From positions 23,064,001 through 23,128,000 of the forward strand of contig OU452201.1 in assembly GCA_911728435.2 (NCBI GenBank): DNA of 64,000 bases. The letters are read 5' to 3'. Position 1 is the stretch's first letter. Each line of letters opens with the position of its first letter. The position numbers were made by a program, and so were the translations under genes. The notes below the pieces were generated by a model. The model had not been told where the DNA came from, searched no databases, and worked only from the letters and a program-made list of their open reading frames with translations. Below, in pieces: positions 1-64,000 of the stretch. The DNA is from Apoderus coryli. Taxonomy: Eukaryota > Arthropoda > Insecta > Coleoptera > Attelabidae.

Positions 1-1580
1 CAGAGGAGACGGTTGTTGATCATTTTTTCAAGAAGTTTGCACATTGTGCAAGTAAGTGAGATTGGGCGAAAGGATCTTATATCGGCAGATACTGCATCAG
101 TTTTCTTAAATGGTAATATGTAGGATTTCCGCCATATTGTGGGGAGCTGTTCCATTGTCCATATATTATTGAATAGCTCTAAGAGTTTGTGAAGGCTTGT
201 TTGGGTAAGATTCTTGATAAATATAGACGGGATATTATCGGGACCAGCTGCTGAGTTTTTGCATGAAGCGAGAGCTGAGTTTAGTTCCTCTATTGAGAAA
301 GGGAGGTTAAGAGAGTCTGACCCTACATAAGTGGTTTGGTCGGTATGTTGTGCTGGTTGAACTGTATTATTGTCGGTAAATTTTGATTGGAAATATTCAG
401 CAAATGTATCTGCGATTTTTTGGTCATTAGTTATTTGTTCATTATTGTAAATGAGTGCTGGAATCTTATGAATAGTGTTGTGCCCTTTTATTTGTTTAAT
501 TTTCTTCCAGATCTGGCTTGGAGGTGTGTTTGAGGTCATAGAACTTACGAAGTTTGTCCAGGATTTTTTCTTAGCTTCTTTTAAAACTCTCCTGCTTTGT
601 GCTCTCAGTTTTTTGAAGTTAATAAAGTCGTCTTGGTTACGTGTCCGTCTGTAGCGATTTAGTGCTCGTTTGCATGATGCGACAGCTTTGCCACACAAAT
701 CGTTCCACCAGGGTACTCTTTTCTTTGAGAAGTCTATAGTGCATTGACCCACATAGATGTCAGCGGATTGAGTAAGGGTGTTAGAGAAATGAGTTACGTC
801 ATCCTCAACATTGCCAGAGAAAGCCAACTGATCTGTTAAAAATTGGGCATGGTGTGAGAAATTAGACCAATTAGCTTGTTTAAGGTTCCACCTTGTTACA
901 GTGTTCGGACTTTCAGCGGCATTGTCGGAAATTATGATTGGAAAATGGTCACTATCGAAGAGACTATCTGATGTCTGCCAGCTTAGCGAAGATACTGTTC
1001 TAGGGTCGGTAAAGCTCAGATCTATGGTTGAGAACGTTCCGGAGGCTAAGTTTGCATGTGTGTAGCTACCCGTGTTTAGGAGACACAGGTGGGAGTTTAT
1101 GATAAGATCATCCAATATTTTACCTCTATCTGAAGTGTAAGAGGAGCCCCAAAGGGGGCTATGTGCGTTGAAGTCCCCGACCAGTATGAATGGGTTGGGG
1201 AGCTGATCCAGAAGCTTCTTGATGTCATCGGGAGCTAGAGTAAAATTTGGTGGTATATATATGCTGCATACTGTAGTCTTTAATGGACACCACACGCTTA
1301 CAGCAACTGCCTCAAAACTTGTAGTAAGAGGTATTTTTTCGGAATAAATATCCATGGAGACAAATATTGAAGTTCCTCCGCTAGCGCGCATGTGCATTGT
1401 TCTAATAAAATCATAATGAATGAATCCGTTTAGGTGTGGGTTATGGGACGCTTTAAAGTTAGTTTCTTGTAAACACATAATATCTGGGCCTATCTCGTGA
1501 ATTAATTGTTGAATTCTTTCTAGGCGGGAGAAAAATCCCGCGCAGTTCCATTGCACTAATGTGAATTTGATATTCAGAAT
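1..1580 (-). CDS. LINE ORF2: AP-like endonuclease and start of reverse transcriptase (partial)
   Basis: About 526 codons are open from the ORF1 stop to the window edge. Residue numbers here count from the first codon after that stop. Apurinic-like endonuclease motifs appear in order: QWNCAGF at residue 10, CLQETNF at 36, GDFNAHSPLWG at 135 and SDHFPI at 210. The reverse transcriptase entry motif RSFRPISLT lies close to the window start, so only its beginning is present. The product would nick target DNA and prime reverse transcription there. The reading frame is the same as ORF1 and is separated from it by one TAA. The first in-frame ATG (residue 35) lies beyond the first endonuclease motif, so a normal AUG start would delete a catalytic residue. 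Translation by readthrough or reinitiation is therefore inferred. Confidence 0.92.
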   Translation of the reverse strand, partial: MLNIKFTLVQWNCAGFFSRLERIQQLIHEIGPDIMCLQETNFKASHNPHLNGFIHYDFIRTMHMRASGGTSIFVSMDIYSEKIPLTTSFEAVAVSVWCPLKTTVCSIYIPPNFTLAPDDIKKLLDQLPNPFILVGDFNAHSPLWGSSYTSDRGKILDDLIINSHLCLLNTGSYTHANLASGTFSTIDLSFTDPRTVSSLSWQTSDSLFDSDHFPIIISDNAAESPNTVTRWNLKQANWSNFSHHAQFLTDQLAFSGNVEDDVTHFSNTLTQSADIYVGQCTIDFSKKRVPWWNDLCGKAVASCKRALNRYRRTRNQDDFINFKKLRAQSRRVLKEAKKKSWTNFVSSMTSNTPPSQIWKKIKQIKGHNTIHKIPALIYNNEQITNDQKIADTFAEYFQSKFTDNNTVQPAQHTDQTTYVGSDSLNLPFSIEELNSALASCKNSAAGPDNIPSIFIKNLTQTSLHKLLELFNNIWTMEQLPTIWRKSYILPFKKTDAVSADIRSFRPISLTCTMCKLLEKMINNRLL

Positions 1581-2861
1581 TTAGTATGTTGAATGTTGGG
1601 ACAATTCTGGATCATCAGTCATTTCTGCTTCGCTCGTATCGTTGGAGGTTTGAGATAGGTTGCTGCAGATGCTGATATCATCTGGAGTCTCCAGGTGTTC
1701 TCGAAGTTTTTTGTTTATGCGGGTGAATCTGTTTTTGATAGCTCTTTCTTTTAATCGTGGATATAACTGACGCATATTAAGAACTAATAACTTGATATTT
1801 TTAGTAAACTTGAGGGCCTCAGTGTAGGGGTCTGAGCTTCCATGGGTATTCTCTAGAAAGGCGATGAGGTTATCGGCGTCCATAATAAAGTCAGCTGGAG
1901 ACTCAGAGATGACTTGATAAATAGTCTGTTTTGTGTTGTCACTTAGAGTTGGTCCTAGAGAACAAACTGTTTTTCTTTTTTTTAGAATATGTTTAGGGGT
2001 CGTTGAGGTACTTGCAGGCGGTGGCATTATAGAGTCAGATGAGGAATCTGTGATCACACTTAATGGCATATTCTCGTTATTAGTGGGTGACTCTGGAAGG
2101 GTTCTTTTTTGAGATATTTGCACTTGGCTGTTTAACTTGACAGGTGATGCGCTATATATAGATTTATCTGAGGAGTGTACTTCGCTGTTTGTGGACATAT
2201 GTGCTTGAGAGTTTTTAGGTGCTGTGATCTCGTTTGGGCACTTTGAAGCTATGTGCCCTGTTTTCTTACAAACAAAACATTCCATTTTGTCCGTAGAAAT
2301 AAATACTCGATGGTCGTTGCCCTCGAATGGGAGTACAATGGAGGTCTGAAGTTCGAGGTTATCGGAAGTAGGGAAAACATGAATTTGCCTGCGAAAACTT
2401 AGAATGTGACTGTATTCATCGCCAGGTATACCAGCTTTTATGAATGACAAAGGTGAAGCTAAGTGTAAGCCCAAATTTTTGAGGGCATCCTCCACCAACT
2501 CGTGGGGAATAGACGGACACACGTTAGAAATGATTACGCGTTTTGTGGGTGATATCAACCTACGAACATTTAGATTCACATTCCCAACCGCGATGGATGG
2601 ATGCTCCTGAGTGATTTTGGAAACTAAATCGGTGCTTGATAAATAAATACAAATTCGATTGTTCGAAATCCTGGAAGCGAAAATTATGTTTTTTGATCCT
2701 ATAATGTTACCTACCGATTTAACGTAGTCAAACAACTTTAAGCTTTCATCTGCATGGAACACAATAGCTTGCTCCTTTTTTGGGAATGTTGGTTTTGGAT
2801 TTGATTTTATTGCCGAGGAGTAGGATGTGGAACCATGTTGTTCTGTATTTGTTTCAATCAT
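1581..2861 (-). CDS. LINE ORF1, gag-like nucleic-acid-binding protein (426 aa)
   Basis: This intact ORF starts at an ATG (2859-2861) and ends in TAA (1581-1583). Residues about 30-190 look like the RRM-type region found in gag-like ORF1 proteins of Jockey/I-group elements. A single CCHC zinc knuckle follows (C195, C198, H203, C208; spacing CX2CX4HX4C). The C-terminal half is Ser/Thr/Pro-rich up to about residue 295, then basic (KKRK near 293) and helical, with an acidic tail. ORF1 proteins of this kind coat the element RNA in a ribonucleoprotein with ORF2. The lack of frameshifts in a window otherwise full of dead elements points to a recent insertion. Confidence 0.9.
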   Translation of the reverse strand: MIETNTEQHGSTSYSSAIKSNPKPTFPKKEQAIVFHADESLKLFDYVKSVGNIIGSKNIIFASRISNNRICIYLSSTDLVSKITQEHPSIAVGNVNLNVRRLISPTKRVIISNVCPSIPHELVEDALKNLGLHLASPLSFIKAGIPGDEYSHILSFRRQIHVFPTSDNLELQTSIVLPFEGNDHRVFISTDKMECFVCKKTGHIASKCPNEITAPKNSQAHMSTNSEVHSSDKSIYSASPVKLNSQVQISQKRTLPESPTNNENMPLSVITDSSSDSIMPPPASTSTTPKHILKKRKTVCSLGPTLSDNTKQTIYQVISESPADFIMDADNLIAFLENTHGSSDPYTEALKFTKNIKLLVLNMRQLYPRLKERAIKNRFTRINKKLREHLETPDDISICSNLSQTSNDTSEAEMTDDPELSQHSTY

Positions 2862-3110
2862 ATTTCTGCCCCTGTAGTCAGAAGCAGATTTTTGTTCGCC
2901 GTTGATTGTTTTAACTATTCACATACACTTTTGCAAAACACACTTTTATCTTGATTTTATTTTAACTGTAGAAGATAAGCGATATCGTACTACCTATTGA
3001 ATATATGATAGCCGCTGCGATGTTTACACGTTGACGGTCTGGCCGTATTATTAAATAGCATATTTTACTAAATTCTACAGATTCCATGTATTATGCTTAT
3101 TTTTTTAACA

Positions 3111-3216
3111 TACATAATGAAAATAACAATTAATTAAACTTAGGTATTAAATTGTGAATCTAATGCAATTCCCAAGTTAATACCTAAGTTTAATTAATTG
3201 TTATTTTTATTATGTA
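3111..3216. repeat. Near-perfect 40-bp inverted repeat, 26-bp loop
   Basis: Bases 3111-3150 and 3177-3216 are reverse complements at 39 of 40 positions. The sequence is AT-rich. It lies just beyond the LINE leader and just before a Penelope-type repeat fragment, so it may be the tip of a decayed foldback or inverted terminal repeat. No coding content. Confidence 0.85.
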
Positions 3217-3286
3217 ATGTTTTTTTCACAGAATTGATATATGGATGTTTAGGTTTGGCTTATTGTGAAGACATCTGTAAGATTTT

Positions 3287-3323
3287 GTCACTGATGATGA
3301 GATGAATCTGAAAACATGTTTGA
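3287..3323 (+). ncRNA. Hammerhead-like motif in a Penelope-type repeat, degenerate
   Basis: CTGATGA (3291-3297) is followed by a short hairpin with AGAT/ATCT arms and then GAAAACATG (3310-3318). The order CUGANGA, stem II, GAAA matches the hammerhead ribozyme core carried in the pseudo-LTRs of Penelope-like elements. One extra base sits between CUGAUGA and stem II, and C after GAAA has become A, so I do not expect activity. Confidence 0.4.
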
Positions 3324-3330
3324 CAGTTTG

Positions 3331-4896
3331 GTTCTGATTTGAACTTATATATAACTTTTTTGTGGAGTAGACGTGGTTTTATTTCCTACAACTTAATAAA
3401 GGTCTGTGCTAACATTTTATCTTTGGACCATTCAAGGTAACATTATATTGGGTATCGAAACAGGGAAATTATAGTTTAACTTTTGATTGAACATCTATGA
3501 ATTCATTGCACAGTTTGTAGTATTTTTCTAGAAAACCGGAAGATACACCTAGTTAAGGATAGCTTTAATATTACTTTCTACTATGGAAAATTGAACTCGT
3601 GTGTGAAGTTTTATTCTCAAATAAATGCTGCGGTTCTTTTATTTTATTCAGAAATATAAGCAAATTGTATAGTTACTAATAAGTTATGTCTTCGTTAGAA
3701 CGTAATATGAGAAATTTGATTTTTACGTAGCAATACTGTCACGGTCATTTTTGCAACATTCCCACAATTTATTTCACAGGAGTCGCCCGAATAACGGCAA
3801 ATAGATGTTATTGATATCCCTCATCAATTTTCCATTGCGTTTCCGAACTGTGTAGTATACTACTTTGCGAAGTTTTTACTGAATGATTTAGTTTTGAACT
3901 GCTTGAGGTTCGAGCTAATCGTCGTCTACTTTCTCTTACTCACAGTGCCAGTGCCAGTTTAGTGGAAATCGATATGCCTTCTACATGTGAACGTTCAAAA
4001 TATGATGGCGTATGCTACTATTAAGTTAGTTATAGCTAATAATACAACTTAGACTTACATTCTTTTCACAGACTTTGCATGGAATTCAGTTTTGGAAAAG
4101 GAAACCGATTCGGTTGAATGAAAATATTTGATATTGAGCTGAAAATGAAACGCACTATTAATATAAACATATTCCGGTTTTGTGCATTTTTACGAGCTGA
4201 ACATTACATATTTCGAGTTTGTGTATAAAATAAGACAAAGCAAATTCTAATTATCTAAATGTTATATTGTTGAAATAACAATTTTCTAACATCGTCTCTT
4301 GCAGAATAGTTCAAACGTTGCTAGGTGATTAACATACTATGTACAACGTAAGATAAGTACTCTGTGCATTTAAACATTTATACTATACAACGTTCTCTCT
4401 GTTATGTCTGGTAACTAAGGTATTTTTTCTCTATTCCGTTTTGCGTTCGTTATTGTGGAGTTTCAGCTAATAAACAAAAGCATAGAGCAGCAGAGCCAGT
4501 ATAAAGGAAACTATGCTCATTAATTTAATGAGATAAATAAGCCATATCCCTATTACGCCCCAAGTTTATAAAGGGATGAATTTGGTACTGCTGCGGTAGT
4601 AGCCTGAACCGTATTTGGGCTTGTATTAACTTTGTTAAATATAGCATAGAATGTATTTGGTGCATGTATAAATTTAGCTTAATTAGGTTATTAACAAACT
4701 ATAATGAATAGAACATAATTTTAATGTTAAACACTACAACAATATATATTAATTTACCAGACGTGTTTCCATATCTTAAATAATATAAGTATACCTATAA
4801 AACAGAGAGGCAATATAATAAATTGATAATAATAGCACCAATTACAGAATAGTTTGGGTTTGTGCTAATAATAGCATAAAACATTATTTATGTTCT
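3331..4896. other. Gene-free AT-rich stretch
   Basis: I see no ORF, repeat pair or RNA gene that I can support. The first hundred bases continue the repeat fragment to its left. Confidence 0.5.
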
Positions 4897-4930
4897 TGTC
4901 AGCGTTTCAATGTATCATCTTCAGGGTTCT
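4897..4930 (-). ncRNA. Hammerhead-like motif in a Penelope-type repeat
   Basis: On the minus strand CTGAAGA (complement of 4918-4924) precedes GAAAC (complement of 4904-4908), followed by GCTGAC. CUGAAGA fits the CUGANGA core, but the helix between the two core parts is very weak. It is probably a decayed pseudo-LTR fragment. Confidence 0.3.
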
Positions 4931-6366
4931 GAAATTATCAAAAACATCTCATATTATAAATATTTGCAACGATTAGACTAATTTAAAATACATTGGATTA
5001 TTTACAAATATAAGAGTACACATTATCTTCTTTCAATTAGGTATATTTTTTTATCAATTAATTAAAAAACCTAATACCTATATATACTGAAGGTAATAGA
5101 AAATTAATTAACATAGTTGTTTTGTAACAAAAACAGATATTATGTCCAACATCCTTTTATGTTGCAATAATGAGGCAACGTAAGCAGTACCATTTATTAC
5201 GTTTAGTGTAGGTATTGATCAATTTTTCATGGCCACTTTTGCTAATCATTTTTTTCCGAAAAGCTGTACGACCAATAATTTTGGAGATACCGCTGGTCAA
5301 TAGCCTTAGTGCGATACTTGGGTTTATTCTTTAAAATTTGAAATGACATTACTTTCACAAAAACTTACGAGATTAGGTACGCTTAAAAAGCGTGTAGTTT
5401 TATACATTTGTGCTGGCATCTCTATTATATATAGGAAGGACGACTGCGTTTTTAAGCTCTTCCGAAAAAACACCTGTTAGTACCGAATAATTGAGTGTAC
5501 ATACGTACACTTAGAATGGCTCGTCATGGCAAAAGTTTAAAAGAAAGAAGGATAAATCATCTTTTATAACGAGTATCTCTTTCAGTGACAGGTAGAAAAA
5601 ACATAGGACTAGGGTTATTCTCACAGGTCGTACATTGGCTAGATAATCCGTTCCCAAAGTACTGATTCAGACCTCTCTCAATATTAGAACTATAGTAGTT
5701 TGCGATACATGACATGTACTTTCACCGATTTAATTCGGATGGTAGAACTGCATATTTGAATAAGTTGGAGTCCAAGACATGTTTACGTTAAATCTTTCAT
5801 GGTTTAATACTAATTTAGATTTTATAATTTTTTGTGTTGTGATATCTTTGAATTACAGTTTCCTTATTAATGTTAATAAAATATTTCGATTGGGTTTTGC
5901 ACACAGTGCTCCTGTTCCTGTTCTATCCTGTCCTGCCTGTCCTAGCTGTGAGATAGACGTTGTGAAATTTTTATCTTAGGTCTGCTTCCGTAAACTTCGG
6001 TACCTGTATCTTTGTTTTTGACCTATTGATAAACCAGAAATAATATAACCTTTGTAAACTCCTCTGATGCAGGATCCTCTACGACAAAACAGAAATCTAC
6101 CAGTGGTAGCTTATCATATAAAGCAGGTGAAGCAATGGTTCACATAAATAATCAGTAAAATGAATAATATTTAAGTATTTGATTTTACCTCATTGTGTAA
6201 TTATGTTTCTCCATATAAAATTTAAACCATAAATTAATTGGAACAATTTTCAACCTGAGCTAAATACATCTTTACCATAAAACTGTAATTTTCTCTGAAG
6301 CAGGCTTTATGGTATATATATTTAACAATCATGTATAATATATTTTTTATATTTGCCTCCTTTTTA
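4931..6366. other. Gene-free AT-rich stretch
   Basis: A 66-codon open frame at 5779-5979 is low-complexity and has no recognisable motif. Nothing else is supported. Confidence 0.5.
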
Positions 6367-6640
6367 TTATCGTAATACATTATTTATTTTGGTCACTCTC
6401 TTTGCTGTGCACGGCATCTGACACCCTCGCCATTGCTTGTGTCCTCTGTCACACCTATTATCATGCATGTTCTTATGCAGAGATGAACCATGCTTCAAAG
6501 CGTGTTCATTTATAGTTAATAGCAACAATGGGCCACGCTGCCACTCCGGCATATACCCAATATACAACGAGATACAACCACCTGACGGCTGGCTGTCGCC
6601 CTTCATAGTTACCAGCGTTTAATTGCACTAAGAATAACAT
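6367..6640 (-). other. GC-richer island, possible terminal exon
   Basis: This 270-bp patch is clearly richer in G+C than its neighbours and is open in more than one frame. On the minus strand a TATTCTTAG acceptor-like site at about 6633-6641 is followed by about 39 codons that read as a membrane-type tail (WLYLVVYWVYAGVAAW) and stop. A second frame gives 79 codons rich in Cys, His and Met. AATAAA-like signals lie at 6367-6395. I do not recognise the product, and a captured fragment is equally possible. Confidence 0.2.
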
Positions 6641-7102
6641 ACGAAACTTGCAATTTCAAAAACACCATAACAAGCACGCATGCAGCACAGGTTTAATGGA
6701 AAATAAGAGTATACGACAACGCTTGGCGAGTGTGTTATGTACCTATATGTATATTCTATATTATAATTTTGATTCTCTCTATCTCTATCCCACAGTTGCA
6801 AATTTCTAGTGCTATGCTAATATTCTTTATTTAGTTATTTACTTTTTGGAATGCTTAAAGTTTTGATATTTGGATTAAAAAAAAATAGAGTTTTTATTTT
6901 GTAATCGACATCTTTTAATTTAAGATTTAAAATATAAAAAGTAAAAAAAATATATACATACGGTTATTAATTAGTACCTATATTTAGCTGAGGTACTTAT
7001 AAACATAACCTATAATATTTTCTGCAGTATACAGTTGACGAGGTAGAGATATCCCTATTAATTTTAGCTGTACCTGTATAAGACTTTATTTTTTTAAGAA
7101 TT
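6641..7102. other. Gene-free AT-rich stretch
   Basis: Homopolymer-rich AT sequence with nothing I can support. Confidence 0.5.
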
Positions 7103-7139
7103 GGTTGTTACATAAAGCAACAAGACTTTAAGTTATGGT

Positions 7140-7237
7140 GGAAATTTGTTTCACACTACCATGCTTTCACCAGACGGCCGTTTCGTCCATCCACGACTCA
7201 TCAGTGGTGATCGGCAGGCAGTGTGACCCAAATTTCC
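7140..7237 (-). ncRNA. Hammerhead ribozyme, type I, intact core
   Basis: Read 5' to 3' on the minus strand, all conserved hammerhead parts are present in order. CUGAUGA is the complement of 7198-7204. A 3-bp stem II (GUC/GAC, 7-nt loop) follows, then GAAAC (complement of 7180-7184), a very short stem III, and cleavage triplet GUC (complement of 7173-7175). Cutting would fall between 7173 and 7172. Stem I begins with 6 perfect pairs (UCACCA/UGGUGA). It continues through a 6x6 internal loop, a 10-bp helix with one G-U pair, a 2x2 loop and a final 9-bp helix (GGAAAUUUG/CAAAUUUCC). Stem III is the palindrome ACGGCCGU, so a dimeric double hammerhead is plausible. The homologous block shared with 14988-15158 extends from about 7103 to 7272. 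No protein gene is associated. Confidence 0.88.
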
Positions 7238-7272
7238 AACATTTACAAAGAGCTTATACTAGCACGAGAATT

Positions 7273-8060
7273 GATTGAGAGAGAGAGATGTTACTTCTTG
7301 TCCGGCCATCGTTTGGGAACTGTGTTTCACCCGGCATATTGCCTGTTCACGCTAGGTGTCGCCAAAAACATCTCTCTCTTTATTTTTTTTGTTATGCTTC
7401 AGGCTTCACCACAGTCAACTGCCACAAGCCGCCACTGAAATCGACATTGGATTATAATATCAGAGTTTATGCACAAAAAGCTTTGACTTTCAAATTTACC
7501 AGACACAACTTTATAATAATATAATTAAGAAATATTTTGTACTTTTTCATCTGCTTATATTATTTTTTTTTCCTTTATTATGTTTATATATTTTCTTTGA
7601 AAAAACATATGTTTTAATTTGATAGATTTTCTAAAGCTTCGTATATTATACTGCAGAGTCGATGATTCTACAAACACATTAACAAAACGAGTCAACGCAG
7701 CAAGCATATTGTGCAGTGCATCGATGCATCAATGCGAGAGAAACATTGAGTCAAAGTGATGATGCGTGCATGAAGTCCACAAATATTGTAACAATAAGCT
7801 CGGATGTGTAAATTATAGAGAATATTAACAGCTGCTTCGTTTGCGAAGTTTATATCCAGTTTTTATATATATATATATGCTGTTATTCTGATCTCAATGT
7901 TCTTTATCCCTTAAATATACTTAAATCGCCAGTTTTGAACAAACTCAGGAGTTTGAAGGTAAATTAAAGTTCCGTCATATTCGTGCTGTGTTTCGTATAT
8001 AACGCAGAAACCACTTGTTATATATCTTGTTCATCCAAATAGTAGCTATTGTAAGACAAT
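7273..8060. other. Gene-free stretch with a short inverted GA/TC-tract pair
   Basis: GAGAGAGATGTT (7279-7292) is repeated inverted as AACATCTCTCTC (7367-7380), framing about 75 bp of higher G+C. No ORF in this stretch is convincing. Confidence 0.4.
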
Positions 8061-8642
8061 AGGGAGTTAAGGCAAAGCCAGTGACGTATACGTAAACGTA
8101 TCTTTTGACATCTATGCATGCGCTCTTTAAATTTATGATACGTTTAACGATACGAAGGCCGTAAACATATGTACCTCTACGCGTATCGTATACTTAAACG
8201 TATTGAACCGATTGTTGTCGGAATTACATGAACTTGTACGAATATCTAGAATAGAACATTAAAAACTCAATCTAAATTGAAAATTAAGCTAAGCTATTTT
8301 GCAATAAATATTTTATTATTATTATTAGTATTAGTAGTTTATTTTGTAACAATTATAAACATTTTTCTTTTATTGTTTATAGGTATACATAATAAAATAT
8401 ATAGGTATTTAGTTATTAATTAAAAAAACAATAATATTAACAACATAGTAAATGGAAGTAGAACAATCTAAAATAGTATTTTTCTCATGTAAAATGTTAT
8501 CTCTACCTTCCGCATATACGATACGTATTGGATGGCACCTTAACTCTATTTTGAATAACTGCTTATATAGTGTAAATATAACCAAAATCTCACGTTTACG
8601 TATGGAGATACGTATACGTCCTTGGTTTTGCCTTAACTCCCT
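8061..8642. repeat. MITE, about 580 bp, with long inverted ends
   Basis: The left end AGGGAGTTAAGGCAAAGCCA and the right end, read inverted, match over about 20 bp with few differences. Both then run into ACGTATACGTA-type repeats. Several further GTATACGT-like subrepeats lie inside. There is no transposase frame, so it is a non-autonomous DNA element; its superfamily cannot be set. Confidence 0.75.
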
Positions 8643-8973
8643 AATATTAAAATCGACCTTTAGATAAAATATGAATTTTACAGCAGTAGTGATGAGTCGT
8701 ATGCTTTATATGGATATTACTGCTTGTTTTAGAAATTCGGAATAGAGACTAAAATCGAAGCGTTATCTCTGGACGTATGGAATTCTACAATATCGTCCAG
8801 TATAACCTAAATTTTCATAGTTTTCATACAGAGAGGGGTGTTGTGTGTGAGGTTTGTTTTTAGTGGAATAATAATTGTTAATATTCCTATACACCTTTCC
8901 ACACATTTTCTTGTTTGAACATATGCTTGTGTATTACGGATTTCTGGAACCTGGGGGTGCATTCTCGATAGTT

Positions 8974-9372
8974 TTACAGTTTTAACCAGGGTTCAAGAAA
9001 AAAGCCTGAGTCACCCAAAAGCCATAAACTCGTGTAATCTATTAAAAAATTACTCGGTAGTTTATTTATAAACGAAATAGAACCTTCAAAAGCTTCTATG
9101 TGATGTTTAACTAACCAAATACAAAATTTTCTACAAGGGATGGATGGCACAGCAGTAGGAATATATTGATTTTTAAGTTGTGGAAGAACTCCATTAAAAA
9201 GATACTGAGACATATCCTTATCAAGCCTAAAGATTTCACGAAACCGTGTTTCGAAAAGTGGTCACTTGCTTCTCTCATTAAACGTCTCTCTAAATTTTCA
9301 TTTCGAATTTCTCTCTCTTCCTCCTATAAGGCTTGGATATTTGCAACAATATCTGTCAGCATGATTGACTGC
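8974..9372 (-). pseudogene. PIF/Harbinger (HARBI1-like) transposase relic
   Basis: On the minus strand the frames read an Arg/Glu-rich N-terminal patch, then RFREIFRLDKDMSQYLF, and near the end LLGDSGFFLEPWLKL. The last resembles the LGDSGY-PL-PW signature of HARBI1-type nucleases; the former resembles their N-terminal R-FR helix region. A large middle part, including most of the DDE core, is missing, and there are frameshifts and stops. It was a PIF/Harbinger DNA transposon enzyme and is now non-functional. Ends of the element were not found. Confidence 0.6.
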
Positions 9373-10095
9373 TAAAGTAAAATGCACCAGAATGCTGCTA
9401 CATGTGAAAAATCAGTGACGGCTGATGTATAGCTGCAGAGCCGCAGCACTTGCTCCTGATAAAAAAAATATTTCAATTTTTTGGCGAGTAGTTTACTTAT
9501 AATATAAAAAAAGTGTATTTTAATATTGTTATACATATTATTTTTCGCTATAATTTTTATCCATGTCGTTTGTCAGCTCCCATTCGTGGTTATAATATTA
9601 TATTAGTGCTCCCTACCCCGTGAAATATGGTACGTAAACTTCCCGTTGCAGTGCTGGTGGTATCCCGCAGAATACGACAATACGACCTTGAGCCGACCAA
9701 TGGCAATTGAGAATTATTTCCAAGTTACGATATCTGATGTAGTTTTTAGAGCCTCATGACGTATACATACAGAGCTGCAGAATGGGCAGATTGTAGTGTT
9801 TGATGTCGGTATAGCTTTTGTTTCATATTTTGAGTTCATTCTTTTGGTTTTGTTAATAATTGAAAAAATAAATTTAATTTCAAAGTATAAGGACTTATAT
9901 TGAAGTGTCTTCCACAAGCCGGGGAAAAGTTATGTAAGAAAATTTAATAAAAACATTTATGAAAAATATGAATGGATCTGTGGCTTTGAGATAAAAAAAT
10001 ACATCGTGCTAAAAAGGCCAAACTGCATGGAAATTCCAACCAACATCTTACAAATCAAATGCGTCTTAACACATTTTAAATAGGTATATTTTATT
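9373..10095. other. Gene-free stretch
   Basis: Probably the degraded flank of the Harbinger relic. Short open frames here (for example 9714-9917 minus) show no motif. Confidence 0.45.
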
Positions 10096-10528
10096 ATTTC
10101 ACTGTGAAGCTCGTGGGTAAAAGAACGAAATCAAGTTACAACACTTTATGTAAAAGTCAACGTTTCGAGGTTTAATTTCCTCTTTTTCAAGCTTTCTTTT
10201 CTTTTTAAAGTATTGTGTATAATGACATAATAAATGGTGTTAATATTATAGAGATAAAAAATACAGATATATAATGTAAATTCTTAACTAGTCAGTTTTA
10301 ACGTATAAAATTTTTAAAATCATATTTTAAGAAGCTAAGAATTTACATTATATATCTGTATTTTTCATCTCTTTAATGTTAACACTTGCATTATGTATTT
10401 ATACACAATACTTTAAAAAGAAAAGAAAGCTTGAAAAAGAGGAAATTAAACCTCGAAACTTTGCTGACTTTTACATAAAGTGTTGTAAGTTTATTTCGTC
10501 CTTTTACCCACGAGCTCCACAGTGAAAT
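10096..10528. repeat. 433-bp palindrome of Penelope-type ends
   Basis: Arms of about 190 bp (10096-10286 and 10336-10528) are inverted copies around a 49-bp centre. Each arm carries an element of the form GAGG, AT loop, CCTC, GAAAC, the hairpin-plus-GAAAC layout of Penelope-like pseudo-LTRs. The left arm keeps CGAAACGTTGAC (minus strand), while the right arm reads CGAAACTTTGCTGAC. No coding sequence remains between the arms. Confidence 0.7.
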
Positions 10529-13500
10529 ATATATCTAAAGGACACGAAATATTTAAAAAAATATTTTATTATGTACCTTACCTACTACTACGCTCTACAG
10601 CACTGCCTCTTTGACAGATCACGAGCTACCACTGAAAAAAACTAATAAGAAAAATAAAATAAAATCAAAAGGCCCTAAACATCAAACTTGTCAAAGAGTA
10701 GTCGACGGCAACACAGAGTACTGTTTGAAGTTACTGTCACCTGCTGTAATAGAATTCAATATCGAAATCGACAGGTAGATTTCTATTTAATATACCCACT
10801 GCAGCCATCGAATATTTTAACTATAGACTATTTTAACTGTGCTGCAGCTCTTGCTCACTGATATGTAAGTCTCGTCATTATACTACCGTTGACTCACGGG
10901 CTGGTGCAAGAGTGTCTTATTGCTTTTCAAAATATTCGACTTAATTAATAGTTTGCATGTATTTGAACCAGTTTTCGAAAAAAAATTTACTCTGAAGGTT
11001 ATATCTCGCTGTGCGCGAGCTGGAATTATGCCATGATGATGAATAATACGTGGTTTTCGGTTGTAAGACTTTTCGCAAACAAATTACCGTATACCATTCA
11101 GAACTCATGGCTAAATATAGTGTTCATAATTGTGGTGTTTTCACACCCACCTCATGAAGAAACACCACTTGATATATTGTACTACGTAATTATTGCCGTG
11201 TTTTAATCATATACTTAGTTGTTTCCTTGGATTTATATTAAAATGGAATAAACACACTGTATGGATGTTTGGTACTTGAACTCTTGAGCATTAGCGTATA
11301 GTGGGTATTAAAACTTTCATTCTAACAAACGATGCCGATGCTTCATAGCATCTATATCTATATGCATACAGACATACATAGAACAAACTCTCTACAAAAC
11401 TTTCCCTCATATTACTAAACATCAAAGTGGCTTCAAATTAAAATATTTAAATTAGTTTGCCAGCATGTAGATATGTAAGCGCAATATGTATCTACTTAAA
11501 ATTACGAGAAAACGCTTTGCCGGCTAACAATTTTATTGCGTATATTGGGGTAATGAAATATTTGATTTTGAAATTCATCCAGATATGCATCGGAATGGTA
11601 GATGTGCTTCCTAAAAAAATATATCGGATTCAGAATTCAATACATCACAAAAATGTATTTGTAGGTTTCTGATCCGGACTCCTAAACCTGAAAACTGATC
11701 TCATTTCATTTTCTTTAACAAAATTTGGATAAAACAAAAACGCATAAAGCATAAGTTTTAAAAAAATAATATTAAATCTAATATTTATTAAAATATACTG
11801 GAAATTAAACGAAAGAATTAAAATTAATGCTTTCCTGATCCCCTTGTTTATTAACGTACTTATGTATACCGGGAAGGATTTCGATCGACTTTGGAGAAAC
11901 TATACATTGTGGAACAATTTGAAAATCTGGTGTAGTACGTAGGTCGACGGGGTCAATTTAGCTAAAATGTTTTCAAGAATTTAGTACTTCCTGTTATACT
12001 GGAAGTGTGTGTCAATTTCCGTAATTTAAATACGACTCTATATTAAAAATTATATTTTACTTTCCCGCACAGGGAAATTATTGTGAACGCGCTAAAAAAA
12101 AATGTTTTGATAAAGACGGATATAACCATTTAAAAGTTCCTTGAGACGATTAAGACCATTTCCAGATGGAAGTCTATCTGTCTGTGTGTATTCTTCCACG
12201 ATAGCGTTTAAACGCTTTAAATAATTGAGCGAAACTTTGGTATATGAGTTTGGGGCAGTCCTAGGATGAAGCCGTTAGATTTTGGCTGAAATCGCTTAAG
12301 CCCTGTGATAGGGGTGGACACAACCGCTAAAATTTCAAATAGCAGTAGTGGTCGAGTGATACATCATTTTTATCTGCTTTACAGCGATAGGTCACTTTTG
12401 ATATTTGCCCCTATAATTGGCATTTAGGGTGTTTGCCTGGGCGTGACATTGATTACTCGCTTTTCTTGAACAGATTCCATTTTACATCTTTGAAATCTTC
12501 TAGAATAGTAGCATATCAGTTGATGCTTTTTAAGTTAAGGCCAAATCGATTGTCCCTATTTGCTGGAGAGCATTGATTTTAATGTTCCACAATACAATGT
12601 AAGATCCCGATATTTATTCAGAAACCCTCAAAAACATTCAAGCTACGAGAGTAAGAGCGCCGATAACAATGGCATCGAGTTTGTCAAATGAATACACATT
12701 TTATGCAAGCGTTAGTTACTTTGATGTAAAGTTGATTACGTTTAAGAAAATGTTGTGTAGTCTTATTAATATGTAATTATGAATTTATTGTTATTGGTTT
12801 GCCTTCTAATTGGTTGTTCGCCTGTTAGGCAAATAAAGCATTATTTCTTCATTTATTATTATTTATATCCCTTACCCCCTAAAATAAATATGCGAAATGT
12901 CCTATAAAGAATGGGACCAATCGTAGCAGGAAGTGCCTTCAAATAATGCTAAACTTACTTAGTCCGAAAATTATATTAATCAAGATACAAAGTGAAAGAT
13001 AAATTCTTGAACCTCTTAACGTATTCGCGCTCAATTTGGTACATGAATGTTTTTTGATCCGACAAATAGTGGATAATAGATTAGATTGAGTTGTGAGGTA
13101 GTGGCTTCAAATGGCGATATGTGGATTTATTTCAACTTTTTTATCTTTAAATGAAATTTCACAATGTTGCTTAGGTTTGGTGGCCATTAACGAATCGTAA
13201 ATATTTTCTTAAAGATTTAAATGTAAAAAAAAACATGTTAACTTTATTTTGTAACAAGACACACGGGCAATAGAATTTACTTTTGTCCTACCCTGTATAT
13301 ATATTTGAGTTTTATAGATATGTCTCATATTTTTATACCTAATATGTCTAGAAGTATAATCTTTTCGTAAACATCATACAACATCTGCAAGTAATAAATT
13401 TATTATGTTGGGATTTTAACAAATATTCCTAAAAGAAGTTTCACCTAAAAGAACGACCTTTTTCTTGTTCGAAGAATATTGAGTTTGTTTGTCAGTTAGT

Positions 13501-13770
13501 CCAAACATAAAAGCATATATTAGAAAAGATAACCAGATGTTTCAGTTATAGGATGGTCTAAACATTCAACATTTTTAAAACACCTTCATGTAAATTAAAT
13601 GTCGGACTTTTATTATTATATACAGAAGCTAGTAGTTGGAGGGTGTCACGATTTCCCATATCAAATAATATATATAAAGGGCGCATAAAAAACAATGGGT
13701 TTTTGTCCAGTCGCTGATTCGGAAGATATTGTAAAAATGTCCTTTTTTTCTGATTGGCCATTTCTCACTC
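10529..13770. other. Gene-free stretch with one anonymous repeat-like segment
   Basis: No supported gene. Segment 12110-12480 is richer in G+C and contains a TCTGTCTGTGTGTA tract followed by a run about AAACGCTTTAAATAATTGAG, a layout often seen in dispersed insect repeats. The rest is AT-rich, with only short spurious frames. Confidence 0.4.
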
Positions 13771-14660
13771 TGTAGTACCTACTTGTCATTTTTATGAAGC
13801 AATTTTGGAAAGGCAATAGGACTTTAAAATTAGATTCGTGCTAGCCTTGGTTGAGAGTAGATGCGATTTCTAATTGTATAATGTTCAATTAAATATTTTA
13901 ATTTGTTTTTAGACGTTATTTTTAACTTTCACAGTTTATTTTCTAGTTTTTGTTTTAAAAGTTTTCCAGTATAAAGACTAAGTCCATTTCCTTCTCATTC
14001 TGAAATAGTGAATTTTTCTAAAGTTAAAGTTCCCTAAGTTTTTGTTAATTCTTTTAATTGAAGGCCTTTTTGTTTCCAATCAGTTTTTATAAAGTTTAAA
14101 GTTATTTCTTTTAATAATTGAAATAAATTCAGTTTTCAATTGTGATTAAAGTTTCGTTTAGGAATTAATATAATTATTCGTAATTATATTAATTTTCCTA
14201 TTTTTAAGTTGTACAAGTAATGACTAAGATTGTCTTCTAAATTTTCATTATCGCTTAATTGCTTTATCTTTTTTTTTATTTATACATATTTATTTCTTGT
14301 TGTTATTCATTTTCTCTATTAGTTTTAATTATTAAATTAGTTGTTTTTAGCCCAAACTTTTGCGTTTTATTTCTAATAAAGTTTAGATAAATTATTGACA
14401 AAAGGGTCTTTGAATTATTGTTTTCCTTTTAAATACAAAGTGGGTGACCGGCAGAGATCCAGAATTATAAAAGGTGAGTAATTTTACATTACTTTAATAC
14501 AGATTAATAAAGTTGATATTCTTTGTTCGTTCTTCTTTAATTAAAACTTGAATTACAAGCTGCTCGTAAAACTTGAATCGAACCAGTAACAATTTGAATA
14601 GCATATTGGGATTCATTTGGATTGAGCTATAAAATTAGTATTCTTTCCGATGTACATAAT
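13771..14660 (+). mobile_element. LTR plus leader of an LTR retrotransposon, copy 1
   Basis: This block begins TGTAGTACC and is homologous, in inverted orientation, to 40249-41636. It holds a promoter-like TATAAAG (about 13971) and a polyadenylation-like AATAAAG (about 14377), the U3-R-U5 order expected of an LTR. The LTR end is probably near 14440, before GTGGGTGACC, which could be the primer-binding site. Homology with the second copy continues to about 14660, so leader sequence is included. No gag or pol is present, so this is a truncated or solo copy. The family (Gypsy or BEL) cannot be decided. Confidence 0.65.
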
Positions 14661-15024
14661 ACCCGCTAATTTCAAAATGGTTACAATTTTATTGTTATAA
14701 AATGTTGGCATACGAAATACGTTACTAGATGCGGGAGGTTATGATCAGATCATATTTTTTGAAATATGGTCACATATTTTTATCGCGCTATAAATTTATA
14801 AGATAAACGTATAATATCTTACTCTAAAGTGTATAATATACCTACTACAGTAAAGCAGTTGATCAATAAACATGAAGTGTGATCCGTTGCGCAATGTGCT
14901 CCAGCTTTGTAATAATTTTCCAAAAAAAAAATTAGATTTAGGGAATCCAAAAAAAAATCCTTAAAAATAATGTTGTATAAATGAATTGCTTGTTACATAA
15001 TGTAACAAGACTTTATGTTTTGTT
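14661..15024. other. Gene-free stretch
   Basis: AT-rich sequence. The last 37 bases belong to the repeat block shared with 7103-7139. Confidence 0.45.
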
Positions 15025-15123
15025 GGAAATTTGTTTCACACTACCATGCTTTCACGAGATGGGCCGTTTCGTTGATCCACAACTCATTAGTGGGGACCGG
15101 CAGACAGTGTGACCCAAATTTCC
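15025..15123 (-). ncRNA. Hammerhead ribozyme, decayed copy 2
   Basis: Same family as 7140-7237; the shared block runs 14988-15158. The outer stem I is perfect over 13 bp. Stem II is GUUG/CAAC, a compensated C-G to U-A change relative to copy 1, and GAAAC is kept. The core has become CUAAUGA and the cleavage triplet GUC has become AUC. The proximal stem I pairing is also damaged, so activity should be lost. Confidence 0.75.
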
Positions 15124-15160
15124 AACATTTACGGAGAGCTTATCCTAGCACGAGAGTTGA

Positions 15161-17478
15161 AATTTCTATAAGTTGCACCTATTAGAGTACTGTCTGTATA
15201 AACTAGTGCAGTATCACACAAAATATAAAAAGATGTAACTACCATATTTCGCGTAGAAAGCAGTTTCTCCACATTTGAATTTCAATTAATGCGCTTTTAC
15301 TTTCTTTTTGCTGGGTCACCAGGTAAAATAATATAGAAAGTTGTCATACTACTTGTAGATTTAAATATGTATTTGAATTAAATAGTTTATTATTTAATTT
15401 GGCTTAATTTCAATATTTGATGATTTCTATGGAGATACTGCATTTTAGCTAAGCAAATGCTCGCTACTGCTTTTCAGATATTTAGGATGTGAGAACCTTA
15501 AAATGTGGAGATACTGCTAATGATTTAGTTACTGGTATAAATACATAACATAAATACTGCATTTTCTTTTTTAGTCAGAAAGCTGTAAAAATGTTAAAAA
15601 CACAGTAACTCCAAAATAACAAAATTGCCTTTAATTACAATATCTTCTAATTTTAACTGTTTTTTTTTTTAGAATTCCAGCCAAAATTTGCAATTGCAGC
15701 CTTGGGAAAGTGGCGAATTTGTATTATTAATTTGGACAACAGAAGCTAAAAGTGGGTACTGAAGTAACTTGAATTTAATAATATTCTGTATAAAAGTATT
15801 TCTCTGAAGTCGAAAAGCTTTTGAGAAACGAAAATATCTTTAAATGCTAAATTATACCAGCTAGTGCTAGCTAATAGTGTGGTTAAACATGCTATGCTTT
15901 GAACAACCCTTCTTATAGATTTGATCACATTATGATTCTTATTTAAAACTTCATTGTAACATCAAGTAAAACAATCATAATATTTTATCATTCTTTCCTG
16001 TATATAACAGAGATTCAATCCATTTTTTGTGCCTTTATGCAATAAGCAATAAAATATTACTACTCCCAAGGGGCTATTGATTCTAAGACTTCCGGAATTA
16101 AAATTGAGCCCTCGGGATGAACAGCAATTTAAGAGATGGAAATCTGATATTGGACAAAAGTAGAAGTTGTGTGGGAAGTTTAAATGTTAAAAGATTAAAT
16201 TATATCTACTTTACACAAAATATAGCTCGTGTTGGAATATAATTTGTAATCGTGCATATAATTCTTCATAGAAAATATTTAAGTTCATTATATTTTTTGT
16301 TCTTTTTTAAGAATATCTAGTAGATATTTTTCGTCATTTATAAATACAAAATTGTGTAGTTTATTTACATTTTGACTACATCAGAAAACACAAATCTTTT
16401 GATTTGTATGCATTACTTTTTGTTTGTGTTTGTAATTACTAGCAACATGTAGTACATATGCATGCAAGATTAAAAATTATCTGATTTTCAAAGAAATGAA
16501 AGAATTTATAATAAATAAAATAATAATTAAGCTCCCTTTATACTAGTGAGTATTATATAGTCTAAACTTAAGTTAAGTAACATGTCAACTAGTGAAAACA
16601 ATCTCTATATCGAATCAAATTGTACCACCTGCTAATAACCTTCAGGGTTGATGCAGGTATTCTTAATAAAAAAAAGGTTAAATGACGAATTAACTGCATC
16701 TGACTTAGATATAATCTTTCATTTCTTTAATTTGATTAAAATAGCCAACGAATTTTCTTCATTGATATTTTTCCTGTATACAAAAAAAGAACAAAATACA
16801 GGACAATTTGATATATCAAGGATGGTAAAATAAATTGGGCGATAAACTGATGGAGCTCTGCACACCGCTGTGTTTAGATGCCCATGGACAGAGTAACAAA
16901 CAAGTCAGTACTGCAAGTATTGTGGAAGGTTTTGGAAGAATTCAGTAGCTATTTTGGAATGTTGCTCTAAAATTATTGTAGTTTGTCGGGTTTCTCAGGT
17001 AAGTTCATTACAAGTAATTCATTATTATTATTACAAAGTAATAATTTGAAAACCATGATGTAAACAGTTGAAGAAGCCGACGATCCGAAAATAGAGAAAC
17101 GTCGTCGTGAAGAATTTCTGCAAGGAGAATATCTAATTACCAGAAAAACTGTTCATACTCAGCAGACGGTCGCGAAAGCATCACAAAATGTATCAATTTT
17201 CAAGTTGATATGTAGATAAAATCAATATATCTTGATTTTTGATTTAATTTTGCCCTTCTAGGTCTGTAACTTACTCTTGAATTGATGATCGATATAACAC
17301 TTAAATCTCTACAATTTGGTTACAAATTTCTCGCAGGTATATTTAAGTAAATATAAGACAATAATATATTATAAAGTAACAAAACATTAAAAAGTGTCAT
17401 CACCCGCTACACCTGTAATTATTTTTGGCAAATGAACACCTGGTGAAATAACAATAAAGCCGAACTTACCTATGTATA
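15161..17478. other. Gene-free AT-rich stretch
   Basis: Only short spurious frames (such as 15746-15928 minus and 16648-16833 plus). Nothing supported. Confidence 0.5.
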
Positions 17479-17480
17479 TA

Positions 17481-19078
17481 CCTTTTCAAGTTCAAATTGG
17501 TACTAATTAGAATCAAAATGACATTAGTCAAAATCAAATTGACAACATGCATTTCAAATTGGCATTAATCAAAAGCAAATTGACAATAATCAAAACCTAA
17601 TGGCACTAATCGCTTTCAAATTGACAGTAAACAAAATCAAATTGGCACTAGTAAATTTTAACTTGGTGTTAAATACATCAATCGGATTGGTTATTAATTG
17701 TCAGTGTCAAAGTGTGTGTTAGTTAAAAATTCTTACCTATAATACATTGCAAGATGCCTTATATAAAAAAAAATGTTGCTTAAAATTTGAAGGGGCAGAT
17801 TTGTGCATTATATAATGCCAATGGTGCCTAGCGTAATCTTACAAATGTACTGGATGTGGCAAAAAGAACTGCGTATCGATGGGTTAGCAATCAAGAGCTA
17901 TCGGAGAAGCAGCGAGGAGGTAAACGTAGAGTTAAAATAACCTCCGAACACCGTCAATCCCTTGAACGTTCAGTCGAAGAAATTCCTAAAATTACTCTTA
18001 AACAACTGAGTGAAAAAATACGAGAAGTATTTGTTATCAACATTTCTAAGGAATGCATTCGACGGCATCTGAATGGACTTATGTTTACTTTGAAGGCCGT
18101 GCGTAGAGAACCCGAAAACGCAAATAGTTTTGAAGAAAACAAAGTATACGAAATTACGGTGAAAACTTGTTAGATATTCAGGTACAAAATATACCTATTA
18201 TATATATTCACTGAACGAACTTTAATTTGTTCATATCAAGGACGCAGGGCCGTTCAAAAAAATGAAGTCGTTGTACAAGTATATCTGCAGGTTGCAGAGG
18301 ATCGAACATTCACCTAATAGGATGCATTGGAACTATGGGGTTAATTTATTCCGAACTTAGAAGGGGTTGTTTCAAGAAGCCGAAAAAAAAAACGAATTTG
18401 TGAAGCAGTGCTTAAGAAGAGCGCAAAACAGTTACGAAACTGAAGTTGCGTTAGTCGTTGATAATGCTCCAAGTCACTCCAGTATTGAAGAAGTTTTTGC
18501 AGAGGACGAATTTCAGCATCACACATTTTTACGACTAAGTCAGTATAGCCCTATGTTCAATCCCATTGAACAAGCACGGTCTGTATTAAAGGCAGTAGTA
18601 AAACCAGATATGGCTGAAGAGCTAACTAACATCTTGGCTGGTGCTGACCGGGATCGTCTGCCTCAAACCGAATAGCGAATGCAGAAATTAGAGAACATCG
18701 TTAGTGGCAATATTGTTAAGATAACAGTTGCAAATTGTACCAAATTTATTGCACATATACAGAGATTTATTCCTGCTGCATTAGATATGCAAGATATAAT
18801 TTCTTACGAAAATGTGTTATTTAAAATTCGTTAATGGTTTCAATAATTTAATTAATGTTATTTATTATGTATCATTAAATAAATTGTTTTCGCTAATTGT
18901 ATGTTACTAGCGCCAATTTGATTTTGTTTATTGTCAATTTGAAAGCGATTAGTGCCATTATGGTTTTGAATATTGTCAATTTTCTGTTGATAAATGCCAA
19001 TTTGAAATTCATTTTGTCAATTTGATTTTGACTATTGTCATTTTGATTCTGATTAGTGCCAATTGGAACTTGAAAAGG
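17481..19078 (+). mobile_element. Complete Tc1/mariner-superfamily element, inactive
   Basis: A 1,598-bp element flanked by TA on both sides (17479-17480 and 19079-19080). Inverted ends start CCTTTTCAAGTTC and extend about 170 bp. Both ends are built from short tandem variants of a phrase such as TCAAATTGACAATAATCAAA, so the inverted repeats are internally repetitive. A single broken transposase lies between them. TA duplication and a DDE enzyme with NAPSH and NPIE place it in Tc1/mariner/IS630. Confidence 0.88.
17754..18834 (+). pseudogene. Tc1/mariner (DD-E type) transposase, disrupted
   Basis: Reading from ATG 17754, a helix-turn-helix N-terminus (ending VAKRTAYRWV) and a second DNA-binding part (ITLKQLSEKIREVF) are clear. 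The first catalytic block should read about DETNFN but is here HxTNFN with a stop (18211-18228), so the first Asp is lost. The second block is VVDNAPSH and the third YSPMFNPIEQ. I count 35 residues between the second Asp and the Glu. The reading continues through further stops to TAA at 18832-18834. It would have excised and reinserted the element at TA sites. Confidence 0.85.
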
Positions 19079-19480
19079 TATAGTGTAATGGGTATGTCAG
19101 TTAAAATAACTGTCAAGATGACATTTTGGTTATACTTGGCGACTGTCAGAATATTCTATTATTTGTTTACTAATAGTTTTTGTCAGTGTAGACTACATAT
19201 AAATAAAAAATATATAAACCAAAAGCTACATTTCCGACTGGCTGTCATTGGGATCTTTTTAATGATTTTTACGTTGCATTGTAAAAACTTAATTTATAAA
19301 TTTTCAGTATATATACAGTTGTCATTTCACGATATAAATCTCATTATTTTTACACTGATAATATCGTTTGCGTTTGCTTTTCCTGATATTTCACTGTGAA
19401 AATGAACTCCTTGGATTTTGCTGATTTGAATATGCTTATAATGAAAACAGTATTTGGCTATATATAGAAAATTATTTTCA
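19079..19480. other. Gap between Tc1-like element and exon; 3' UTR candidate
   Basis: AT-rich. A 125-codon plus-strand frame (19022-19399) is hydrophobic, low-complexity and partly inside the transposon end, so it is not a gene. On the minus strand this would be 3' UTR of the exon above. Confidence 0.35.
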
Positions 19481-19950
19481 TTAATAAAGCAATATAATGT
19501 TTGAATCTATTAATTTTTCTCTCGCAGCGGTGATCAAATTTAATTTGTCGGATAATGTTTCTACACTAAAACTAACACTTTTGTCTGGATTTCTTGTAGC
19601 ACCAACCACTGTTACTATCATTCCAAGTTTTTCTTTAATTATATTTTGAGCCAGCACTTTAGGATCATCAATTGGTGGCAATCTTCCATCAAACTTTAAT
19701 GTTTTAGATGCATCGTTGTTCTTCATAACTAACTCCTTAAGGATGTGATTCGTTGCTCTCAACATTTTAACATCGTTAGTTAAATATACCACCGTTTCTG
19801 TTAGGTTGAACAACAAATCGCATCGTAGATCTTCAATTTTTCCTTCTGGTTTTGGTGATCTTTGTGTCGTTAGCGACATTGCTGGTCTTAGTGGTAATAC
19901 GGAAACATTTTCTTCTTGGTTTGGTTTCAAAGGGCGATATGGAACAATTT
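19481..19950 (-). CDS. Probable terminal exon of the CBM39 gene: coiled coil plus small C-terminal domain
   Basis: This 470-nt open segment follows a strong splice acceptor on the minus strand (CTTTCTTTTCAG, 19951-19962) and ends at TAA 19481-19483. Its first two bases complete a codon begun by the G that ends the exon at 33839, giving Glu, and the frame stays open to the stop. The joined protein would be 285 or 287 aa. In that numbering residues about 167-207 form a likely coiled coil (LTNDVKMLRATNHILKEL). Residues 224-285 form a compact alpha/beta-looking end (KSVSFSVETLSDKLNLI) that by pattern resembles the RNA-binding tail of FP/LINE-ORF1-type proteins. No GH16 glucanase-like domain is present. 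An alternative is an unrelated gene or an ORF1 fragment. I saw no AATAAA just downstream. Confidence 0.5.
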
Positions 19951-20198
19951 CTGAAAAGAAAGAAATAATTAATGGTTGCACAAATTGTGAATTAAATACT
20001 TCATCATTGATTTTAAGATTTTAGATCTTATTGAAAGTTAAACAAAATGTTTTAGATATAATAGATATTTCACGCTAATGTTTTGCAAGCGTGTTTTTTA
20101 TGGAGGTATAGAACTTTAAGTTGGCAACACTTTTTTAACTGGCGGCCATTTTGTCAGCTGTCAAGTGATTTATGTTTAGTTTCGTTTGGCATTTCAAC

Positions 20199-21069
20199 AT
20201 GAATATACTGACGCCTGAACAACGCTTGTGCAAATTTATTTTGAAAATTATGGTTCTCTTCGAAATACGTATCGCGCACTCCATTTTACGATCAACATAA
20301 TCGTCCATCAGAGCAATTAATTCGATTAACTATGGAACGTTTTCGCACCACGTTTACACTAAATGATAATACGCAACCACAGAGTCGTCGTACACTGCGT
20401 ACAGGAATTGGATATGTGTTCATCCACTTTATGGAGAATTTTGCGGAAAGATATTGCTTTGCGTGCTTACAAAATCCAACTCGTGCAACAATTGAAGCCA
20501 CATCATCACCTAGCAAAGCGTAGATTCGGTGAATGGGCCCAAAACAAGATTGCCGTTGATCCCAATTAGCGATTAATATCACTTTTGTTTGAATGGATAT
20601 GTCAATAAACAAAACTGCCGTATTGGGAGTGATGGTAATCCTCAAGTGTATGTTAAGACACCGTTTCAGCCAAAAAACTGACTGTTTAGTGTGCTTTATG
20701 GGTTGGTGGATTCATCGGTACGTGCTTGCGTACGATGCTGGTCAGAACGTTACAGTCAATGGTGACCGCTATAGAGCCATGATTACTGACTTTTTCGTTT
20801 ATCAATTGAACAACGATGATGTGCAGGAGCTGGTTTCAACAAGACGGCGCAACATGTCACACAGCTCGTGCCACAATTGATTTATTGATAGAAACGTTTG
20901 GTAACCGCATAGTTTCACAGTTCGGACCCGTGAATTGGCCTCCAAGATCGTGCGATTTAACGCCGTTAGATTATATTCTGTGGGGATATGTGAAGTCGCT
21001 AGTCTACGCCGATAAGCCCGAAACGATTGACCACTTTGAGGACAACAGTCGTTCAGTTTCAGTCATCTG
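20199..21069 (+). pseudogene. Mariner-type transposase relic (DD41D spacing)
   Basis: From ATG 20199 (MNILTPEQRL) successive frames give a mariner transposase. The first catalytic block reads ISDxYHFCLNGYVNKQNC, with a stop where Glu normally follows the Asp. Next come PQVYVKTP, a WVGGFIG stretch, QQDGATCHTA and WPPRSCDLTPLDYILWGYVK. I count 41 residues between the Asp of QDGA and the Asp of TPLD, the DD41D spacing known for the rosa group of insect mariners. Frames shift several times. It lies inside the proposed intron of the CBM39 gene, in opposite orientation. Confidence 0.85.
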
Positions 21070-21377
21070 ATAATTTTGTTTTATTTAATGAATTTTATAC
21101 ACAGTTAAAAAAAAGCATAAGTTAGAAATCGCCATGTATGGAATATTATTAAAACAATGAGTGCTATATAGGGCGATGAGCTAATCGGTTTTCAGTGTAA
21201 TGTTATGCTAACGATTTGTAGTTCTTAAACGTATTTTTTCTGTGGTGTTAAAAATGACAGACATGATTTTCTGTTCATTTTAATGTTCAAGCTGTAAGAC
21301 GTATCTACCATAAACGATTTAGAAAATAGATAGTTTAAAACACTTATTATCCTACAACAACCTCTTATAGAAAGAAA

Positions 21378-21420
21378 GAGCTTGAGAAAGCGGCAAATTA
21401 AGATGCGAAACGTCGCTCTA
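21378..21420 (+). repeat. Penelope-type hairpin/GAAAC fragment
   Basis: GAGCTTGAGAAAGCGGC is followed by an AT loop and GCGAAACGTC, the layout also seen in both arms of 10096-10528. It is a degraded pseudo-LTR piece with a disrupted core. Confidence 0.4.
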
Positions 21421-23332
21421 TTTTTAATTGAGTGTTTCACTGAAGCCTTTCCTAAATCCTACCACTTAAATATCAGTATGGTAAATCTTTATTTATTATT
21501 ATCATACACAATTGTAACCTTGTGTATGATAGGGATTATCATACACAAAGTTACAAGCTAATTGGTTATAGAAAGCTGCTTCTCAGACTATCCTTCAGGT
21601 TTTCCAAGACAGCTATTATTGATAACGGAAGAAATTGTGATTTTCGAAATTCCATTCAATTCAATGTAAACTCCAATTAAAATGGCTGAGGTCAGTGAGA
21701 TGAACAAACCAAGGGTATAGAAAGCGCACTTTATGTAGACTATCTTAAGAATATCTTCCTTCAAAGCCCTTATTACGAGTATTCTAATTCGGAGAATAAA
21801 ATTTCAAAATTAGTGATATCTTAAGTTGTGATTTTAAGAGTAGCCAATGGAAACAGGTGTGTTCTCTCAAAATAGCAACTAAGCGTTTTACATTATGATA
21901 TACACACCTATTCTGCTAAACCGGAAATGTGTCAAACACCCTTACTGCCGCCACCATGGTAAAATGTTAACGTATGCGAAAATTTCACATGAAAATATTT
22001 TCACGAGACTTCCGTTTCCGTGTCTCTTCAGGCAATGTAAGTGTATAAAATTATGCAGACACACAGCCTGTACGACACTTTCAGTTTTTGGGGTGGATAT
22101 TTTATCTCTCTCTCTCTCTCATTTTGTGTATATGTGTTTGGAGTAATTGCCGTAAATGTATTCGGAAAACCGTGAAAAGTTTGAAATTAATTTGAGTCGG
22201 AGATGCAAATGGTTTATATAGAGATATGTATGGGAACATTTAGGAAAACATGAACGCGTTGAAGCGAAACGATAATAAAAAGAGTTTATAGAGTCTGGAC
22301 ATGAAGTGGTTAGTATAGACAGAGTGTTTCGTGGAAATCTGTTTTCCAACTTTTAATTAGTACTTCAGATACACTTTAAATTATATGGGCAAAAATTAGT
22401 TTATTAGCAACCAGACAAAATCTATATTATTGTAAAAAAAAAACTTGACTAATAAAATGTGATGCAGTATTGAAAAATTGTTTCTCAAATTAATAAAATA
22501 TTGTTTTTTCAACTAAATTAATTTATTGGAAAATAATTGCAAATAACTGAGAATCCACAGTAGACAACTTTGTTAAAAAATCATCCTTGAAATGGTCTGC
22601 TGGTGAGAAGCAAATGCATTAATTCAAAATATATACATTTTATAAGAATTTTCAAAAAGGACGAACAAAATAAACTAAACTAACTAGATAAAAGCAAGTT
22701 CATCATGGATCAAAAATAAAGAAAAAATTATACACACAGTAGAGAAAATTTTTCTAGCAATTCGTTAAAACTTATTAAGAAAACTTTTCACGTTAGATGG
22801 AATCTGATTATAACAATACGAATCTAGAAAAGAAATGGCCTCTCAAAGAGCTATTTCTAAAAATTAAGAGTGATATTCTTGCTGTTTTTTGTGAGTAAAA
22901 GCGTGGACAGACTATTATTACGTCACGTGAGGTCACGTGATATCACATCGGCAAAATCTCACATGCTATTACGCGTTAGAAACATACTATGTAACACCAT
23001 CATTTTTATTACATATTTTGAGTGACTAACCGAGTGTTGCCGCTAGCAAGGTTTTAAAGTATGTGATCGCTTGTCCATAATTATCGATTTTGCCCAAGTC
23101 TATACAGCATACATAAGAATGGCATAAGCAAAATCATAAAAGTTAAATTCATTGTAATCATAGGGACCGTTTATAAACGACTTATAAGTTTAAAAAATTC
23201 GTCGTAATTGAAAATTAACAAATTAGAATATCCATTATCATACAAAATACAAAATTTAGGGTAAGAAAATCAGCTGTGCTCTATCTAAAACTCAAAATTA
23301 GATAGATACGCTTACATTATTATTGTTTAGAC
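21421..23332. other. Intron sequence without recognised genes
   Basis: A (TC)n microsatellite lies at 22104-22120. Two TCACGTGA palindromes sit close together at 22922-22941. Otherwise nothing supported. Confidence 0.45.
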
Positions 23333-23840
23333 TAAAGGCCGATTTAGCCAACGTTTTTGTATAACGCACAAGTCACAGTGAATAAGTTTTAGTCGTAATT
23401 TTTGTCACAGATTTAGTGTATAATGTATAATGCATAATAAAAGCGAGTGGATTATCCAACATATTATAAATGTCATACAAAAATGTTTTTATGTGTTATT
23501 CTAACGATCTAATCTTATGTTACTTTTCTTTTTATCGGTGTTTCATATAAAAATTGTTAAAATAAACGTTACAATAAATGCGTACGAGTACTTGTTATAG
23601 CCTACAATTCAAAAAACAACAAACACGCCAGCGCATCTTTACATTCGTCGTAATGACAATCATAAAGGTTAAAATAATTGAACATTCAGAGTTATGACCT
23701 ATGACTATGCATTACAACTTGTAACCTAAAGTTGTCTAAACCCTACCAATAGACAGAACGTATTTTAACTAGTTGTGATTGTGATTATAGTTATACACTA
23801 AATAAGTTTTTATGCTTATTCTTTGGCTAAATCTGCCTTA
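23333..23840. repeat. MITE, about 508 bp
   Basis: Ends GGCCGATTTAGCCAA (23337-23351) and, inverted, GGCAGATTTAGCCAA (23823-23837) form short terminal inverted repeats. The interior has no coding sequence. The superfamily is unknown. Confidence 0.6.
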
Positions 23841-24474
23841 ATTTAATTATGCTTATAGTTATGATTATGCTCTATAAACCGGACAATTATAATAACTCAC
23901 ACAATGAGATAATAATAAAAAGGTAAGGTAATTTATCATTTATTCCCTTTATCCAAACCTTTTTATTAGCAAATCTATTTTATTTTACTAGCAAATCTAT
24001 GACAAAATTATGGGAAAATTGGTTGTTGAAAATGGCAACAGTCTCAGGCGTAATTGTGTCACCTATAGCAAAGTCTGTAAAAAAATTATTATTAGATTAG
24101 GAAATATATTGTAAGTTTACCAATTCAATTGCGATTTCAAAAAATATAAGCACTGAAAATGGTTGAAATATTTTCCATATATTATTATGAAATTTAGATC
24201 TGTGAACTTTTGGCAGCAAAGCGCATTGTAACAAAATTGCACAATCTTAGAAATAAAAAGGTTACATTTAGAAAGTATATACATGTAACTCAGATACATT
24301 TAAAATGTGTCAAGAGTCAAGTAGTTTTTCCTATCGGCTGTGAAACTGTATAAATTTATGGGTAATCTTTGACAGTAATCAGTTCTAACATGCGGAATTC
24401 AAATAAATCTTCAAAATATCTGAGTATATTTACAAGAGAATATTTTATATGGTTTTTTTGTCGAAACAAATCAA
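23841..24474. other. Intron sequence without recognised genes
   Basis: AT-rich with spurious short frames only. Confidence 0.45.
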
Positions 24475-25220
24475 AGTGTTTCAGAAACACATGGTCAAAA
24501 TTTGTGTGCGAATTGGGGACATCTAATCATGAAAAAAACCTTTTTCGAAAAGTTATTAACAACCTAACTTTTTTTCCTTGTGATTTTTTTTCATTTTGTG
24601 TCAAAAATGTGATAAAATAAATAATTCTTTTTTCTCCAGAAACTTAAAGGTTTTCGAGAAATTCGAGTTTGAAAATTTTGGGACAAAACTGGTCCTTAGT
24701 AAACAGCATTAATAAAATTATTGAAATACAGTTTCCTAACGAAAAGTTTTCCAAAATTTTATTAATGCTTTGTATTAAGGACCAGTTTTGTACTAAAATT
24801 TTCAAACTCGAATTTCTCGAAAACCTTTAAGTTTTTCGAGAAAATAGAAGTATGCTTTTTTTATGTACAAAACTTTATTTTATCACGTTTTTGACACAAA
24901 ATGAATAAAAATCACAACGAAAAAAAGTTAGGTTATAATTAAGGCAAGGGTCCCCCCGTTTGCTCACCTATGGTCATTCTTTTTTATTCAATTTCATGTC
25001 AGTTTACGACATTTTACTAGGTTAATAAATATGCTACATTTGGTTATTCATCTTTACTCGTTTCGAAAATATTTCAAAAAAATCGTAATCAGGCAGTCAT
25101 CTTTACCACCCTGTATCTTTGTAAATAAGGACTTTTCGAAAAATTACAATTCAGTTTTTTTTCATTGGATGTCCCCAATTCGCTTACAAATTTTGACCAT
25201 GTCTTTTTGAAACACCCTGT
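24475..25220. repeat. Foldback/MITE element, about 745 bp
   Basis: Inverted arms start GTGTTTCA, then ACATGGTCAAAATTTG. They also share an inner segment, GAAATTCGAGTTTGAAAATT, at 24659-24678 and inverted at 24798-24817. The right arm carries an extra segment of about 150 bp (24935-25090). The right end is ACACCCTGTAT, typical of insect mariner-related MITEs. No coding sequence. Confidence 0.75.
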
Positions 25221-26933
25221 ATATTTTCTTACATTTTAATGTATTAACACATATTTCTGAACACGAAAGAGTGAGGGAGGTAAACATTATTTGATATAAT
25301 GGTTTTAGTGATTAGTGGTCAAAGAAATAAATTGTTGTTGAAGAGAATATTTATCACATAATGAGAACCAATCATGGTTTACACAAGCCAATGGATCTTT
25401 TTTTTTGAAATTATTATTATTATATTATTATTCTTTCTATCAAAATTATTACAATAAATTTTGAGTCCTCTAAACACTGTTAAAAACACTGGTACCAAGG
25501 ATACAACTTAAAACACTACAATACGCTACGAACTTTATAAGAAAAACATTAATGTAATTCAATAGAAAAACAGAAAGAAAAAAAAACCGAAAATTGGGAC
25601 AAAATATAGACAAATACAAGGCAATACATTTTTCTAGACTCTAAGGTAAACTCAGCTCAAGGTGCATCTTAGTTCCTATATCTGTAGGCGACACCGAAAA
25701 ACTACATCTTTCAATTATATTAGAAGTTCAAATTTGTCGAATTTTAGCGTGACTTCGGGTTCTCACTGTATATCATCAAACAATCAATCCAAAACCTGTT
25801 TATTTTCAGTAATTTTCTATTTATCAACTACATAAATACACACACTGGTGTCAAAGTAATGGCTTCAAACCCTCATATTTTTGGCAATAAAAGAATAGTC
25901 GACAGATAGGCAGTGCCAGTTCATGGAACTAATGTCAATAATTCACAAAATAACAATCAGTGTGAGCATTGTTATGGCTATCTTCGTCGGGATTATCAAG
26001 GTCTCATAGCGATCTGGGTTTATTAAACAAATAATCCAACGTTTAAAAAATTATGTTTTACTTAATGAACATTTCGATAACTAGTATCAAAACAATATGT
26101 TTCTCTTCTGAATACACATATTAGTACAAGTAAGTTATTTACAAAAAATATATCTGAGTAAATAATTATAAATAAATAAAAAAATATATAAGTGGGTAAT
26201 CTTATTGACTATATAAGAAAGATTTATGTGAAATACAAATTCTCGTTTTAAAAATAATTACCGCTATGATAATCATTAGTCGATGGAAAAATACTAACAT
26301 TGAAATGATTTTATATTAAGCCTTGAGTGTAAACAGCACGCGGAACATTGTGTGCATTAATTGTAGGACAAACTTACAATATTCGCAATCTTCGCTGTTA
26401 AAATAATTATAGTATCAAAACAATATGTATAGGGTTAGCCAAACTCGATGTCCAAGCTCTGTTAAGAGAAAATGAAGTAACGTCATCACTTTTGTGTTTC
26501 CAGAAACATACCTATATTTTTGCATAGTTCAAAATAGCTAATATCTCTGAGCAACTTTTGTAAAAAAAATTTGCTATTCCTTAAATAATTATGAGCAAAT
26601 TTGTAGAAAAAACTAATATCAAAAATTCGTAATCGTCACAACTTTTAAACAAGTAGGTTTTGAAAAGAAACTCCATTATATCTGTCAATAATTATTACTC
26701 TAATGGTAGACAAATAGTATTCGTGTGATAACTTGTAATATAAGACAAACATATTCACTCAAGAGAGGATACGTTATCCATGTCTTTTAGTGTATGTAGT
26801 CTGACTAATGATTAAAGATTAGTTGTAAATAATAATTATTTATTATACCCTAAAAAAACACAGATGAAACCATTTAATGGTAACTATTATTACCACAGAA
26901 TTAAACATATAATAATTATAGGAAATCAATCAC
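25221..26933. other. Intron sequence; scattered transposon ends
   Basis: GACTTCGGGTTCTCACTGTA near 25750 recurs as variants near 27601 and 31951, so it is probably a transposon terminus. Segment 26443-26480 matches 58108-58142, the end of a transposase relic. No gene. Confidence 0.4.
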
Positions 26934-27062
26934 TCACAGCAAATTTTTGATGTGACTACCTCCTAGTTCTAAATACTTATCTAATCTCTGCCTGACTTGG
27001 GTTGGCGTTTTGTACACTTTATAAGCGGCCAATAGACTCAGTTGCAATCCTCGAGACAATAG
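26934..27062 (-). pseudogene. C-terminal fragment of a mariner-type transposase
   Basis: About 40 minus-strand codons read SRGLQLSLLAAYKVY, then RQRLDKYLELGGSHIKNLL and stop. The ending RL...GG-HI-LL is the usual C-terminus of insect mariner-like transposases. The catalytic part is gone. Confidence 0.5.
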
Positions 27063-27094
27063 TTCAACCTTAATAAGAAATTGGGATCGAATGG

Positions 27095-27205
27095 AATATA
27101 TCAATACATGCATCTCTAATAATGAAAGAAAGCATATATCGATACATTTCTTGCACCTCTAATAATCAAAGAAAGAATATATCAATACATTTCTTGCATC
27201 TCTAT
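27095..27205. repeat. Tandem repeat, about 43-bp unit, 2.7 copies
   Basis: Units at 27095-27133 (6 bases shorter), 27134-27176 and 27177-27205 share ATATATCAATACATTTCTTG followed by CATCTCTAATAAT. Immediately to the right, TCATTGAACTTTT with TGTAGCCCGTCTG occurs twice. Confidence 0.75.
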
Positions 27206-27926
27206 GACACAGCTCATTGAACTTTTGTTATTATTCTTGTAGCCCGTCTGCACATATTGTTACTCGAACGGGGTCATTGAACTTTTTTTTATTGTTACTG
27301 AAATTGTAGCCCGTCTGGTGAGGACGGTAAAAATCAATATTCGAATGCCAAATGTGTCAAATTGTGTCATTTAAAAATAAATCTGCCTGATTTAGTTCAT
27401 GTGAATAGTAGTAAAATAAAAATAAACAAGCAAATTTGAGAAATACGTATATGAATTATATTTGACATTGACATTAACTTTGTTGCCATAACAACATGAT
27501 TGTTTTTATCACAGCCCACTTTTAATTTTATAAAAATTTATTGAATGTTAAATTTAGGCAAAAAATATATTCAGTCATTTACATGGACAGGAAAAATAGA
27601 GACTTCGGGTTTTCACTGTTTCAATCTCGTGAATACTAACAGTACCATTTGATTTTTCTATGAAAATTGATAGAAATATTCTTGTATAGCGCGATTTATG
27701 CCCTCTAGCAGCTCATTTTAGGAAACTAAAAAAAATTATTCCTAAAAGCGTAACATGATTAGTTTTCGAGATGCAGCCCGCGTCCTTTCTTATCTGTACA
27801 CCCGGTACATTAGAAGACCGGTTCATAGATTGGTGTATATCTACCGTTGTAAAAACGTTAGCTTTCTTTGGCTGAAATTGGAAGACTGGCTTTATGTCGA
27901 GAAAGCCAAGAAACAGAAAAACTAAG
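27206..27926. other. Intron sequence without recognised genes
   Basis: Contains the duplicated TGTAGCCCGTCTG phrase (27238-27325). Otherwise nothing is supported. Confidence 0.4.
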
Positions 27927-28026
27927 CATTCTTGTATTTCTGTCCCATACTAGACATCCACCAGACGGCTCCACAACTCATTAGTATCCAGTAGGTGGTC
28001 CAGTATGTGACAGAAATGCAGGAATC
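27927..28026 (-). ncRNA. Hammerhead ribozyme, decayed copy 3
   Basis: The minus strand has a long stem I of different sequence from copies 1 and 2 (CAUUUCUGUC pairs with GACAGAAAUA, and CAUACUGGAC with GUCUAGUAUG). The core is CUAAUGAGUUGUGGA running directly into GCCGUCUGGUGG. The distal half of stem II and GAAAC are deleted, while the cleavage-side GCCGUCUGGUG of copy 1 is kept. It must be inactive. Confidence 0.65.
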
Positions 28027-28569
28027 TAGGTGATTATGTTACCACCAAAATATAAGTGGGTACAATTTTTCTCTTATGTTCACATAATATGAAGGCAAGA
28101 AAGTCTTCACTTCCATGTTTTGAAAAATAAGCAGACAACATTTTCGCTGATTTTTTGGATGCGGGTTTTATTCAGCTATCTTTCAAAACTGCGTATACGC
28201 TCTTCTACCTCTCCCAAGATATTACATTTGGTGAAAGGCTTAATGATATTAACGTAGATGATGCCAAAATATCTTTTGGAATACAATTTTCAGTTTGGAA
28301 ATTAATTTTTGTTTGATAAATATGACTGCAAAAGGAAATCTAAGGAAAAATGGAGGAATTAAACCAAAAATTAAAACGAACTTTTTAGTTTTTAATGGAC
28401 AAGAGATAGTAGAAAAATTATATACAGGGTGTGGAATATTTAAGGGGGTGATTTCTCAGGTCATTTTATGGAAAAAAGTTTCAATAAACATACGTCCGCA
28501 ACTGCATTGTTTCCCATATAAAAGGTGTTAACGTTTTTTTGTATAGAACGATTTTTTTTTAGTTAAGTA
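28027..28569. other. Intron sequence; a transposon-type end
   Basis: ATACAGGGTGTGG near 28429 is a mariner/MITE-type terminus. The 78-codon frame 28295-28531 has no motif. Confidence 0.4.
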
Positions 28570-28867
28570 AGTCAAATATCTCCTTACCGATTTCTTTGGA
28601 ATTTGACAGGGTTATTGCTAGGAATAGGGAGCTTATATGCCCTAACTAGACCAAAATTATTAAGTGTGGCGTTAAGGGGGCAACTTAATACACATTATGG
28701 ACAAAAAAAAAATGTACGCCACTGACTGTAATTTAATTTGAATATTACCTTGATATAAAGCAACTTTTTTTTTTATCTTAAAAAAGTAGTCCATTCTGGA
28801 GTGGAGTAAATTTATCTAATGGGAATGAAAGTCAATACTCCACGAAACAAAACAAATATATTACGTT

Positions 28868-28908
28868 ACCAAACATGTTTCGGAGCTTCAAGCTCCATCA
28901 TCAGTGGT
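28868..28908 (-). ncRNA. Penelope-type hammerhead-like motif (left arm)
   Basis: On the minus strand CTGATGA (complement of 28898-28904), a GGAGC/GCTCC hairpin and GAAAC (complement of 28877-28881) are all intact, followed by ATGTTTGGTA. One extra U lies between CUGAUGA and the hairpin, unlike textbook hammerheads. The arm is inverted relative to 29775-29935, as pseudo-LTRs of Penelope-like elements can be. Confidence 0.5.
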
Positions 28909-29056
28909 AATACACTCGATTACGAAAAACTACATTGCAATGTGCACAGAAACAAAGAACTAACGATTCATAAAATAGTGCACTCGGGTCACTTCGTGAA
29001 AATTTATGTAAAAACAATAAAAACTGTTTCATGAAATATTATGTGTGTTTTTTCTT

Positions 29057-29497
29057 TTAATAAACATGCCACTCCTCCCTGCACTGCGCTGCCTGCACCC
29101 AGTCGTGCTTGATCCGCCTTATATCGTCATGCCATTTCGTTGGTGGTCGACCTCTTGGTCCGTTGTTCTGCAATGTGTCATGCCCAATTACATTTTAATG
29201 TTGTTATAATCCTGACGACATCCGCTACACTTGTTCTTCCTCTTATTTCGTTGTTCTGGATTCTATCTCTTAAAGAAATACCCAGAATTGCTCTCTCCAT
29301 AGCTCTTTGTGTCACTTGTAATTTGTTTTTTTGTCAGAGTAAGTTTTTCCGCTCCATATGTCATAACTGCCAAGATACACCGGTTGAACACTTTTCTTTT
29401 CAAACACACCGGGATGTCGGACCTAAACACAACCCTCAAATTCCCAAATGCTGCCCAGGCGAGTCCTATTCGCCTCTAAAACTCGACAGTTGGGGTG
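29057..29497 (-). pseudogene. LINE ORF2 C-terminal tail (RTE-like), broken
   Basis: The minus-strand frames read, in order, AWAAFGNLR, then KRKVFNRCILAVMTYGAE, then QVTQRAMERAILGISLRDR and near the end RGRPPTKWHDDIRRIKHDW, ending HVY and TAA (29057-29059). This is the tail downstream of the reverse transcriptase in RTE-like LINEs common in insects. It has at least one in-frame stop and one frameshift, and its RT core is absent. The plus-strand 124-codon frame at 29140-29514 is its antisense shadow. It sits inside the Penelope-type structure. Confidence 0.85.
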
Positions 29498-29817
29498 TAA
29501 GTGTCGTGATATAAAAGACTAAACGATACAATGGAATAATGATGCGACTCAAATAGCCTCTCTTACTCAAATGTCAACCTCACCTGCACGTGGTACACTC
29601 TGCTGGAACAAACGAGGCTCTGACGACCGAGTCACGGCGGTACAACCGGAAAATCGAGGCTAAGGAAATGATGCCCTCCAGAACATGACTCTCTACCAAC
29701 CCACAATGGCCAGCGTGGTAGAAGTAAGGCTAAAATCCCCAGTAAACCAGCATTATTCTATCAATCGTTAATTCTTAGTTTCTGCATTGCAATGTAGTTT
29801 TTGGTAATCAACTGTAT

Positions 29818-29860
29818 TGCCACTGATGATGGAGCTTGAAGCTCCGACACATGTTTGGTG
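29818..29860 (+). ncRNA. Penelope-type hammerhead-like motif (right arm), mutated
   Basis: CTGATGA (29823-29829) and the GGAGC/GCTCC hairpin match the left arm at 28868-28908, but GAAAC has become GACAC (29846-29850), which should abolish activity. Confidence 0.5.
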
Positions 29861-30059
29861 GCGTAATATATTTGTTTTGTTTCGCGGAGGATTGACTTTC
29901 ATTCCCATTAGGACTTTTTTATTTTTTGTATTTTTTTCATATCATGTGGCTCCTCCGTTTAAGAGATAAAAATTTAAATCATTTTTCAACATACCAGGAA
30001 TATTTGCGAATAATTTGACTAAAAATCATTTTGAATCTGTCGTCACATTTGTTGAAGTC

Positions 30060-31400
30060 CCTTATCATGAATCACCATACAAATGCCATTAGAAGCTAGA
30101 AGGTTGTACACTGAAACTTTTCCTCACCGTATGGTTTCTGATAGAAAAGATTTCCAAAGGATTTATCCACAGCTTTACGAAACACACTCAAAATGAAGCG
30201 GAGGAACCGGAAGGCCGCAAGGACAGCAAGAACGGTAGAGCTGGAAGCGGATGTGCTGAACATGGTTGAAGAAAATTCAAGTACTTCTACTCGAAAAGTT
30301 GCGGAGGTTTTGAACTAAGTAATACCTACTCCTGTTTGGCGCATTCTTAAGGCAATTTATTATATCCATATCACATCCACGGCGTTCAAGCACTTATTGC
30401 TGCTGATTTTCCTCCACGTATGGCATTCTGTCAACGGCTTTTGCACAAAATTGTTGAAATTCCTCAACTGATGTTGATTTTGTTTACTGATGAAGCGAAT
30501 TTCCCAAGAAATGCAACAAGGTATGATGAATTTTTCGAAAGAATTCATCGACGCCTTCATGAAACAGGTACACAAAAACGAAGTGGCCGAACAGGAAGGC
30601 CAAAGACAGCAAGAACGGTGTAGCTGGAAGAGGATGTGCTGAAGAAAATTCAGCTACTTTTACTCGAAAAGCTGCTGAGGTTTTGAATGTAAGTAATAGT
30701 ACTTTTTGGCGCATTCCTAATGACAATTTGTTATATCCATTCCACATCCAACGTGTATTCTTGCTGATTTTCCTCCACGTAATATATTCTGTCAATGGCT
30801 TTTTCACAAAATTGTTGAAATTCCTCAACTACTTATGTTGATTTTGTTTACTGATGAAGCGAGTTTTTTAAGAAATGCAATAAGGGATTTTCGTAATAAA
30901 CATTTATGGTCTAATGAACATCCGCATGTTGATCATCATTTTCAACATCAGTTATCGTTGAACGTTTGAATTGGAATTATGGATGACTGCTTAATCGGAC
31001 CCGTATTTCTACCGGGAAGATTTACCGGAGAGGTATATCGCCATTTTCTAGAACACACGCTTGCTGGATTTCTGGAAAATGACTATTGGCAATAAGAAAT
31101 TCAATGTGGTTTATGCACGATGGTGCACCAGCGCCTTTTTGGTCGGGTTGCTTGTCAGTATTTAAGACAAACATATGAAAACCGCTGGATTGGTCGAGGT
31201 GGACCTTACGTATGGTCTACACGATACGCGGATTTTTTCACTGGGGGGTCACCTGAAGTCCTTAGTTTGCGCTACTCCTGTGAAAAATGTGGAGGACCTA
31301 AGAAATGGTAATATTGCTGGGTTAAATTCGATTAGAAACGACCCGACCGTGGTATTTATGAGAGAGTTCGCCAGTTTTTGTAATTTTTGTATTAGATGTA
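30060..31400 (+). pseudogene. Mariner-like transposase, frame-broken, with internal tandem duplication
   Basis: Frames give IHRRLHETGT and TGRPK (DNA-binding region), FPPR-FCQ (linker), ILFTDEA (first catalytic Asp), FLPGRFTGEVYRHFLEH, WFMHDGAPAP (second Asp block) and GGHLKSLVCATPV near the end. The TPLD block carrying the third Asp is not readable. A segment of about 370-385 bp covering the DNA-binding part to ILFTDEA is present twice in tandem (about 30205-30540 and 30590-30900). Stops and frameshifts occur in both. It belongs to the TA-flanked element 28570-31743 and has further copies at 44110-45075 and 61575-62405. Confidence 0.85.
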
Positions 31401-31743
31401 CCTGTTAATTTTAGTTATTTATATTTATCTTTCACGAAATATTAACATTATTTTTAATTGAATTATTCGGAAATATTTTTGGTATGTTGAAAAATATTTC
31501 TCGGAAACGAAGCAACATGATATGAAAAAACTATAACAGATAAAAAAGTGGTAGTTTTAGTTGCTTTATTTCAATACATTATCAAAATTATACAGTCAGT
31601 GGCGCACATTTTTCTGTCAATAATTTTTATTAACCTGCCCCCTAACGCCACTCAACTTAATAATTTTGATCTAGTTAGTCATATAAGCGGTATAGCAACA
31701 ACGCTTCCAAAATTTAAAGAAATTGGTAAGGAGATATTTGACT

Positions 31744-32139
31744 TAAACAGTGCGCTTTGTGCTATTCAACAGTAAATATCTCGATAACCGTTGACCTTAG
31801 GTGAATTTTATAACATACCTACCCTATATTGTTAGAATCTTATGGGGAATCATAAAAATAATAATAAAATACGTCAAAAAACAGGCAACTTAAAACGAAA
31901 AGCGAAATATTATGTGCGCTTTCTTCCAAATATTTTACCTTCACAGTTTATTGTGACTTTTGGTTCTCACTGTATATTCAGTTAATTTGATGCAAAAAAA
32001 GCTAAATTAAATTTCTTTTTAGAATTTATTTAGAAAATTTGGTATTAGCCCATGGAGTAGTTAGTTTGCCTTGTATCCTAAATTCATATATAACAATTTT
32101 GTAATTTGAAAAAATAGTCCATTCTTAAGTGGAGTTGCA
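31744..32139. other. Intron sequence without recognised genes
   Basis: Includes the end-like phrase GGTTCTCACTGTATA at 31961-31975. No coding evidence. Confidence 0.4.
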
Positions 32140-32480
32140 ATTTTAGTGTTTAAATGAAAGTCGTACAAACACAACGCTAAGACATACAATATTCCATTAA
32201 ATTTCCACCGAAGTCACTTTATGGAAAACATATTTGAATTATTAAAATTTAATAAAAAATGTGTAATTGTAATTTTAATTAAATTTTAATAATTCAAATA
32301 TTTTTTCCATAAAGTGATTTCGGTGGAAATTTAATGGAATATTGTATGTCTTAGCGTTGTGTTTGTACGATTATTGACATGCCACTGATGATAGGACTGG
32401 TCTAGTCCCGAAACATGTATGGCCGATAGTTTCTATTAAATTTATCTTGTGGAGATTCGACTTTCATTTAAACACTAACA
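32140..32480. repeat. Penelope-type palindrome with inverted ends
   Basis: TGTTTAAATGAAAG (32147-32160) and its inverse (32461-32474) bound the unit. A near-perfect inner palindrome has arms of about 95 bp (32161-32260 and 32275-32371). The right part carries the hammerhead-like motif annotated separately. No ORF remains. Confidence 0.7.
32382..32420 (+). ncRNA. Penelope-type hammerhead-like motif
   Basis: CTGATGA (32385-32391), a GGACT/AGTCC hairpin and GAAAC (32410-32414) are intact, followed by ATGTATGGC. There are extra unpaired bases at the base of stem II (UA on one side, C on the other). A stem III is not obvious. Confidence 0.45.
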
Positions 32481-33838
32481 ATTTTGTGATAAGGATGGAG
32501 TTACGCTATACTGCTGAGGATTAAATGCGGCATCTGGTGTAGCGGGTGATGCTGTCAATTCTTGTTTACCTTTCTCTAATATTTTTATCAGGACCGAACT
32601 TAGTATAGTTTGTCTTGCTATATGTCAAAATATTATAATTACAATTCTTGATGACGTTTAATGACAAATTCATGGCTACCTAATAAACATATAGCAAAAT
32701 AATCCAATTTTTATACAAACTCATTTTTATAGAGTTTAGGTATAGGAACATGATAATTCATTTGAACGCAAATTTTATTGTATATTACAATATTTGATAA
32801 TATACAAGGGGTGCCATTTGCCGTATTTGGGACCACCCTGTGCGTCAGTCTCTCAAGATAGTTGATATTCTTAAGATATTATTGAACTACCTTCAAAATT
32901 TGGTCTATTCAACCGACAAAATGGCGAATATTTCCTTAAAAAGTATGTTTTACCAAAAATCAAATTAACGAAATATTTTTTGAAAGCTTTAAAGCATTAC
33001 AGAAATATTTCAGGCAACCAATGAAATCGGGTAAAGTGAGATTTGCTGTAGAATGAGAAGGAAATGAAACAGCCTGTATATCACGTCATATTTGTGAAGT
33101 TGTCTTAATTTTATTTCAAACGATATTACAGTTCTCAAACCTAAACCTTAATGTTTGCCACGAAACGCATTATTTTATTATCTTTTAACATTTTGATGAT
33201 AACAGGTAGGTGGATTAATAACATCCAATATTCAGATGAAATCAAAACTTTTAAATTGCAGGGTGTTCCGTTCGGAAAAACAGAGTAATTCCTATTTTTA
33301 CCAGTAGGTCATACTACAGTTATTGGTCTACTTAGGATCATGTTTGAATATGTCTTGATCCTACTGGGGGTAATTTTCAAGATTATAACGATTCAAAAAA
33401 GCTAACTGCATTTTCTGCAATGAACTGTTTTTGGCTAAAAAAAAATATATATTTCAGAAACAGTTGAAGGTAAGTATATTTAAACCAAATATTTCAAAAT
33501 GAGTAGATAATTAGTCCAAAAACGTATTAAGATATAGGGTGTTCCATTCATTATAACAACACATATTATCTATCTTAGACTGACATAATGCTCATTTAAG
33601 TACCTTCCATTATCCAAATTAATGCGTATTATTAATTTTTCCAAGACCAAGCCACCACGTGAACGACTCTGTATATTTCATCACATGATACAAGTACTTA
33701 TATGACCCATGTAATTTGCTTAAAATTCAGTAGCGAACCGGTATCGAAAAAATGTTGCTTTATTTTAACGAAATAATTGTAACCAATACTATTTCTCATT
33801 GGCCATATTACCACCAGCTATTTTAAGCATATACTAAC
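32481..33838. other. Intron sequence of the CBM39 gene, nearest the first exon
   Basis: Transposon-end phrases GACCACCCTGTG (32849) and GGGTGTTCCATTC (33537) are present. I found no further CBM39 or GH16 exon on the minus strand. Confidence 0.4.
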
Positions 33839-34232
33839 CTTTTACTTTAAACTCCCCATCATCAAAACGGTATCCCAAACTTTCCCTTATCACAAACAAC
33901 CAAAAATACAACACATCACCGGTCTTCAATTTCACTTGTTTGTCTTCAAACACCCACTCTTCACCACGTTTCTTCAATACATCCCTGGAGAACATGCCCG
34001 CCTCCAAACCGTTCATAGGCAAATTTATGTTGCCATGAAAGGCAAATAGCCTTATAACTCCATCGTCAGGAATACCAACACGGAAACCACGTTCAAATAC
34101 TTCAATTTTGGGTTCCGGTACACTGTACGGCGTATCAAACAGAGTAGCAGGCACAGCACTTGTTAATATTATCGGAATTAAAAAATATATGAAAACTATA
34201 CCATTAAAGATATTGTTAAATTTCATGGACAT
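33839..34232 (-). CDS. First coding exon of a beta-1,3-glucan-recognition-type protein: signal peptide and CBM39
   Basis: The start is ATG 34232 or ATG 34226 (numbering below uses 34226). The longer reading from 34358 begins with TTG and is not a start. Residues 1-26 are a signal peptide with hydrophobic core IVFIYFLIPIIL. Residues 35-126 match the CBM39 domain of insect GNBP/betaGRP proteins: VPEPKIEVF, GFRVGIPDDG, LFAFHGNIN, W-FED, KLKTGDVLYFWLFV, LGYR. This domain binds beta-1,3-glucan in the haemolymph and feeds Toll or prophenoloxidase activation. The exon ends AAAG at 33839 with donor GTTAGT, phase 1, compatible with the acceptor at 19951. A secreted pattern-recognition protein is inferred. 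A plus-strand frame at 34108-34434 is its antisense shadow. Confidence 0.85.
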
Positions 34233-34347
34233 TTTTTCTTGTTCTCTGGGTGAGGATGTAAACAATACTGTTGCGAGAATCGGTTTGATAATGTTAAATG
34301 TAAATATTAATCTTGCAAGGGAATTGGAGAAACTGGTATTTTTACGA

Positions 34348-34357
34348 GGGATTTCCA
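34348..34357. promoter_or_regulatory. kappaB-like site (GGGATTTCCA)
   Basis: The plus-strand sequence fits the Dorsal/Dif-type consensus GGGWWWWCCM exactly. It lies about 120 bp upstream of the CBM39 start codon, probably in the 5' UTR. Toll-regulated insect immune genes often carry such sites near the start. Confidence 0.35.
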
Positions 34358-34383
34358 AAAGATTAAATCAATGTGCAAGTAGT

Positions 34384-34436
34384 TCTTATCGTCGACGGAT
34401 GTTATTTAATTTTGATGTTTTGCGGTTTATATAAAT
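34384..34436 (-). promoter_or_regulatory. TATA box and GATA site for the CBM39 gene
   Basis: On the minus strand TATATAAAC (complement of 34425-34433) is a good TATA box about 190 bp upstream of the start codon, placing transcription start near 34400. CGATAAGAA (complement of 34384-34392) is a GATA-factor site just downstream; GATA and kappaB sites commonly occur together in fat-body immune genes. Confidence 0.4.
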
Positions 34437-34952
34437 ATATATGACGTTCAGAAATTTGTTATAACTTTATAAAACTGTATCTCAGATTAAAATACATTTC
34501 AAGTGTATTTATAATTGAATCATACAAATCAGATACCTAGTTCTGACACAGTAAATACTCTGTAATTGTGGTCAAGGTAACAAACGTTTGTGTTATGGAA
34601 TTCTTGTTTGGCTGTTACCTTTAATAAATATAAATAGTTCACATGTATAATATAATATACTAACTAGGTAACCGACAATTTATAGAATAATCAAATGATT
34701 TATTAAAAAAACACGGTCATCTTATTGATTAAAAAACGTTTTCCTTAGTTGAAAACTATAAATGTACCAGGAGTATCTTTAGATACTGGCTGTCCGTAAA
34801 GTAGTTGAACGGGCGATTGTTTTCAAAATGGGACATTTCTAAAAGAAAAGTTTTGATTTATGTTTAGCAATTTTGTAGCCTACGTATTTGATCTGAAATA
34901 TGTCGCATGGCGGCGCCACCATCTAAGTCATATTTGCTTCAAATTTCGACCC
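34437..34952. other. Upstream region of the CBM39 gene; a transposon end
   Basis: Bases about 34905-34950 (GGCGGCGCCACCATCTAAGT and ATTTCGACCCCTATTT) recur inverted at 35994-36040, so a DNA transposon end begins in this stretch. Confidence 0.45.
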
Positions 34953-35500
34953 CTATTTAATAATAATAATAAGTTTATTTGCAGTTCAGAAAATAACGTA
35001 CAATACCGTACTTAATTTTATCTTAAACATAGAACTACATAATGGTCTAGATGGATGGATGGATCTAGTCCAGACGAAGTAAAAACATAAGTAGTTATAT
35101 TAATTATAGTTTACCAAATAATAATAATAAAAAAAAAATTATAATATATTATCATTCTTGGAGCTCCCTATAACATTTAATAGAAAAGGAAACTATTGAC
35201 AATATAACAATAGTACAAAAATAATCATAAAAATAGAAAACAATAATAATCAAAACAAAAAATCAAAAATCAGAGCGGATTAAATATAAAATTAGGGAGT
35301 TTTTTTTTTTAAGGAAAAGATATTTCAGGTTATCTGGTATATTATTATAAATTTTGCAAATCTGGTATGAGAACGACCGTTCGAAACCTGAAGTTTTATG
35401 TGCTGGGGGAGACAGAAGATTTCTAAATCTAACATTCAAATTATGTATGTCAGGTCGGAAAGTTATCTTGTTGTACAAATAAGATGGGTCTCTCCGCGAC
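34953..35500 (-). pseudogene. 3' end of a LINE inserted in a DNA transposon
   Basis: The minus-strand frame 35263-35478 reads RPDIHNLNVRFRNLL, PPAHKTSGFERSFSYQI and YNNIPDNLKYL, then stops. This is the usual C-terminus of Jockey/CR1/I-type ORF2 proteins. A 3' untranslated part follows and ends in a (TTA)n tail at 34953-34968. It is a 5'-truncated insertion that separates one transposon end (34905-34952) from the transposase fragment at 35791. Confidence 0.7.
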
Positions 35501-35790
35501 AGAATGGAATGGTATAATACTGCCTAGTGAAGAAATCTTCGTTGCTCCATCGAAAGCCACTCAACATCAACCAACTTATACTCACTCTCTCATACTTTCT
35601 AGTACCAAAGATATAGCGCAAACAAGACTTTTATTTAGATCACTTTTGAGTTGCGGCTGTCATCCTGAGAACAACGATGTGCCACATGTGGATGGTACCA
35701 TAAGAAGATTTTTGAGCAAATGCAGGTTTACCTAACTCCTTATGCACTTTTGGATGTATCGCTTTTTGATGAATGAAATAACGAAAATAC
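35501..35790. other. Remnant between LINE insertion and transposase fragment
   Basis: The 83-codon plus frame 35484-35735 lies here. On the minus strand it is probably degraded transposase. No motif can be named. Confidence 0.3.
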
Positions 35791-35985
35791 CTAATTAATT
35801 ATGGGAGGACTATATCTAGGGCAGTTGCTCAATGTGGTCACCCTTAACCGTTTGGCAATGGGCATTTCCACAAACGAACGTTGCAGGTTTTCTATGATTT
35901 CGGGAGTGACCAATTGCATCTCGTTTTGAATGCGGTGTCTTAATTCATCGAAATTCTGTGGCCTATTAGGTAAACTCAAAAGTGC
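35791..35985 (-). pseudogene. C-terminal fragment of a mariner-like transposase
   Basis: The frame reads LPNRPQNFDELRHRIQNEM, then VTPEIIENLQRSFVE, a typical end of insect mariner-like enzymes just before their last helix. The inverted ends at 34905-34952 and 35994-36040 probably belong to the same element, interrupted by the LINE tail. Confidence 0.6.
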
Positions 35986-36040
35986 CCTAAAAATAGGGGT
36001 TGTAATTTGAAATAACCATTACTTAGATGGTGGCGTTATG

Positions 36041-36823
36041 TTTTCTTATGTTCTCTAATGTATAGCCTGACTCTTGGGCAACAGATTTCACTCAACTGAT
36101 TGGAAAGTCAACTGCACCGGTACCTCATTATGTAACACGATGGAGACAAACGAGGGAGCTGGTAAGGAGCCGTCCAACTGCTGCCACTGGTTGCAAATTC
36201 ATAGGGCTGCAAACACTATTATTATCTAGTGATATCCTGCTAAGAAACATGTGAAGAAGAATGGCTGCTGTCATAATAGCACGTGGGGGAAGCATGCGAT
36301 ATTAAACAATGTGCAATTAATTTGTATTTTTAGCAAATTTTATATTCTCTTTTTGGAACACTCTATAATAATGTTATACAATTGACGTAATAATAAAAAC
36401 GTTCATTTTGAATGGTCTCTAAGCAATATCCGTGGACCCAATGCTCATAAAATACATGCCAAACAAAACCTTATCACTTCCTTAATAAGTGAGTTTTCAG
36501 AGACAATAAAAAACTAAATTGCTCACAAAAGATCAGTCTTTAATTTGCCATGATCGAGTAATTTCTACTTTTATTCGTTCACTCCACAGATTGCTCCAAA
36601 AATTAATAAAAAAAACATTACCTTCAGAATTACAAGACGTTCTGCAATATATTGAGCGTCGTTTTGTCAACACGTGAATTTACCGCAAAGGAAAAAAAAA
36701 TTTTTTTCTATATATATTCCTTTCGAGTTCTGATATTTTTAGAACAAAACGTTAAATATTACATATTATCATCTTAGCACAACAAAAACTTAAACAATTT
36801 AACGAGATATAAATAAAGGGTGT
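36041..36823. other. Gene-free stretch
   Basis: Segment 36060-36240 has higher G+C and may be a decayed transposon part. No supported ORF. Confidence 0.35.
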
Positions 36824-37693
36824 CCCAAAATTTGAATTTGCCGCCATTTATGCAGTACAGTGTTGGCAACCCTAAAAATAAAACAAATCGACAGCTGACG
36901 GTATAGGGTACTAAAAATATAGCGTTCGTTACACGATGTGTAGTGTCTTCATTATTGAACAATATTTCAAAAATAATGAAAACTAGGCGGCCGCAGGTCC
37001 AAAATTTCATAGAAAATATGGTTGGAAGAGTGTTTTTACTTCGTCAACTGTGAAGAGATTAATTAAAAAATTCGGGGAGACAGGATCTGTTGGAGACGCC
37101 AAACACACTGGTCGTCTAAAAAACAAGCCATTCAAATGTCAATATCGAAGCTGTGCGTGACAGTGTCGGTGGCAATCCAGGTACCTCAATTCGGCGTCGA
37201 CAAGAATTGCAAATTGCAAGAAGCTCTTACAGCGTATACTCACTAAAGATCTGTGTCTCCATGCTTACAAAATTCAATTAACACAACAACTGAAGACTAA
37301 TGATCCTGCACAAAGAAGAGATTTTGCAGAATGGATTATTCAGCATCAACAAATGGATGCTGATTTTTCGAGTAAAATCATCCTAAGCAAAGAGGCACAT
37401 TTTCGCCTTGATGGGTTTATTAATCGCCAAAACTGCCGCTTTTGGGGTTCTAAGAAACATGTGATTGTCGAAAACGACATGCATCCCAACGTGTCACTGT
37501 TTGGTGTGGATTTTGGGCTGGCTGCATAATTGGACCATACTTTTTTGGAAATGAGGGTGGTGAAGCAGTGACTTTACTGGTGCTCGATATCGCGACATGA
37601 TAACACAGTTCTTTTTGCCAAAATTGGATGATATTGAGGTGACCAATATGTGGTTTTATAAAGACGGTGCGACAAGCGCAAGCTTCCATAGTA
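36824..37693 (+). pseudogene. Mariner-type transposase relic (same group as 20199-21069)
   Basis: An end-like GGGTGTCCC (36824) precedes a transposase read in shifting frames from about 36936: KRLIKKFGETGSVGD, DLCLHAYKIQLTQQLK, RRDFAEWI, then LSKEAHFRLDGFINRQNC, PNVSLFGVDFG and WFYKDGATSASFH. In the first catalytic block Asp is replaced by Lys (SKEAHF for SDEAHF). The copy is cut at about 37693, before the third catalytic residue, so it is dead twice over. Confidence 0.8.
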
Positions 37694-38938
37694 AATAATC
37701 GAGATACAGATTTAGTCTATTAAATCGGTGAGCGAGATACTCTGCGATAACATCTTCTTAAATGTTAAGTTAATTCTGAGTGTCCTGGTCTACTTACTAT
37801 AGCACAAAGATATCTGTTATCAGATTTAATTCACCGATACATTTACCATAAACGTATTGTGGTTTATATTTTATCACACACACTTGAAGCCTTAAAATTT
37901 AGTATGCAGTGTATTATTAGTATGTGGAAAACTTCAAGGGGTAATGATTTCATGACGAAAAGTTGAGATAAACTTAGATCTGATAGTTCTTTGTATTTCT
38001 AACATAGACGGTGTCTAACTTCTTTTTTTTTTTTTTTAAGTTTAAGTAAGTTTCTGTTTAATTTTAAATTAATTTCTATTTTAAAAAAATCGACAGTTTT
38101 AATAATAAAATCCAGCGTAAATATATTTTAATGTTAACAGTTAATGCTTATGCCATATTACGATGTAATATGATATAACTAAAAATGTAAAACCAAAAAC
38201 AGTAGGTAGCCATTGCACCTGTCAACAGTTTTGCCATTAACAGAATGATTACATTGAGTTGCCTATTTTACCATTTATATGAGTATCATATAAATTTGCA
38301 CATATTTACAAATATAATGATATGCGTTAATAATAAAATAAAATTATTTGAGCACTCATGCGTTGAATTGCCCTCTGATTATAAGCGATAATGTTATGTT
38401 ATATAGGTACCTATCGTGTATCAAAATACCTCTTCAAATATCAGTTTTAAAAAACTCTCAATAGAAGCTATTTAGATGATACTCAAATTCCTAAAAATTG
38501 AATGGTCTGGATCCCTGCTTTAGAGATAAATCCATTTAGTGTTATATGGAAAAAAAACTACAAAAATTGCTTGTCATTCTTCTTCTTTTCTTCAATATTG
38601 TTTGATGGAAAAATGTTAAAATACATGCTAATTATTTAAAAAATTCAATAAAAATTAACTATATTTCTGGTTGTATTTAAGAATTATTTATTGGGTTCTG
38701 AAAGGGCCTAAACATGGGTTTAAGGATATCTTAGACCCCCTACGGAGTATGGCAACTATAGTCGTAATTCGTAATATGTTTGACAAATTTCTTCTATGGG
38801 TAATCAATTCATTTGTATGTATGACAAGTAAAATATGTGTTTGTTAAAGGCCTTTTTAATTAGGTTTTCTAGAAGGTAGTAGTTCATTTAGTAAATTTTA
38901 TTTCACATCTGCTTAACATATTTATAAAGAAAGGCTTT
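37694..38938. other. Gene-free AT-rich stretch
   Basis: A poly-T run lies at 38023-38038. No gene, and no repeat pair that I can support. Confidence 0.5.
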
Positions 38939-39285
38939 GGCACACACAACGCGGTCTGTCGCGGCGGGCAGCGATATTGGAACGCAGATTAGATCGAGAC
39001 GACAGGCGATAAAATTCATCTTCATGCAACTCTACTTCAATAGAAAGACGGTGATATTGACCAAATTGTTCTCCTTTTTATTGATGGGATGCATCCAATA
39101 ACGTCTTGTCGTTCTTTGTAGAGCAAAGATGAGAATTTGCTCCTCGTCAAAGTTAGACATTGCGAACACAAGCACGACCGAACAAAAAGTAAGATAATTT
39201 CGCAGCCTGTGTGGCATTATAAATCGCTTTACAGCTGCGAAAATCGCGAAAGCTGCCCGCCGCGGTACACCGCGTTATCTGTGCC
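38939..39285 (-). mobile_element. Harbinger MITE with a retained transposase N-terminus
   Basis: Inverted ends of about 35 bp start GGCACACACAACGCGG on the left and, inverted, GGCACAGATAACGCGG on the right, both reaching CGGCGGGCAGC. The minus-strand frame from ATG 39160 reads MSNFDEEQILIFALQ and TTRRYWMHPINKK, the N-terminal signature of PIF/Harbinger transposases (R-W-HPIN). A frameshift follows, then traces of EYHRL. It is a 347-bp deletion derivative of an autonomous Harbinger element. Confidence 0.8.
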
Positions 39286-39450
39286 AATTTTCTTAGAATT
39301 TAATATTAGCCAAATTTCTTAGAATTAATATAACTTTAATTTAATTTAATTAATAAAACTTAAACATTATCTCGCTAGATATTGTTTATGTTTACAGCGT
39401 CTGAATGAAACTATACCCCTTTTTCAGTCGATAAATTTTTAAAATAAAAT

Positions 39451-39895
39451 ATACAGCGTTCTCCAAATTAAGTGTCCACCATTGGTAAATTTATTATTAT
39501 TAAAGATATAAAATCGTTAAATTTGGCAAAGGTTTAGTAGTTTTAATGCTGCTTAAGAAAAAAAAAAGAATTACACACCGCGTTTTTGAGTTACTTTGCC
39601 GCACTCAGTGCTGTAAACTTACCTTTCCACACTGTTTTTACTATTACTCTAACTAATTACTATTTTTACTGTAAATTTTTATAAACTGAAATATCGTAGT
39701 TATTTCTGACTTTAGGGCAAAATCTTTTTAAGCTGTTTTGATTAAAATTGTAAATACTAACAGAAAAAATATTATACAGGGGTTTACATTTTAAAAAAAC
39801 CTATTTTTTTGCACAAACGCGATCCGCAATTATTGTAATTTTGTATCTTTAATAATAACAAAAGTAGTAGACACTTAATTTGGATAACCCTGTAT
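39451..39895. repeat. MITE, 445 bp
   Basis: Ends ATACAGCGTTCTCCAAATTA and, inverted, ATACAGGGTTATCCAAATTA match at 18 of 20 positions, then AGTGTC on both sides. The interior is non-coding. The ends resemble the CAGGGT-type termini of insect mariner-related MITEs. Confidence 0.8.
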
Positions 39896-40248
39896 ACATG
39901 CAGGTAATATTACTCTATAATATTAACAATCAAGGTAAGTTATTCATTATATAACATATTCAATAACTTATTGATTGTTGTACGTCAATAGCTTTTGTTT
40001 AGTACATCCTTTCATGTCGTATATATAGCGTTTGTGTAATAAATAAAGATAACTTATCCTTTAGCTTGGATTTTCCATACGTAATTTAAAATACAATATC
40101 AATCGAAACGTAATTTCAATTTAGAGTTTTTACCGGTTCTTAATTAATCAAATCATTTCTTAGATTGCATATTCCTTTTGCAAAATTTTTGCAGACTGTT
40201 TGAAATCAAATGCTGAAACTTTCGGAGGTGTGGCGTATTGACATAATT
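39896..40248. other. Gene-free AT-rich stretch
   Basis: Nothing supported. Confidence 0.5.
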
Positions 40249-40399
40249 TTGAATTAGCGGGTATTGTGTACATTCAGAAAGAATACTAATTTTATAGCTC
40301 AATCTAAATGAATCCTGATATGCTATTAAAATTGTTACTGGTACGATTCTAGCTTTACGAGCGGTTTTAATTAAAGAAGAACAAACAAAGAATATTAAC

Positions 40400-40880
40400 T
40401 TTATTTTTTTCCGTTTACTTTTTTCTTGGGGTGTTCGGTTCTTATAAAAATTCCTCTTTACAAAACTTCTCTACATAAAAATATTCATCTTTATTTTCGT
40501 CACTAACAGACAAAAATGATAACAAATGACGTTTCGTTACTAATTAGTAACTTCCTCAGGTTGAACAACATTTTTTTTCCCTTTCCTTTCTAACACAAAT
40601 TCCAATACGTCAATATCAATAAAATAACAAACAATTTTCTTTATATTTACAAACACATTTAAAACATTCAAATATAATAAAATACATTTTTATTTAAAAG
40701 ATGGATCTATTGCCTGATATGTTGTGTTCATTTTTGTTTGTTAGTGACGAAAATAAAGATTAATATTTTTATGTAGAGAAGTTTTGTAAAGAGGAATTGT
40801 TATAAGAACCGAACTCCCCAAGAAAAAAGTAAACTGAAAAAAAATAGAATAGCGGTTCAAGAATAATAAAAAAATAAATA
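40400..40880 (-). repeat. Penelope-type insertion with inverted arms
   Basis: Arms at about 40410-40520 and 40725-40845 are inverted copies (ACTTTTTTCTTGGGG with its inverse; CTCTTTACAAAACTTCTCTA with its inverse). The left arm carries the hammerhead-like motif annotated separately. It lies wholly inside LTR copy 2, so it is younger than that LTR. Confidence 0.7.
40527..40562 (-). ncRNA. Penelope-type hammerhead-like motif
   Basis: On the minus strand CTGAGGA (complement of 40553-40559; position 7 of CUGANGA may be any base), a perfect GTTAC/GTAAC hairpin and GAAAC (complement of 40531-40535) are followed by GTC. Stem III would be only A-U and C-G with no loop, so only a dimer could fold. 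One extra A lies before stem II. Confidence 0.5.
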
Positions 40881-41636
40881 TATTAATTTTATTAATCTGT
40901 ATTAAAATAATGTAAAATTTACCAACGTTTTATAATTCTGGATCTCTGCTGGTCATCTACAATTTATTTAAAAGAAAAAAACATTAATTAAACGACCCTT
41001 CTGTTCAACAACATAACGAAAACTTTATTTGAAATAAAACACACGATTTGGGCTTTTCAAATCAACTAAATTTAATAAATAAAATTAATAAAGAAAATGT
41101 ATAACAAACAAAGAAATAAATATTTATAAAATAAAAAGAATAAAACAATTAAAAGAAATGAAAATTTAAAAGAAAATCTTATTCATTAATGTACAATTTA
41201 AAATAGATAAATGAATATAATTACGAATAATTATATTAATTCCCATACGAAAGTTTTAATTACAATTGAAAACTGAATATAATTCAAGTACTAGAGGAAA
41301 TAACTTTAAGCTTTATAAAAACTGATTTGGAAAACAAAAGACCTTCAATTAAAAACAATAACAAAAACTTACGGAAATTTTACGTTGATTACTATTAAGA
41401 AACTTTAGAGCAATTCAGAATGAAAATGAAATGGACTTGATCTTTATACTGACATACTTTAAAACAAAACTAGAAAATAATTCTTAACTGTGAAAAATCC
41501 AAAAACAAATTAAAATATTTAATTTAACTTTATACAATTGGTACCTCTAGACCATACCAAAGCCAAAACGAATCTAACTTGGAAAGTTCGATTGTATTGC
41601 GAAATCGCTTCACAAAAATGAGAAGTAGGTACTATA

Positions 41637-43480
41637 GACTGAACATAGCCAATAAGAAAAAGGCATTTTAAAATACACCCTTATAAAATACAACTACAGG
41701 GTGACAGTAGTTTACGTTTTAGAAATAGAATACATTTTTATGTCGACTGTAATGAGGAGTTATTACTAATTATATTTCAACTTAATGTCCACTCTCATAT
41801 ATTAAAACTACAATAAGGGTAAAATATGATTTTGCAACTCTAATCAAAGGCTTATACTAGCAATAAAAAAGAACCGAGCAAGAATCAGCCCATTCTGATT
41901 CAAATATTAGGAGGTAAAAAAAAAGCTTTGTAGGTAATATCGCACCTTGTTGAATCTTACAACTAATTTATTAATTTAAACAATTTAAAGGTTTTGAAGG
42001 TGTCTCGACAACGACCGTCCTGTAACTACATAATTCATTCTTTTAACAAAACATAGCCATCTGTTTCTAGTCCACTTTATCTTTGTAGAGTGTTTATTGC
42101 TTTTCGAAAAACTAATACCAATAAACTATAGGATAAAAACAGATCTTTTGCTAGGTACTAGATTTTATTATCTGAGAAAAAGAGCCCCTTTTGAATATTA
42201 TTTACAACAACTTTTAGAAACATTTGGTAACAATCTGTTTAAAATAATAGTCACAAGATTAGGTACTTAAAGTATCCCTATCAAAAACTAAGAGAAAATA
42301 ACTATAAAACCACCCAACTAGTATCCATGTTACCCGTGGCGTGGTGTTTTGTTACAATTTCATTTGGATATGTTTCTATATATACGGCAACTAGCCGTTA
42401 TTATTTTTATATTATATTAAAAAAGAGGAAAATATTACCACATAATTACTATCCAGTTACAAATAATAGAATCGCAGGGCTTTACTATAGGAACTGTAAT
42501 ATAAGTATTCCGACAACGTGGAGGAAGTTTTTCAGATTTAGCTTAAAAAATGTTTGGAAATGTGGTAAATATTGTGGTAAGGACTAAGCAATATTTGAGA
42601 GATGAGATAAAACAGTATAGGTATGTATATGATCATCGAAAACACAACGAGCATAAAGTAAACTATGCTGGCAGCTCATCATGTTGAACTAGCACAATAT
42701 ATCTCTACTTTTAACAAGGAAGCTAATTATGCAAAGCGAAATTGCTATATTGCTTTAGACGACATTGTTAGGTAAAATAATTATATGTAATTGTATAAAT
42801 ATAATACTCATAATATGATGATATCTGATTATTTCCTTTTCATTGGACCCTGTAAATACATTAGGTACTTTATTTTTTATATTGCGTTTATGCAATGAGC
42901 TTTTGTAATTTTATTCGATAGTTCTTAAACATTTGCTTAATAAAAATGAAAATCACTTGATTCGGAGCTTTGTTGTTGTTTATTTATGACACATTACCTG
43001 TTAAATGTACCTACACTTCTTCTTAAACGTGATATTTTTATGTAAATTTTTTCATCTCAAGGTTATTGATTTTGTAATTTGTTGTTGTTTTTCTTTTCTC
43101 TCGAATTTTAGAATTTGATATTATTATTTATTTATAATTTTTGCTACAGCATAAGCAAGTCGAAATTAAATTAAGAAACCTGGAAACTTTCAACTTCGTG
43201 TTTCAATATTAATTAAGATAATAAGATGCAACTTTTGAAATTCAGTAATTAACAACTTTTGTTTCAATTTTAATTTTTGCCATTTTACAAAATATCTATA
43301 ACTCATAAAGTCTGATTTTCTTTTAAGACGGTGCGCTGTGTTAATAGTAAATGATTTATGGGGGTATTTCTTGCAGAGAATATAAATCAAGATTTTAAAA
43401 CATAATTACTAGTAAAGCAGAGCTAAAAGAGCTGTTTGTACCGAACGACGCGACTTCCAAAATATATTATAACGCTATCG
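41637..43480. other. Gene-free AT-rich stretch
   Basis: An 86-codon plus frame (42327-42587) lacks any recognisable motif. Nothing else supported. Confidence 0.45.
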
Positions 43481-43720
43481 CTTACTTTTTCATTTCACCG
43501 CCGTAACTAACATTTTGTTAATAGAAGCAACAACCATAATTATTCCTTCGAGGGTTTTCATTAAACACTGAATTACTCAATTTGTAGACTTTAGACGCTG
43601 ATATATTTAAATTGGTTTGAGCCAAATTCATATTTCCATATTTTTCATATCTTCAGCGCAAACCGAATTATTTACAGTTTTTAATGTTGATAACTACATT
43701 TTGTTAACCTTAACTGTTAG
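43481..43720. repeat. Satellite-like repeat, left block
   Basis: ACATTTTGTTAATAGAAGCA (about 43510) and TTTGAGCCAAATTCATATTT (about 43615) recur in diverged form at 45640-45960. A second, partial ACATTTTGTTAA inside this block suggests a tandem unit of roughly 190-230 bp. Confidence 0.55.
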
Positions 43721-43794
43721 TTGTTATACTTTGTAAGTGTAGGTAGGTACAAATGTCAGAAGGGTATTGTAACCAAACCAAATACAGGTAAAAT

Positions 43795-45075
43795 TCGATG
43801 TCGATATTGCTATATAAAATTATTAAGTCCATTGGCGTTAGGGAGTCAACTTAATAAAATTAAAAAAAAAATGTACGCCACTGGCTGTAATTTAATTTCG
43901 ATATTGTCTTGAAATAACGCCTAAAACTACAACTGTTTTATCTCTTGTATTTTTTTCATATTATGGTGCTTCGTTTACGAGATAATAATTTAAAAGATTT
44001 TTCAAAATACAAAGAATATCTGCGAATAATTCGACTAAAATCAGTAACGTTGTTGTTATTTGACTGCGCCAATTATTTTGAATCTGTCAAACTTGTTGAA
44101 GTCCCTTAACATGAATCACTTTTCAAATGCCGAGATGGCCGACATGCACTTCATTTTCATTAAAAGACGGTGCCAGGAGGTACTGGAGACCGACGAGTAA
44201 ACTCTGACGAAGGAATGCCCAGGATTAAGACACCAATTAACATTGTTTCTCTCAGGTCGGGTCTACTAACTAAATGTATGTTACAGAGTGTTCCAGGCAC
44301 CACCAACAGAGGACAACAGCAACAGACGACAATCAAACGGGGACATGGAAAAGGGACGTTTCCCGAGCCATACTACAAAGATATGAAGAGTTTTAGTTTG
44401 GGTTAGAGTCCCACACAAAAAAAAAACTGCACCTCATTAATGGACTCGCTGATGGCAAAGCATTTGATGCTAGGTGGTTGTACACTGAAAGATTTCCTCA
44501 GCGTATGGCTCCTGAGAGAAAAATTTTCTAAAGCATTCATCGACGCCTTCATGAAACAGGCACATTTAAACGAAGTTGGGGAACAGGAAGGCCAAAAACA
44601 ACAAGAACGGTAGAGCTGGAAGATGATGTGCTGAACATGGTTGAAGAAAATCCAGGTACTTCTACTCGAAAAGTTACTTATTCCTGCTGATTTTCTTCCA
44701 CGTGTGGCATTCTGTCAATGGCTGTTGCACGAATTTGTTGAAATTCCTCAACTACTGATGTTGATTTTGTTTACTGATGGATCGAGTTTTTCAAGAAGTG
44801 CAATAACGGATTTGCAACATCAGTTCTCGTTGAACGTTTGGATTGGAATTGTGGGTCATTGTTTAAGTGGACCGGTATATCTACCAGGAAGACTTACCGG
44901 AGAGGTATATAACGACTTGCTGGAATACACGCTTCTTGGATTTCTGGAAAACGTACCATTGGCAATACGAAATGCAATGTGGTTGCACCAGCGCATTTTA
45001 GTCGGGTTGCTCATGAGTTTTTAACTAAAACATACGAAAATCGCTGAATTGGCCGAGGTGGACCTCAATTATTAT
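43795..45075 (+). pseudogene. Mariner-like transposase relic, same family as 28570-31743
   Basis: A family terminus (ATTATTAAGT, GGCGTTAGGG, ATGTACGCCACTGGCTGTAA; 43795-43925) precedes a broken transposase: AEMADMHFIF at about 44120, RWLYTERFPQRMAPERK, SIHRRLHETGTFKRSW, TGRPKTTRTVELEDD and NPGTSTRK. Then follow FCQWLLHEFVEIPQLL, LFTDGSSFSR (first Asp block altered), FSLNVWIGIVG, LPGRLTGEVYNDLLEYT and AHFSRVAHEF. The second Asp block is lost. About 260 bp of unrelated sequence (44165-44425) interrupts the N-terminus, and the DNA-binding linker is shortened. The copy breaks off near 45075 with no right end. Confidence 0.8.
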
Positions 45076-45375
45076 AGCCTGCCCGATCCCTGGATTAAAA
45101 CCCACTTCGACGAACCGCAAACATTGTCGAAAAAGGTGTCATTGGAAAGTTGTGTGTTGTGTTGGAATGTGGAAATAGTTAAAGTTATAAACAGGAATAC
45201 CTGTGATATTGATTTAAGTAAACCTGGTATGAGTTTTCGTAAAAATGATGAGGAAAATGTAAATATAATGGATATATACGTTAGTGATGGTGAGAATAAT
45301 TACGAAAGTGAACCTGTGCTAGAGACACGGAAGAAGAAAACCCGAAAAGAACAATTAGTTACTCATTTATTATAA
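45049..45375 (+). other. 108-codon ORF of mixed origin
   Basis: The first part continues the transposase remnant in a wrong frame. From about 45110 the frame reads an unrecognised acidic and then basic protein (DIYVSDGENNYESEP, then RKKKTRKEQ) ending at 45375. It may be a fragment of another mobile element fused by insertion. No function can be given. Confidence 0.25.
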
Positions 45376-45639
45376 AAAGAGTGATGTACTGTTGTAATCC
45401 TTTATTATTATACCTTTGTTAGTTCCTGTACATATTTATATATGAACAATGGGGTCAGGGGATTGTTACGACAGCTGTCAGACGGGGGTTGTAAAGAAGG
45501 TGCACTGCGTATTTATGAGTGTTACCAAAAGTGTTATGTTAAACAAAAGTGTTTGAGAGTAAATCACATTACACCTAATTAGCTTGAGGTATTATAGTCA
45601 AATTTAATTATTTATTTTCAATTCAAAAATAAATTGAAA
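45376..45639. other. Gene-free stretch
   Basis: Segment 45455-45500 has higher G+C, without ORF or repeat partner that I can see. Confidence 0.4.
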
Positions 45640-45960
45640 TTATGTAGTTTTCGAAAGCAGACATACTCAAATTTGCTTCAGCGAAATTCAGATTTTCAAT
45701 GAAACATACTTTTAAATTTTTCATTTTATCGGCGTAAACCAAATCATTTATATTTTTTAATAGAACTACATTTTGTTAATAGAAGCAACAGCCTTTATTT
45801 CTTTTATGGTTTTTATTAAACTCTATGTAGGTACAATTTACCCCAATTATTTTCAATTCAAAATTGATTTGAGTTGAAACTGAGTAATTTTTTAACACTG
45901 ATGTATTAAAAAGTTGTTTGAGCTAAATTAATATTTCCAATCAAACAAACATACCTCTAT
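45640..45960. repeat. Satellite-like repeat, right block
   Basis: Diverged copies of the sequence at 43481-43720, including ACATTTTGTTAATAGAAGCA (about 45768). Together they flank the transposase relic, as if the transposon had landed in a short tandem array. Confidence 0.55.
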
Positions 45961-46519
45961 ATTAGTGCTGCCCTAAAACTACACAAAAAATACGAGCATA
46001 ACCCAATCTATTTTGTCGGCCACTAATCCTTCAATCACTTATTTTTAGATATTATGATATATAATACTATCTAGTTTTGAAACACTTAGTGTTCATGTAC
46101 CAAAACAGATTGGGGTAGATGATTGTTTGGTAGATAACCGTTGGAATATTTTGGAACATTAATAATGTACCGTACTCGGTGAATAAAATCTATCCGGTAG
46201 ATACTTGTTTCATTTAATTTTTCCAATCCTCCGAAAATATGAAATGTATTTTGTAAACAATAAAGTCCAATACCTAATAATCAGATTGCCATATAATTGA
46301 ATAAACACGAGTATTTTGTGGTATCCTTGATAAAATAACGTATCAAACGCTAGCAGAGACGGCGTTTTGAATAAATAATTTATTTTTAATTATTTTGGGC
46401 CAAAATATTCCTCATATCGCCATCTGGTTACACAGACTCTTGGATATTTGATAGTAGTTAAAAATTATCTTAGAAAAATGACTTATTTAGATATACAGGG
46501 TGAGTCACGAGGAACTGTA
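45961..46519. other. Gene-free stretch; outer end of the foldback element
   Basis: ATACAGGGTGAGTCACGAGG (46493-46512) is the outer terminus of the left arm of the element that follows and has no partner on the right. Confidence 0.45.
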
Positions 46520-48310
46520 CATACTTCTACCATAAGTAGAGGCACGTTAGGGGATTATCAAATGACCATTAAAAAATGTCACCTTGTTTTGATTATTAAT
46601 ATACAGGGTGAATTATGGATCTTCACCAAAACAATGTTTCCTCATATCTTTTCAATGATTAAGTCGATTTATCTCATTTTTTTATAGAAGTGTGTATTGA
46701 TGTCTGGCAACTAACTGACATATTCAGAATTGAAAAAATCCAGGTCCGTCTTCGAGAAAATTTGTGAGACTGCTTCATATTCAGCACTTCACCCTGTATA
46801 CGATTTTTAAAAAATCTGATATAATTTTTTCAGAGAGCATAAATAGACAGTTAGACCTGGGTATTTCAATTTTTTGTTACACTCACCTCACATTTCAAAT
46901 TAAAGATTCATTTTAGAGCCAAATTGAAAATTGGCAATAATGAAGTATCTTACTGTACAATAATGTTTAGTTATTAAAAAGAAATTTTCAAAATAGACAG
47001 AAACGACACACACTGTGCTCTAGTATGGTAAATACCATAATTTGAATTGATTTACAGGGCTGGATTTAAAAATCTCGCATATCTGGTTCATCCCAATAAT
47101 TCACCATGTATGTAACTTTTTCCACCCGTAAGAGACAGAAAACAGATAAAAAACGTTTGAAATAACCTAGTTTTCTCATTTGTTTGAGGAAAAATCATGT
47201 GCCTAATTATTTTAATCGGAATGAAATGAACAAGCCAGGGAAATGTTTATTCATAAATTAAGAAATAAAATAAAAAACAATAACCAAACAATAAAACAGT
47301 TTTAACAAAGTGGAACAAAGTAAAAAACAATTTAATAAACATGACTATTGTAAAAGATGTTCAAAATGAAATCCATCTGCCTTAATACACTTTTCTTGAC
47401 GAATGTTTAAATGTGTAATGGACTTTCTGATTGTCAGTGGGTCATTTCTAGTAATATTGCAACAGTGCACAATTCTGTTAATGAGCTGTTGTGGTTTATA
47501 ATCGTAATGTTTATTAAATTGTTTTTTACTTTGTTCCACATTGTTAAAACTGTTTTATTGTTTGGTTATTGTTTTTTATTTTATTTCTTAATTTATGAAT
47601 AAACATTTCCCTGGCTTGTTCATTTCATTCCGATTAAAATATTTAGACACATGAGTTTTCCTCAAACAAATAAGAAAACTAGGTTATTACAAAAATTTTT
47701 TGCCTGTTTTCTATGTAATACGGGTGGAAAAAGTTACATGCAGGGTGAATTATTGGGATGAACCAGATATGCCAGATTTTTAAATCCAGTCCTGTAAATC
47801 AATTCAAATTATGGTATTTACCATACTGGAGCACAGTGTATGTCGTTTCTGTCTATTTTGAAGATCTCTTTTTAATAACTAAACATTATTGTACAGTAAG
47901 ATACTTCATTATTGCCAATTTTCAATTTGGCTCTAAAATGAATCTTTAATTGGAAATGTGAAGCGAGTGTAACAAAAAATTCAGATACCCAGGTCTAACT
48001 GTCTATTTATGCTCTCTGAAAAAATCATATCAGATTTTTGAAAAATCATATACAAGGTGAAGTGTTGAATATGACGCAGTCCCACAAATTTTCTCGAAGA
48101 CGGACCTGCATTTTTCAATTCTGAATATGTCAGTTAGTTGCCAGACACCAATACACACTTTTATAAAAAAAATGATTGAAAAGATATGAGGAAACATTGT
48201 TTTGGTGAAGATCCATAATTCACCCTGTATATTAATAATCAAAACAAGGAGACATTTTTTAATTGTCATTTGATAATCCCTAACGTGCCTCTCCTTATGT
48301 ATGTACTTAT
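46520..48310. mobile_element. 1.8-kb foldback element with arms over 800 bp
   Basis: Left arm 46520-47343 and right arm 47507-48310 are inverted copies with scattered mismatches and small indels. The loop (47344-47506) holds only the last codons of a transposase. Several ACAGGGTGAA-type phrases occur inside each arm. This is a deletion derivative of a DNA transposon with very long inverted repeats. The right terminus runs into a (TATG)n microsatellite. Confidence 0.9.
47345..47506 (-). pseudogene. Transposase C-terminus in the foldback loop
   Basis: The minus-strand frame reads HYDYKPQQLINRIVHCCNI, TIRKSITHLNIRQEKCI and GFHFEHLLQ, then stops at 47345-47347. The ending CI--GFHFEHLL is typical of mariner-like transposases. 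The catalytic domain is absent. Confidence 0.65.
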
Positions 48311-48332
48311 GTATGTATGTATGTATGTATTA
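48297..48332. repeat. (TATG)n microsatellite
   Basis: About eight units of TATG, one imperfect, directly at the right end of the foldback element. Confidence 0.85.
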
Positions 48333-50178
48333 ATACATAAGATTATAGGGTGGTCGCAAATTGTAATGCTAAAATAAGCAAAAGTACCTACCTAAGTTAT
48401 TTTTCTCAAATCGAAAATCCTGCTTATTGTCAGATATTCTGAAAGACAATTAAATTACCTTTTAAATGATGTGCCATGTTCCTATCCCTAAATGGTAAGG
48501 TTTCCGAAGGAAAAGAAAGTTTCTAGAAACATTTTAATAAAAATATACCGATATAATCCATTAAAATATATTCTAGTTTAATGTATCGTTGTAAACTAGC
48601 AGATTTTAGATATGAAATAATATCTCCGCTATTGTTCTATCCCAACTCACTGCATTGCTCAAAATGTATCATAACGGAAAAGTCAAGCTTCTAGACATCA
48701 TCAAGCGAAAGCCAACTGCTATTATCTTTAGGAGCTTTTTTATCGGCATCAAGTCAATAAATAATAAGTAATGTTTTCTTCTCACGTAACTAATCTATGA
48801 AAACGGGAAGTTTGATATTTGTTAGACGATGTTGGTTCTTTAACAAGGGATATTAGAAAAGCAATCGCGACAGGATAAAAGGCAAAGCTGGTACAGATAA
48901 AAATTTATGAGACGAAAATGTTTGGAAAATATGATATTTCGGAAAAATGATTTAGAACATTGCTTAGCTATTATTATATCGTTTATTAATACGTTTTTTA
49001 CATCATTATGATATTTGAGATTTTTATGCATTAAAAAATATTTTAAAATTTTTACCTTGTATATTCTTTATTTTAAATTCAAGTCAAATTAATGTTTTTA
49101 ATAACTGGAATATTAAAAAAAAACTAAAATTTAAAATTCTATGTTACAATGTAATGTAATAGCATTAAAACTAATAAATATAATCGAAATGGTTTGTGAC
49201 CTGCAAAACACAAATTACAGTTGGTTCGGAATCCTCGGAGATGATGATAATTCTACTGTTTCGACTTCGATTCGTCTCTTCAGTTGAGGATTACCGCAAG
49301 ACAGCGTTTTGTATCCATAATAAATATTTATAATGCTTTGGCTAAATGAAAATTACAAATTTTGTATCATTTATATGAAATATGGGATCTACTGTAAACA
49401 AATAACTAAAAATGTGTTAATTTTATATTACAAATAACTAACTCGAATTTAATCGCGCATGTAACAATTGCGACAAACGAATTTAATATCCTCTAATTAA
49501 TTAAATTTTCAATGTTGTTACCCTATAAATTATTGTTTTACCAAATTTCGCTGTTGTCCAAATATTTAATTTTCATGTTGTCTGTCGCATCCTAGCCGTA
49601 TGGCATGCATTACATTGTTTTTCACAACCGCATTTAATATATGAACAATTGTGAAAGTATGAAATGGACTGCTTTTTGATTAATGAAAATGTTGCGATAT
49701 TGTGGCATCATGCAGATTGTATATTATTTATACATACATTAAAAAAGAACTGTATTCATTATGTTTATAATACCCATTAGATAGTTCCATATTGGTGCAT
49801 TTATAGACATATATATTTCATTAACTTCTTTTTTATTATTATTTTTAGCACTGGCTTACGAGAACTGGCCGCTACATCAAATGACTCGGTATTATATAAT
49901 AATTATTAGAATTGCAAACGTTGTTCTAAATTTACTTAAATATAGCACTCTAGTCCTTGTGGTTTTCATCATAGAGTCATTGGGTGGCATGCGACATACG
50001 CCGACCTCACGTCTACAGAAGATCCCTGCTTGACATGATATGACAGCAAGGAGGATGCAGAAGGAAGTCATACTGCGTCTGCTTAGGGTACATGACTCTG
50101 GGGTCCTTACTCACTAACCATAACGCGTATGGAGTGGATGAGAACTAAACGATCGGGGGCCGTCTGTTTCTGTACGCA
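48333..50178. other. Gene-free stretch with one exon-like sliver
   Basis: TTATTTTTAG precedes a 38-bp GC-richer segment (49850-49892) that ends CG before GTATTA and could be a micro-exon. At 49960-50178 the base composition rises, probably the 3' untranslated part of the LINE to the right. Confidence 0.3.
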
Positions 50179-52240
50179 TCAGACACACTTCAGTTCTTTC
50201 TCAAACTGCGGGGTACAGACGAAGGAAGAATCAACATCACTGAAGCTAGTCCGCTTATTCAAAAAATATCGATAAGGGTAAAGAAGACGCAAAGACAAAT
50301 AAGCCCTCTGGATATTCCTTGAAATATGAGCGCGAAATCGCAATATGTTTTCAATAACCAATCTCAGACTTCTCACGGAATCAACATCAGAGGCACATTA
50401 TGAATCCCGACAGAAACATTTGCCCTCAGAAAGCCCATCTCATTTTTCTGCCAAATAAGACAGAGCAGCAGATACGTCAGAAAGAAGACTCAAATGTGCA
50501 CTGATATCTCGACTAACCTGTATGCAGTAAGCAGTCCTAAATTAATATAGTAACTGAGTGTCATCAGCGTACATATAAGTATTTTGAAAGTTGGTTGACA
50601 TGGGCAACTGACTGGTGTATAATATTGACCCCTGTAGTACACTGGAACTCAAATTTCCAAACGCTGAAACACGATTAGCCAGTCTGACACACTGAGACCT
50701 GTGCCAAAGATATGATGACATCAATAGCAACGATCCAACACTCGCCCCTTAAAACCCCAATATCCTGAGCAGAATATTCTGGTCAATGGTATCAAAGGCC
50801 TTACTTATGTTCAGGAGTATGAGAGCCGTATTTCCGCAATCATCGGCATCCCTGACAATGTTATCAACAACATGCAACAGCGCAGTAGAACAACTGTTCC
50901 GGAACGGAAGGCAGACTGTGTGAAAGGCAACTATGTATCTAAGTGCCCAATAGCATCTCCATGAGTGTATCCATAAGTTTTGAAAGTCCAGGAAGAACGC
51001 TTATGTGACTTTAGGTATAGTAAACACAACGGCGTTTTTCCATATATCTGGACAGATACCATCAAGCAATACGGTACTAATAATGATAGCTAAATATTTA
51101 ACTAAATAAGGAGAGCCTAATCTGATTATACTCAAACCAATCGCATCAAATCCAGGTGGCATATTTTTTAATTTTCCAATAACGCTATATATTTATACGT
51201 CCTTGTGATTCAAGCAAAAAAGTAAATTCAGAGTTACATATCCTATTGGTTCTATATTATTGACCAACATTCTGAGAATTAGAATTGGTTCTAGGTAGGC
51301 TATCAACAAAAAATTTATTTATATTTTTTGTTTTTTTTTAGGATATCTGGAATGATTCTGTTATTCTTTGACATAACGTTCAGGTTTCTTAATTCTTTCC
51401 AAAATGCATTTGGGTTAGAATTTTGCCCTAAGCTTTGAAAATACGCCACTTTGTCGTTCGTAATAGTCCCAGTGGTTTTCGCATTCTTATGGGGAACATG
51501 TTAACATTATTAAGTTTATTCAGAAGTCTAACCTTCCCATTAACGTCGTCAATATAGAAAATATTATCGAGAGGCAAGGACAACCAGTCAGCTTGAAAAT
51601 TCTGCTCATCAAAAAACTTAAAATCACGATACGTGTACAAGAAAGGTTCCATTTTTGAATTCTGACAGCGTATTCTTTTTACAGTACGTAAACTTTTTAC
51701 ACTAGATGACCCAATCAAAGAAAGGCTATCTTTGTTCGCAAATACGTGTCGGCTTATTAATCATTTGCGTTATATTCAAATTGTCAATGATATTATTAAG
51801 GTATTTCGACGCAAAGGACTCGACGTCAAGCAGGTCAATCTTTATATCGCCAAGGCAAAAAAACGTGTCCTGATCCTGCATAATTGCTGCCATACGCTCC
51901 TACAAATTATCGATAAAGTGTTTGTGATAGGTATTGGCCGGACGATACACAACGCCAACAGCAAAATTATGCACACCAAAAGAGAGAGGCACCAACAGCT
52001 TATCTGTAGTAACGGGAACTCCAAAACATGATATCTGAAATTCTGTCGTAGGTACATATATTCCCAGTCCACCACCCCTAGACTGCCTGTCCAGGAAATA
52101 TATATTTATCCAGGTCTCGAAGATACATAATAAATCATAGCTTTCCGATAATAATTGTTTTTTTTTATTTTACTCAGTTTAGGTAATAATGATCTGACAT
52201 TGATATGCACTATCATCAGGCTTCGCAGCATTTGACAATA
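50179..52240 (-). pseudogene. CR1/Jockey-type LINE ORF2 relic
   Basis: On the minus strand an endonuclease start (HINVRSLLPKLSK, 52180-52220) is followed by RGGGLGIYVP, VGVVYRPAN and FFCLGDIKIDLLDVES. Reverse transcriptase motifs then appear: GSPYLVKYL, ISKAFDTIDQNILLRIL (motif A), VLQGSIL (motif B region) and YMYADDTQLLY (motif C). The post-RT part RFRAHISRNIQRAYLSLRLL ends near 50179. Stops and frameshifts are spread throughout. The domain order is complete, so it derives from a nearly full ORF2. The YADDTQL style suggests CR1 or a relative. Confidence 0.88.
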
Positions 52241-53379
52241 CAGCCAAACACTCAAAATCAAATCTCATTTAAACAAAGTAAAAACAATACAAAAAAGTAC
52301 AAAAAAACAACTTAAAAAATTAAAGACACAAATGATACAATTAATTAAGGTCTAGTGTTAAGACGAGTTGTCCGCTTCGATGGACTTGGATCGTCGCTTC
52401 CCTGTTGTCTGCTTCTTTTGTCCGAAATCTTGCCTTTCGTGCCTGTCGAGTTCACTCTCTGTCTCTCAACGTTCCGATCAATATCCGTTCTGCAAAGACG
52501 GCACTACAGTGGTACAAGATTGCATATCGTCATTCCGGAAAAAAATTTATAAGAAAGATTCCTCGTAGAAATATCAAGCACATTGGTAAAGTCTAGAGCC
52601 TATATAAGAATGATGTTGTTACCTTATTGGTTCCCTGTCCGGGAAAGTAATAAAGTTGTCCTATTGTACCTACACAGATTTGATTCTATGTATAGGCTAT
52701 CTCTTGGAAATTGCATCCCTTTGTTAAATATTATATTCGGATTTTTTTTTGTATTACCTCGAGTTGTTTTAATATTGTGGATCCTACTCCGCCCCAACCT
52801 ATTAAGTCATAGCGCAGAATAGACTGCTAGAGAGTGATTGATTGGATTTACCGGAGTAAAAACTTAAATTTTCAAAACAATCCTATTCTTAGTTTCTAAA
52901 TAAGTCAAAGGTACCATCAACCGTGAAACACCCTCTATACATCCATATATTGTTTTACTATGGTTGTATGATTCTCATTGTCAACGAGATAGTTAGATTA
53001 GAATAGATATATTATGTAATTTGCTTCTATTCCTAATTTGCGGTCACAATTCCTGGCTATACCCTACAACATAATAACTTTAAATTTCAGTACAGAAATT
53101 AAATTTTCAATGTTTGCATGATATGTCATCTATAACGAGTTATAGCTTCAGGGCATATTAACAAACCACAGCGGCGCGGCGACTCTATTAGGATAATTTG
53201 ATCAAAATTCATAATAAATTATTCAATCGTTATAATAATTTATTTACTAATTTATGTATATTTATATAATCAATTTGACGAAGTTGGTATAGAATTCAAA
53301 TTATGAAATAATTTTGAGAATCTGTAATATTTATTTGTTTATTATTTTGCTTATACTTATTATAGAGTAATTTTTTCAA
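52241..53379. other. Gene-free stretch; GC-richer patch
   Basis: 52340-52560 is GC-richer and open in three plus-strand frames at once, which argues against any one being a gene. It may be the 5' leader of the LINE to its left. The rest is AT-rich. Confidence 0.4.
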
Positions 53380-53690
53380 AACCGGAAATTTTGGAAGCTT
53401 TAAAAAGATTAAAACTAGATGAAAATGGTCCAAAATCGGTTGTCGTTCCCGAAAACATTGAATCTGTGCAAGAACTTATCACTCAAAATGGTCATGTTGA
53501 AAATTGAAGAATTAGAGGAGGGGGTTTCTGCTCGTTAGATTCCAAACAATTTGACGAAAGCTCAAAGGAATACGTGTATTAATTGGTGCAAACTAAAAAA
53601 AAAGCTCGAAATGGTCGCCTGTATTTTCAGAAAAACTGGCCATGTGGCAATTGTAGCTTTAGAGGAACGTAGAACCACAGTATACTTATG
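53380..53690 (+). pseudogene. Coding-like relic, unidentified
   Basis: Two short runs look protein-like: KPEILEALKRLKLDENG to VVVPENIESVQELI, ending at a stop (53506), and after frame changes NWCKLKKKLEMV and RKTGHVAIVALEER. They could be the N-terminus of a transposase, but no family signature is firm. Confidence 0.25.
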
Positions 53691-56600
53691 TTTCTTATTC
53701 TAAGGTAGAACGGTCAATTATTCTAATTGGTCCATCAATTTGTTTGCTAGAAGTATCGGATCATTCTTGATTATGAAGTTATTTGATCCGACCTAAAGAT
53801 TTTTTTTTTGCGAACTAATATAAATTGAGGGAAGGACAATTATTTACGTTGGCAGGCGAACTTGTAGATCAATTCAGAAATTATGTTTTGGAGGTTTTGC
53901 AGATTGGAAAAATGATATGAGAAATAGATCAAATGCATGAAAAAGTGTACTAATTAATCAACTCAAATCTGTTATATGGCTTTTCAAATCTTTGTTAACA
54001 TAACAGGTATCACCTGCAATTCATTTTACTGTGGCGCAAAAAATGTTTTTTCTGATGTAAGTATGCAGTCTTATTTGATGTAACTTCATAATATCACCCT
54101 GAAGTTCTTTCTATTCGATGATATGATGTGGTTGGGCCACATACTGATGTGTTGTTGCACGCTCATACGCGAGAGAAATCAAAATCCGAAATTTTTTAGA
54201 ACGTTTCCAAGTCGACTTTATTTATTTGGTTTGACTGCAATGTAAAGTTTCTACATTGTTCTATTTGACGTGAACAAAAATCGAAATCGAAAAATCTTTA
54301 AACTTTTTAGATGAAAGTCATACAAATTATAGAATCTTGTTTTCGCAACTACTTTACCTACACATCCTGAACTTTAACATTGAACTCCTGGTTTGTCTAG
54401 CTACAAGCAATCGTTTGCTTAAACCCGATTTCGAGTAAGAGATTTGGTTTTGCTGCGTTCTACTCTCTCATAGAGAACTAAAAAGTCTGTGTTCTGGAGA
54501 ATATACAGAATAAGTAAGATAAATACCTACTATTTTCATGCAAGTCATCTATGAATCTCTAAAGGTCATTTATTTATTTATGTTACGGGATTCTGAGGGC
54601 TTCGTAGCAGATGAATGGAGTAACTCATAATGAATAAAAAACTATTTTCTATTAATTTTATTTTAACTAATTATTAATTATTTTCGGTTTAACTCTAAAT
54701 AAATTTAATCCCTTTTATTAAGGAAATCATTTATTTATATTTTACTGATTTTGCTATTGTAGATTATGCCTAAAAGTTGACTTTTTTAAATTGAAACTTA
54801 TAGAATAACACGTAAAAATTGAAATTCGCAAAGAATTAATCTTTTGCTAGTATCCCACTATACTTATAATACATTTGCTGTCCAATCACTTGTTGATTTC
54901 AGTAATTAGTGACATTTGCTATTATCAGGTTGCCAATTCAGGGTAAATTTATTAGAACATCGTCATATTATAAAATATTTAAAGTTGTCACCCTTGAGTG
55001 AATTGATTTACAACTATACCACTGCTAAAATTGATTTTGGTTGCAAAGCGCCTATGTCACCTAGATGGACCTGAGACATTATACCTTCCAGCAATGTAAT
55101 CATTCATTAATTAAGCGGACATAGGGATTTGGCTGCGGGGTAGCTGCTGTCGTTATATATCTACAATATAGCGTAGATATAGTCAGTTATATACATCAAT
55201 TTGGTTCAACCCATAATTAAATCAACGTTGCAAGTTGGCGTTATAACCTTGAGGCCATGCCAAAGATTACTATCCATTCTGAATAAGTAAAGCATTAATT
55301 CTCTTTTTTTTTTATTTGAAGAAATCGTCAATAATAAGTATTATTGTAGACTAGTATGATAACAAGTATTGATGAAAAAATAATAGGCGAAACTGTTTCA
55401 TTGTCATCAATTATGTATTATTAATTGTATCATGTAGCGATTACTTTGACAGTAAAGATAAATACTAAATGCGACTAGGATTAATACATTTTTTTATCTA
55501 TTTTGAAAACTGTTTGGTATTTCATTTATATGACAAAATTTACTTGTGCAACTAACATGAAATGACATATATTTCCTACGAGTATGATCATGAAACGATC
55601 ACTGTTTAAATATACATGCTTCAATGGTGTGCTTTTGAATTAATTAAACATAATAATTTTTAGGAAAGTATTTGTTTTTCGAAACTTACCTATACCCGCC
55701 CTGTTGGCGTAAGCCTAAATACGATGAGTTAAAAGTATTAAATTGACTAGTTCGTGTTAAACTATATTCACTATCACTGTTTTTAATTATATAAATACCT
55801 TTAAAACCTTCGAAATTAGCGAAATAATTTAAACTGTCAATTTGGTTTGTTTGTATTATCGGCGTTGCTATGGTGATTTTTCATAACCGATGCTAATTTA
55901 GTCATTACCACGAAATATGAAGTGCATTTTTATATTTATTTGATATTTGATTTTAATGAAAAACAGCATTACAATGTACTACATTTTCAAATTATGATTG
56001 AACATATTGTCACGAGTACAGATTCCAAAATTATTAATAAATAAATATAAATTATAAATAAATAACAAACCCCAGATATTCGATGGAAAAACACAAAAAT
56101 ATTAATTTCCTGTTTATTCTAGTTTATCTAGATGAGTCACCAGTTTCGATAATCAGGAGCCCTGCCTCTTACCATCCGCTTTCAAGGGTAGTCATACTGG
56201 AAAATGCAACATCAGCTATTCTGACCACCACAACTAAATAAATGCGATGTAGGGGTGGTGGTGGAATATTATTATTATGTTAATAACAATTAGCATAGAG
56301 AAATCAGGAAACCATCTTTGATTCAATCTAACCTCCCTCATTATCATTGGTCACACAGGCAGGATTTAGGCGCAAGATTGTTTAAGAGAGGGATAACCCT
56401 TTTATTATAAATTCTCCTCTCCAGAGAAATAAGTTTAGTTGTGTCCTGATTTTAGACTAATAGTAAGAAAACCTGAAGGCAGTAAAATGTGAACCATAGT
56501 ACAACTTGACCGTATGTGGTCTTATATTTTCATGCAAGTAATATTATTTGTATTCTATTATTATAACTCTATAGTCTCTAATTTAAGTTTCATCATTTTG

Positions 56601-56802
56601 TAAACTCTTCTCAACTTTCTCAACTTTAACTGCTAATAAACTTAGTCTATTTAAACTTGGTATTCGGTGTTTCAATCTTTTAGATAAGGTCCTTATTTTC
56701 AATGCCCTCTTAGTTCACGTTAAACCTAAACGTGACAATATAATAAAAGCAAAGCAGTCGTAGAAAAAAAAATAGTTATCAAATGCAGAAAATATTATTT
56801 AT
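53691..56802. other. Gene-free stretch
   Basis: AT-rich, without long ORFs or repeat pairs that I can support. A short stretch at 56100-56480 is slightly richer in G+C. Confidence 0.45.
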
Positions 56803-57307
56803 ACAGGGTGTTCCCCATATATTATGACATATGAATAATAATAATAATAATAATAAAACGTACTTTATTGGTACAAAATCCCAAAAGGCCATTGACCGAA
56901 GTCCTTCAGCCTATACAAATATATGACATATGAATTGATACAGGTGATAGAATAATCAATTTTAGGAAGAAAAGTTCTAATAATCATGGGTCCGCAAATG
57001 CTTCATAACTGGATACAAAAATGGTATTCTAGCTTTTTTTGATAAAATTTATAGGTTTCGAGTAAATAACATCCCTTCCAGTTTGATACGCTCATGACTA
57101 TTATTTTTACAATATTTTTGCTTTATGTTATTAGGCAATTAAACAATCGCATTTTTATATCTAGATACGTTTTGATAATATTCACCAAAAAACTTTATCA
57201 GGGGCAAAATTTGAATTAATTTGCGGACTACGTTTATTAGAACTTTTCTTCTTAAAATTGATTGTTCTATCACCTGTGTCAATTTGTCATAATACATGCG
57301 GCACATA
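56803..57307. repeat. MITE with a LINE tail inserted in one arm
   Basis: Inverted arms share TATTATGACA, then ACAGGTGATAGAA-AATCAAT and AGAAAAGTTCTAATAA. The left terminus is ACAGGGTGTTCCCC. The arms run 56803-57000 (with an 87-bp insertion) and about 57215-57307. No coding sequence. Confidence 0.75.
56836..56922 (-). mobile_element. 5'-truncated LINE tail with 13-bp target-site duplication
   Basis: An 87-bp insert has AATAAAGTACG and a (TTA)n tail on the minus strand. It is flanked by TATGACATATGAA at 56823-56835 and again at 56922-56934, sharing one base with the insert end. This is a textbook target-primed insertion. Confidence 0.85.
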
Positions 57308-58093
57308 ATGACAGAGACCTGGTATACAGATACTGTCGCAAAATCATTACCACATATGTAATTGCAGAAGAGGACGTATATGCCTATGTATGCAATAAAG
57401 CTTGCTGTATATTATGTTTTCATATGTGGTGGAGTATATGGAACATTCTTTTGTTTTCCAGTTATATGTATTATGTTCATACTGTAGATCAGTGAATAGA
57501 CTTTGCCTTTTCGTACATATTTCAATTTTGTGACATCAAATATTCATGTTTGTCTCTATTTAGAAAACAAAAATAGATAAAAGCCAGAGATGAAAGATAA
57601 TTTCGAAACAAAAAAAAAAAAAAGAAGAGATATAAGAGCAGATTTTGATAGATTGTTGCAAAAGTCGATGAGTGATTCTTGAGGAACATACTCATATATT
57701 TGCCCTGTTTAACTCGAAATATTTTCTATTTTTTGCTTCTAATTAAGAACAGAGCGTTAATTTGTTATATTGGATTAAACTTTAATAAAAATTGATAACT
57801 GCACAATCGAAACAAAGGTAATGAACGAATATTAATTTATAAAATGATTATGAACAGATTTAATACATTAATTACATTTCAAATCAAAATTAAATTCAAA
57901 AAGTTATGTTGTTATATATTTTCAGTGGTTGCTTAGCAACGAAACCAAAGTATACTATTTTATTAAAATTAACAATATTGAAATGCGCTAATAACTATGT
58001 GACGTCATACTCGAGAATACAATGTGTATAATAAATTAAATGAGTTATTAATAAACAATAATATAATAATTAGGATAATAAACAAATATAAAA
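57308..58093. other. Gene-free stretch
   Basis: A 77-codon frame at 57262-57495 has no motif. A poly-A run lies at 57608-57621. Confidence 0.45.
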
Positions 58094-58459
58094 CTAGTTA
58101 CTAAACAGTCGATGTCCCAGCTCTGTTATGAGAAAATGAAACACGATAGAAAAATTTGTCCATGTCTGTGCCACTGTATTGGTCCATTTGTACCTATCCA
58201 ATTTTCCCCGGACGATTCTTGCCTCCGTCATGCTCGAAAAACATATTTGCTTCAGGCACATTTTCGAGAAGCACAGAAAGTTGCTCTTAAAGAAATTGTT
58301 CACTGCATAAAACACCTTCGTAAAAGATGGACCAATTAATTGCCCGTAAATAATACCACACCAAACGCTAATTCCAAAATGTCCTTGGTTTTCAATTGGA
58401 TTCACAAAATGCGGAGTCCAAATTTTTTTATGCCGAATAATATCACGTACTAAAAACAT
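58094..58459 (-). pseudogene. Transposase fragment, mariner-like
   Basis: The frame reads TPHFVNPIENQGHFGISVWCG, then IIYGQLIGPSF, the NVW-GI--G-LIGP block between the first and second catalytic residues of insect mariner-like transposases. The remainder (AVNNFFKSNFLCFSKMC) is degraded. Its last 35 bases recur at 26443-26480. Confidence 0.6.
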
Positions 58460-58929
58460 TTACAAAAATAATAGCTCAAGTCCGGCGCTCCCTTACAACA
58501 AATAATTTGGTTATAATTCGAAGCCAATATTTACCTGTTTTACAAACCCAACATTAAAACATCCAATTTATACAGGTACCTTATCCAGTAGTAGGCGTTT
58601 TGTGTATTATTTTCAAGCAATAATGCATATTGATGGGGTAAGTACCTTAAATTTGCGTGTGCATTATTACCTATAACCAATATCTAATAATAAACGGCTA
58701 TTTTATCTTTTATACCTACCACTTGCCTGAATTTTATTACAATAGCTCGAGGTTGGAGGGAGTTTTGCATATCAGCATTTAATAATACAGGGTTTTCTTA
58801 AGTATGGTATTGAATAATTTGAGTAATATCTAAATGGCCAATTTTATTAAATACTACTGGCTGTAGTTTCATTGCGTAACTACGCGTCCCCGAGAACAGT
58901 CTGTTTTATGTCAGAATTTATAAAACATA
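58460..58929. other. Gene-free stretch
   Basis: AT-rich; nothing supported. Confidence 0.5.
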
Positions 58930-59700
58930 AACATGAGCCTTGTGAGTTTTGTTGATGACACCAATCTGGTTCTAGGTTCTGGTGAGTTGCCGACATTATT
59001 TAGGGAAGCCAATGTATTCTTTGAGAGAGTTTTGACATGACTGTCACAAAATAGGTTACTATTAAATCAGAATAAAATAAACGAGATTCGAGAATCAAAA
59101 TTCCCGAAGATTTTTCTTTCTTGTTGTGTGGCAGTTGCGTCGATCTTCCGGGGAATACTAAACTTTTAGGCATACATCTGAGCCAGAACTTAAATTGGTC
59201 TTCGTATACAAATAGATTGGTAAAAAGACTAAACACGGTTAGATATGCAATCAGGATGATGTGAAGATATATGACCCAGAAGGAACTTAAAATCATGTAT
59301 TTCGTAAACTTTTAATCGATTCTGAGATATGGTTTAATTTTTTGGGGCAAAGATAGCAGTGCTCAAACCATATTTGTTGCGCCAAAGAGAGCCGTGCGCG
59401 TTATCCCAAATATGCTACATGGTAGCTCATGTCGCGTGTTTAAAAGAGAGGGTATAATGAAAATTTGTAGGCTTTATATTTACGACTGCTTAATGTTATT
59501 TTTTAAGTGTAGATTTGACACAAGAGTAAACCATCAATACAACACAAGAATAGTAAACATTAACTATCCGATACATCCCTGACACTCTTTTAGGGTACCC
59601 CCCTTATATGTGTCTCAGACTGTTCAATGGTTTGCCATACAACACTAAATCTATTGCAAAAATATTTAAGAGGGAAACCAGAAAAATACAGTTAGAATTG
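58930..59700 (+). pseudogene. LINE ORF2 3' part, broken
   Basis: The plus strand reads SFVDDTNLVLGS (reverse transcriptase motif C, F-DD), NRLLLNQNK (motif D region), RAVRVIPNMLHGSSCR, then MKICRLYIYD, YNTRIVNIN and near the end LFNGLPYNTKSIAKIFKRE. Several stops and frameshifts are present. The C-terminal style fits the CR1/Jockey group. The upstream RT and endonuclease are missing, as expected of a 5'-truncated insertion. Confidence 0.75.
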
Positions 59701-60000
59701 TAACCATATTCACTGATTGACTATTTTTCCATGTACCTAAATTGATATTGTTTCTTATTGTGTATGAGGTGTTCCTTTTTATGTTCTTCTTATAATAACA
59801 TAATTGTGAAATAAATATTATTATTAATATATCTAAAAATGCACAAAATACGGATACACAGGTTGTTTCAAAAAGTCGCGGCAACAGTTAAGGTAATTTT
59901 ATTCTAAAAAGTTTCTATAAGCGTAGGTCCGGAAATGCTGTTTTCCCAAGATAGAAGCTGTTTAATTTTTTTTGTAAATAACGACGGTCTGTTTTAATTA
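59701..60000. other. Gene-free stretch; transposon terminus
   Basis: ACAGGTTGTTTCAAAAAGTC near 59860 is a mariner/MITE-type end. An opposite end, ACACCCTGTATA, lies at 61040-61051. Confidence 0.4.
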
Positions 60001-60029
60001 AGTCAAATATCTCCTTACCGATTTTTTTT

Positions 60030-61283
60030 TGCACGATCCGACACCTGGGGTATGACAAACCCCAATTGTACAACAATGTTTTGTATATTATTATTATTAT
60101 TCATTATGATATTTTTCGAGAATCAAACACAAAACTTTAACAAATCTTTTATTTTTACAAAAACTGAAGATTTATTGATTGCTCTGAAATCGGTGGAGAT
60201 ATGCAAATGAAATTTAGTTAGTTTTAAGAGGCAGTTATTGCGCATTTTTTAGCAAGCAATTAAGAATTTTATGTTCATCAGTGGCGCGCATACGGGTAAT
60301 GATCTCAATATTTTTAAAGAAAAAAATGGTACGCCACTGGAATTTTTCAAATAAAATATCATTTTGCATTTCCTCGTTTAATTTGTGATAAAAAATCTCT
60401 CTTGCTGTTTTATCGTAGGGGGATCGTCATTGTGCAAAAAAATAAAACATCTTACCCCGTATTTTCATTTCTTTAATACATTATCAAGAACTATCTATTA
60501 CAATAAACGTTAAACCAAAACAATAAGAGAAAATAACACTAATAATAAAGAAACGCTAATTTGACATTTCGTTGAAATAATCGTATTTAACAGAATGTTG
60601 ACAGTAGCCTACTAGCGTCGCCGCGAGATGTTTTATTTTTTTGCACAAATGCCCCCTACGATAAAAAAGCAAGAGAGATTTTTATCACAAATTGAACGAG
60701 GAATTCCAAAATGATTTTTAATTGGAAAAATTCAAGTGGCGGACCTTTTTTTTTTTTTTCAAAAAAATTGAGATCATTACCCGTATGCGCGCCACTGATG
60801 CACAAAAAATTCTTAGTTGCATGTCAAAAAATGCGCAATAACTACCTCTTAAAAACCACTAAATTTCAGTTGCATATCTCTACCGGTTTCAGAGCAATCA
60901 ATAAATCTTCAGTTTTTAAGAAAACTTTAACTGTATCTCAGCAGAAAACGAAGCATTTGCGGACATGTGTTTATATAGCAAACTGTCATTCTTTTTCATG
61001 CAGAATTATCTCCTGAAGTTGGTCGCATTTATTTACTAACACCCTGTATAAGCACTGCAAGCGTCACAAATGTATCGGGTCTTTCTATCTCAAATTCTTG
61101 GACATACCGTACATCTTCCTGCATGATTTAGTTTAGGTCTGTTAGATTTTGGGTCAGAAGTATCGCCTAAAACTGTGGAAATTGTGGTGTGCAATTCACG
61201 TGTAAGCCTAGGATTTTGCATTTTTTGCATTTGATGTTCTTTAACCAATTGCTTACCCAATTCCTTTGTTGTTTGTCACACCC
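60030..61283. repeat. Foldback insertion with arms of about 280 bp
   Basis: 60160-60445 and 60645-60925 are inverted copies (ATCAGTGGCGCGCATACGGG with its inverse; AAAAATCTCTCTTGC with its inverse) around about 200 bp. Outer phrases GGGGTATGACAAAC (60047) and GTTTGTCACACCCC (61271) also pair. A 12-base T run lies at 60749-60760. Confidence 0.75.
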
Positions 61284-61574
61284 CATATGTCAAATGCCGG
61301 GTTAAATTTGGCAATAGGGAGCGTATATGCCTATAACTAGATTAAAATTATTAAATCGAGTGACGTTAGGGCGGACAAGAGATAAAGCCACTAAAACTAC
61401 AACTTTTTTATCTCTTGTATTTTTTTCATATGTTGCTTCGCTTACGAGATACAAATTTAAAACATTTTTCAACGTACCAAGAATATTTGCGAATAATTCA
61501 ACTAACAATAACATTAACATATCGGAGTAAGATAAAATAAATAAATAAAATTAACATTTATACCTAATACAAAA

Positions 61575-62405
61575 AATTACAAAAACTGTTGAAACCACCT
61601 CTAGCTCGAATGCATGAATCCAATCTTCTCCTCTTTGTCCGGCGAACTTTCTTAAAAATACCTGGCTGTTTCTAATCGAATTACACCCAGCATTAATGCG
61701 ACTCCTTATATCCTCGACATTTTCCACAGGAGTAATGTAAACTAAGGACTTCAGGTGGCCCCACATACAAAAATCCAGTGGGCCTAAATCCGGGGATCAT
61801 GCAGGCCATAAGTGAGGTCCACCTCGTCCAATCATGAGCACCCGACTAAAATGCGCTGGTGCATCATCGGGCATAAACCACATTGCATTTCTTATTACCA
61901 GTGGTACGTTTTCCAGAAATCCTGAAAGCGTGTATACCAGAAAGTTACGATATACCTCTCCGGTAAGTCTTCCGAGTCGAATCACGGATCATTCTGTCAA
62001 TTCTCAAGGACAATTTGTTGTTTCCATACCACATACAATGCGTTCAAACATTTATTCCTGCTTATTTTCCTCCACGTATGGCATTCTGTCAATGGCTTGT
62101 GCACAATATTGTTGAAATTCCTCAACTACTGATGTTGATTTTGTTGACTGATGGAGCGAGTTTTTCAATTGTGGCTGACCGCTATTAAGCACAATTCCAA
62201 TCCAAACGTTCAACGAGAACTAATGTTGAAAATGATCTGCAACTATCGCATGCGGATTTTTATCACACCATAAATTCGCTTGATCAGTAAACAAAATCAT
62301 CATTAGCATTAGTTGAGGAATTTCAACAATTTTGTGCAAAATTAGTTGACAGAATACCATACGTGGAGGAAAATCAGCAGCAACAAGTGTTTGAACGCGT
62401 TGGAT
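61575..62405 (-). pseudogene. Mariner-like transposase relic with an inverted internal segment
   Basis: The minus strand from 62010 down to 61575 reads LGRLTGEVYRNFLVYTLSGF, NVPLVIRNAMWFMPDDAPAHF, RGGPHLWPA, then WGHLKSLVYITPVENVEDI. A segment carrying FPPR-AFCQW and ILLTDGASFS appears on the plus strand at about 62012-62165 and again, in the expected orientation, at about 62166-62405. The piece was therefore duplicated in inverted order. Multiple stops. Same family as 30060-31400 and 44110-45075. Confidence 0.8.
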
Positions 62406-62410
62406 CTGGT

Positions 62411-63641
62411 TGCGCGCTCACAATAGTTTCTCTGGGTCTGAAAAGTAAAAAAACTTCTGGACGCTCTGTATATTTCTAAATCGTTCTATTTCGAAGTTTT
62501 TAATCAACATCTTTGAAACATTTCTCGATGTCGAAACACTTTTCAACAACCTAAATAAGACTTGTAGCTAGACGGTGTCACGGAAAATGTGGGAAATTTG
62601 TCGGAGGCAGATAGAACATGAACAAGTAAGATGACAAGTTCCGACAATCTTTTTTTTACAGGCCTTCCTTACAGAAATAATGGCCTCTAATAGGTGCGGT
62701 TAAACATTGGTTTTTCTTGAATAGGTTTATAAATATTCTCTATAAAATAATAAAATAGACCTTAGTCCGCCTCTGGTAAACTAAAAAAGCTAGATCAGTT
62801 TCAAGAACACTAATTTAAGAGGTCCTCACTTTAGAGTTCATCATAATAAAATTTTTGCTATGTTATGGAGAGTATTTTAAAAGTTTTTCAGGGAAAACTG
62901 ATTTTTAACATTTTATACAGAAAAACTACTTTAAAAGTTATACAAGAACAACCAATTTTCGCACGTTATTATAGGGGCCTATACAGATTTCATGTTCTAT
63001 ATGCATACGAGAGATTTCCCAAATTTTTCGGACCACCCTGTACAAAAATTTCTATTTTCAAACGATTAGTTGTTAGTTCAGTAATTCTTAATTATACCGA
63101 AATTTTCCTCTTAGAAACAAGTCAAATTTTGACTATTAAAAATATAGAATAAAACTCTACATGATTACTCAGTTGTTTACATTCTTCGTTTTTTTTGTTT
63201 TCTTATCTATATTTTAACATATTCTAAAACTACAATGGAATTATGTTCTTTTTTATATTTCTTTTTGCACGGTGATATATCGAAAATACGCTGTTAATTT
63301 TTTGTGTTTAAAATAAAATATTATTGTGTTCAGTATAAATTCTTTCCGTGAACTGTAAAGATGTATTATAGATTCTTGAAGATATTTTAGGTATTTTACA
63401 ATACCACAAAGAATGTTTTAAATTGTGTCCCGGAAATATATATTAAGTGGATATAATTACATTGGTTTTTTGATATTTTGCGTCCGTCGCGTAATAGTGC
63501 TGTGCGTCCTAAAAAATCTGTAATACGGTTTCTAATATTGTGTGTTGTGTTTTTAAACCCAAATATTACACAATTTTGTGCTTGGAACGATGTAAAGCTT
63601 GGATATTGGTGATGATGGTATGGTATCCAGGAGTATAAACA
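62411..63641. other. Gene-free stretch; possible 5' UTR at its right end
   Basis: The 95-codon frame 62865-63152 has no motif. Bases 63480-63641 contain several CG dinucleotides and could be the untranslated leader of the candidate exon that follows. Confidence 0.35.
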
Positions 63642-63657
63642 ATGGACGGAGGATCAG
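63642..63657 (+). CDS. Candidate first coding exon (MDGGS)
   Basis: AAACAATGG gives a good start context, and five codons (MDGGS) are followed by TCAG and a strong donor GTGTAAGT (63658-63665), phase 1. If real, the gene extends rightward out of the window. The evidence is only the start context, donor and locally CG-containing leader, so a chance match is possible. Confidence 0.3.
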
Positions 63658-64000
63658 GTGTAAGTGATAATTAATTAGTTGTAATTTTGTAGATTTACAA
63701 AATGTGTAATAGTTCTAAATATTTTTTACAAAATTATTTATACGAACAAATTTATGAAAGGCCCATTTCCGCCTATGGTACGCGTCTTATATAATTAATC
63801 CAAACGTAAAGCTTCAAATTGTATTTCATTTTTTGAACGGACATAATTTTAGGGTGCCGTTGAACTATAGGGATGTTTTCTTAAAGCTTTACCTGTACAA
63901 TACCAAAAAATATGCCGTTAATATTTAGATGCAGTTTAATTTTGAACTGTTATATATGATGTCAGTATAAAGTATCTACGTTAGCCTAATATGCATTTAC

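Follow-up and report, generated by a model that had tools for sequence, protein, structure and literature searches.

Two papers describe the retrozymes of animals as repeats of 150-450 bp with type I hammerheads and a GC content below 50% (PMC7229834, PMC7761336). The first, a 2020 paper, reports circular retrozyme RNA in coral, mussel and axolotl and names insects among the bearers of such repeats (PMC7229834). It is not yet settled by what route new copies of animal retrozymes enter the genome. A 2020 review states that metazoan retrozymes carry no motif from which a partner could be deduced, and names Penelope-like elements as likely helpers on the grounds of co-occurrence (PMC7761336). In Poseidon, a Penelope-like element of Anolis, the purified protein cuts and extends both target strands and prefers AT-rich targets; reverse transcription has two start sites, which are internal, next to each other and within or close to a stem-loop. 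They have no homology to the target, and genomic copies end there (PMC11167929). In insects, hammerhead repeats are described for the satellite pDo500 of Dolichopoda cave crickets (PMC2808323) and for interspersed repeats of Aedes aegypti (PMC3088659). In the latter study, in vitro cleavage was seen for 14 of 18 consensus hammerheads; an Aedes one did not cleave as a monomer, perhaps needing a dimer (PMC3088659). Among the matches listed, the open-access titles and abstract openings mentioned no hammerhead retrozyme in beetles.

We analysed a stretch of 64,000 nucleotides from the weevil Apoderus coryli, here called the window (C10:23064001-23128000), and searched the genome of 428,062,225 bases from which it comes. 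An earlier note, made from the letters of the window, had read an intact type I hammerhead on the minus strand and had proposed an Rfam covariance-model search and a genome comparison of the block 7103-7272. The hammerhead reading held. Every named element is present and in order, and the model Hammerhead_1 (RF00163) matched positions 7167-7210 with 34.9 bits (E 5.7e-5), barely above the gathering score of 34, so that core, three stems and a score over the cut-off are found together. No other Rfam family exceeded its cut-off in the window. The cleavage position proposed in the note agrees with the layout of the elements. Its count of 25 pairs in stem I was too low; we counted 29, in helices of 10, 13 and 6 pairs, the helix of 13 containing a 1-nt bulge. 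Stem II of the window copy has 3 pairs only, as the fourth is lost through one base difference at 7188. The commonest stem II of the family, found in 20 of 36 hairpins from the fetched loci, has this fourth pair (GUCG/CGAC).

A bare descriptor requiring at least 6 stem I pairs gave one match in the window and one in 300 dinucleotide shuffles, indicating that the bare core is unlikely to arise by chance. The further 23 pairs of stem I and the family described below strengthen the case, and the 107-nt strand that carries the hammerhead is predicted to fold 7.7 s.d. better than its own shuffles. The minimum-energy fold of ViennaRNA is not the hammerhead (-52.6 vs -42.0 kcal/mol, a gap of 10.6 kcal/mol). 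This is no counter-argument, because the consensus of the Rfam family, once its loops were given letters by hand, misfolds likewise in ViennaRNA. A dimeric double hammerhead through the palindrome ACGGCCGU is possible in the model: its energy, a rough sum that neglects the cost of the knotted topology, is -99.7 kcal/mol, compared with -84.0 for two monomeric hammerheads and -105.2 kcal/mol for two misfolded monomers. On its sequence, we regard the hammerhead of the window copy as genuine, with a predicted cleavage between 7173 and 7172.

Table 1. Features of the hammerhead-bearing insertion and of its relatives in the window
Feature	Position	Strand	Basis or remark
Whole insertion of the putative retrozyme, including both target-site duplications	7084..7389	-	
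Target-site duplication, copy 1 (AAAAAAATAAAG on the minus strand)	7378..7389		12-bp exact match to 7084-7095
Target-site duplication, copy 2	7084..7095		12-bp exact match to 7378-7389
Inverted 5' part (monomer m163 to m69, reversed), site B GAGAGAGATG outward	7285..7379	+	97% to reversed monomer
Main part, monomer m151 to m338 plus CAATTCTT	7096..7292	-	98% to monomer
3' tail hairpin TTGTTGC-TTTAT-GTAACAA, just before the element end	7105..7123	-	Paired in predicted folds; also in copy 2
Site A CAATTCTT, one of two fixed 3' ends	7096..7103	-	A-type end in 27/36 insertions (3 with a changed letter)
Type I hammerhead with 29-pair stem I (10 + 13 + 6)	7139..7238	-	Rfam and fold
Inner stem I, 5' side, UCACCA	7210-7205	-	
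Hammerhead core CUGAUGA	7204-7198	-	
Stem II	7197-7185	-	
GAA	7184-7182	-	
Stem III, AC-GGCC-GU	7181-7174	-	
C17	7173	-	
Inner stem I, 3' side	7172-7167	-	
Predicted cleavage site, C17 (7173) / U (7172)	7172..7173	-	
Copy 2, hammerhead broken	14983..15160	-	88.8% identical
Third relic, strongly diverged	27930..28018	-	nhmmer two-copy profile, 9.8 bits, E 0.023

The hammerhead lies within a bounded insertion. The window copy (locus L004) spans 7096-7377 between two exact 12-bp duplications, and its 5' part is inverted. A fold-back beside the hammerhead (about 7285-7379), which the earlier note did not mention, is this inverted 5' part of the same element.

Two further relatives were found in the window. 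In copy 2 the core reads CUAAUGA, stem III and inner stem I are disrupted, and one stem II pair is changed on both sides from C-G to U-A. Rfam gave no match to its hammerhead even up to E 1. When copies 1 and 2 were compared, changes fell at 9 of 49 core positions and 1 of 51 stem-arm positions (P 0.007, for a partition chosen post hoc). The score of the third relic was reached in 0 of 60 shuffles (best 6.8 bits). The relic contains a 16-nt core match to copy 2 and a long stem (fold z -3.77) whose arm score was reached at 6 of 2000 random positions, and it lacks the GAAA side. The core change of G5 to A, giving CUAAUGA, is common to copy 2 (15088, minus strand) and the third relic (27982, minus strand). 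Judged from these sequences, either chance or the spread of a lineage without cleavage may account for it. We rejected another hammerhead-like match, at 21983-22019, because its nhmmer E-value was 0.39, it showed no matching stem and its fold z was -1.76.

The comparison of block 7103-7272 with the genome bore out the note's view that the hammerhead sits in a repeat, and showed that this repeat is both dispersed and tandem. At least 41 places matched, 40 of them at 98-100% over nearly the entire query, on 12 contigs; the copy number is a lower bound, with 40 scored among 544 first-look candidates. The monomer is 337-339 bp long and is arranged head to tail, and the hammerhead segment makes up about one half of it. 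The shortest copies are part units and the longest is an array of about 10 units in head-to-tail order: L013 and L027 hold 2.9 and 3.2 copies, and L039 is a single run made up of 9 full and two part units. We had considered a repeat unit of 172-178 bp from the two window copies and rejected it, as both are single partial inserts of the longer monomer. The CAATTC at both ends of these copies is explained by the occurrence of CAATTC at two places in the monomer. A view of the two monomer halves as duplicates was likewise unsupported, no match between them being longer than 8 nt.

We fetched loci that had been selected for a near-intact hammerhead. Hairpins were extracted where both inner arm words were intact (loci L004-L033, without L026, which overlaps L027), and 20 of the 36 share one sequence, in which the core is intact and stem II has 4 pairs. 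The long stem I is a property of the family and not of the window copy alone. In 20 fetched loci only 6 hammerheads exceeded the Rfam cut-off, none of them in the arrays L013 and L039, and the cores of L013 are intact on reading its sequence although they score below it. The hammerhead family lies at the Rfam cut-off. A genome-wide Rfam search gave at least 4 hammerhead matches (73 of 52198 candidates scored). Related hammerheads in diverged surroundings were seen at L035, L036 and L037; L036 has three such segments, one of them inverted, within 400 bp. One 339-bp unit has a GC content of 43.7%. Folded as a circle, it pairs 60% of its bases at -112 kcal/mol, and 0 of 60 shuffles did as well (mean -80.0, s.d. 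5.0). Element and hammerhead patterns had 0 matches in viral_contigs. In genome_contigs the element pattern had 0 matches and the hammerhead pattern had 3, in records titled as bacteria.

The unit of 337-339 bp is too short to code for an enzyme. The earlier note had seen no attached protein gene, and the scan of the neighbourhood agrees with it. Of 37 ORFs near the copies 10 were scanned with Pfam: 8 had no match, and the other 2 were pieces of a transposase (17832-18675), some 10 kb away from copy 1 and 2.7 kb away from copy 2. A reverse transcriptase or GIY-YIG domain was present in none of the 10. No LTR-like ends were noticed on reading the fetched loci.

Several other features of the window were recorded. 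The transposase pieces are of the IS630/Tc1 type (17477-19082; HTH_32 and DDE_3) and are flanked by two inverted, 93%-identical stretches with 21-bp repeat arrays. An inverted repeat of about 820 bp (46531-47354 / 47495-48299, 92% identical, 140 bp apart) is perhaps a fold-back transposon, and four palindromes of 115-435 bp (10095-10529, 24553-24942, 32161-32370 and 3107-3221; 79-92% self-complementary) are MITE-like. A CBM39 domain at 33834-34358 on the minus strand probably belongs to the N-terminal region of a beta-1,3-glucan recognition protein; its protein had three database matches (Hypothenemus, Euwallacea, Anthonomus), with identities of 56-65% across 55-66% of the query, which points to a weevil or near relative as the host. 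A 426-aa ORF at 1581-2861 on the minus strand has a zinc knuckle at 20.7 bits against a Pfam cut-off of 20.8, and is perhaps a retrotransposon gag or ORF1.

Insertion boundaries were set by hand from locus readings. The set of 37 loci omits L026 and L035-L038, and the set of 36 insertions also omits L039. Exact target-site duplications of 11-14 bp flanked 15 of 36 insertions, and 1260 mismatched flank pairs gave 4. With the threshold lowered to 9 bp, the counts were 17 of 36 and 24 of 1260. The other 21 insertions had no duplication of at least 11 bp. In L013, which is counted among the 15, the left copy is displaced outward from the boundary by 21 nt. The 3' ends were largely fixed. Twenty-four insertions ended at site A, three at A with a changed letter and seven at site B (CTCTCTC). 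The remaining two were L005, by eye a mutated B, and L021, which ends at m85. By contrast with these, 5' ends varied among the 37 loci. Many of them lie inside the CT run m155-161, which is the place of site B (L005, L010, L011, L022, L024, L034, L040, L042, L045), and the joining may use this run as microhomology. At 15 of the 37 loci, by eye, an inverted A or B stub stood at the opposite outer end, of type B in ten (L004, L007, L015, L017, L018, L019, L021, L022, L025, L030) and of type A in five (L005, L008, L028, L029, L041). In some loci (L004, L011, L012, L015, L029) the first letters of the duplication carry on the monomer sequence, and microhomology between primer and template is therefore possible. 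Breaks exactly at the cleavage site numbered 3 in the genome, against 1 for a position three bases on, in searches whose patterns differ in length. One of the three, L046, is a clean-looking insertion whose flank resembles a duplication; the other two (L047, L048) are head-to-head-like junctions. At the level of genomic sequence, the family thus displays dispersal, duplications, two fixed 3' ends, and head-to-head and multi-unit inserts.

Since many copies look young (98-100%, 40 scored), many duplications are clean and the ends are fixed, the insertion mechanism can be read from the genome. We consider it likely that the element is a non-autonomous metazoan non-LTR retrozyme whose circular RNA is copied by a borrowed enzyme, most likely a Penelope-like one. 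Tandem copies would be read through, and hammerheads would cut the RNA into units of about 338 nt. A host ligase would close these into circles, as the published model has it. The reverse transcriptase of another element would then start on the circle at A (CAATTCTT, beside the hairpin) or at B (CTCTCTC), with the cut target DNA presumably acting as the primer. Several laps of the circle and extension of both target strands by this enzyme would yield the 11-14-bp duplications and the head-to-head inserts. On this account, the fixed ends would be start points of reverse transcription, as we infer for site A, both strands of a staggered cut would prime, and the template would be circular. For those A-ended copies that run through the cleavage site, the template must have been uncut or re-ligated there. 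A circle best explains inserts of as many as about 10 laps, to judge from their sequences; they could also come from uncleaved tandem transcripts, and the arrays may partly have grown by exchange. The most likely supplier of the enzyme would be a Penelope-like element. The fuller proposal, that a Penelope-like enzyme reverse-transcribes retrozyme circles from either internal site at both ends of a staggered cut, is tentative, and we put it somewhat below an even chance.

Four other explanations were weighed. The earlier note had offered a satellite, a retrozyme-like RNA or a Penelope relative as the carrier. Its retrozyme reading fits best; a plain satellite, amplified by unequal exchange, is very improbable. 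Head-to-tail arrays, one of about 10 units, are what such a satellite would show, but the family is not confined to long tandem arrays. Its copies lie on 12 contigs, many are shorter than one unit, and the duplications and fixed 3' ends contradict a satellite. We likewise give hardly any credence to the motif being a chance match or a dead relic. The near-threshold Rfam score, the single descriptor match in 300 shuffles, the stem II pair missing from the window copy and the low scores of most units in the 20 fetched loci speak for it; the many near-identical hammerheads of the family, with intact core and long stem I, speak against it.

The template may have been an uncleaved multimeric RNA, with the hammerhead a passenger dispensable for mobility. 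In its favour are the small number of breaks at the cleavage site and the broken CUAAUGA that the third relic shares with copy 2, which would agree with a spread that needed no cleavage. However, this shared core could have two independent origins, and one intact sequence recurs identically in 20 of 36 hairpins, though from copies picked for similarity; we regard the passenger explanation as doubtful. The main rival to a Penelope-like enzyme is a retrotransposon of the LINE type, which would mobilise the element by ordinary target-primed reverse transcription with twin priming. Duplications of 11-14 bp, 5' truncation and 5' inversion are hallmarks of LINEs, and the weevil copies match them; twin priming in LINE elements also yields head-to-head inserts. 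The possible microhomology at some 3' junctions points the same way. Against this stand the two alternative fixed 3' ends in mid-monomer, which lack an A-tail and recur at inverted outer ends, and which Penelope-like initiation fits better (PMC11167929). A LINE-type partner is accordingly unlikely in our estimation. Should a Penelope-like partner be correct, retrozymes would stand to Penelope-like elements as SINEs stand to LINEs, and the genome itself, in the ends of these insertions, would give direct evidence of the partner. A search for identical ends on a gene-bearing element is a way to look for this enzyme.

Set beside Poseidon, the weevil family has several features in common with a Penelope-like element. 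Both have two internal end sites, with a hairpin by one of them (A in the weevil), and a hammerhead near a start site, which in the weevil is a putative one. There are signs that both target strands may have been extended; the end classes and inverted stubs agree with this. The weevil duplications look AT-rich by eye, in a genome that is itself AT-rich. There are differences too. Sites A and B lie about 170 nt apart, whereas those of Poseidon are adjacent, and target microhomology is possible in the weevil but the Anolis start sites have no homology to the target. Penelope-like elements carry their own reverse transcriptase, with or without a GIY-YIG endonuclease, and the 337-339-bp unit has neither gene. 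Penelope hammerheads are described as minimal (PMC7761336), whereas that of the weevil unit possesses a stem III and its stem I is long. The weevil element may work with a Penelope-like element; it is not one.

To pDo500 and the Aedes aegypti repeats the likeness is one of description, namely hammerheads in insect repeats. The closest kin by kind are the metazoan non-LTR retrozymes. With them the weevil family shares a hammerhead of type I, monomers that measure a few hundred bp and stand in tandem (L013, L027 and L039, within the 150-450-bp range), multiple copies, a GC content below 50%, a predicted circle that is highly self-paired, and the lack of a gene or of coding capacity for an enzyme. 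Duplications, where present (15/36), exceed 4 bp. Circular RNA is reported from coral, mussel and axolotl; for the weevil element it is a prediction. Unlike the metazoan retrozymes described, the weevil copies have 3' ends fixed at two sites, inserts arranged head to head and duplications of 11-14 bp, and these additional features of the inserted sequences point to a class of mobilising enzyme. The kind is already described, as animal retrozymes with a type I hammerhead; the Apoderus coryli family is a new addition to it, and its insertion ends add evidence on the helper.
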